DNA of 36,812 nt from the NCBI GenBank assembly GCA_021771185.1, contig JAETPN010000014.1, positions 1 through 36,812 of the forward strand, read 5' to 3'. A model generated the notes under the pieces. That model worked only from the letters and a program-made list of their open reading frames with translations, was not told where the DNA came from and did no database searches. The position numbers and the translations under genes are program-made. The stretch is from Bacillota bacterium. GTDB lineage: Bacteria; Bacillota_I; Bacilli_A; RF39; UBA660. Positions 1-36,812 of this stretch are shown here, piece after piece (the first letter of the stretch is position 1; each line of letters starts with the position of its first letter).

Positions 1-1710
1 CGCAAATTTATAAAAGTAGATGGTTCAAAATATCGTCGTTTAAAAATTCAGGTAACTGAAGAAGATAAAATTTTAGAAAATAAAAAAGTATTATTTAAAC
101 TAGGAAAACAATTTGGAAATCGTTGTTATGATGCTGTTATTTTAAAAATATTAGGAAATGTTACTGATCCTGATATTGATATGATATGTTTATTGGAAAA
201 GAAAAAAATTCCTTATACTTTTCCACAGGAAGTGTTAGATGAAGTAGAGACTTTACCAACCCTTGTTACCGAAAAAGATCTTGTAGATCGTAAGGATTAT
301 CGTGATAAGAAGATTTTTACAATTGATGGTGTGGATGCAAAAGATTTTGATGATGCTGTATCGATTGAAATCAATGAATGTGGTAATTATGTAGTGGGGG
401 TTCATATTGCAGATGTTAGTCATTACGTGAAAGAAGGAAGTGCGATTTTTGAAGAAGCCTTAAAACGTGGAACAAGTATTTACTTAACAGACCGTGTAAT
501 TCCAATGTTACATGAAAAGTTATCGAATGGAATCTGTTCTTTAAATGAGGGTGTAGATCGTTTAACAATGTCTACGGAAATAGAACTTTCTCCGGATGGA
601 GAAATTGTTGATTATCATATTCATGAAGGTGTAATTCATTCTAAAAAGCGAATGAATTATACAGATGTAAATCGTGTACTTTCTGGTGAAAAGGTGCCAG
701 GATATGAAGACTTTTCCACAGAATTAAAATTATTAGAAAAGTTATCCACAATTTTACGTAAAAAAAGTAATCAACAAGGAAGAGTTGATTTTGATCATGA
801 AGAGAGTTATGTAGTGATGGATGGAAGTAAAGTTTCAGATATTGTATTAAGAAATCGTGGTGCTGCTGAAAAATTAATTGAAGAGATGATGATTTTAAAT
901 AACAAAGTAATTGCTACGCATTTATTTAATTTAAATTTGCCAGGAGCTTATCGTGGGCATCATGCTCCAGAGGAAGAATCTTTAGAGAAAATAGATACAC
1001 TTCTTGAAGCACTCCAAATTCCTTTAGGTTATTCACTTCAAGAAAAGGGAAGTCATCCTAAATGGGTCGCAAAAGCTTTAAGCATAGCTCAAGAATATCC
1101 CGCGTATCCTGTCGTTAGTTATCATATGCTACGTAGTATGTGTAAAGCAGAATATTATTCCGTTCCAACCCCACATTTTGGCTTAGGTATCGGTATGTAT
1201 AAAGATATGTATTATACTCATTTTACATCGCCTATTCGTAGATGGAATGACTTTGTTGTTCACCGTGTTGTAAAGGATTTAGTATTAGGTAAAAATTACT
1301 CCATAGAGAGAATAGAAGAATTGGAAGAAAAATTACCACTTTGGGCTACGACAGCCTCTGTGACAGAACGTCGTGCGATGGACTTAGAACGTGAAGTAGA
1401 ACAAATGAAAAAGTGTGAATATTTAGAAAATCATAAAGGCGAATTATTCACAGGGCACTTAATGGAGATTCATGAGAAGCATATTACTTTAGACGTAGGT
1501 GGTTTATTTCGTGCTTTTATCCCACTTCATACACTTCCAGCTTTTGAAGTGTTAGTTCCTGGTATATCTTATCAAGACACGAGTGGAATTCATACGTTAG
1601 GAGAAGAAATGACGTTTAAAATCACTGAAATTTCTGTAGAAAAAGGAATGATTTATGGTATGATACAAAAACAAAAAATATTACGAAAGGAGTCTTATGG
1701 AAATCGTTAA
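1..1710 (+). CDS. rnr: Ribonuclease R, 3'-5' exoribonuclease (5' end outside window)
   Basis: RNase R degrades structured RNA 3' to 5' and, with SmpB and tmRNA, helps clear faulty mRNAs from stalled ribosomes. The reading frame is open from base 1, so the ATG at 181 is internal and the gene begins upstream of the window. Seen: the RNB active-site motif [14 protein letters not shown] with its cluster of metal-binding aspartates, then [11 protein letters not shown], then [17 protein letters not shown] (families usually read RRYPD here). A C-terminal S1-type RNA-binding segment starts near [20 protein letters not shown]. The visible part is 569 codons; whole Bacilli homologues are about 700-800 residues, so the N-terminal cold-shock-like domains are missing only because of the window edge. 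The tail is short and lacks the long Lys-rich extension of some homologues. The last 14 bases overlap smpB, the usual rnr-smpB pair. Confidence 0.96.
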
Positions 1711-2134
1711 TAGAAAAGCAAAACATGATTATTATATTGATTCAACCATAGAAGCTGGTATTGTTTTAAAAGGAACTGAAGTAAAATCTATTCGTAATGG
1801 AGCAGCTAATTTAAAAGATAGCTATGCGATCATTCGTCATGGGGAAGTGTTTCTATTAAATATGCATATTAGTCATTATAAAGAAGGAAATATTTTTAAT
1901 CATGAAGAAACAAGAACTAGAAAGTTATTGTTACATAAAAAAGAAATTTATAAATTACATGATAAAATTCGTTTAGAAGGCTTTACTTTAGTACCTTTAA
2001 AACTTTATTTTAAAGGTGATTATGCCAAAGTCTTAATTGGTGTTGCGAAGGGAAAGAAAGACTATGATAAACGTGAAACCATAAAAAAACGTGATACTGA
2101 AAGAGAAATTAGAAAGGCAATGAAACAATATTAA
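1697..2134 (+). CDS. smpB: SsrA-binding protein SmpB
   Basis: SmpB binds the tRNA-like part of tmRNA and delivers it to the empty A site of stalled ribosomes. The 145-residue product has the family length. It carries the N-terminal signature [10 protein letters not shown], the [15 protein letters not shown] strand, and a basic C-terminal tail ([28 protein letters not shown] region) that lies in the mRNA channel in known structures. The start ATG has an AAAGGAG ribosome site inside the end of rnr and overlaps that gene by 14 bases, so the two are translated from one message. The gene ends in a hairpin terminator that contains its last codons. ssrA, its RNA partner, follows 71 bases later from its own promoter. 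Confidence 0.97.
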
Positions 2135-2147
2135 TCATTGCCTTTTT
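2113..2147 (+). terminator. Intrinsic terminator of rnr-smpB
   Basis: AAAGGCAATGA (2113-2123) pairs with TCATTGCCTTT (2135-2145) around an 11-base loop and is followed by a T run. The left arm lies within the last codons of smpB. Confidence 0.85.
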
Positions 2148-2166
2148 CTAAACGTATATATTTTAG

Positions 2167-2195
2167 TTGTTTTACATACATTTTAGTGTTATAAT
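2167..2195 (+). promoter_or_regulatory. Sigma-A-type promoter of ssrA
   Basis: TTGTTT (2167-2172), a 17-base spacer, and a perfect TATAAT (2190-2195), placed just ahead of the tmRNA 5' end. It lets ssrA be transcribed independently of smpB. Confidence 0.75.
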
Positions 2196-2205
2196 AGAAA
2201 CACCT

Positions 2206-2579
2206 GGGGATGTCACGGTTTCGACAGTAATATGTAGACCCTAACGGCAAGTCGGAGGTACACGTTACGTACAAAACAGAAAATAACTGGAAAAAATAAA
2301 TTAAGTAACGTATTCGCTGGAATGTTTAACACTCCAGTATATGCCTAAATAACGGCAAGTACGGCTCTTCTTATAGATCTCCCATATCTGTAAGCAAGGG
2401 TTCAATTTCATGGGATATATTCTTACTTAGCTTAGAAGTAAGAATGAAATTTATAAGCTAACTATAAAGCGGGTTGTTCATTACTTTCACTTTATAGGAC
2501 AATATTTAATGAACTAAACTTGTAGATGTTATCGTTTGTTTATTATTGGACAGCAGTTCAATTCTGCTCATCTCCACCA
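2206..2579 (+). ncRNA. ssrA: Transfer-messenger RNA (tmRNA, SsrA)
   Basis: tmRNA acts as tRNA and mRNA to rescue stalled ribosomes and tag the unfinished protein. The 5' end GGGGATGTCACGGTTTCGAC is the usual tmRNA start. It pairs with CATCTCC ahead of ACCA at the 3' end to close the acceptor stem, and the T arm contains GGTTCAA-like AGTTCAATTCT. The CCA is encoded. The tag frame begins with GGA at 2289 after the conserved ATAACT and runs to TAA at 2346-2348. It encodes GKNKLSNVFAGMFNTPVYA. The GK-N start resembles the Bacillus tag, but the end is VYA instead of the common LAA/ALA. Length is 374 bases. It has its own promoter and a strong terminator. Confidence 0.96.
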
Positions 2580-2590
2580 GATTGATACCA

Positions 2591-2628
2591 AACTCGAACT
2601 TTTTGAAAAAACAAATAGTTCGAGTTTT
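2591..2628 (+). terminator. Intrinsic terminator of ssrA
   Basis: AACTCGAACT (2591-2600) and AGTTCGAGTT (2617-2626) form a perfect 10-bp stem followed by TT, just downstream of the tmRNA CCA end. Confidence 0.85.
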
Positions 2629-2667
2629 AACATACTTAAATTTATGGTAAAATATTTTAGAAATAAA

Positions 2668-2718
2668 ATTGATTATGTCAATTTAATAAACACACTTGTA
2701 TATTGACATGTAGTCAAT
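2668..2718 (+). promoter_or_regulatory. Two related palindromes around a likely promoter (candidate operator)
   Basis: ATTGA-TTATG-TCAAT (2668-2682) and ATTGAC-ATGTA-GTCAAT (2702-2718) share the same arms, with centres 35 bases apart. A possible -10, TATATT at 2699-2704, lies against the second palindrome, and ATGTCA at 2675-2680 could be a weak -35. This layout fits a dimeric repressor covering the promoter of the HMA-like gene. Which regulator binds is unknown. Confidence 0.4.
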
Positions 2719-2736
2719 ATAGGAAGGATTATAAGT

Positions 2737-3207
2737 ATGTCGGAATTAACTATTGTAATTGATAATTGGGGACATAAGGAACTAAAAGAATATTTAATGT
2801 CTTTAAAAGGAATTTTAGATGTTGAAATTAAAAATGATGAACATCTAGACATTTATTTAAAATATGATTCCAGTTTAATAACTCCTAAAATAATAAAAAT
2901 GGAAATCGCATTGTTTTTAAATATTACAAAAATTCCTTCTTTACTTTCTTTTAGTAAGTATCCAAAATTTGAAACATCTAATTATACAATAACGAGAGAT
3001 GATCTTTGCTGTGAATACTGTTACAAAGGTGCTATAGATGATTTGTTTGAAACAGAAGGAATAGAAATGGTTAAAGGCAATTTTAATGAGGACTATTTAT
3101 TTAAAAAATATGAAGAACGTGAAAAAGTTATAATAAATATAAAATATAATCCCAATTTAATAAGTCTAGAAGAAATGAAACTAATTGAATTAAAATTAAA
3201 TGTATAA
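2737..3207 (+). CDS. Small protein with two HMA-like (ferredoxin-fold) halves
   Basis: No named gene is recognised. The 156-residue soluble protein appears to be two tandem heavy-metal-associated-like domains of the beta-alpha-beta-beta-alpha-beta type. In the first half (about residues 3-62), LTIVIDNWGHKELKEYL then LKGILDVEI and YDSSLITPKII match the HMA pattern, but the metal-binding CxxC is absent. In the second half (about 80-156), DDLCCEYCYKGAIDDLF gives a CxxC motif in the right place, followed by IINIKYNPNLISLEEMKLIE. A likely role is metal or thiol binding, or a regulatory metallochaperone-like function, by inference only. The start has a GGAAGGA ribosome site. It is monocistronic behind two palindromes and lies just beyond ssrA. 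A domain search would settle the fold. Confidence 0.5.
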   Translation: MSELTIVIDNWGHKELKEYLMSLKGILDVEIKNDEHLDIYLKYDSSLITPKIIKMEIALFLNITKIPSLLSFSKYPKFETSNYTITRDDLCCEYCYKGAIDDLFETEGIEMVKGNFNEDYLFKKYEEREKVIINIKYNPNLISLEEMKLIELKLNV

Positions 3208-3332
3208 AAGTTGTTGAACGTCCTCCTTTAGGGCACCATAATGTAATTCAGTTGGACACTTGTTCAATTTAATGATAAATATCAATTCTAGAAATGGAAT
3301 TGATTTTTTTGTTTAAAGAAGGAATTGATGAA
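3208..3332 (+). other. Intergenic stretch with an inverted repeat, no gene seen
   Basis: This gap contains TTGAACGTCC near 3214 and GGAC-ACTT-GTTCAA near 3257-3270, which can pair imperfectly over a 33-base interior. A separate terminator follows at 3281-3311. No tRNA, coding frame or copy of the tmRNA 3' end was seen. Confidence 0.35.
3281..3311 (+). terminator. Intrinsic terminator
   Basis: ATCAATTC (3281-3288) pairs with GAATTGAT (3297-3304), followed by seven T. It would end transcription coming from the HMA-like gene. Confidence 0.8.
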
Positions 3333-3596
3333 ATGGTAAAAATAATTAAGTAAGAAATAGGAATTGAAGAAGACTTAAAGAAGAAACTATCATTTATAGG
3401 AAGTTTTTGTAATAGTAGTATAGAAATAGAAAATCCAAAAGAAGAATTAGAAAAAGAAATGCAGTATAGAAAACTATTTAATAGAAATAAGAATAGAGAA
3501 ATTAATCAAGTAATGAGTAAAATAAATAAAGAAATGGATGAACTGGCTGAAGCATTTTATGAAAAAGATAAAAAATATGATGATATGGAACTTTAG
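3333..3596 (+). pseudogene. Broken small gene with in-frame TAA, product unknown
   Basis: From ATG 3333, preceded by AAAGAAGGAATTGATGAA, the frame reads six codons, hits TAA at 3351, and then stays open to TAG at 3594-3596. The total is 88 codons in register. The part after the stop is Lys/Glu-rich and helical: it runs from EIGIEEDLKKKLSFIGSF to MDELAEAFYEKDKKYDDMEL, with charged stretches typical of a coiled or mobile-element accessory protein. An internal ATG near 3462 could still give about 45 residues. I do not recognise the family. It looks like a small gene killed by one nonsense change, or a short real gene starting downstream. Confidence 0.4.
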
Positions 3597-3617
3597 TAAT
3601 AAAATTTAGACAATATG

Positions 3618-3626
3618 TGTTATAAT
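3618..3626 (+). promoter_or_regulatory. Extended -10 promoter of the 375-aa gene
   Basis: TGT directly before TATAAT (3621-3626) gives a TGn extended -10. No good -35 is visible. An ACAGGAGGG ribosome site follows at about 3646-3653. Confidence 0.55.
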
Positions 3627-3661
3627 AGTTGTAATATTAAATTTACAGGAGGGTTTAATTT

Positions 3662-4789
3662 ATGGCATTATCAAAGGGAAAAGTTAATTTAAAAATACTA
3701 CGTGAAAATTTGTTGAAATATGAACAAGAACAACAAACAAAACCAATTATATTAGATGATAAAGTAGATGAATTTATCAATTGGTATACAGAAAATATGG
3801 TTAAAGGAAATTATTCTGACATAGGAGAATTTCATAAACCAAATGATATGAGAAATTTTATTGAAAAAATGGCAGTATGGTATGAGTTAAGATATCCTGA
3901 TTATGTAATAAATAGATTGATGCCTGGTTCTGGTCAGGAAATGATAGATATAAATGATGTAATGTTTAGAAAAAATTGGTATACAAACGATTTATTAGAT
4001 GAAGATTCTGATGTTAGAGATTTAGATTGGGATCAATTTTATAATACAAAGGCTTTTATTAACTCATTGCCTTGGAGTGAAAGATGGTTATTACAAGAAC
4101 CTAAATATCGTGATATCGTATATTGGAATTGTCATCATCGTAGTTCACATTTACATTTATCTGCAAAAGGAATTATTACAGAAGCAGAATTGATGGAAAA
4201 TATAACTGGAATACCAGATGAAAATTTAAGAGGTATTAATATTAAAACATTAGTGGAAGAACTAAAAAATAATGGCATTGAAATACCGATTGAAAGTGAA
4301 TTAGAAAATGCAATAAAAGAATATGATAATCGTATTTATCAAAAAGAAGAAATGCTTAATTGTGTAATGTATAGAATTATTGAACGAGGTGGAAATAGAT
4401 TTGGTCCTCGCAGAGCATTTCAATTTGCTAAAGAATTTGGAAGAAATATTGATATTCCTATGATATATGGAGTTGACCGTTCAGACCCAGGACTAAGAAG
4501 CTTTATGAATGAATATCTAAAAGCCGGAGGTTCAAAAGATTTAGTTTGTTATAGTGGCTATTTTTCAAGATCCAGCAAATATGAAAAACTTGAAATAATA
4601 ACATTGCAAGAGTTAATTCAAACAACTTGGAATGATTGTGTTACTAAATATACACCAGAAGAAGATGAACTACACCAAAGATTAGTAAATGCAATTGCAA
4701 ATTTAATTAATCAAGAGGAATTAGCCAAAGAGCCAGAAGGTTTGAGAAGTGAGGAAACTAAGCAATTACAATTACAAAGAAAAAGATGA
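3662..4789 (+). CDS. Unrecognised 375-aa protein, soluble
   Basis: I do not recognise a named family. The product has no signal peptide and no membrane segment. It starts basic (MALSKGKVNLKILRENLLKYEQEQ) and has an aromatic/acidic central part (EFINWYTENMVKGNYSDIGEF; NFIEKMAVWYELRYPDY; SLPWSERWLLQEPKYRDIVYWNCHHRSSHLHLS). A second part follows with ERGGNRFGPRRAFQFAKEFGRN, IDIPMIYGVDRSDPGLRSF and GSKDLVCYSGYFSRSS. The clustered CHHRSSHLH residues could bind metal, but that is a guess. Translation start is well supported by ACAGGAGGG. Its Arg codons are mostly AGA, while core genes here such as lysS favour CGT, which hints at a different history. It is convergent with the ClpX-like ATPase and shares a bidirectional terminator with it. 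It ends in TGA, a true stop. Confidence 0.75.
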   Translation: MALSKGKVNLKILRENLLKYEQEQQTKPIILDDKVDEFINWYTENMVKGNYSDIGEFHKPNDMRNFIEKMAVWYELRYPDYVINRLMPGSGQEMIDINDVMFRKNWYTNDLLDEDSDVRDLDWDQFYNTKAFINSLPWSERWLLQEPKYRDIVYWNCHHRSSHLHLSAKGIITEAELMENITGIPDENLRGINIKTLVEELKNNGIEIPIESELENAIKEYDNRIYQKEEMLNCVMYRIIERGGNRFGPRRAFQFAKEFGRNIDIPMIYGVDRSDPGLRSFMNEYLKAGGSKDLVCYSGYFSRSSKYEKLEIITLQELIQTTWNDCVTKYTPEEDELHQRLVNAIANLINQEELAKEPEGLRSEETKQLQLQRKR

Positions 4790-4820
4790 TTATAATAGTA
4801 AATATTAATCATCTTTTTTT
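4781..4820. terminator. Bidirectional terminator between convergent genes
   Basis: AAAAGATGATTA (4781-4792) pairs with TAATCATCTTTT (4806-4817), with a T run on the right and an A run on the left. It can stop both the plus-strand 375-aa gene and the minus-strand AAA+ gene. Confidence 0.8.
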
Positions 4821-4833
4821 TATCTATATTTTT

Positions 4834-6189
4834 TTATTTTTTGGTTTTGGTTAAAATATAAGGTTTATTGTTTTCTATATCGGGTCTAACTAAAGAAATA
4901 CTAGAATACTCACCAGCAAAAATTCTAAATAAAGCACTACTAATACAATCATCAAAAACAGTTTTTAAACTTCTTGCTCCACTGTGTTTGGCGATAGCTA
5001 ATTCTGCTATATATTCTATAAAATCATCGGTAAATTCAAACTTTACTTCCAACATTTCAAATAACTTTTGATATGTATTTATCGGACTAAAATCTGATTC
5101 TTTTAATATTTTTATAATATCATCTTTTTTTAATGGATTCATGGGAATCGTTTTAGAAAATCTACCAATTAATTCTCTCATAATTCCATATTTCATAAAA
5201 TCATCTGTTGTAATGTGTTTGTAATCATCACCATCGGTAATTCCAGTAAAAGCTCCTAGACCTACAACGGTTAGTTTTGATGTGTCAAATTTTTTATTAT
5301 CAAAATAAAATAAGGTTCCATCAAGTAATTTTAATAAAGATCTTTGAACACCAATTCTAGATACATGAGACTGGTTATCCCCTGATTTTTCAGCTAATTT
5401 ATCAAATTCGTCTATAACTAGAATTCCTTTTTCAGCTAGTTTTATATCATTGTCTGCTGCAAGACATAGATCTTCAAGCATATCAGTTATTTTTCTTCCT
5501 ACATATCCAGTTTCAGATAGCGAAGTAGCATCTTCTATAACTATTGGAATTTTATAAAGCTTAGATATTCTTTTCAATATTTCAGTTTTCCCTGTACCGG
5601 TAGAGCCATAAATTAAAATATTTTCTTTTAGTTTAGCAATTAAATCCATGTTTAAATCAGAATTTATAACTTTTTGATTCTTAAATAAAGCTGTTAAAAT
5701 CTGCATTATTTGCTCATCTTGAGAAATAATAGTTTTCTTTATCGATGAGTACATAGTAGATATATCAGTATTTTTTTCAAATTCATCTTCATCAAAATCT
5801 TTTTCCGACTTTTGTAAATAGGATATTAAACCTTCATTTTTTAATTTTATTAGACCATTTCCAGTATCATTTCTTAAATAGTATTGTGCGGTCTCAGCTA
5901 ATTTCTTTTCTCTAATTTTCGTGAAATTAACATGATTATCAATAGACTCTATATCTTTAATTAAGTCATTTTCTAAGAAAACATATTCATCTTCATCTGC
6001 TTTCTCATTAAGTGCATCAGCGTATATTCCAACATTTGTTCCACTTAATATATTGCATAGTTCTTTATGCTCCGTATTAGTAAAGTTAATACCAGCAACA
6101 TAATCTATAAATTCAAAAATTTCATATTTCCTTTTCTCATATGTTATATGTTTCTTTTTTAATAAATATCCAATACATAAATATGCCAT
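4834..6189 (-). CDS. ClpX-like AAA+ ATPase without zinc domain or IGF loop
   Basis: The 451-residue protein has a ClpX-type AAA+ core in its C-terminal 270 residues. Seen are Walker A GSTGTGKT (195-202), the ClpX pore-loop GYVG (228-231), Walker B ILVIDE (256-261) followed by FDKLA, GVQRSLLKLLDGT (280-292), the arginine motif MRELIGRF (337-344) and sensor-2 GARSLK (404-409). These suggest ATP-driven unfolding or remodelling. Missing are the N-terminal four-Cys zinc domain and the IGF loop that docks ClpX on ClpP: only about 15 residues separate GAFTGI from DDFMKYGI. The N-terminal 180 residues are acidic and unlike ClpX. Start is supported by TAAGGAGG. It is monocistronic and convergent with the unknown 375-aa gene. 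Probably not the housekeeping clpX; substrate and partner unknown. Confidence 0.8.
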   Translation of the reverse strand: MAYLCIGYLLKKKHITYEKRKYEIFEFIDYVAGINFTNTEHKELCNILSGTNVGIYADALNEKADEDEYVFLENDLIKDIESIDNHVNFTKIREKKLAETAQYYLRNDTGNGLIKLKNEGLISYLQKSEKDFDEDEFEKNTDISTMYSSIKKTIISQDEQIMQILTALFKNQKVINSDLNMDLIAKLKENILIYGSTGTGKTEILKRISKLYKIPIVIEDATSLSETGYVGRKITDMLEDLCLAADNDIKLAEKGILVIDEFDKLAEKSGDNQSHVSRIGVQRSLLKLLDGTLFYFDNKKFDTSKLTVVGLGAFTGITDGDDYKHITTDDFMKYGIMRELIGRFSKTIPMNPLKKDDIIKILKESDFSPINTYQKLFEMLEVKFEFTDDFIEYIAELAIAKHSGARSLKTVFDDCISSALFRIFAGEYSSISLVRPDIENNKPYILTKTKK

Positions 6190-6321
6190 AAAATCCTCCT
6201 TATGTGAGTATTATTATAACATATTTTTAATAAATATAATACAACTTTATAGAAATGAGTAATGTTTTATGGTTTCATAATATAGAGTATTCATATGATA
6301 TAATCTTTAAAGATATCTATG
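6190..6321. other. Intergenic gap with the AAA+ promoter, no gene
   Basis: Apart from the minus-strand promoter of the ClpX-like gene, only AT-rich sequence and a short ATCTTTAAAGAT palindrome near 6302 are seen. No clear terminator for the upstream ABC operon is visible. Confidence 0.4.
6213..6218 (-). promoter_or_regulatory. Extended -10 of the ClpX-like gene
   Basis: On the minus strand the sequence reads TGT-TATAAT, with the hexamer at 6218-6213, about 20 bases ahead of the TAAGGAGG ribosome site. A -35 is not clear. Confidence 0.5.
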
Positions 6322-7185
6322 TTATTTTTTAATAACTTTTAATGTAAAAAGAAGGATGAGTTGTAATAAGATAAATGAGATGAAAATGAATAGAAGTTGT
6401 TCATCAATGTGAAAGGTATAATTGTTAATAGATAATTTTATACCAAAGGTTTCATATAAAATATGATGAATGTTGGTGGGGTAAGAAGCTAAAATTTTTT
6501 CTGTAATCTCTTTTGTGTTAATCCATCTTAATAAACTAGTTGTTTGACATAAGGGAAAGTAAAAGAAAATATTTCTTATAATGGTTGGATAATAACCTAT
6601 GGGAATATAGACACCCGTAAAGAACCCAATGACAACTCCATATAAAGTTTCAAAGGTCGTGAATGAAGTAAAGTTATTTATAAATAAAGCAATGAGTAAG
6701 ATGAGGGTACAAGCGATGGTGTTGGAAAGAACAATAGTTAAAATCGATGATATGATGGTTTGAAGGGAACTATAAGAATCATAGTGGAGAATAAAGAAGA
6801 ATTCAATAAGAATGTATGTAATTAAGGTAATAAAGATGGATATTAAAATAGAGGTAAATAGATAGGAGTATATAATTTTTAGTTTGGAAATTGGGGTAAC
6901 AAGAAAGTCTTTCATAATACATGCTTGATCTTTAATAAAAATAAGTATGATGGATAATGCACTTGTGGCCCCAATAACAATTAATAATCCAGAGGTCATT
7001 AAGCGATCGACAAAAAGATTTGTATAGTTACTGATAAAACCATAATCATGAACAGCTTTCATAGTAAAATCACGAATAAACAAAAAGTATAAAGATAAAA
7101 TAACACCAGAGGAAAGAAAACTTAATACCACATTCATTGGATTTTTAATGAATATTTTTAGATGTCTATAAATTAATGTTTTCAT
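6322..7185 (-). CDS. ABC-2 type exporter permease
   Basis: This is an integral membrane protein of 287 residues with about six hydrophobic helices: near residues 17-37, 60-83, 104-130, 143-168, 177-200 and 262-283. The layout and the central VTPISKLKIIYSYLFTSILISI segment fit the ABC-2 / NodJ-DrrB permease family. These pump drugs, lipids or small molecules out of the cell with a partner ATPase. The start overlaps the ATPase gene by 20 bases, so the two are translationally coupled and form one exporter. The substrate cannot be read from sequence. No immunity or bacteriocin gene lies beside it. Confidence 0.85.
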   Translation of the reverse strand: MKTLIYRHLKIFIKNPMNVVLSFLSSGVILSLYFLFIRDFTMKAVHDYGFISNYTNLFVDRLMTSGLLIVIGATSALSIILIFIKDQACIMKDFLVTPISKLKIIYSYLFTSILISIFITLITYILIEFFFILHYDSYSSLQTIISSILTIVLSNTIACTLILLIALFINNFTSFTTFETLYGVVIGFFTGVYIPIGYYPTIIRNIFFYFPLCQTTSLLRWINTKEITEKILASYPTNIHHILYETFGIKLSINNYTFHIDEQLLFIFISFILLQLILLFTLKVIKK

Positions 7186-8026
7186 GTTTGATAACCTTTA
7201 AAAAAATTTCTTCTAAACTATTATTTGATACACTAAACGTTTTAATTTGATTTATATTTTGTTTATTTAAGTACGTCAATGCCTCGCTCATGGTATCCAC
7301 TTCGATTTTTTTTAATGAATCAGTAAATTCAACATTTAATATTTTATTATTATATTTGGACATTAACTGGTCATACGTTCCGTGAAAGATAATGGATCCA
7401 GATTTTAAAATACAAAGATAGTTTGCCAGATTTGCCTCTTCAATATAATGTGAAGAAAAGAAAATTGTTAATTTTCGTTCACGATTTAATTTTAGTAAAA
7501 CGTTCCACACTTTCTTTCTTGTTTCGATATCTAAGGCTGTTGTTGGTTCGTCCATTATAATAATTTTAGGGTTGATTAGTAAAGCTCTTGCGATCATTGC
7601 GATTCTTTTTTGTCCACCAGAACAAATTTTATATGGATGATATAAAAAGTCATGCATATCAAAAAGGTCTACTAGTTCTTTAATCCGTTCGTTTAGTTTT
7701 TGTTTGGAATAGTGATATAATTTACCACGAATCATTAAGTTTTCATAAATAGAAAATTCATCGTCGAAAGTATTTTCTTGGAATACGATCCCAATTTTTC
7801 CCTTTAAATATTTATTTTTAAAAAGAGACTTTTGGTTTAGAAATACCTCACCTGAAGTTGGCATTAAAATAGTTGTAATAATATTTAACAAAGTACTTTT
7901 CCCAGCACCATTCGAACCTAAAAAAGCAAAAATACTGCCACTTGGTATTTCGATAGAAACATCTTTTAACACTCGTTTTTGTTTATATACTTTATTAATT
8001 TTGTTGATGGTAATGATATTGGACAT
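7166..8026 (-). CDS. ABC exporter ATP-binding protein (DrrA/NatA-like)
   Basis: This is the ATPase subunit that powers the overlapping permease. Motifs in order are Walker A GSNGAGKST (37-45), a Q-loop region GIVFQENTFDDEFSIYENL, signature CSGGQKRIAMIARAL (Cys in place of the usual Leu of LSGGQ), Walker B KIIIMDEPTTALD, and an H-loop in FFSSHYIEEA. The 286-residue length and the C-terminal extension after the nucleotide-binding domain suit the DrrA/NatA/BcrA-type exporters. The start has a GAGGTGAT ribosome site. It lies downstream of tspO but is separated from it by a terminator, so it is probably its own two-gene operon. Confidence 0.92.
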   Translation of the reverse strand: MSNIITINKINKVYKQKRVLKDVSIEIPSGSIFAFLGSNGAGKSTLLNIITTILMPTSGEVFLNQKSLFKNKYLKGKIGIVFQENTFDDEFSIYENLMIRGKLYHYSKQKLNERIKELVDLFDMHDFLYHPYKICSGGQKRIAMIARALLINPKIIIMDEPTTALDIETRKKVWNVLLKLNRERKLTIFFSSHYIEEANLANYLCILKSGSIIFHGTYDQLMSKYNNKILNVEFTDSLKKIEVDTMSEALTYLNKQNINQIKTFSVSNNSLEEIFLKVIKHENINL

Positions 8027-8072
8027 GATATCACCTCTTTAAACTATATTCAAATTGAGGAGAAAATAAAAG

Positions 8073-8102
8073 AAAAAGTATTAAATTTATTTTAATACTT
8101 TT
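8073..8102 (-). terminator. Intrinsic terminator of tspO
   Basis: On the minus strand AAAAGTATTAAA (8102-8091) pairs with TTTAATACTTTT (8084-8073), followed by T-rich sequence. It overlaps the last codon of tspO. Confidence 0.7.
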
Positions 8103-8556
8103 AGTTTAAAAGATAAATTCCAATGGTAAGATAAGTAGCAAATAAAATCCATAGGATATAGGGAATATTTAAATAAGCGGAAAGTCTTACTTTTTTGTAA
8201 AAGAGATAGATGAGGTAAATCACAAGAAAATCTAATAAAATGATCCAAAGGATTGCGATAAAACGCCATTTCCAAAGAAAGAAAATAATTGACCACATCG
8301 CATTTACAAATAGTTGAATGTAATAGATGATGGATGCTAGAGTATGATGATCATCATTTTTTTGAAGGATCAAATAGGATAATCCCATGAGAAGATAAAT
8401 GATGGTCCAGGCAATTGGAAAAATAATTTTTGGTGGTGCAAGCGGTGGAAGATTTAAATTCGTATAATCAATACTCCCTGAAATGATAAATCCCACAATA
8501 GATCCTACCACAAGTGGGAAGAATAGATAAAACAGTGGATGTAATGTTCTTTTCAT
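8101..8556 (-). CDS. tspO: TspO/MBR family tryptophan-rich membrane protein
   Basis: TspO proteins are five-helix membrane proteins that bind porphyrins and cholesterol-like ligands and are linked to tetrapyrrole and stress responses. The 151-residue product has five hydrophobic segments and the family landmarks: NLPPLAPPKIIFPIAWTIIYLLMGLS (residues about 35-60), a third-helix QLFVNAMWSIIFF, and the closing NIPYILWILFATYLT. Start ATG is preceded by GAAAGGA. A plausible minus-strand promoter, TTGTAT-N18-TATAGT, lies in the divergent gap with the M3 peptidase gene. It appears to be a single-gene unit. Ligand and physiological role here are unknown. Confidence 0.88.
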   Translation of the reverse strand: MKRTLHPLFYLFFPLVVGSIVGFIISGSIDYTNLNLPPLAPPKIIFPIAWTIIYLLMGLSYLILQKNDDHHTLASIIYYIQLFVNAMWSIIFFLWKWRFIAILWIILLDFLVIYLIYLFYKKVRLSAYLNIPYILWILFATYLTIGIYLLN

Positions 8557-8645
8557 AATCGTTCCTTTCTATTATTACTATACGTATAAAACAAAGATAT
8601 ATACAATTTTTTGGTTTTAAGATATAATAGAATTAGGTGATTTAA

Positions 8646-10394
8646 ATGAATTTTAAATGGGATTTAACAGAGTTATTTGAAAATGAAGATGCTTTTTATC
8701 AAGAAATTATGAATATCAAAGAATTGTTATCTGAGATAAAAATTTATGAAGATAAGGATTGGGATGAAGATATTTTATATGAAGTACTAAATCAAAAATG
8801 GGATATTAAAGAACGTGCAAATAATGTTTTGATTTATGGATCTTTAAGGTACTATAAAGATGTAACTTCTGAACTATGTACCAAACTTAAGTCTACTTCA
8901 GAAAAACTTAATCATGAAGTAGATGCTTATTTAAATTTTATTGACCAAAAGATTATTGAGTTAGGAAAACTTAAAGTACATTCTTTTCTCCGTAAAAATT
9001 CTCAATTAGAAGTTTATCGTCATTCTTTGGAAAATTTATTTAGAAGACAAGAACATGTATTAGAAGATGATATGAAAGAGAAAACTCAAGAAAATCTGGA
9101 TCATATTAATACTTGTCTTAGTTCTTATAATAATGAACTAAGAGATATGAATTTTGGTGAGATTGATATTGATGGTAAAAAGATGGAAGTAACCTCATCT
9201 AATTTTGGAAAATTTCTTGCATCAAGAGATCGAGAAACGAGGAAACAAACATACTTTATTGTAAATCAAGCATTTCAAGATAAAAAAGAAATATTTTCTG
9301 ATTTATTGGATTCTATTTTTGAATGTAGAATTCAAAATGCTACGCTTGAACATTATCCTTCTGTTTTAGAAAAAGTTTTATTTGAGGAAAATATTGACTG
9401 TAAGATCATTGATACCTTGATAGAGGCTGTTCATAAAAACTTACATTTAATTCAACGATATTTAAAAATAAAATCAGAATTCTTACAAATAAACAATCCA
9501 CATTTATATGACTTTGGGGTTCCCTTAGATCATCATTTAAAATTTAAATATACGTTTGAAGAGGCCGTTCAAATTATTAAAGAGGCATTAAAACCTTTAG
9601 GGGAGGAATATCTTAAAGTAGTTGATGATCTTTTAGATGGACATATGGATATAGAGCCAGATGATCATAAACATCAATCTATTATTTTCTCATGGCATAC
9701 GTATTCATTTATGAATTTTAGAGGTAGTTATATTGATTTAAAAAATATGATTCATGAACTTGGTCATATTGTGAATTATAGTCTATCTAAAGGAAATGTA
9801 CCTTTTATATATGAAGATAGTACTATTTTTGTAGGAGAAACCGCATCTATTGTAAATGAAATTTTGCTAAATAGATATTTATATCAGACAGCTGGTTCTA
9901 TAGAGGAAAAGATCTTTTATTTAAGTAAAGAAATAGAAAACTATTTTACTTCTGTATTTAAACAAACGATGTATACAGAATTTGAAAATGAATTGTATCA
10001 TACAAAAGAGTCTAATCCTTTAACTTCAGAAAAAATATCCATGTTATATGATAAACTTATCAAGAAATATTATGGATCAGATATTCTTTATGATGAAATT
10101 TCCGCTATGGAATGGATGCGTTTAGGTCACATATATCGTTGGAGTTATTATCCTTACAAATATGCAACTGGTTTAATCAATGCTAGTGTAGTAGTAAATT
10201 CTTTAGTAGATGAGCAATCTTTATCTAAAGAAAAATATTTAGAATTTTTATCTGCTGGAAGTAGTTTATACTCTCTAGATTTATTAAAAATGCTCCAAAT
10301 AGATTGTACAGATGCAGATATTATTAATCATGGCTTTCGTGTCTTGGCGGATGATATTGAAAAATTAGAACACATTTTATCTTTAAAAAAATAA
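8646..10394 (+). CDS. pepF: M3 family oligoendopeptidase (PepF-like)
   Basis: This is a cytosolic zinc metallopeptidase that cuts short peptides. The active site is clear: FRGSYIDLKNMIHELGHIVN contains HELGH with zinc ligands H370 and H374 and catalytic E371. The third ligand is E398 in VGETASIVNE. The C-terminal RWSYYPYKYATGLINASVV region also matches the M3B group. At 582 residues it is slightly shorter than typical PepF (about 600). No signal peptide is present. Start ATG has TAGGTGAT upstream, and a TATAAT (8623-8628) precedes it with a poor -35. It is a monocistronic gene ending at a terminator shared with the convergent methyltransferase gene. Confidence 0.92.
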   Translation: MNFKWDLTELFENEDAFYQEIMNIKELLSEIKIYEDKDWDEDILYEVLNQKWDIKERANNVLIYGSLRYYKDVTSELCTKLKSTSEKLNHEVDAYLNFIDQKIIELGKLKVHSFLRKNSQLEVYRHSLENLFRRQEHVLEDDMKEKTQENLDHINTCLSSYNNELRDMNFGEIDIDGKKMEVTSSNFGKFLASRDRETRKQTYFIVNQAFQDKKEIFSDLLDSIFECRIQNATLEHYPSVLEKVLFEENIDCKIIDTLIEAVHKNLHLIQRYLKIKSEFLQINNPHLYDFGVPLDHHLKFKYTFEEAVQIIKEALKPLGEEYLKVVDDLLDGHMDIEPDDHKHQSIIFSWHTYSFMNFRGSYIDLKNMIHELGHIVNYSLSKGNVPFIYEDSTIFVGETASIVNEILLNRYLYQTAGSIEEKIFYLSKEIENYFTSVFKQTMYTEFENELYHTKESNPLTSEKISMLYDKLIKKYYGSDILYDEISAMEWMRLGHIYRWSYYPYKYATGLINASVVVNSLVDEQSLSKEKYLEFLSAGSSLYSLDLLKMLQIDCTDADIINHGFRVLADDIEKLEHILSLKK

Positions 10395-10420
10395 ATTAGT
10401 TCTATTGTAAAGGCAAAGAC

Positions 10421-10456
10421 AAAATAAACGGATGAATTTATTCATCCGTTTTTTTA
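10421..10456. terminator. Bidirectional terminator
   Basis: AAACGGATGAA (10426-10436) pairs with TTCATCCGTTT (10441-10451) around TTTA, flanked by A and T runs. It serves the peptidase gene on the plus strand and the methyltransferase gene on the minus strand. Confidence 0.85.
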
Positions 10457-11385
10457 TCATAAATAGCGAGTAATGTAATTTCAGTAGGAAAAATATATCC
10501 CCCATGACTTCTTAAGTAAAAATGATATCCTGGTTTCATTTCTTCAATCATTTTTGGGATTTTCCATAAATCCTCAAAAGAATGATATACTGACAATAAT
10601 AGTTTAGGTGCATCATTTTTGATATGTTTTCTAGCTCCTATAAGTGCTCGTTGTTCACTTCCTTCAATATCCATTTTTAACATACTAATAGGCTCTTGAA
10701 TATCATGATCTAAGGTTACAGCTTCTATTTTGTTGGTTCCTTCTTCTTCAATCATATTCGCAGAAGCATCGACGTTACTTTCCTTAAAAGATACCATTTT
10801 ATTTTCATCTAACACGGCTTTCTTTTTACAAATGATATTAGGATAAAAAGCTAAGTTTTTCTTTAATTGTTTGAATGTTTCATCCGTAATATCATAGGCA
10901 TAAATTTTTTGATAAGACTCACTCCCATATAAGTCTAGATAGTCTAAGATATTGTCTCCAGTATAAGCCCCTAAATCTACAAGAACTTCTTTTTCAGCCA
11001 TTGGTATGATGTCTAAATCAAAATAGGGGTGATAGTTATATTCTAATGAATCATGTAATGTAGAAAAATCATATTGATACCAATTATTTAAAATAGCAAA
11101 TAAAAGTTGTTTGGAACGATAATCTTCTAGACGATGATAAAGCCAGAAGAGATCTTCTAAATGATTAGTAAATGTATCTACTTTTTGTTTGATATGTTCA
11201 AATTCATTTTGATCTTCTTTTAATGTTCCCCAGTAAGGAAATTTTTCAAAATAGTCTTCAAAGGATTGTTTTAATTCTTTAGATAATCCAAGATAATGAT
11301 CTTTCATTTGATGAAACAATTCTTCTTTTGTCTGTTTGTTTAAATGGCGAATGAGCTTATAAAATTTTTGATCTATGTGATTCAT
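10438..11385 (-). CDS. FkbM family SAM-dependent methyltransferase
   Basis: The C-terminal two thirds is a class I methyltransferase of the FkbM type, which usually methylates hydroxyls of sugars or secondary metabolites. Visible are EVLVDLGAYTGDNILDYL (SAM-binding motif I), KIYAYDITDETFKQLKKNL (motif II), a central DENKMVSFKESNVDAS, VTLDHDIQEPISMLKMDIEGSEQRAL (the FkbM signature KMDIEGSE) and PKLLLSVYHSFEDLWKIP. The first 130 residues are helical, acidic and without a recognised domain. Start ATG is preceded by AGAAGG. No glycosyltransferases are nearby, so the substrate cannot be deduced. It stands alone, divergent from the calcium ATPase. Confidence 0.85.
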   Translation of the reverse strand: MNHIDQKFYKLIRHLNKQTKEELFHQMKDHYLGLSKELKQSFEDYFEKFPYWGTLKEDQNEFEHIKQKVDTFTNHLEDLFWLYHRLEDYRSKQLLFAILNNWYQYDFSTLHDSLEYNYHPYFDLDIIPMAEKEVLVDLGAYTGDNILDYLDLYGSESYQKIYAYDITDETFKQLKKNLAFYPNIICKKKAVLDENKMVSFKESNVDASANMIEEEGTNKIEAVTLDHDIQEPISMLKMDIEGSEQRALIGARKHIKNDAPKLLLSVYHSFEDLWKIPKMIEEMKPGYHFYLRSHGGYIFPTEITLLAIYDKKTDE

Positions 11386-11440
11386 ATATACCTTCTTTCT
11401 AATTTTTTATATGTTAAAATGTGGGAAGATATGAGAATCG

Positions 11441-11449
11441 TGTTATAAT
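11441..11449 (+). promoter_or_regulatory. Extended -10 promoter of the calcium ATPase
   Basis: TGT followed by TATAAT (11444-11449), 16 bases ahead of ATG 11466. No recognisable -35. The position shows that the upstream in-frame GTG at 11421 cannot be the start. Confidence 0.65.
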
Positions 11450-11465
11450 AAATAAGGTGATCCTA

Positions 11466-14060
11466 ATGAAAAACTATAGTACATCTATAAGACAAATAAT
11501 GAATATATATCAAACAAATAGAAATGGTTTATCTGAAGAGGAAGTCCATCAAAGACAGAAGAAGTATGGAAAAAATGAACTAAAGGGAAAGAAAAAGATT
11601 ACTTTAGTTCATATGTTTCTAGAACAACTTACGGATAAAATGATTTTACTTTTATTAGCTGCCTCTTTACTATCTTTCTTTTTAGGAGAGTATGTAGAAT
11701 GTGTTGTTATTTTAATTATTGTTGGTATTAATGCCCTTGTAAGTATTTTACAGGAGAAGAAGGCTGCGGATGCGATTAATGCATTAAATCAAATGAATGC
11801 ACCTCATGCGACTGTTATAAGGAATGGAATTCGTAAAACAATTTTATCTTTGGATTTAGTTGTTGGAGATCTTGTTGTTTTAGAGGATGGTGGAATTGTT
11901 CCTGCAGATCTTCGTTTAATTGAAGAATATCGTTTAATGGTTGATGAGTCCGCTTTAACGGGAGAGAGTGTTTCTGTAGAAAAAAATGCAGAGGCTGTGT
12001 TAAAAGAAAATACACCCTTAGTTGAACAAGTAAATATGGTTTTTTCTTCTAGTATTGTGACGTATGGAACAGCCCTTGGTATTGTCGTTGCGACTGGCAT
12101 GGATACGGAAGTAGGAAAAATTGCTCGTATGTTAGAAAATGAACCAGATGCTGAAACACCATTAAAGCATAAACTTAATTATGTTGGACAGAGACTAAGC
12201 ATTGCTGGTATTTTAATTAGTATTGTTATTTTTATTGTTGGATTGTGTTATGGTAGAGATATTACTAGTTTATTTATGACCTCGATTTCTTTAGCAATTT
12301 CAGTGATTCCTGAAGGCTTACCAGCTACTGCAACCATTGTCATGGCCTTAGGGGTAGAGCGTATGGCAAAGAAAAATGCCTTAGTAAAAAAATTGCCTGC
12401 AGTAGAAACTTTGGGGAGTGCTAGTGTTATTTGTAGTGATAAAACAGGAACCCTAACACAAAATAAAATGACCGTAACAACATCTTTGCTATATGATGAA
12501 CTAGTGTTAAAAAAAGAAGTTAAAAATGCTATTTTTCCGAAAGATTTTATGTATGCTTGTATGCTTTGTAATAATGCATCATTAGAAGATGGTGTGATCC
12601 TTGGAGATCCTACCGAAGTCGCATTATTAACATTTGCTGCGGAACATGGTTTTGATAGTGCTAGGGTACAAAAAGAACATCCTAAATTATTTGAACAACC
12701 CTTTGATTCCACACGTAAACGTATGTCTATTATTTGTAAAGAAGAAGATCATTATATTTGTTATACCAAAGGAGCTGTTGAAGAGTTATTAGAGTTATGT
12801 ACGTATATTATGGTTGGTACAGAACAAAAGAAGTTAACATATGCGGACAAGGAACAAATTATTGAAACTTGTTCGGTCTTGTCTTCAAAAGCTTTAAGAG
12901 TTTTAGGCTTTGCGAAAAGAACTTTTAGTGAACTTCCAAAGGAAGGGGATGAAATTGAGTTTGAATTAACCTTTTTAGGTATTACTGGGATGATTGATCC
13001 CCCAAGGAATCAAGTGATGAAGGCAATTCAAACGTGTCATCATGCAGGAATTAAGGTAAAGATGATTACTGGTGATCATAAATTAACAGCGATTTCGATT
13101 GCAAAACAATTACATATTTTTAAAAGTGGTGATCAGGCAGTATCTGGGGATGAACTACAAAAAATGTCTGATCAAGAATTACAACAAAGAGTTCAAAATA
13201 TTTCTGTTTTTGCACGTGTTACACCAGAGGATAAATTAAGAATCGTGAATGCTTTAAAGAAAAATGGTGAGATTGTTGCCATGACAGGCGATGGAGTGAA
13301 TGATTCACCTGCTTTAAAAGCTGCCGATATTGGTGTAGCTATGGGAAGTAGTGGAACAGATGTTGCAAAACAAGCAGCTGATATGTTACTGTTAGATGAT
13401 AACTTTACAACCATTGAAGTTGCTATTCGTGAGGGAAGACGAGTATATCGTAATATTCAAAAAGTGATTCAATATTTATTAGCTGGAAATATTTCTGAGG
13501 TTCTAACGATCTTTATAGCGATGATTCTTAACTTAAAATCTCCATTATTAGCGATTCATATTTTATTTGTGAATTTAGTAACAGATACGCTTCCATCCTT
13601 AGCTTTGGGTGTAGATCCTGCGAATAAGAATATTATGAAGTATCCCCCAGTAAAACAAGGAACATTATTTGAGCGTAGTCTTGTTTTCCAAGTTTTATTT
13701 TATGGATGTTATATTGCAATCTTATCGTTAAGTGCTTATATGATTGGCTTACAAAGAAGTTATGATGTCGCACTAACGATGACCTTTTTAGTTCTTTGTT
13801 TATCACAAATTGTGCATGCATTAAATCAGCATTCAACAACGATTTCAGTATTCTCGAAAGAGCATGCTAAAAATAAATATTTATATGGGGCCATGGCTCT
13901 TTCTGTCTTATTTTTAGTTCCTCTTTTTGTGATTAAACCTTTATCTGTTTTCTTTCATCTTGTTTCTCTTAACTTTACAGAGTGGTGTGTTGTTTTAGGT
14001 TTATCTATTTCACCTTTTATAGTATCAGAACTATTTAAATTTTTTAGAAAACATAAATAA
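11466..14060 (+). CDS. P-type Ca2+-transporting ATPase (SERCA-like, type IIA)
   Basis: This is a membrane pump that exports Ca2+ using ATP. Seen: the actuator loop ALTGESV, the phosphorylation motif SDKTGTLTQNK with D325, nucleotide-binding residues around YTKGAVEEL, and the hinge TGDGVNDSPALKAADIGVAMG. Calcium-site residues match SERCA: PEGLP in helix 4, NISEV (N and E) in helix 5, and VNLVTD (N, T, D) in helix 6. About ten membrane helices can be counted. ATG 11466 is chosen over the in-frame GTG at 11421 because TATAAT and AAGGTGA lie between them, giving 864 residues. It is a monocistronic gene with its own promoter and terminator. The only uncertainty is Ca2+ versus Mn2+ preference. Confidence 0.93.
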   Translation: MKNYSTSIRQIMNIYQTNRNGLSEEEVHQRQKKYGKNELKGKKKITLVHMFLEQLTDKMILLLLAASLLSFFLGEYVECVVILIIVGINALVSILQEKKAADAINALNQMNAPHATVIRNGIRKTILSLDLVVGDLVVLEDGGIVPADLRLIEEYRLMVDESALTGESVSVEKNAEAVLKENTPLVEQVNMVFSSSIVTYGTALGIVVATGMDTEVGKIARMLENEPDAETPLKHKLNYVGQRLSIAGILISIVIFIVGLCYGRDITSLFMTSISLAISVIPEGLPATATIVMALGVERMAKKNALVKKLPAVETLGSASVICSDKTGTLTQNKMTVTTSLLYDELVLKKEVKNAIFPKDFMYACMLCNNASLEDGVILGDPTEVALLTFAAEHGFDSARVQKEHPKLFEQPFDSTRKRMSIICKEEDHYICYTKGAVEELLELCTYIMVGTEQKKLTYADKEQIIETCSVLSSKALRVLGFAKRTFSELPKEGDEIEFELTFLGITGMIDPPRNQVMKAIQTCHHAGIKVKMITGDHKLTAISIAKQLHIFKSGDQAVSGDELQKMSDQELQQRVQNISVFARVTPEDKLRIVNALKKNGEIVAMTGDGVNDSPALKAADIGVAMGSSGTDVAKQAADMLLLDDNFTTIEVAIREGRRVYRNIQKVIQYLLAGNISEVLTIFIAMILNLKSPLLAIHILFVNLVTDTLPSLALGVDPANKNIMKYPPVKQGTLFERSLVFQVLFYGCYIAILSLSAYMIGLQRSYDVALTMTFLVLCLSQIVHALNQHSTTISVFSKEHAKNKYLYGAMALSVLFLVPLFVIKPLSVFFHLVSLNFTEWCVVLGLSISPFIVSELFKFFRKHK

Positions 14061-14089
14061 AATCATTCATTGAATGGTTTTATTTTTTT
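14059..14089 (+). terminator. Intrinsic terminator of the calcium ATPase
   Basis: AAAATCATTC (14059-14068) pairs with GAATGGTTTT (14072-14081), one G-T pair, with a three-base loop and a T run. Confidence 0.8.
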
Positions 14090-14121
14090 ATTTATATGCA
14101 TAGAATGGTGTGGGTGGTAAG

Positions 14122-14889
14122 ATGAAATATAAGATTGGGGATGTTGTAACAAGAACCTCACATGGACATGACATGACGTTTGAAATCATTCGTATTGAAG
14201 GGGATATTTGCTATTTAAAAGGGGTTAATATTCGTCTAATTGCGGATAGTCCTATGGATGATTTAGCGTTATTTAATCAAGAAGAGGATATTGAAGACGA
14301 ACGAAATTTTTTAAAGCGCGCTCGTTTTGAATGTACCTTAAATCGTGATGATTATTTTTATTTGCCGGGCAAAATTTTACATATTGATGCGGATCAAGAT
14401 TATTTAACGAGATGTTTAGATTATTATCATAATGCTTCATTAGAAGCAGTTGGTGTGGTATTAAAGGAAACAGAGATATCTTCTGAAATTTTATCTTTAG
14501 TAGAACAGTATCATCCTAGTATTGTGGTAATTACTGGACATGATGCGTATTATAAAAGTAAAGAAAAATATAAGAATAGTAGGTATTTTATTGATGCCGT
14601 AAAAGAAGCACGTAGATTTGAAAATTCTCATCAAAAATTAATCATTATTGCAGGTGCTTGTCAGTCCAACTATGAGGAATTAATTAAGGCAGGAGCAACC
14701 TTCGCTTCTAGTCCAAAACGAATTAATATTCATGCGCTAGATCCAGCCATTATTGCGACCAAAATAAGTTTAACCTGTACAACAGAAAGTATTAATTTGA
14801 AAGAACTACTAGAAAAAACAAAATATGGTCCGGAGGGAATAGGTGGTTTACAAACAACAGGTATGATGTATGTAGGTTATCCAAGATAG
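14122..14889 (+). CDS. yabG: Sporulation-specific protease YabG
   Basis: YabG is a spore-coat processing cysteine protease; in Clostridioides it also processes germination proteins. The family pattern is clear: MKYKIGDVVTRTSHGHDMTF at the N-terminus, then YLKGVNIRLIADSPMDDL, FYLPGKILHIDADQDYLTRCLDYYHN, ISSEILSLVEQYHPSIVVITGHDAYY, IIAGACQSNYEELIKAGATFASSPKRINIHALDPA, and the closing GIGGLQTTGMMYVGYP. ATG 14122 with GGTGGTAAG upstream fits the family start better than the in-frame GTG at 14110. The length of 255 residues is near the usual 260-290. It stands immediately before veg, as in Bacillus subtilis. This is strong evidence for a spore-forming lineage. Confidence 0.93.
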   Translation: MKYKIGDVVTRTSHGHDMTFEIIRIEGDICYLKGVNIRLIADSPMDDLALFNQEEDIEDERNFLKRARFECTLNRDDYFYLPGKILHIDADQDYLTRCLDYYHNASLEAVGVVLKETEISSEILSLVEQYHPSIVVITGHDAYYKSKEKYKNSRYFIDAVKEARRFENSHQKLIIIAGACQSNYEELIKAGATFASSPKRINIHALDPAIIATKISLTCTTESINLKELLEKTKYGPEGIGGLQTTGMMYVGYPR

Positions 14890-14898
14890 GGGGATTTA

Positions 14899-15117
14899 AT
14901 GACGGTTACAGAAATCAAAAAAACATTACATAATCATTTAGGGGAAGAGGTTCATCTGAAATACCATTTGGGTAGAAATAAGATCGAAGAGTATGAGGTT
15001 CGTATTAAGGAATTATACAATCATATTTTTTTAGTCGAACTATTAGAAAATCAAGAAATTAAGTCATTTTCTTATACTGATGTGATTACAAAAACCATTC
15101 GTATTTCTTATGATTAA
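14899..15117 (+). CDS. veg: Veg protein
   Basis: Veg is a small conserved Bacillota protein; in B. subtilis it stimulates biofilm gene expression by acting against SinR. The 72-residue product shows the family frame: TEIKKTLHNHLGEEVHLKYHLGRNKIEEYEVRIKELY, then FLVELLENQEIKSFSYTDVITKTIRISY, corresponding to the Veg ending YSYADVLTETVEL. It begins nine bases after yabG with AGGGGGAT as ribosome site, so the two share a transcript. Its position between yabG and spoVG preserves the Bacillus order. A link to the nearby fibre cassette is attractive but not shown by sequence. Confidence 0.88.
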   Translation: MTVTEIKKTLHNHLGEEVHLKYHLGRNKIEEYEVRIKELYNHIFLVELLENQEIKSFSYTDVITKTIRISYD

Positions 15118-15126
15118 ATTTATTAT

Positions 15127-15155
15127 TTGCAAATAAATTTAATTTAGGTTATAAT
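15127..15155 (+). promoter_or_regulatory. Sigma-A-type promoter of spoVG
   Basis: TTGCAA (15127-15132), 17-base spacer, TATAAT (15150-15155), 38 bases ahead of the spoVG ATG. It is one of the best promoters in the window. Confidence 0.8.
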
Positions 15156-15193
15156 GAAATTGTAGATATACTACTTTGAAGGGAGATGTTCGC

Positions 15194-15448
15194 ATGGAAA
15201 TCACAAAAGTGGATATTCGTAAATATGATGATGGTTCTAAAATGAAAGCTTTAGCTAGTGTTGTTTTAGACAATTGTTTTATTGTAAAAGATATTCGTGT
15301 TATTGATGGTGATAAGGGATTATTTGTAGCTATGCCAAGCCGTAAAGTAGGCGAAGATGGATATCGTGATGTAGCACATCCATTAAATCAAGAAACAAGA
15401 AAAATGTTTGATGAAGCCATTTTAGATGCGTATCAAAAAGCCGAATAG
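15194..15448 (+). CDS. spoVG: SpoVG, RNA/DNA-binding regulator
   Basis: SpoVG is a small nucleic-acid-binding regulator involved in sporulation septation and, in other Bacilli, in capsule and virulence control. The sequence matches the family nearly end to end: MEITKVDIRKYDDGSKMKAL, ASVVLDNCFIVKDIRVIDG, GLFVAMPSRKVGEDGYRDVAHPL and the terminal AILDAYQKAE. ATG 15194 is preferred to the in-frame TTG at 15176, because AAGGGAG (15179-15185) lies nine bases ahead of it. That gives 84 residues, the usual core size. It has its own strong promoter and a terminator overlapping its stop codon, so it is transcribed alone. Confidence 0.95.
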   Translation: MEITKVDIRKYDDGSKMKALASVVLDNCFIVKDIRVIDGDKGLFVAMPSRKVGEDGYRDVAHPLNQETRKMFDEAILDAYQKAE

Positions 15449-15457
15449 GCTTTTTTT
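15435..15457 (+). terminator. Intrinsic terminator of spoVG
   Basis: AAAAAGCC (15435-15442) and GGCTTTTT (15448-15455) form a stem with a five-base loop and T run. The stem includes the last codons and stop of spoVG. Confidence 0.85.
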
Positions 15458-15501
15458 CATATTTTGATTTTTTATGAATATACTCTGTTAGGAGGGTAAA
15501 C

Positions 15502-15792
15502 ATGGAAAATGAAATAAATTTATCAACATCCAATCATAGTGTTAGTATTAATGAACGAAAAATGTTAGTAATTACAGGTGTAAAGAAAATTGATAGTTTT
15601 GATAATGAAGAATTTTTAATGGATACAACCATGGGGTATATTGTAATTAAAGGACATGAATTAGAAATTATTAAATTAGATACGTATCAAGGGAATGTAT
15701 CAATTAAAGGGAAAGTAGATAGTTTATCTTATATGGAAAAAGGAAAAAAGAAAGAAGAAACAGATAGTTTATTTAATAAATTATTTAAATGA
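15502..15792 (+). CDS. yabP: Sporulation protein YabP
   Basis: YabP is a small protein needed for normal sporulation in B. subtilis, expressed in the mother cell. The 96-residue product aligns well by eye: NHSVSINERKMLVITGVKKIDSFDNEEFLMDT, then MGYIVIKGHELEIIKLD and GNVSIKGKVDSLSYME, with the family ending FNKLF. The start has AGGAGGG seven bases upstream. Its TGA stop overlaps the ATG of yabQ (ATGA), so the two genes are coupled. The yabP-yabQ-divIC order is that of Bacillus. Confidence 0.93.
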   Translation: MENEINLSTSNHSVSINERKMLVITGVKKIDSFDNEEFLMDTTMGYIVIKGHELEIIKLDTYQGNVSIKGKVDSLSYMEKGKKKEETDSLFNKLFK

Positions 15793-16061
15793 TCTTAAGT
15801 CTTCAACTTAAAACGTTACTGTTTTCTTTTTTCTTTGGGGGTATTTTTTCATTTTTTTTAAGATTAAACTATCGTTTTATTTATCATAGTAACCGTATGA
15901 TTAAATTATTATTTACGTTTGCTTTTGTCTTACTTTTTACATTGATTTATTTTATTGGTTTAGAAAAAATTAATTATGGAATTTTACATTCTTATTACTT
16001 TATTATGATTATTTTGGGAGTTTTAGCGGAGCATGGAATTGAAAAATTAATAAAAAAATGA
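15789..16061 (+). CDS. yabQ: Spore cortex biosynthesis protein YabQ
   Basis: YabQ is a membrane protein required for spore cortex formation. The 90-residue product has three hydrophobic segments: about 9-25 (LLFSFFFGGIFSFFLRL), 39-58 (LLFTFAFVLLFTLIYFIGL) and 65-80 (LHSYYFIMIILGVLAEHG). The first segment fits the YabQ start. It is shorter than the Bacillus protein, and sequence similarity is weak at the C-terminus. The call therefore rests on topology plus its place overlapping yabP and just ahead of divIC. Confidence 0.8.
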   Translation: MILSLQLKTLLFSFFFGGIFSFFLRLNYRFIYHSNRMIKLLFTFAFVLLFTLIYFIGLEKINYGILHSYYFIMIILGVLAEHGIEKLIKK

Positions 16062-16090
16062 TATACTTATGATCATAAAGGATGATCGGT

Positions 16091-16516
16091 ATGGCCAAAG
16101 GAAAACGAAGTATGAAGAAAAAAGCCAAAAGACGTTTAATGGTTTTTGGGACACTTTCTTGTTTTATGATTGCGTATTGTATTTTCTCATCAACCGTAGC
16201 TGTTGTTCGAATGATGCAGTTATCAAATGAACAAAAGGGCTTACAAGCGGAATTGAAAATGTTAAAGAAGGATGAAACGGATTTAAATGTAGAAATACAA
16301 AAATTAAAAGATCCTGATTATTTAGCCCGATATGCTCGTGAAAATTATTTATACTCTAAAGATGGAGAATATATTATAAAAATGAATGATTTAGAGAATA
16401 AGAAAAAACAAGATCAAGAAATTCACCTTGAAGATTATAAAGTGGTTTTTATAGGTGGTGGCATCTTTGTTTTCCTTTTAATTTTATGGTTAATAAAAAA
16501 AGTGAAAGAAAAGTAA
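16091..16516 (+). CDS. divIC: Septum formation initiator DivIC (FtsB family), with a second C-terminal helix
   Basis: DivIC/FtsB is a bitopic divisome protein that works with FtsL and DivIB. The protein shows a basic cytoplasmic start (KGKRSMKKKAKRR), a membrane helix near residues 19-40, a coiled coil (MMQLSNEQKGLQAELKMLKKDETDLNVEI) and the diagnostic LKDPDYLARYARENYLYSKDGEYI. ATG 16091 is chosen over 16082 because AAAGGATGA then sits at a sensible distance; 16082 has no room for a ribosome site. Odd: a second strong hydrophobic helix lies at the C-terminus (VVFIGGGIFVFLLILWLIKK), which usual DivIC proteins lack. It is the last gene of the yabP-yabQ-divIC unit. Confidence 0.9.
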   Translation: MAKGKRSMKKKAKRRLMVFGTLSCFMIAYCIFSSTVAVVRMMQLSNEQKGLQAELKMLKKDETDLNVEIQKLKDPDYLARYARENYLYSKDGEYIIKMNDLENKKKQDQEIHLEDYKVVFIGGGIFVFLLILWLIKKVKEK

Positions 16517-16536
16517 TTAAAAGATTACTTTTTTTT
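16509..16536 (+). terminator. Intrinsic terminator of the yabPQ-divIC unit
   Basis: AAAAGTAAT (16509-16517) pairs with ATTACTTTT (16524-16532) followed by more T. It overlaps the divIC stop. Confidence 0.8.
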
Positions 16537-16537
16537 G

Positions 16538-16566
16538 TTGCAAATTTAAAATATAGATGATACAAT
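16538..16566 (+). promoter_or_regulatory. Strong promoter of the fibre-like gene
   Basis: TTGCAA (16538-16543), 17-base spacer ending in TGA, then TACAAT (16561-16566), giving an extended -10. A TAGAGGAGG ribosome site follows. This suggests high expression. Confidence 0.75.
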
Positions 16567-16595
16567 AAGAATGTAGAAAAATAGAGGAGGATATT

Positions 16596-17189
16596 ATGAC
16601 AGATAAGAAAGAGAAGAAGAACATTCTTATTGGTGGATTATTAGTTGCGATTATTGCGATGGCTGTAGGATATGCGGCATTAGCTCAACAATTAACGATT
16701 AATGGTACGGCTCAAGTAACAAGTACTTGGGATGTTGCTATGACATCTATTAGTGAAGGTACAGCAAGTAACTCAACTGGAATTACTTCAACTGCATCTA
16801 ATGCTACACCAGCTGCAATCGAAGGAAAAACGACTGCAACATTTGATGTTTTATTCAAAACACCTGGTGATACTATGGAGTATGATATTGTTGTTTCTAA
16901 TTTAGGATCATTAGATGCTAAATTAAATAATGTTGTTGCTACAACAACAGATGCTGATGGAAATAATTCTAGTACAACATTAACTGAGGCAAACGGAATT
17001 AATTATGAAATTACAATTGATGGTAAATCAACAACAGATGCTCTAAATTCTGTACTTAATGGAAAAGATGGAGATACTACGGATACTGCAACAGTTCATG
17101 TTAAAGTATGGTGGGATGCTGCAGCTACAACAATTCCAACAAATACAGTAAAAAAATTAAACTTAACATTAGAATATGTTCAAGCATAA
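16596..17189 (+). CDS. TasA/camelysin-like secreted beta protein with SipW-type signal
   Basis: This looks like a structural subunit of extracellular fibres. The 197-residue protein starts with a lysine cluster (TDKKEKKN), a hydrophobic signal at about 10-28 (ILIGGLLVAIIAMAVGYAAL) and then AQQLTINGTAQVTSTWDV, a pattern typical of proteins cut by SipW-like peptidases. The rest is Thr/Ser/Asn-rich, nearly Cys-free beta sequence. It includes FDVLFKTPGDTMEYDIVVSN and ends VHVKVWWDAAA...LNLTLEYVQA, like the TasA/CalY immunoglobulin-like fold. There is no LPXTG sorting signal. It has a strong promoter, an excellent ribosome site and its own terminator, so it is probably made in excess over the downstream peptidase. 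A paralogous domain occurs in the gene at 19588. Confidence 0.75.
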   Translation: MTDKKEKKNILIGGLLVAIIAMAVGYAALAQQLTINGTAQVTSTWDVAMTSISEGTASNSTGITSTASNATPAAIEGKTTATFDVLFKTPGDTMEYDIVVSNLGSLDAKLNNVVATTTDADGNNSSTTLTEANGINYEITIDGKSTTDALNSVLNGKDGDTTDTATVHVKVWWDAAATTIPTNTVKKLNLTLEYVQA

Positions 17190-17191
17190 TT

Positions 17192-17227
17192 AAAAACAAT
17201 GATATCTTGTGATATCGTTGTTTTTTT
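17192..17227 (+). terminator. Intrinsic terminator after the fibre-like gene
   Basis: AAAAACAATGATATC (17192-17206) pairs with GATATCGTTGTTTTT (17211-17225) around TTGT. This long stem with U-run separates the fibre gene from the peptidase gene. Confidence 0.85.
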
Positions 17228-17228
17228 C

Positions 17229-17257
17229 TTGCAATCTTTTCTTATTTCTGATAAACT
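17229..17257 (+). promoter_or_regulatory. Promoter of the SipW-like peptidase gene
   Basis: TTGCAA (17229-17234), 17-base spacer ending in TGA, then TAAACT (17252-17257). The -35 and TGA extension are identical to those of the fibre gene promoter, with a weaker -10. Confidence 0.6.
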
Positions 17258-17289
17258 ATATTTAGAATAGGTAAAATAGGAGATATCGT

Positions 17290-18450
17290 ATGAAACGTAT
17301 TAATGCAAAAATTATTAGTGTCTACGTATTGATCTTTTTATATTTGACGATGTATCCAGCATTGAATGTTTTTTGCCCAGGTAAAATTTATTATAATATT
17401 GTCAATCCCTTATTCTGGTTTTGCATTGCTGTTTTAGTGTTTATTTTTTCGGGTAATGAAAAGCCAAGGTATAAAAATAAAATCGATAAGATACAAACAA
17501 TTATTATAGCAGTAATTGTTTATTTGATTGTTTATTTTTTATCTGGTCTCATTTTTGGTTACCAATATAGTCCATATTCCCATAACTTTTTTAAGATTTT
17601 AGGAAATGTGTGGGCTTATTTACCAGTATTTGCATGTCAAGAATATATTAGATCAATTTTAGTTAATTACAGTAGTCGTAAAAAGTATATTTTAGCTATT
17701 ATCACCGTATTATTTGTAGCGGTAGAGTTAAATTATACAGAAATTGATAAGAATTTTAGTAGTATGGCAACTGCATTTGAATATATGTCATCGGTTTTAA
17801 TTCCATCCGTTGTTAAAAATAGTTTATTTACATATATTGCATCGATTGCAGGGTATGTACCAAATATGATTTACCGTATGGTTATTCAAGCGGTGTACTT
17901 TATTACACCTATTTTTCCAAATCTTGATTGGTTTGGAATTGCAATATTTGAAATTGTAACACCATCTGTTATTTATTTCTATATGAATTTTGCACAAATG
18001 AAAACAGAAGAACGGATTTCACGTAAACGTATTAATCGAGACAACCCATTAAATATTTTGCCAGTTTACGCGGCACTACTTATGTTTGTTGGATTTGTCC
18101 TTGGGTTATTTAGAAATGCACCAGTAGCTATTGTTTCTGATAGTATGGTGCCAGCCTTTAGTCGTGGTGATGTCGTTGTTGTTCGTAAATTTAAAATTAG
18201 TGAAGCAGAACTCTTAAAGAAAGATGATGTTTTACAGTATGAATTGGATGGTCGAATGATTGTTCATCGTATTCTTCGTATTAAAGAAGATGACCAAGGC
18301 CAAAGAACATTTATTACAAAGGGTGATAATAATAATGCACCTGATTTGAAACCGGTAAGTGAATCACAAATCCGTGGTGTTGTAAAATATGTTATACCAA
18401 AAATTGGATATCCATCTGTTTGGCTTAATGATATATTTTCAAAACGATAA
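17290..18450 (+). CDS. SipW-like (ER-type) signal peptidase I with multi-helix N-terminus
   Basis: This enzyme probably removes signal peptides from the neighbouring fibre proteins. The C-terminal 110 residues are a type I signal peptidase of the SipW/archaeal/ER kind: VSDSMVPAFSRGDVVVV with catalytic S285, then MIVHRI with H326 in place of the Lys of ordinary bacterial enzymes, then TKGDNNNAPD. Helix 257-276 leads into this domain. Unusually, about 250 residues precede it with roughly six or seven further hydrophobic segments (for example 8-28, 38-54, 69-92, 134-150, 206-236). Typical SipW has only one or two. The start is ATG after TAGGAGAT. It is followed 21 bases later by the DUF5305-like gene, probably on one transcript. 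Confidence 0.85.
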   Translation: MKRINAKIISVYVLIFLYLTMYPALNVFCPGKIYYNIVNPLFWFCIAVLVFIFSGNEKPRYKNKIDKIQTIIIAVIVYLIVYFLSGLIFGYQYSPYSHNFFKILGNVWAYLPVFACQEYIRSILVNYSSRKKYILAIITVLFVAVELNYTEIDKNFSSMATAFEYMSSVLIPSVVKNSLFTYIASIAGYVPNMIYRMVIQAVYFITPIFPNLDWFGIAIFEIVTPSVIYFYMNFAQMKTEERISRKRINRDNPLNILPVYAALLMFVGFVLGLFRNAPVAIVSDSMVPAFSRGDVVVVRKFKISEAELLKKDDVLQYELDGRMIVHRILRIKEDDQGQRTFITKGDNNNAPDLKPVSESQIRGVVKYVIPKIGYPSVWLNDIFSKR

Positions 18451-18471
18451 ATAGAAGAAAAGAGGGTAAAA

Positions 18472-19521
18472 ATGAAGAAGGATAATCATGTGATTAAAAA
18501 GATCATTATTCCATTAATATTTTTGATTATATTTTGTTTAGAGGCAAGTGTGGTATTTGGATCCATCAAAGTCACAAAGGGTAAGAGTGATATTCTTTAT
18601 TCTTATAAGGCAACACCAAGTGGGATGTATCATGTTGGCTTAAAGCAAAATAGTTATATTGATGCAAAACAATTGGGAATGAATCAACTTTATATTTCAA
18701 AATTAGTAAATAACATTGTGAGTCGTTTTAATTATCAATATAGTGGTAGTGAAACAGCAAATTTAACGTATACTTATGGTGTAGAAGCTGAAATCATCGG
18801 AGAGTATCAAACAACGAATGAATTAGATAATAAACGTATCTGGAATAAAAAGTTTACTTTAGTTCCATACAATACCAAAACAGTTACGAATGAAAAGGGA
18901 TTTTCATTCGCACAAGATGTAAATATTAATTTTGAACAATATAATAATATCGCAAGTAGTTTTGCAAAAGAAATTAACATTCCTATGGATGCTTATTTAT
19001 TAGTAACATTTAAAGTAAATGTACGTGGAGTACCAAAATCAAATGTTGGTACAGTTAGTGAAGAAAGTACCTATGAGTTAAAAATACCGTTAGATGAACA
19101 AGCTTTCCAAATCACAACGAAATCAAAGACAAATGATAATCAAACGATTTCAAAAATTACGGCAGCAACCAAAACCATAAATAGTTTAACAATGTTACTT
19201 GCAGGTGCGGCATTTGTCGTGACAGCGCTTCTATTCTTTAAGTATTGTCAAAAAACTTTCGCAAGTAATGAAAGTCCATATCGTAAGAAGGTACAACGTA
19301 TCTTAAAAGAATACGGAGATATTATTGTAGAAATTAATACCCTAATGGATATTTCACAACTTTCTATTGTTGAAGTCAAGTCGTTTAATGAATTGATGGA
19401 TTTAGAGGCTGAATTACGTATTCCAATTTTATATTACGAGAATGGTAGTGATGCGTGGTTCTTAATTAGTCATGATCAACATTTGTATCGCTTTATACTA
19501 AGAGATGAAGAACAAAGTTAA
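18472..19521 (+). CDS. DUF5305-like membrane protein
   Basis: The 349-residue protein has a signal/anchor helix (about 9-30), an extracellular beta-rich region (31-235; for example FNYQYSGSETANLTYTYGVEAEIIGEY, DAYLLVTFKVNVRG), a membrane helix (238-258) and a cytoplasmic tail of about 90 residues. The tail reads RILKEYGDIIVEI, then SIVEVKSFNELMDLEAELRIPILYY and DAWFLISHDQHLYRF. This layout and tail match my recollection of the DUF5305 family, which often accompanies SipW-like peptidases and camelysin-type proteins; that assignment needs a profile search. Function is unknown; a chaperone, assembly platform or sensor for the fibre proteins is a reasonable guess. It starts after AAAGAGGG and ends inside a terminator. 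Confidence 0.65.
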   Translation: MKKDNHVIKKIIIPLIFLIIFCLEASVVFGSIKVTKGKSDILYSYKATPSGMYHVGLKQNSYIDAKQLGMNQLYISKLVNNIVSRFNYQYSGSETANLTYTYGVEAEIIGEYQTTNELDNKRIWNKKFTLVPYNTKTVTNEKGFSFAQDVNINFEQYNNIASSFAKEINIPMDAYLLVTFKVNVRGVPKSNVGTVSEESTYELKIPLDEQAFQITTKSKTNDNQTISKITAATKTINSLTMLLAGAAFVVTALLFFKYCQKTFASNESPYRKKVQRILKEYGDIIVEINTLMDISQLSIVEVKSFNELMDLEAELRIPILYYENGSDAWFLISHDQHLYRFILRDEEQS

Positions 19522-19534
19522 ACTTTGTTCTTTT
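19508..19534 (+). terminator. Intrinsic terminator of the peptidase-DUF5305 unit
   Basis: AGAACAAAGT (19509-19518) pairs with ACTTTGTTCT (19522-19531), three-base loop, followed by TTT. It overlaps the stop codon of the upstream gene. Confidence 0.8.
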
Positions 19535-19535
19535 C

Positions 19536-19564
19536 TTGACTAAAATTAAAATATTTTATAAAAT
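19536..19564 (+). promoter_or_regulatory. Promoter of the anchored fibre paralogue
   Basis: TTGACT (19536-19541), 17-base spacer, TAAAAT (19559-19564), 24 bases before the ATG at 19588. Confidence 0.6.
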
Positions 19565-19587
19565 AGTAATGTATAGTAGGTGATATT

Positions 19588-20226
19588 ATGAAGGAACAAA
19601 ATGAGATAAAATCTTATAAAACTAGAATATTGATTGGCTTATTTGTTGTCTTTATTGTGATGTCTATTGTTTATATCCCATTAGCATATCGAGCAAAGTT
19701 TGGCTTTCCGTTGATACCAAAGCCATTAGATCCAATAACACCACCAGATTCTTCTACACCATCAGATCCATCAACACCAACGAATCCTACAAATCCAACA
19801 ACCCCAACAAAGCCAGTAACTCCATCACGTCCATCCAAACAGTGGGATATTCAAAGTACAATTGTTGGTAATGGAAAAGTGTACGGAAACGCAGAGGAAA
19901 AAAGTAAACCACGATTGGTCGGAAATACCTTTTACTTTGATGTGTTATTGAAATCTCCTGGAGATTATGTTCTTTATGATATTGAGGTTTCTAATAAAGG
20001 TGTACTTGATGCTGTATTAGAACAAGTTTCAACAAGTATTGATCATAAGGAAAATACGAAGAATGCAATTCGTTTTACGGTAACTGGAATTGAAAAGGGA
20101 AGTAGTTTAAACTCTGGAGATACAAAAAAAATACAGGTTAAAGTAGAATGGGATCCAGCAGTTCAAGAAGAAATAGAACATGCTTATAGTACCTTATTTG
20201 TTCATTTACAATTCGTTCAGAAGTAA
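19588..20226 (+). CDS. Membrane-anchored fibre-domain protein with Pro/Thr linker
   Basis: This is a paralogue of the secreted beta protein at 16596 with a different N-terminus. It has a hydrophobic helix at 14-33 without a clear cleavage site, then a Pro/Thr/Ser/Asp linker (about 44-83, repeats of the TPSDP / TNPTTP kind), then one beta domain (85-212). The domain repeats landmarks of the paralogue: QWDIQSTI against TWDVAMTS, FYFDVLLKSPGDYVLYDIEVSN against FDVLFKTPGDTMEYDIVVSN, and IQVKVEWDPAVQ with the ending LFVHLQFVQK. It most likely stays in the membrane and presents the domain beyond the wall, as an anchor or fibre-nucleating minor subunit. That role is inference by analogy with TapA. 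It has its own promoter and terminator. Confidence 0.7.
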   Translation: MKEQNEIKSYKTRILIGLFVVFIVMSIVYIPLAYRAKFGFPLIPKPLDPITPPDSSTPSDPSTPTNPTNPTTPTKPVTPSRPSKQWDIQSTIVGNGKVYGNAEEKSKPRLVGNTFYFDVLLKSPGDYVLYDIEVSNKGVLDAVLEQVSTSIDHKENTKNAIRFTVTGIEKGSSLNSGDTKKIQVKVEWDPAVQEEIEHAYSTLFVHLQFVQK

Positions 20227-20245
20227 ATAGAGTGAAGTTGATTTA

Positions 20246-20281
20246 AAAAAATCTACACAAAATAAAAAGTGTAGATTTTTA
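20246..20281 (+). terminator. Intrinsic terminator of the anchored paralogue
   Basis: AAAAATCTACAC (about 20247-20258) pairs with GTGTAGATTTTT (20269-20280). It stops plus-strand transcription before the convergent PBP gene. Confidence 0.8.
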
Positions 20282-20313
20282 AATATTATATTAATCAAAA
20301 ATTAAAATATAAT

Positions 20314-20347
20314 AAAAACAATTGTGATTATTCATCACAATTGTTTT
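20314..20347 (-). terminator. Intrinsic terminator of recU-PBP
   Basis: AAAACAATTGTGAT (from 20315) and ATCACAATTGTTTT (to about 20346) form a long stem with A run on the left and T run on the right. On the minus strand it lies eight bases after the PBP stop. Confidence 0.8.
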
Positions 20348-20354
20348 TAGTTTG

Positions 20355-23321
20355 TTATTTTACAATAACTGTTCGTTTTAAAGTCTCTCCATGATAGCTA
20401 TCGTTAGTTACGGTATATGTAACTGTATATACTCCTGGAATAGGATTTTCTAAACTATCTGTAGGACCTTCAATTTTAATCGTATAAGCACCACTGATAG
20501 GTGTTCCATCTACTTTTACGATAATACCTAATTCTTTATATGTTTCATTGTTTGCTGTATCAATAGTGATTGTTTTTTCACCAACTAATTCAGCCGTTAC
20601 TTCTTCTTTGATGTTACTTGTTGAAATTTTTACTTCAACTCCATTACTAGCGTTTGCTTTAAAGTTTGTATAAGTTGCTTTTACAACATAAGTAGTAGGG
20701 GAAGAGGCTTTTAATTTCATTGTATATTTTGTACTAGCTGTTGTACCAACATAAACAAGGTTTCCATTTGTTTTACTATAAATATCATAAGTTAAACTTC
20801 CTAAAATACCTTGATTTTTTCCTAAGATGATTGATGCTCCATAATTAGCATCCCCATAAACTTTAGCCCATGATCCAGCAAGAGCACCCTGGTCTAGAGC
20901 GAATGGTGTTTTAATTGCATTCCATGTAATCGTAGCTGTATTTCCACTAACGGTTGCTTTTACATTGGTTGGATCATCTAAGCGAGCAAAGCGTTTCGAT
21001 GTTTCTGTTGGTTCTGTTCCTTTTTTAAATAATTCTGTTGTTTTTAAATTATCTGGGGTAAATTCACTTGGAAGTTGTGCAGGATAACTATCTCGTTCAA
21101 TGGCTACTTCCACAACACCATTTGGTCGTGTCCAATTGCTTCCAGCTTTATAAATTCCTTTTGCAACGGCTTGGAACAAACGACGATGTCCAATGCTATA
21201 AGAAGTACTTACATAATTTGGATTAATCTTTGTATATCCATACCAAATCGAAATGGCATAATCTGGAGAAGTTGAATTGACCCAAAGATCATTGACAGCA
21301 TTAGGACCAAATCCCCATTTTTTAATCGTGACTTCATCAAAGTTTGATGTACCTGTTTTTGCACCGAATACAGCGCCATTACCTAAATTTGCTTGATTTC
21401 CTAATCCTTGTTGTGCACTAGATTGAAGTAGACTCGTCATAATATAAGCTGTTTCTTCGCTCATTACACGTTTCTTTTCAGGTTTATTTTCTTTTGTTTC
21501 ACCAGTTTGTTTATAAACAATTTTTGTATAACTATGTGGTTTAATGTAATATCCACCATTTCCAAATGCGGCATAAGCACCAGCCATAGTTAATGGACTT
21601 TCTCCATTATATCCTCCTAAAGCATGTGCTTCATGAACAATGCCATCATCACTTACTTCAGGACTTAGTCCTAGGTTTGTAACAAATTCTTTTATATTCT
21701 TATTTTTGTTTTGTTGGAAAGCTTTTAATGCAGGGATATTACGTGATTCTGCTAGGGCATCACGTAGTGTTTGCCATCCATGATATCCACGATCCCAGTT
21801 GTAAATTTCGACACCATTTGAATAACTATGTTTTTCATCGACGAATGGTGTATAAGTATTCCAGTTTTCATATTCAATTCCTGGTGCATAATCATAAAGT
21901 GGTTTTGCCGTAGACCCAATTTGTTTACTCATCATGGTTGCATTATTAAATCCACGTTGACCAGAACGATTACGTCCTGCTCCCACGGCAACGATTTCAC
22001 CAGTTTGATTATTTAGAACCATAACTCCGGCATCTACAGCTTCATTTTCCCATTGGAATCCATCGCCATCCATAATATTTGAAATGTGTTCTTGTTTCTC
22101 AGTATCTAAGGTTGTATAAATTTCCATAGATGTAGTATAAGGATCTAATCCTGTGTCTTCTGCAACTTCTTCTACAACGGTATCAATGAATGCTTGATAT
22201 TTATTTGAGTTTGTAGATCCAGCTTCATCTTTGTTACGTTCTTTTACAATTTTATCTACGGTTAATTTTTCAGCAGCTTTACGTTCTTTAGAAGTAATAT
22301 ATCCATGTCGTTCCATTAAGTATAAAACGGTTTTACGACGTTTTTCTGTAAGTTCTGGATGTAAGGTTGGATCATATGAATTTGGTGCTTGGAAAAGACC
22401 AGCAATCATCGCTGCTTCTGCAAGATTAAGGTCTTTCGCAGATTTACCAAAATAGGTAAGACAAGCTTGTTCTACACCCCATGATCCGCCACCTAAATAA
22501 GGAGCATTCACATAGAATTCCATGATTTCTTTTTTAGAATAATGTTGTTCTACCTGGAAGATAGACATATAAATATCTGTAAATTTACGTTTGATTCCTT
22601 CAAAACCTGAAGCGGTAGTTGAAGTGAAGTGATTCTTAACAATTTGCATCGTTAAGGTAGAAGCTCCTCCCGCATTTCTACCAAGGAGTTGACCAGCACT
22701 TGCTTTTAAGAAACGTGGTAAGTCAAATCCATTATGTTCAAAGAACCTGGAATCTTCGGTTGCAACAATAGCATCAATTAAAACTTCAGGAAGTTGATCG
22801 TAAGTTACTTTTTCACGATTTTCAGCACCTAATTTTGCTACTTGTTTTCCGTTGGAAGCATACAAAATACTAGATTCCTGATGATATAAATTTTTAGGAT
22901 CAAATTTTGGAGCCTCTTTAATAATCATCGCCATAAATATAATAAAAGCGACAATACTAAGAATTCCTAAGACTAATAAAATTGTAAGTGCAATTTTCCA
23001 TCCTTTTCTTTTTTTCTTGTTTTTCTTCTTTTTTGTATCTTTTTTTGCCGTTGACACAGCATTAATATTTTTTGCACTTCTTGTGTTTTTTGTGTAGTTA
23101 TCAATTTTCACGTTTGGACCACCTTTACTCTTTTTTTCTTTTTTTAACCATTGCTCTTGATTTGGTAAGAACAAGAGGACATCAATCACTCCGATAATTA
23201 GAATGGATTTTAACCAACCAATAGTTATGCCGCCAATAATAATCGCAATCAAACTAATGATTAATAAAGCGATTGATTCTTGATATTTTTTTATAAAATG
23301 TATTATCTCTCTTTTGTTCAC
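20355..23321 (-). CDS. ponA: Class A penicillin-binding protein (PBP1-type)
   Basis: This bifunctional peptidoglycan synthase polymerises glycan strands and cross-links peptides outside the membrane. GT51 motifs are EDSRFFEHNGFD (catalytic Glu about 189) and GGASTLTMQIVKN. Transpeptidase motifs are STAK (Ser about 470), SRN (about 526-528) and KTGTS (about 655-657). The GTG at 23321 is chosen over an ATG ten codons upstream, because AAGGAGGT stands directly before it at the end of recU; the product is 988 residues. Odd: two extra N-terminal helices (about 17-52), then a long Lys-rich stretch before the usual single anchor helix (about 110-134). The C-terminus adds a fibronectin-III-like segment (NTATITWNAI) and a bacterial Ig/DUF5011-like end (PGVYTVTYTVTND). 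It follows recU as in Bacillus. Confidence 0.93.
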   Translation of the reverse strand: MNKREIIHFIKKYQESIALLIISLIAIIIGGITIGWLKSILIIGVIDVLLFLPNQEQWLKKEKKSKGGPNVKIDNYTKNTRSAKNINAVSTAKKDTKKKKNKKKRKGWKIALTILLVLGILSIVAFIIFMAMIIKEAPKFDPKNLYHQESSILYASNGKQVAKLGAENREKVTYDQLPEVLIDAIVATEDSRFFEHNGFDLPRFLKASAGQLLGRNAGGASTLTMQIVKNHFTSTTASGFEGIKRKFTDIYMSIFQVEQHYSKKEIMEFYVNAPYLGGGSWGVEQACLTYFGKSAKDLNLAEAAMIAGLFQAPNSYDPTLHPELTEKRRKTVLYLMERHGYITSKERKAAEKLTVDKIVKERNKDEAGSTNSNKYQAFIDTVVEEVAEDTGLDPYTTSMEIYTTLDTEKQEHISNIMDGDGFQWENEAVDAGVMVLNNQTGEIVAVGAGRNRSGQRGFNNATMMSKQIGSTAKPLYDYAPGIEYENWNTYTPFVDEKHSYSNGVEIYNWDRGYHGWQTLRDALAESRNIPALKAFQQNKNKNIKEFVTNLGLSPEVSDDGIVHEAHALGGYNGESPLTMAGAYAAFGNGGYYIKPHSYTKIVYKQTGETKENKPEKKRVMSEETAYIMTSLLQSSAQQGLGNQANLGNGAVFGAKTGTSNFDEVTIKKWGFGPNAVNDLWVNSTSPDYAISIWYGYTKINPNYVSTSYSIGHRRLFQAVAKGIYKAGSNWTRPNGVVEVAIERDSYPAQLPSEFTPDNLKTTELFKKGTEPTETSKRFARLDDPTNVKATVSGNTATITWNAIKTPFALDQGALAGSWAKVYGDANYGASIILGKNQGILGSLTYDIYSKTNGNLVYVGTTASTKYTMKLKASSPTTYVVKATYTNFKANASNGVEVKISTSNIKEEVTAELVGEKTITIDTANNETYKELGIIVKVDGTPISGAYTIKIEGPTDSLENPIPGVYTVTYTVTNDSYHGETLKRTVIVK

Positions 23322-23331
23322 AGGGACCTCC

Positions 23332-23892
23332 TTAAAAATATAATTCATCAATTACTTTTAAATAGTCTATTCTTGGATGAATTCTGTTTTGAATTTTCGT
23401 CGCTTGTTCACGGAAGTAAGAAATAGGTATTGATTTTCTTGTTGAACACTTCATAAAATCAAATAAGTCTTCCGCTTTTAGATAATAAGTTTCATCTAAT
23501 GTTGTAAAACGAACAATGAGAAAAGCAATTCCACCATGATGTATGACTGCTTTTAAATGATCTATTTGATGTGGATGAATGTTACGAATGGGAAAAGATG
23601 TTGTACTTTTACTTTCCTTTGCATCAAAATCGATATAACGTCCTTTATAAATTCCATTGTAATCTGTTGTTGATGGGGTTTTAAAATAGGCTTCTTTAAC
23701 GACAGCTTCTTTTCTAGAAGGATAATCGACTTTGGTAATCGTTAGTGGTGTTGGTTTTTTATAAATAACACCACGGTCATGTGTAAGGTAAAAGGTATTT
23801 GTTTCATTAATATCTTCCTCTAGTGTCATCCCACGGTTTCCGTATTGTACCGTTGTCTGATATTTTCTTTTTAAACCACCAGGATAAAACAT
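23332..23892 (-). CDS. recU: Holliday junction resolvase RecU
   Basis: RecU cuts four-way DNA junctions during recombination and chromosome segregation. The 186-residue product has the family landmarks: QTTVQYGNRGMTLEEDINETN near the N-terminus, DYNGIYKGRYIDFDAKES (the D...E-K nuclease core), TSFPIRNIHPHQIDHLKAV, GGIAFLIVRFTTLDETYYL, and ISYFREQATKIQNRIHPRIDYL at the end. ATG is preceded on the minus strand by TATAGGTGAT. A TATAAT lies at 23915-23910 with no good -35. The PBP ribosome site lies at the end of recU, and the gap is ten bases, so both are one operon. The pair is conserved in Bacilli. Confidence 0.95.
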   Translation of the reverse strand: MFYPGGLKRKYQTTVQYGNRGMTLEEDINETNTFYLTHDRGVIYKKPTPLTITKVDYPSRKEAVVKEAYFKTPSTTDYNGIYKGRYIDFDAKESKSTTSFPIRNIHPHQIDHLKAVIHHGGIAFLIVRFTTLDETYYLKAEDLFDFMKCSTRKSIPISYFREQATKIQNRIHPRIDYLKVIDELYF

Positions 23893-23945
23893 AACATCAC
23901 CTATATTTCATTATACTATAAAGTGTTTATTTTTTCCATCTTTTT

Positions 23946-23975
23946 TTGACAAAGCAGATAAAATAATGTTATAAT
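23946..23975 (+). promoter_or_regulatory. Promoter of engB
   Basis: TTGACA (23946-23951), 18-base spacer, TGT-TATAAT (23970-23975): near-consensus -35 with an extended -10, followed by GGGAGAG before ATG 24008. Confidence 0.8.
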
Positions 23976-24007
23976 GATACAGTTTTAAAAAACGGGAGAG
24001 TGAGCAC

Positions 24008-24595
24008 ATGAGAATTCAAAGTGTGGAGCTAACAATTAGTGCAGTAAGAGAAAGTCAGTATCCAACAGATAATAAACCAGAATTTTTATTAGTTGGACGC
24101 TCTAATGTAGGAAAAAGTAGTTTTATTAATACGATTATTAATCGTAAAAGTTTAGCGCGTACTTCATCAACCCCAGGGAAAACACAAACAATTAATTTTT
24201 ATTTGGTGAATGATGCCTTTTATTTAGTAGATGCGCCAGGGTATGGTTTTGCGAAACTTGGAAAAAAAGAAAAGAAAAAATTTGGTTTAATGATGGAAGA
24301 TTATTTAACAAATCGTAAAAATTTAAAACAAGTTTTTATGCTTATTGATTTTCGAAATAAACCAACGGCAGATGATTTACTAATGTATCAATTTTTGCAA
24401 CATTATCATATTCCAGTAACAATTGTTGCGACGAAGGTAGATAAAGTTGGTATTACGCATCATCAACGCCAACGTAATTTAATTTTAAATGAATTAGAGC
24501 TTACTTTAGGAAATGACTTTATTATGTTTTCCAATGTAGATAAAACTGGAAAAGATTTAATTCACGAAAAAATTTCACGTACGATACTTGAATAA
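24008..24595 (+). CDS. engB: Ribosome biogenesis GTPase EngB (YsxC/YihA)
   Basis: This essential GTPase is involved in assembly of the large ribosomal subunit. Motifs: G1 GRSNVGKSSF (residues about 28-37), G2 region ARTSSTPGKTQTINFY, G3 DAPGYGFAK, G4 TKVDK near 144-148, and G5-like MFSNVDKTG. The 195-residue length is standard. The start has GGGAGAG ribosome site and a strong upstream promoter in the divergent gap with recU. It heads a run of plus-strand genes including a second ribosome-assembly GTPase, der, with one small unknown gene between them. Confidence 0.96.
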   Translation: MRIQSVELTISAVRESQYPTDNKPEFLLVGRSNVGKSSFINTIINRKSLARTSSTPGKTQTINFYLVNDAFYLVDAPGYGFAKLGKKEKKKFGLMMEDYLTNRKNLKQVFMLIDFRNKPTADDLLMYQFLQHYHIPVTIVATKVDKVGITHHQRQRNLILNELELTLGNDFIMFSNVDKTGKDLIHEKISRTILE

Positions 24596-24639
24596 TATCA
24601 AAATAAAAGTTATCACATATACTAATATTGGTGATTTAC

Positions 24640-25146
24640 GTGAAAATAGAATATCTAAGTGAACAGTGTTTTATGATTTATTTAAATAAGTTCTATTTAA
24701 AAGAAGTTTCATTTCAAAATAAAATAGACTTAGAATTATATTTTAAGTCTTTCTTTTTAAAGTTAAAAAATTGCTATGGTATTACGATGGAAGGTTTTTA
24801 TACGATTGATGTGTATAAAGATAAGTATTATGGTATGATTTTAAAAATAAAAAGGGAAGATTTTGATTATTTTGATGATGAAATGATTGATATGAAGTTA
24901 CGAATTAAAGATATTCATGTACTTTATGAATTAAAAGATGAGATGTTTTTAAAACAATTAATACCTTTTGGTAGTTTTTGGAAAGACAAACATCATCTTT
25001 ATTATAAATTAGAAGAAGAAGTGTCTTATTCCCTTTTAGGAATGTTAGAGGAATATACACATTTAGTGATTGATACTGGTTCTATTTTAGAACAAGCAAA
25101 AAGAATAAGAAAAGACAAATTAATGCATGTTGTTATGTTATTGTAA
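24640..25146 (+). CDS. Small uncharacterised protein, possibly MecA-like
   Basis: I do not recognise this with confidence. The 168-residue soluble protein is chosen to start at GTG 24640, which follows TTGGTGAT at a good distance. It begins VKIEYLSEQCFMIYLN, followed by LELYFKSFFLKLKN and YYGMILKIKRED. The second half runs IHVLYELKDEMFLKQLIPFG, then HLYYKLEEEVSYSLLGMLEEYTHLVIDTGSILEQAKRI. The strand-helix-strand pattern with an aromatic YYxL strand and an EEY...A..I ending is reminiscent of MecA, the ClpC adaptor, but no key MecA residues are certain. It sits between engB and der, 19 bases ahead of the der ATG, so it is probably co-transcribed with them. Confidence 0.5.
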   Translation: MKIEYLSEQCFMIYLNKFYLKEVSFQNKIDLELYFKSFFLKLKNCYGITMEGFYTIDVYKDKYYGMILKIKREDFDYFDDEMIDMKLRIKDIHVLYELKDEMFLKQLIPFGSFWKDKHHLYYKLEEEVSYSLLGMLEEYTHLVIDTGSILEQAKRIRKDKLMHVVMLL

Positions 25147-25165
25147 AATTTATAGGAGGTGCGAC

Positions 25166-26488
25166 ATGAAAAAACCAGTAGTAGCGTTAGTAGGAAGACC
25201 AAATGTAGGAAAATCTACGTTATTTAACTGTCTTGTTGGAAAAAAACAAGCCATTATTGAAGATACTCCAGGAGTTACCCGTGATCGATTGTATGGGGCG
25301 GTTACTTATCGTAATTATTCTTTTCATTTAATTGATACTGGTGGAATTGATCTTGCGAAAGAAGGATTTAATGATGAAATTAAAATGCAAGCTGAAATCG
25401 CTATTAATGAAGCTGATGTAGTAGTTTTTGTTGTAGACGGAAAAGAAGGTATTACAGCGAATGACCGTGAAGTAAGACAAATGCTAATGAATGCAGGGAA
25501 AAAAGTGATCGTAGCTATTAATAAAACAGATAGTAAAATGGCACGTGAAAATATTTATGATTTTTATGAATTAGGATTTGATACATATCTTCCTGTTTCT
25601 GGGGAACAAAAAGAAGGTATTTATGATTTATTAGATGAAATTACGAAAGATTTTAGTGAAATGCCAGAAGAAGAATATGAAGATGGTATGATTAAATTTA
25701 GTGTGATTGGAAGACCAAATGTAGGGAAAAGTAGTTTAGTCAATGCTTTAATTGGTGAAGAACGTGTCATTGTTTCAGATGAAGCAGGAACAACTAGAGA
25801 CGCTACAGACACTATTTTTACATATCATGGAGATGAATATGTGGTTATTGATACGGCTGGAATGCGTAAACGTGGGAAAGTTTATGAAAGTGTAGAAAAA
25901 TATAGTTTGCTACGTGCGATGCGTGCGATTGATCGTAGTGATGTATGTCTTTTAGTGTTGAATGCTGAAGAAGGAATTGTTGAACAAGATAAACATATTG
26001 CTGGATATGCCCTAGAAGCTGGAAAAGCTGTTATTATTGTTGTAAATAAGTGGGATATGATTGAAGATAAAGATGCAGAGATGAAGAAATTTAAAGAAGA
26101 TATTCGTGCTCATTTTCAATTTATGCCTTGGGCACCAATGGTCTTTTTATCTGCACGAACGAAAAAACGAATTCATACATTGATGCCAGAAATTTTAAAA
26201 GTGTATGAGAATAGTCGTAAAGAAATTAAAACAAGTGTATTAAATGATGTTTTAACGGATGCTTATATGTTAAATTTACCACCTAGTTATAAAGGGAAAC
26301 GTTTAAAAATTTACTTTTCAAATCAGGTGTCTAATCAACCACCAACATTTAATATTCAAGTAAATAGTAAAGGATTAATTCATTTTTCTTATGAACGTTA
26401 TTTAGAAAATAAATTAAGAGAATCCTTTGACTTTGAAGGAACACCAATAGTCTTACAATTTAAAAACAAAGGAGAACAGGAAATGTAG
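25166..26488 (+). CDS. der: Ribosome biogenesis GTPase Der (EngA), double G domain
   Basis: Der is an essential 50S-assembly GTPase with two tandem G domains and a KH-like C-terminus. First domain: GRPNVGKSTLFN, then DTPGVTRDR, DTGG and NKTD. Second domain: GRPNVGKSSLVN, then DEAGTTRDATD, DTAGMRKRGK and NKWD. The C-terminal region (LPPSYKGKRLKIYFSNQVSNQPPTF...) is the KH-like domain. ATG 25166 with TAGGAGGTG upstream is the start; an earlier in-frame codon at 25127 would place that ribosome site inside the gene. Length is 440 residues, standard. The stop codon sits inside a terminator hairpin. Confidence 0.97.
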   Translation: MKKPVVALVGRPNVGKSTLFNCLVGKKQAIIEDTPGVTRDRLYGAVTYRNYSFHLIDTGGIDLAKEGFNDEIKMQAEIAINEADVVVFVVDGKEGITANDREVRQMLMNAGKKVIVAINKTDSKMARENIYDFYELGFDTYLPVSGEQKEGIYDLLDEITKDFSEMPEEEYEDGMIKFSVIGRPNVGKSSLVNALIGEERVIVSDEAGTTRDATDTIFTYHGDEYVVIDTAGMRKRGKVYESVEKYSLLRAMRAIDRSDVCLLVLNAEEGIVEQDKHIAGYALEAGKAVIIVVNKWDMIEDKDAEMKKFKEDIRAHFQFMPWAPMVFLSARTKKRIHTLMPEILKVYENSRKEIKTSVLNDVLTDAYMLNLPPSYKGKRLKIYFSNQVSNQPPTFNIQVNSKGLIHFSYERYLENKLRESFDFEGTPIVLQFKNKGEQEM

Positions 26489-26503
26489 TCCTGTTTTTCT
26501 TTT
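26475..26503 (+). terminator. Intrinsic terminator of the engB-der unit
   Basis: AACAGGA (26475-26481) pairs with TCCTGTT (26489-26495), followed by T-rich sequence. It overlaps the der stop. Confidence 0.75.
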
Positions 26504-26508
26504 TCTAT

Positions 26509-26537
26509 TTGTCATCTATTCTTTTTTTTAGTATAAT
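26509..26537 (+). promoter_or_regulatory. Promoter of the dusB operon
   Basis: TTGTCA (26509-26514), 17-base spacer, TATAAT (26532-26537), 16 bases ahead of ATG 26554. Confidence 0.75.
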
Positions 26538-26553
26538 GTTAAGTGGTGATTTT

Positions 26554-27526
26554 ATGTGGTGTATTGGTAACATAAAGATTAAAAATCAAGTCGTTTTAGC
26601 ACCTATGGCAGGGATTAGTAATAGTGCCTATCGTACGATTATTAAAGAAATGGGTGCAGGACTTATTTATGCTGAAATGGTAAGTGATAAGGCTATTACA
26701 TATGGTAGTAAAAAAACAGTAGATATGCTTTATATGACAGAGATGGAAAGACCTATTGTACAACAAATTTTTGGTAGTGATAAAGAGTCTTTTGTCACAG
26801 CTGCTAAATATATTTATGAAACAATGAACCCTGATATTATTGATATTAATATGGGTTGTCCAGTCCCTAAAGTTGCACTTCGTGCACAAGCGGGTAGTGC
26901 ACTTCTTAAAAACCCAGCGAAGGTACGTGAAATCGTAGAGGCTGTAGTAGATGCTGTACCTATTCCTGTAACCGTTAAAATTCGTAGTGGATGGGATGAA
27001 TTACATATCAATGCCACACGTATAGCCAAGGTATGTGAAGAAGCAGGAGCTCAAGCGATTGCTGTTCATGGAAGAACAAGAGCACAAGGATATAGTGGAC
27101 AAGTAAATTTAGATATTATCAAAGAAGTTAAGGAGCATGTTTCTATTCCCGTGATTGGAAATGGTGACATTAAAAGTTATCAAGATGCTGTCAATATGTT
27201 AGAATACACGGGTTGCGATGCCATTATGATTGGTCGTGGAGTATTAGGAAATCCTTGGTTAATTAAGGAAGTTGTTGATTATTTAGAAGATGGAACACTC
27301 CCTAAACAGATTTCAGTGGAAGAAAAGTTTGACATGTTAAAACGTCATTTTACGTTGTTATTAAAGACCAAAGGAGAAAAACTTGCACTCCTTGAAATTC
27401 GTAGCCATGCTGCCTGGTATTTGAAAGGAATTTCAGGTGCAGCTCCGTTAAAACAGCAATTGTGTAAAGTCACGTCTAAGAAAGAATTTTATGACGCTTT
27501 GGATGATTTTTTAAGGAGGGGTAAAG

Positions 27527-27534
<8 letters not shown>
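26554..27534 (+). CDS. dusB: tRNA-dihydrouridine synthase (DusB type)
   Basis: This FMN enzyme reduces uridine to dihydrouridine in tRNA. Seen: the FMN-site start VVLAPMAGISNSAYRTIIKEMGAG, VQQIFGSD, the active-site INMGCPVPKVALRAQAGSALLKNP with the catalytic Cys, VTVKIRSGWDE, AVHGRTRAQGYSG, VIGNGDI and MIGRGVLGNPWL. ATG 26554 after AAGTGGTGAT is the start; the promoter TATAAT lies just upstream, so earlier in-frame codons are untranscribed or untranslated. The 326-residue length fits. Its end overlaps the RDD gene by eight bases. Unusual: the segment after CPVPK reads VALRAQAGSAL, where relatives have VxKxxAGSAL. Confidence 0.93.
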
Positions 27535-29606
<2,072 letters not shown>

Positions 29607-29607
<1 letters not shown>

Positions 29608-30137
29608 TGAAGTTGTATGTATTAAGACATGGGGAAACGAAAGAAAATCAAACGGGTATGATGCAAGGAGAAATGGATACAGTATTGGATAAAAAGGGAA
29701 AAGAACAAGCCTTATCCTTGCAACCGGTATTAAAAGAAATGGATATTGATATCATCTTTTGTTCCCCAAAGAAAAGAACCACAGAAACAGCGATTCTAGC
29801 TTGTCCAAACGCGAAAATTCACTTTGATGATCGATTGAAAAGTAGAGATCACGGAGAATTTCAAGGGATGAGTCGACACGAAATTAATTTACATGACTAT
29901 TGGAATATTAAGAAAAATATGCAATATGAACGCGCCGAATCTGTCGGGGATTTAATGAATCGTGTGGTTGATTTCTTAAAGTTTTTAAAAGAAAATTATG
30001 ATGATAAAAAAGTATTAATTGTAACACATAGTGGAATTGTACGTATTTTATATTATTATTTTCATGGAATCCCAGAAGATGGGGATTTACTTGAATATGA
30101 ATCAACGAATGCTTCTTTAGAAGTATATGAATATTAG
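29607..30137 (+). CDS. Histidine phosphatase (phosphoglycerate mutase-like)
   Basis: This is a member of the histidine phosphatase superfamily. The catalytic LRHGE is at residues 6-10 (His8 takes the phosphate), with the second His in LIVTHSGIVRIL and a conserved acidic residue in SRDHGEFQG. The 176-residue size points to a small broad-specificity phosphatase (CobC/PhoE-like), not glycolytic mutase. The substrate cannot be read. It begins on the last base of the lysS stop codon and has no ribosome site of its own beyond the coding sequence of lysS, so it is translationally coupled. It is followed 13 bases later by ackA. Confidence 0.88.
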
Positions 30138-30150
30138 AAAGAGGAAATTT

Positions 30151-31329
30151 ATGAAAATATTATCAGTAAATGCTGGAAGTTCATCATTAAAATTTCAATT
30201 ATATGAAATGCCAGAAGAAAAAGTATTAATTTCAGGAGTATTTGAAAGAATTGGAATTAATGATAGCTTTTATACCATTAAATTAAATGGTGAAAAACAA
30301 GAGAAACATGTAGATTTACCAAATCACAAGGTTGCTTTTGAAAAACTTGTTAAAGAATTAGAAGAAAATAAAGTTGTTGAAAGTTTAGATGAAATTAAAG
30401 GTATTGGACATCGTGTTGTACAAGGTGGAACTTATTTTGATAAAACGGTGGTTGCAACAGAAGATGTAATAGAAAAGATTGATGAATTAAGCGTTTTAGC
30501 GCCTCTTCATAATCCAGCCGCTATTACAGGAATTCGTGCCGCAATGGAAGTTGTACCTAATGCTGTTCAAACGGTTGTTTTTGATACAGCCTTCCATCAA
30601 ACGATGCCAGAAGAAAATTATATTTATGCAGTACCTTACGAATGGTATACAGAACATAAAGTTCGTCGTTATGGAGCTCATGGTACAAGCCATAAATATG
30701 TATCTCGTCGTATGAATGAAATTTTAGGTCGTACAGATACGAAACTTATCACATGTCATATTGGAAACGGTGGAAGTATTAGTGCCGTTGTTAATGGTAA
30801 ATGTTTAAATACTTCGATGGGACTTACACCAAATGCTGGTCTTATTATGGGATCTCGTTGTGGTGATATGGATGCGACAATTGTTACTTATATGATGGAT
30901 AAATTAGGTGTAAGTGCACGTGAAATGGATACCATTTTAAATAAAAAGTCTGGACTTCTAGGTGTATCTGGTGTAAGTAGTGATTCTAGAGATATCGAAG
31001 ATGGTATTAAGGATGGAAACCATCGTTGTGAATTAGTCCAAAAAATGTATGTACGTCGTGTTTTAGACTTTATCGCAAAATATTATGTAGAAATGTCTGG
31101 ATGTGATGCCATCATTTTTACGGCTGGCGTAGGAGAAAACTCTATTTCAACACGTGAACAAATTATGGATGGATTAAAAGTATTAGGTGTTACCTTAGAT
31201 CCTGAAAATAATAATACTAGAGGAAAAGAAATTAAAATTTCTGGGGATGACTCAAGTATTCCAGTATATGTGATTCCAACGGATGAAGAAGTTATGATCG
31301 CAAGAGATACTTATGAACTTTCAAAATAG
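30151..31329 (+). CDS. ackA: Acetate kinase
   Basis: Converts acetyl phosphate and ADP to acetate and ATP, the energy-conserving end of acetate fermentation. Family motifs: ILSVNAGSSSLKFQLYEM at the N-terminus, HRVVQGG, FDTAFHQTMPEE, RRYGAHGTSHKYVSRR, ITCHIGNGGSISAV, NTSMGLTPNAGLIMGSRCGDMD and FTAGVGENS. ATG 30151 follows AAAGAGGAAA; an in-frame ATG at 30127 is earlier but lacks a ribosome site and overlaps the phosphatase gene. Length is 392 residues, standard. No pta (phosphotransacetylase) gene is in the window. It ends in a compact terminator with a UUCG loop. Confidence 0.97.
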   Translation: MKILSVNAGSSSLKFQLYEMPEEKVLISGVFERIGINDSFYTIKLNGEKQEKHVDLPNHKVAFEKLVKELEENKVVESLDEIKGIGHRVVQGGTYFDKTVVATEDVIEKIDELSVLAPLHNPAAITGIRAAMEVVPNAVQTVVFDTAFHQTMPEENYIYAVPYEWYTEHKVRRYGAHGTSHKYVSRRMNEILGRTDTKLITCHIGNGGSISAVVNGKCLNTSMGLTPNAGLIMGSRCGDMDATIVTYMMDKLGVSAREMDTILNKKSGLLGVSGVSSDSRDIEDGIKDGNHRCELVQKMYVRRVLDFIAKYYVEMSGCDAIIFTAGVGENSISTREQIMDGLKVLGVTLDPENNNTRGKEIKISGDDSSIPVYVIPTDEEVMIARDTYELSK

Positions 31330-31350
31330 ATACTTCGGTATCTTTTTTTC
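31328..31350 (+). terminator. Intrinsic terminator of ackA with UUCG tetraloop
   Basis: AGATAC (31328-31333), loop TTCG, GTATCT (31338-31343), then a T run. The C-UUCG-G loop is an especially stable RNA tetraloop. Confidence 0.85.
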
Positions 31351-31379
31351 TTGCATTTCAATCAAATATTTTATAAAAT
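31351..31379 (+). promoter_or_regulatory. Promoter of nrnA
   Basis: TTGCAT (31351-31356), 17-base spacer, TAAAAT (31374-31379), 22 bases ahead of ATG 31402. Confidence 0.55.
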
Positions 31380-31401
31380 AAGACTAGAGAGAAGGAATAG
31401 T

Positions 31402-32364
31402 ATGTTTCCAAATAAGTATAAAAAGATTTATCAATTAATTAAAAAATATGATCGTATTGTGATTGCACGTCATGTAGGGGCAGATCCCGATGCTTTGGGA
31501 AGTCAACTTGCTTTAAGGGATATTATTAAGGCGACATTTCCAAACAAAGAAGTGTATGCAGTAGGTTATCCTGCAAGTCGATTTTCTTTTTTGGGACGTT
31601 TAGATAAAATGCAGGAAGAATATTATGAAAATTCTTTACTTATTGTTGTCGATCTTCCGGATCAAAAACGAATTGATGGGGTAGATCCTACGAAATTTAG
31701 TTATCGTATCAAAATAGATCACCATCCATATATTGAAACTTTTTGTGATTATGAATGGATTGATGATCAAGCTAGTAGTACTTCGCAAATGATTATGGAG
31801 CTTGTCTTTCATACAAAATTAAAAATGACAAATACTGCAGCAGAATGTCTATATTTAGGTCTCGTATCTGATACCAATCGTTTCTTATTTGCTTATACGA
31901 CACCTAAGACCTTTGATTTAGTTTCTAGACTGATTAAAGAAACGGGGATCGATTTTACTTCTTTATATGAAAATTTATATTTAAGACCATTAAAAGAAAT
32001 TAAATTTCAAGGATATATTAGTAATCATTTGACTGTTACAGAACATGGATTTGCTTATATAAAAATCACCGAAGATATTTTAAAAGAATATGATGTAGAC
32101 CCAGCGACAGCCGGAAATATGGTCAATAATTTTAATTATATTAATGAAGTTATTGCTTGGGGTGTATTTACTTATGATAAAAATAGGTCTTTAATTCGAG
32201 GTTCCTTACGTTCTCGTGGTCCTATTATTAATGAAGTTGCAACACACTTTAATGGTGGAGGACATATTTATGCGAGTGGGGTTCGTTTAAAAGATTTTGA
32301 CGAGGTTGATCAACTGGTCGAAGAAGTAAATGAAGTGTGTAAAAACTATAAAGAACAATTATAG
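31402..32364 (+). CDS. nrnA: DHH/DHHA1 phosphoesterase, NrnA-type nanoRNase/pAp phosphatase
   Basis: Degrades very short RNAs and dephosphorylates pAp. DHH motifs appear in order: IVIARHVGADPDALGSQLAL, IVVDLPDQKRIDG, KIDHHPYIETFCDYEWID (DHH core) and AAECLYLGLVSDTNRFLFAYT. The DHHA1 end is VIAWGVFTYDKNRSLIRGSLRSRGPIINEVATHFNGGGHIYASG, with the GGGH motif. ATG 31402 after GAGAGAAGGA is the start; the in-frame TTG at 31351 is part of the promoter -35. The 320-residue length is standard for NrnA; absence of CBS and cyclic-di-AMP (GdpP) domains separates it from those relatives. Confidence 0.92.
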   Translation: MFPNKYKKIYQLIKKYDRIVIARHVGADPDALGSQLALRDIIKATFPNKEVYAVGYPASRFSFLGRLDKMQEEYYENSLLIVVDLPDQKRIDGVDPTKFSYRIKIDHHPYIETFCDYEWIDDQASSTSQMIMELVFHTKLKMTNTAAECLYLGLVSDTNRFLFAYTTPKTFDLVSRLIKETGIDFTSLYENLYLRPLKEIKFQGYISNHLTVTEHGFAYIKITEDILKEYDVDPATAGNMVNNFNYINEVIAWGVFTYDKNRSLIRGSLRSRGPIINEVATHFNGGGHIYASGVRLKDFDEVDQLVEEVNEVCKNYKEQL

Positions 32365-32374
32365 TTTTTTTTTT
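32341..32374 (+). terminator. Intrinsic terminator of nrnA
   Basis: AAAAACTATA (32341-32350) pairs with TATAGTTTTT (32360-32369) and a run of T. The arms include the end of the gene. Confidence 0.85.
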
Positions 32375-32442
32375 ACACTTTTGTCGATTTTTATATTAAA
32401 TATGTAAAATGTTACATATTCTATCGTCAAGATAAGTGTAAA
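32372..32442. repeat. Nested imperfect inverted repeat, possible structured RNA or operator
   Basis: Three nested arm pairs fold on one axis. TTTACACTT (32372-32380) pairs with AAGTGTAAA (32434-32442). TTGTCGAT (32381-32388) pairs with ATCGTCAA (32423-32430) with one mismatch. AATATGTAA (32399-32407) pairs with TTACATATT (32412-32420) around AATG. A three-base bulge (GAT, 32431-32433) separates the outer two on the right. TTTACACTTTT recurs directly at 32473-32483. No open frame of use is present on either strand. Confidence 0.6.
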
Positions 32443-32520
32443 TATGAAGAGGAATAATTCGGATTTTATGGGTTTACACTTTTTATAGTAAAACGATGTT
32501 TAAGTAATTTTATGATATAG

Positions 32521-32562
32521 AAAAAAGACAAAGAAATTTTTATAACACTTTGTCCTTTTTTT
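32521..32562. terminator. Bidirectional terminator at the end of the minus-strand XRE gene
   Basis: GACAAAG (32527-32533) pairs with CTTTGTC (32548-32554), with A run on the left and T run on the right. The stop of the minus-strand regulator lies in the loop. Confidence 0.75.
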
Positions 32563-32812
32563 GCATCAATCTTATTTGTTTTAGATCTTCTTCCATTAAA
32601 GCTTTTCTTTCATCCTCATAAAAAACCTCGTCGGGTTTTAAGTCTAAGACTTTGGCAATTTGAATTGCCATATCATAGGATAATCGTTTTCTTTTAGTTT
32701 CTAATTGACAATAGTAGGCGGCACTGATGTTTAGGCGTTCTGCCATCGTTGTCATAGAAAGATGTTTTTCTTTTCGTAATTTTGTTAAATGTTGGTATCG
32801 TTTTTCTTTCAT
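32540..32812 (-). CDS. XRE-family helix-turn-helix regulator
   Basis: A 90-residue DNA-binding protein made of one Cro/C1-type helix-turn-helix domain: LTKLRKEKHLSMTTMAERLNISAAYYCQLETKRKRLSYDMAIQIAKVLDLKPDEVF covers residues about 9-64. The recognition helix is near ISAAYYCQLE, and a short charged tail (DERKALMEEDLKQIRLMQKKDK) follows. No sensor domain. ATG has GGGAAGAAA as ribosome site. It is divergent from a second XRE gene across an 80-base gap, where likely -10 elements of the two promoters overlap near 32870, so each may control the other. Target unknown; the nested inverted repeat beyond its 3' end is a candidate site. Confidence 0.88.
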   Translation of the reverse strand: MKEKRYQHLTKLRKEKHLSMTTMAERLNISAAYYCQLETKRKRLSYDMAIQIAKVLDLKPDEVFYEDERKALMEEDLKQIRLMQKKDKVL

Positions 32813-32890
32813 TTTCTTCCCTTTCTCCGTGTCTCACACACTAGTGATTAATATTAAAAAAATGTATCATTATAGTAGCAGGTGGTTGAA
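32813..32890. promoter_or_regulatory. Divergent promoter region of the two XRE genes
   Basis: On the minus strand TATAAT reads across the same bases near 32868-32876 that give TATAGT on the plus strand, so both -10 elements overlap. -35 elements are not clear. CACTAGTG (about 32840-32847) is a perfect 8-base palindrome in the minus-strand leader and could be an operator. Confidence 0.45.
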
Positions 32891-33166
32891 ATGAATCTGA
32901 AGGATACATTTGGTAAAAATCTTAAATACTATCGCTATCAAAAAGGTTATTCGCAAGAGAAATTTGCTGAAAAAACAAAATCAGATAGTCGTTATATTAG
33001 TGATTTAGAAAATGGTAAATATAGTGCTTCTTTTGAAAAGATTGAAATGTTTGCCAAAGTATTAGAAATACCTGCGCATAAACTATTTGAAGAAAATATC
33101 AACCATCATTCATTACCACCTAGGTTTGATAGTTATCGTGTAACGAAAACTAAGTATCATTTATAA
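32891..33166 (+). CDS. XRE-family helix-turn-helix regulator
   Basis: A 91-residue protein with a single Cro/C1-type domain in residues about 5-62: FGKNLKYYRYQKGYSQEKFAEKTKSDSRYISDLENGKYSASFEKIEMFAKVLEIPAHKLFE. ISDLENGKY is the recognition helix region. The tail (HHSLPPRFDSYRVTKTKYHL) is short and basic. ATG 32891 follows GGTGGTTGAA; the in-frame GTG at 32882 would leave no ribosome site. It is monocistronic and divergent from the other XRE gene. Such compact regulators often come from mobile elements, but no integrase or phage gene is visible. Confidence 0.88.
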   Translation: MNLKDTFGKNLKYYRYQKGYSQEKFAEKTKSDSRYISDLENGKYSASFEKIEMFAKVLEIPAHKLFEENINHHSLPPRFDSYRVTKTKYHL

Positions 33167-33225
33167 TAATATCATCGCCACTTAAATTATGGCATGGATC
33201 CTAAAATTTGTCAAATAAATACGGG

Positions 33226-33253
33226 AAAGAAAGGTGAAAATCTTTCTTTTTTT
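33226..33253 (+). terminator. Intrinsic terminator of the plus-strand XRE gene
   Basis: AAAGAAAG (33226-33233) pairs with CTTTCTTT (33242-33249), then T run. Confidence 0.75.
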
Positions 33254-33262
33254 ATGGTTCTA

Positions 33263-33271
33263 TGTTATGAT
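33263..33271 (+). promoter_or_regulatory. Extended -10 of the repeat-protein gene
   Basis: TGT-TATGAT (33266-33271), 22 bases before ATG 33294; no clear -35. The ribosome site is TGAGGTGAAAG. Confidence 0.45.
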
Positions 33272-33293
33272 ATTAATGACTTGAGGTGAAAGT

Positions 33294-34610
33294 ATGTTAC
33301 ATTCAGATAAATATGTTAATGAAGATGGTACACCCTATGTGAAACCTGAAATAGATAAGAAAAAATATATGAAGATTGGTGCAGTCGCATTGAGTATTCT
33401 TTTTGTTGTTTTAGTTTTATGGAATTTAGTTTCTAAGGCAAGAAAAAATGGTGCTTGTAATAACATGGAAAATACGTTGTTAGAGGCAGGGTATAAGTAT
33501 GCCCATGAAAAACAACAACTGCCAGTAATTGAGGGAGAGCAAGTTAAAATTTCTAGTAAGCAATTATTGGATAGTAAATATATTTCATCAGAAGATTTAA
33601 CCTATAAAGAACAAGTAGGGAAGGCTACAGTTACAATTACAAAGTATAAAGAAGAATATATTAAATCGGTTGAAATAGAAGATTGTGGATATTGTAGTGA
33701 TCGTTATAGTACCTGGGGAAAAGAAACGACAACTTATAAGCCGAAGAAAAATGTTGTAGAAGTGATTCCAACGTATAATTATTATGATAAGGAAACATAT
33801 TACACACCATATACAGATTATTTTGAAAGTAAAGATATTAGTAAAAAGAAGTCAAAATATGGAACGTATTTACCAAAAGATGAGAGTTTATTACCTGAGG
33901 TACCTTCCCCAGGAATTATTGTAAGTATTGAGCAAGAACAAAAACCATATTATTCTTATCGTGATAAGATGTGGCGTTATTATGCGAATGCATGTAATTA
34001 TAGTGGATTTGCTAGTGAAAGACCAAACGGTTATACTGAAAAAGATACAAATACTTATAAAGAATCTGCATGGTCTAAGTGGTCTATTAATTATCCTGAA
34101 GAAAAAGAATATCGTGTGATTGAACAAGAAACAGGATATCGCTGGTATTATAAGGATGGACGTAAAAAGGTTTATTATAATAGTGGAGAGTATTTGCCAG
34201 ATCAACCAAATAAAAAATATAATCAACGTGATTCTAAGTCAGTAACTATGTATCGTTATCGTGATGAATTATATCGTTGGATGAACGGTTGTGATCGTGA
34301 TTATACATCACTGATGAGTGAAACCTATGAAGGATATCCATATCGTGATGAGGAAACACTAGAATATACGGAATGGACCTATTGGGATCCTGAAAGCACT
34401 TTAGATAATTCGAATAGTTATTACCGTGAACAACAAGTTGATATGCATTCAAGATATCGTATTAAGTATGATATTTATTCACTACTTAAGTTAGAACAAC
34501 CATTATCAAAAGAAGAGTTTGAAAAGAAATTGGGACGTTCTTTAGCGGATATTTCTAAAGATCCAAAAATAGCTTTAGAGGTTACTTATACATTTAAATA
34601 TAAAAAATAA
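33294..34610 (+). CDS. Membrane-anchored surface protein with Tyr/Trp/Arg-rich repeats
   Basis: I do not recognise a named family. The 438-residue protein has a short N-terminal tail, one membrane helix (27-47) and a large outside part. Residues about 55-135 (MENTLLEAGYKYAHEKQQLP, then GKATVTITKYKEEYIKSVEIEDCGYC) resemble pilin-like head domains. Two clear repeats follow. Repeat 1 (about 219-285) has YYSYRDKMWRYY, then SAWSKWS and GYRWYY. Repeat 2 (about 319-390) has MYRYRDELYRW, then EYTEWTYWD and SRYRI. A weaker related piece, CSDRYSTWGKETT, is at 134-146. The W-x-x-W and R-x-R pattern recalls thrombospondin type-1 W/R ladders, without their Cys set. No sorting signal. It is a monocistronic gene with its own terminator. 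Probably adhesion or spore/cell-surface related, by inference. Confidence 0.6.
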   Translation: MLHSDKYVNEDGTPYVKPEIDKKKYMKIGAVALSILFVVLVLWNLVSKARKNGACNNMENTLLEAGYKYAHEKQQLPVIEGEQVKISSKQLLDSKYISSEDLTYKEQVGKATVTITKYKEEYIKSVEIEDCGYCSDRYSTWGKETTTYKPKKNVVEVIPTYNYYDKETYYTPYTDYFESKDISKKKSKYGTYLPKDESLLPEVPSPGIIVSIEQEQKPYYSYRDKMWRYYANACNYSGFASERPNGYTEKDTNTYKESAWSKWSINYPEEKEYRVIEQETGYRWYYKDGRKKVYYNSGEYLPDQPNKKYNQRDSKSVTMYRYRDELYRWMNGCDRDYTSLMSETYEGYPYRDEETLEYTEWTYWDPESTLDNSNSYYREQQVDMHSRYRIKYDIYSLLKLEQPLSKEEFEKKLGRSLADISKDPKIALEVTYTFKYKK

Positions 34611-34633
34611 AGAATTTTATCTTTATTTTTTTT
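34603..34633 (+). terminator. Intrinsic terminator of the repeat-protein gene
   Basis: AAAAATAAAG (34603-34612) pairs with CTTTATTTTT (34621-34630), with further T. Confidence 0.75.
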
Positions 34634-34645
34634 ATGGCAAAAAAG

Positions 34646-35104
34646 TTATAAATAAAATTCATTCACTTTTGGTTCTATTATCATTTTTAGTTGATCTAAT
34701 GCATAAATTTCTTGAATTGTTTTTAAAATATTTGTTTCTTCTGAATTTATATGTAATAGATCACTTAAAGAAATAACACCAACAATTTTTTTGTTTTCAT
34801 GAACTAAAACTCTTTTTATACGATACATTTCCATTGTTTTTAAAACATCAACTACTAGTGAATCTTGCTCTACAGTGATGAGTTGTTTGGATATGATGTT
34901 TTCCACAGGTTGATGAAAATTGTTTTTTTCTATCATTCCACGGATACATAAATCACGATCTGTAAGAACACCTATGACTTTTCCTTTTTTTACAATAGGT
35001 AAAAAGCCAATATTGTTTTCCTTTAAAAGAGAGGCACAACATATCATTGAGTCATTATAGGAAGCATAAACAATGGTTTTACACATAATTTCTTTTGCTT
35101 GCAC
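34646..35104 (-). CDS. CBS-domain pair protein
   Basis: A 152-residue protein consisting of two CBS domains, modules that usually bind adenine nucleotides and regulate partners. CBS1: KEIMCKTIVYASYNDSMICCASLLKENNIGFLPIVKKGKVIGVLTDRDL. CBS2: VENIISKQLITVEQDSLVVDVLKTMEMYRIKRVLVHENKKIVGVISLSDL. GVLTDRDL and GVISLSDL are the usual ends of the strands that contact the ligand. The start is GTG after AGGTGATAAT; no better ATG is in frame nearby. The C-terminal 30 residues are not CBS and may make partner contacts. It lies alone, divergent from yunB. Confidence 0.85.
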   Translation of the reverse strand: MQAKEIMCKTIVYASYNDSMICCASLLKENNIGFLPIVKKGKVIGVLTDRDLCIRGMIEKNNFHQPVENIISKQLITVEQDSLVVDVLKTMEMYRIKRVLVHENKKIVGVISLSDLLHINSEETNILKTIQEIYALDQLKMIIEPKVNEFYL

Positions 35105-35172
35105 ATTATCACCTATTATTATTTTTACAAAATTTTCTACTTTTATACATATAGTAAAGTAGGTGATATCTA

Positions 35173-35931
35173 GTGAGACGAGCTCATCTTAGAAAAAAAT
35201 ATATAAAACATATTTCCTTGAAACGGTATAAGTGGATTGGTATCATAGGTTTTCTTTTTCTTATGATCTTTTTTTGCTTATCTTTTTTTAATAAACGATT
35301 AACGCCTATTTTAATGGAACATGCAGAATCAGAGATTAAAAAAGTTTCACTTTATATGATTAATGAATCTATTGATGATGAAGTAGTAAATTCACTTGAT
35401 GTCGATGATCTTTTTGTGATGAATAAAGTAAATAATACCATTCAATCCGTAGATTTTAATACATTAAGAGTAAACCAATTGTTACAAAAAATAAATAAGA
35501 AGGTTTGGGATAATCTTTCAGCATTACAGAATGGAAATATGAATATATTAAATGAACATGATTCTGTTTTTCAAAATACGACAAAATCAAAATTAGAAAG
35601 AGGAGTAATTTATGAAGTTCCTATGGGGATTGTTTTCCATAATACCTTACTTTCAAATACAGGTCCTAAAATTCCAGTCAAATTAATTTTTAGTGGTAAT
35701 ATGAATAGTTATGTAAAAACAAATGTTAAAGATTATGGAATTAATAATGCGATGATTGAGGTAATGATTCATATTGAAGTTGAGGAACAGATTTTACTTC
35801 CCTTTACTTCAAAAAGAATAAAAATAACATCCGATGTCCCCCTTGCGGTTAAGATTACGAATGGGGATGTACCTAATTATTATTCAACAGGAATCAAAGA
35901 AAATTCACCAATTGTATCACCTACAAATTAA
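35173..35931 (+). CDS. yunB: Sporulation protein YunB
   Basis: YunB is a membrane-associated protein needed for normal sporulation in B. subtilis. The 252-residue product has one membrane helix at about 20-38 and then the family core: LTPILMEHAESEIKKVSLYMINESI, KVNNTIQSVDFNTLRVNQLL, the diagnostic RGVIYEVPMGIVFHNTLLSNTGPKIPVKL, NVKDYGINNAMIEVMIHIEVE, and the ending VPLAVKITNGDVPNYYSTG. Start is GTG 35173 after TAGGTGAT. It lies just ahead of yutD, the same neighbourhood as in Bacillus. The gene adds to the evidence for sporulation. Confidence 0.92.
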   Translation: MRRAHLRKKYIKHISLKRYKWIGIIGFLFLMIFFCLSFFNKRLTPILMEHAESEIKKVSLYMINESIDDEVVNSLDVDDLFVMNKVNNTIQSVDFNTLRVNQLLQKINKKVWDNLSALQNGNMNILNEHDSVFQNTTKSKLERGVIYEVPMGIVFHNTLLSNTGPKIPVKLIFSGNMNSYVKTNVKDYGINNAMIEVMIHIEVEEQILLPFTSKRIKITSDVPLAVKITNGDVPNYYSTGIKENSPIVSPTN

Positions 35932-35995
35932 ATTATCTTAGAAAAGTTCTAGATTTTGTAAAAGTAATTTGATAAAATAAAAATAGGAGGTTGTT

Positions 35996-36271
35996 ATGTA
36001 CCAATTTAATAATTTGAACTATCAAGTAATAGAAAACTATAAAAACGCGTTTGATGAAGCGATTGTAAAAGAAAAAATGACGGATTATTTTAATGATTTT
36101 GATTATGTCCTTGGGGATTGGTCTTATGGAAAGTTAAGACTGAAAGGGTTTTATAAAGAAAATCATAAGAAAAAAAAGGAATATAATGCTTATTCTTTGA
36201 AAGAGGTCTATTTAAAAGAATATTGTGCGGAGGATGCGGCTTATTTTATTTTAGAGAAAAAGGAAAAATAA
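35996..36271 (+). CDS. yutD: YutD family protein (DUF1027)
   Basis: A small cytosolic protein of unknown function conserved in Bacilli. The 91-residue product has the family landmarks YQVIENYKNAFDEAIVKEKMTDYFNDFDYVLGDWSYGKLRLKGFY and, near the end, YLKEYCAEDAAYFILEKK (Cys and aromatic positions as in YutD). It starts after AGGAGGTTG, 64 bases downstream of yunB, and ends at its own terminator. Confidence 0.88.
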   Translation: MYQFNNLNYQVIENYKNAFDEAIVKEKMTDYFNDFDYVLGDWSYGKLRLKGFYKENHKKKKEYNAYSLKEVYLKEYCAEDAAYFILEKKEK

Positions 36272-36276
36272 ATATT

Positions 36277-36302
36277 AAAATACGAATTATTCGTATTTTT
36301 TT
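36277..36302 (+). terminator. Intrinsic terminator of yutD
   Basis: AAAATACGAA (36277-36286) and TTCGTATTTT (36290-36299) form a 10-bp stem with a TTA loop and T run. Confidence 0.85.
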
Positions 36303-36346
36303 TGTAAAAAAGAAGGAAAAGAGGAAAAAGACCAGGTATATACTTT

Positions 36347-36812
36347 ATGATTTTACTAGAAAAAAAGAGATTTTATACCGCAAAAAATGATAAAGTATTT
36401 AAAGCAGTCATGTGTGATGAAGATGATTTAAGTTTGTTAAAAGAGTTTCTAGAACAACTCTTAGACATAACGATTCATGAAATTACATTACTAGGAACGG
36501 AACAAAATGTAAGACATCAAAAAGAAAGGAAAAAGATGATTGATGCGTTAGTCAAAGTAGATGAAGAATATATTCATATCGAACTAAATAGTCAAACCAC
36601 AGTTATTTAAGAAATCGAAACTTTGTCTTTTTCACAGAGATCTATTCCAAGAAAACCAAAACAAGAGAAGATTATCTAAATTTAGAAACATTTATTCATA
36701 TTGATTTAACCTATGGATTAGGAAATAGTAAGGAAGAAAAAGAAGAATATGAAGTAATGAATCATAGAGGAGAAAAGTATGTAGAAAACTTCAAAATCAT
36801 TGAATATAATAT
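36347..36812 (+). pseudogene. Rpn / PD-(D/E)XK nuclease family gene, frameshifted and cut by window end
   Basis: The first 87 codons (FYTAKNDKVFKAVMCDEDDLSLLKEFLEQLLDITIHEI, then KMIDALVKVDEEYIHIELNSQ) match the Rpn family of recombination-promoting nucleases, with D and E-x-N/Q-like catalytic positions. This frame ends at TAA 36608. The family sequence continues at once in another frame, from about 36598, as HSYLRNRNFVFFTEIYSKKT, then FIHIDLTYGLGNSKEE, to the window end. So one base has been lost near 36593-36600. Either the gene is inactivated or the assembly has an error. Rpn genes are mobile, multi-copy and often decayed, so real decay is plausible. Confidence 0.8.

Follow-up and report, generated by a model that had tools for sequence, protein, structure and literature searches.

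A probable SipW-type, sortase-independent fibre or adhesin cassette with a DUF5305 protein in small-genome Bacillota

Introduction

In Bacillus subtilis, tapA-sipW-tasA encodes a secreted beta-sandwich subunit with a SipW-type signal, a dedicated ER-type signal peptidase and an accessory protein, and it operates without a sortase. In the TasA fibre, each subunit has its fold completed by the N-terminal strand of its neighbour (PMC9674648), and TapA donates the first strand to the fibre (PMC10151520, PMC9674648). The sipW/TasA/CalY/CapP system of Bacillus cereus is also sortase-independent and combines two camelysin-type subunits with SipW and an assembly factor (PMC13082335). In Clostridium perfringens, sipW-bsaABCRSD produces filaments of BsaA, a beta-rich protein, in a SipW-dependent, sortase-independent manner, and the BsaA polymers are unusually resistant to SDS (PMC7395162). 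Beyond these bacteria, the archaeal bundling pili ABP (Pyrobaculum) and ABPx (Pyrodictium) have been described as donor-strand-exchanged fibres (PMC11952670).

Here, we describe a four-gene cassette in a 36,812-nt stretch of DNA from a Bacillota bacterium (contig JAETPN010000014.1; hereafter the window). The organism belongs to a large family of bacteria with small genomes, and no such fibre system was found for this family in the literature searched. The cassette shares with the B. subtilis locus a predicted secreted beta-sandwich subunit with a SipW-type signal, a dedicated ER-type signal peptidase, an accessory protein, the lack of a sortase, and distant sequence kinship via camelysins. It is probably a sortase-independent fibre or adhesin assembly system of the SipW-camelysin (TasA-like) kind, with its parts acting as proposed below, and for this system we infer subunit cleavage, fibre formation and a role for DUF5305. 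What is new relative to known SipW-camelysin systems is the DUF5305 partner, the long peptidase, the predicted acceptor-only base (in this genus), and the large set of pilin-domain adhesins.

Results and Discussion

Gene content of the cassette

A preliminary description had placed four open reading frames on the + strand of the window, and all four were found there, each with a ribosome-binding-site-like stretch before its start. The first (16596..17189) encodes a major pilin-like subunit of 197 aa, with a SipW-type signal peptide, a putative N-terminal donor strand, and a beta-sandwich domain. It is followed by a long SipW/SEC11-type (S26B, ER-type) signal peptidase of 386 aa, whose N-terminal ~250 aa make up a multi-TM domain (17290..18450), and by a DUF5305 protein of 349 aa, the proposed assembly partner of the peptidase (18472..19521). 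The last gene (19588..20226) encodes a membrane-anchored pilin paralogue of 212 aa, consisting of a signal anchor predicted to be uncleavable, a proline-rich linker, and an acceptor beta-domain.

The first and last genes had been said to share a domain, and they are indeed paralogues (BLASTP E = 4e-15, 32% over 155 aa), alike beyond what chance would give. The landmarks that they have in common are real, namely FDVLFKTPGDTMEYDIVVSN versus FDVLLKSPGDYVLYDIEVSN, VKVWWD versus VKVEWD, and WDV versus WDI. The identification of the two intervening genes as an ER-type signal peptidase and a DUF5305 protein was also borne out, with the cut-offs of TIGR02228 and PF17231 both exceeded. Sortase signals are absent from the four cassette proteins, as claimed: none of them carries an LPXTG-type signal with a C-terminal TM, and there is no sortase in the locus. 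The only detected sortase of the genome lies on another contig (C35), away from the cassette and beside its own Cna/SpaA-like protein. The proposal that the cassette is a four-gene equivalent of tapA-sipW-tasA held in part. The locus is best read as a SipW-type fibre system, but the cassette is not self-contained and contains no TapA; Pfam and NCBIfam scans gave no TapA-type match among the four proteins.

We then considered transcription. Direct folding revealed that the pilin gene is followed by a strong terminator-like hairpin with a T run (17192..17225, + strand, -16.4 kcal/mol, z = -8.1), which separates the pilin and peptidase genes and may act as an attenuator between them. Further hairpins on the same strand overlap the end of the DUF5305 gene (terminator-like; 19502..19537, -14.7 kcal/mol, z = -4.2) and follow the anchor gene (more than one, including 20247..20281, -12.5 kcal/mol, z = -5.9). 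A general terminator scan missed the cassette hairpins, probably owing to low G+C, and promoter-like sites were no commoner than in shuffles. A predicted terminator likewise follows the major subunit gene bsaA in C. perfringens, where the longer operon transcript is a read-through product (PMC7395162); that operon differs in that no DUF5305 is named in it and a two-component regulator lies inside it (PMC7395162). By analogy, because the hairpin after the pilin gene is strong, the pilin could be made in excess over the peptidase. The peptidase and DUF5305 genes form a natural pair, since the gap between them is only 21 nt.

The pilin-like subunit

The subunit encoded at 16596 scored 19.2 bits against the camelysin family PF12389, under the family cut-off of 22.5, and 12 of its 45 relatives matched PF12389 at E < 0.01. 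When the pilin family was compared with camelysins from outside the family by hhalign, the alignment covered the whole length (178 columns) with a probability of 93% and E = 3.6e-7; the negative control, the pilin family against DUF5305, gave a probability of 4%. Among solved structures, the top match of the pilin profile was the archaeal pilin AbpX (9sj2, E = 1.5e-4), and TasA appeared in the same search below significance only. The ABP/ABPx systems are archaeal, and their likeness to the window pilin was seen at the level of the sequence profile. Judged by these profiles, the subunit is a distant relative of camelysin and TasA.

The Pfam name would imply that this protein is a camelysin-type metallo-endopeptidase, and the weak PF12389 match points in that direction. 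However, the match is below the cut-off, the 197 residues include a single histidine and no HExxH motif, and the characterised relatives are fibre subunits. We therefore rejected this role as very improbable.

In the AF2 monomer model of the subunit (pLDDT 89), residues 3-29 form a signal helix, residues 30-46 are unpaired, and residues 47-196 fold into a beta-sandwich. Foldseek with this model returned no match below 1e-3. Fibre-form TasA (8aur) ranked 18th without reaching significance (E = 0.08, probability 0.75), and the chaperone-usher pilus subunit CfaB was among the better non-significant matches. Column tallies over 128 relatives showed that the unpaired stretch holds the pattern L-x-I-x-G-x-A-x-V. 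The conserved segment comprises residues 28-41 (ALAQQLTINGTAQV; 16677..16718, + strand) and directly follows the presumed cleavage site, where the residue before the cut (position 27) is alanine or serine in 121 of the 128 relatives. A free N-terminal strand next to a beta-sandwich, as modelled, is compatible with donor-strand exchange, which we infer for this family from the monomer model and from the examples of TasA and the archaeal pili. In the proposed mechanism, the subunit would be exported, and the long SEC11-like peptidase would then cut it and so expose the N-terminal donor strand QQLTINGTAQV. This strand would then enter the groove of a neighbouring subunit, giving rise to a donor-strand-exchanged fibre.

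The signal peptidase and the DUF5305 protein

The peptidase scored 80.4 bits (E = 1e-22) against TIGR02228, the model of ER/archaeal-type signal peptidase I with a cut-off of 51.85. Human SEC11 aligns with its C-terminal 130 residues, and the SEC11C match has E = 6e-13 over residues 257-360. Ser285, His326, and Asp346 are conserved within SxSM, VHR, and TKGDNN motifs, respectively, so that the catalytic pattern is Ser, His (not Lys), and Asp, as in S26B. The SipW equivalog NF046067 gave 54.5 bits, below its cut-off of 190 bits. The protein has about double the length of SipW and an additional multi-TM domain at its N-terminus; this added domain in a 386-aa peptidase, together with the presence of DUF5305, sets the window cassette apart from that of B. 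subtilis.

The protein encoded at 18472 matched PF17231 (DUF5305) over the full model length with 77.9 bits (cut-off 29, E = 1e-21). Its AF2 model (pLDDT 92) contains a TM segment (residues 5-30), a beta-rich ectodomain with very long strands (32-236), a second TM segment (238-263), and a small cytosolic C-terminal domain. The B. cereus assembly factor CapP, in contrast, is secreted, chaperone-like, and SipW-processed (PMC13082335), whereas DUF5305 is a predicted two-TM membrane protein. A PDB sequence search and a plasmid search with DUF5305 gave no match, and Foldseek with the model found no significant relative among solved structures. DUF5305 was present in none of the 14 control genomes. 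It was not mentioned in the literature searched, and no function has been described for the family.

The peptidase-DUF5305 pairing also occurs outside the family. In bin G352, a SEC11-like gene adjoins DUF5305 on a high-G+C, acidic, haloarchaeal-looking contig (L117), which also encodes several proteins whose N-termini are SipW-like. The peptidase of G375 has a small secreted protein on either side, and a DUF5305-MshEN fusion follows. That DUF5305 so constantly comes after the peptidase speaks for its involvement in handling the cleaved subunits. As a membrane-embedded protein, it might serve as a platform or chaperone for assembly, receiving the subunit once it has been cut.

Alternatively, DUF5305 may be an accessory subunit of the dedicated SEC11-like peptidase, comparable to the SPC subunits in the ER, and serve signal-peptide cleavage only, leaving the substrates to polymerise or not on their own. 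We hold this reading, which is compatible with fibres, to be possible but somewhat doubtful. The near-invariant adjacency of the two genes, seen even on L117 together with SipW-type secreted proteins, would suit it, as would the fact that the peptidase is closest to SEC11. On the other hand, SPC22/23 did not appear among the first 50 Foldseek matches, which gave no support to DUF5305 being a homologue of this ER signal peptidase subunit. Moreover, substrate cleavage by SipW takes place in B. subtilis, although DUF5305 is not known from that genus. If DUF5305 instead takes part in handling cleaved subunits, as we prefer, a family with no described function would gain a testable role in fibre assembly, partnering a signal peptidase.

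The membrane-anchored paralogue

The pilin-family profile matched the 19588 protein by hhalign at E = 4e-15, and a pilin-like fold is expected for it from this homology. The Y-A-A-L of the cleavage site is changed to Y-I/V-P-L in all five anchors of the genus, that is, in the 19588 protein and its sister orthologues; in the window, a YIPLAY motif (19672..19689, + strand) replaces the signal-peptidase site. Among the 128 relatives scored, proline at the +1 column was found only in these five anchors. Signal peptidase I is blocked by a large residue at -1 and by proline at +1. With isoleucine or valine at -1 and proline at +1, the protein should therefore remain in the membrane. The earlier claim that the second subunit is tied to the membrane thus agrees with the sequence prediction of a signal anchor whose cleavage site has been destroyed.

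In the paralogue alignment, the donor-strand pattern is absent from the 19588 protein and the acceptor domain is kept. A proline/threonine-rich linker (19708..19842, + strand) stands in place of the donor strand. A proline linker had been proposed as the link to the membrane; the window protein does have one, but in sister species the corresponding linkers are short or contain Gly/Ser. Since the donor strand is absent, the protein could only accept a strand, and its sequence predicts a membrane base that stays uncleaved and acts solely as an acceptor. Because its cleavage site reads I/V-P, it would keep its N-terminal membrane helix and form the point where the fibre ends at the cell. This pilin paralogue, which lacks a donor strand and whose anchor is predicted to be uncleavable, distinguishes the window cassette from that of B. 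subtilis, in which TapA gives the first strand. It would offer a natural contrast to TapA, with the first strand received by the fibre base instead of donated by it.

In other genera, the fourth protein is a secreted beta-domain protein whose signal looks normal and cleavable, and its C-terminal regions are often large. The membrane-tied design is thus limited to this genus, and other genera must hold fibres, if they form them, in some other way.

Conservation across the genus and family

All four genes were syntenic in five of five genus genomes, with DUF5305 present in each. The order of the genus locus is one to four copies of the small subunit, the peptidase, DUF5305, and the membrane-tied paralogue, and the locus has yabP, yabQ, and divIC to one side and a PBP1a gene to the other. 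This position could indicate a spore-associated role, in which the cassette makes a spore appendage or coat protein beside yabG, yabP, yabQ, and divIC, and TasA itself was first described as spore-coat-associated (PMC9674648). In other genera, however, the module lies in unrelated genomic contexts, and it is the neighbourhood that is sporulation-related, not the cassette genes. We consider a spore role improbable.

Across the family, DUF5305 was found in 74 of 145 genomes and a full-length long peptidase in 63 of 141. DUF5305 lay within 1.5 kb on the same strand of 77 of the 83 long peptidases, and downstream in 76 of these cases. The gene directly upstream of the peptidase was a pilin-domain gene in 45 of 55 fetched loci, and many loci contained tandem arrays of two to four near-identical stand-alone pilins directly before the peptidase. 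After DUF5305, a beta-domain gene followed in 26 of 50 fetched loci. Pilin-domain proteins and the full-length peptidase occurred together in 59 of 141 genomes and were both absent from 71, leaving 11 discordant (Fisher p = 1e-26). No full-length peptidase was detected in 7 of the 66 pilin-bearing genomes, whose assemblies are incomplete. These adjacency and co-occurrence counts identify pilin-peptidase-DUF5305 as the conserved unit, with a variable fourth slot. Joint conservation of the four genes, as expected from the preliminary description, therefore applies within the genus, but only the three-gene core extends across the family. A surface-fibre or adhesin system of this kind would be present in about half of the sampled genomes of the family.

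Pilin-domain proteins elsewhere in the genome

The genome encodes one long peptidase and one DUF5305 protein but contains 16 stretches matching the pilin profile, and sister genomes have 13 to 34 such matches each. Around ten further pilin-domain, adhesin-like proteins are dispersed in the genome. Two further proteins are pilin-only, and at least eight larger proteins bear the pilin domain at their N-terminus; in every case with a complete contig, the signal and donor strand come before it. LRR_5 and DUF6273, in three proteins each, were recognised as C-terminal parts; others were weak or unassigned. No C-terminal sorting signal was seen in the pilin-domain protein sequences read. The single peptidase and DUF5305, set against numerous pilin-domain proteins, suggest that many interchangeable subunits depend on a single assembly cassette. 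The ten or so dispersed proteins might act as minor or tip subunits, slotting into the same fibre and giving it binding functions. If the LRR and DUF6273 fusions do so, this would explain how varied adhesins are displayed without sorting signals. Such a multitude of pilin-domain adhesin fusions is a further difference from B. subtilis.

The same proteins could be displayed at the surface without any polymer. In that case, the beta-domain and N-terminal strand would dock single adhesins onto the membrane-tied paralogue, and perhaps onto DUF5305, to form a receptor-plus-ligands coat, and the 16596 subunit would act as a spacer or blocker. In this genome, the relatives are mostly single large proteins that contain one pilin domain, and the anchor carries an acceptor domain only, both of which would be expected of such a coat. 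The tandem near-identical pilins before the peptidase, by contrast, suit a repeated structural subunit, and the hairpin after the pilin gene suggests an excess of pilin. In addition, the anchor was found in this genus only, and the relatives AbpX and TasA polymerise (PMC9674648, PMC11952670). Display without a polymer is thus rather unlikely, and we favour a fibre.

We tentatively raise a broader possibility, more speculative than the fibre reading itself. The membrane machine of DUF5305 and the long SEC11-like peptidase may be a Gram-positive-lineage counterpart of chaperone-usher pili, in which SipW-type cleavage would feed interchangeable pilin-domain adhesins into donor-strand fibres. The base would be an acceptor-only, membrane-locked pilin of polarity opposite to TapA, and the peptidase and DUF5305 would be shared with haloarchaea. 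The periplasmic chaperone and outer-membrane usher of chaperone-usher pili are absent from the cassette in Pfam and NCBIfam scans.

Phase variation of the adhesins was also considered, because contig ends lie within identical 5' stretches; the data show only shared repeats of ~96 nt, at which the assembly breaks.

Sequence comparison showed that four contig ends in the genome of the window share an identical 96-nt 5′ stretch of adhesin genes, which encode dispersed pilin-domain proteins with a SipW-type signal. The ends concerned are the end of L113 (contig C35), the start of L114 (C39), the end of L111 (C37) and the start of L112 (C24). The stretch corresponds to the donor-strand region, the N-terminal segment proposed to complete a neighbouring subunit's fold. 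As all four ends lie inside it, at least two adhesin genes were split by the assembly. Judging from sequence, the shared stretch likely reflects recent duplication or gene conversion. Another contig-end pair (C24, L112 13392-13544; C34, L116 5244-5447) shares the nearly identical (99%) 5′ part of a further SipW-signal protein.

A Cna/SpaA-like repeat protein on L113 (2809-5062) carries a transmembrane tail at its C-terminus and adjoins the sole sortase detected in this genome; a SipW-type adhesin starts directly downstream. The Cna/SpaA-like protein and sortase form a separate, sortase-linked surface system, distinct from the SipW-type one.

In the multi-transmembrane N-terminal domain of the cassette's long signal peptidase (window 17290-18100), G86, E118, R121 and P210 were invariant in sequence comparison, and a Pfam search gave no consistent match to any family.

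The DUF5305 pairing was also found on L117 (contig C49 of bin G352), which encodes SEC11-like, DUF5305 and SipW-type proteins. This contig has 60% G+C, acidic proteins and a haloarchaeal character, and is binned in a genome listed under the same class; it is probably contamination. On L118 (6837-8771; contig C6 of genome G375), DUF5305 is fused to an MshEN domain. Because MshEN domains bind c-di-GMP in other proteins, this fusion hints at second-messenger control of the system in G375.

Downstream of the cassette, a PBP1a-type penicillin-binding protein (window 20355-23351) bears an additional surface Ig-like domain at its C-terminus.
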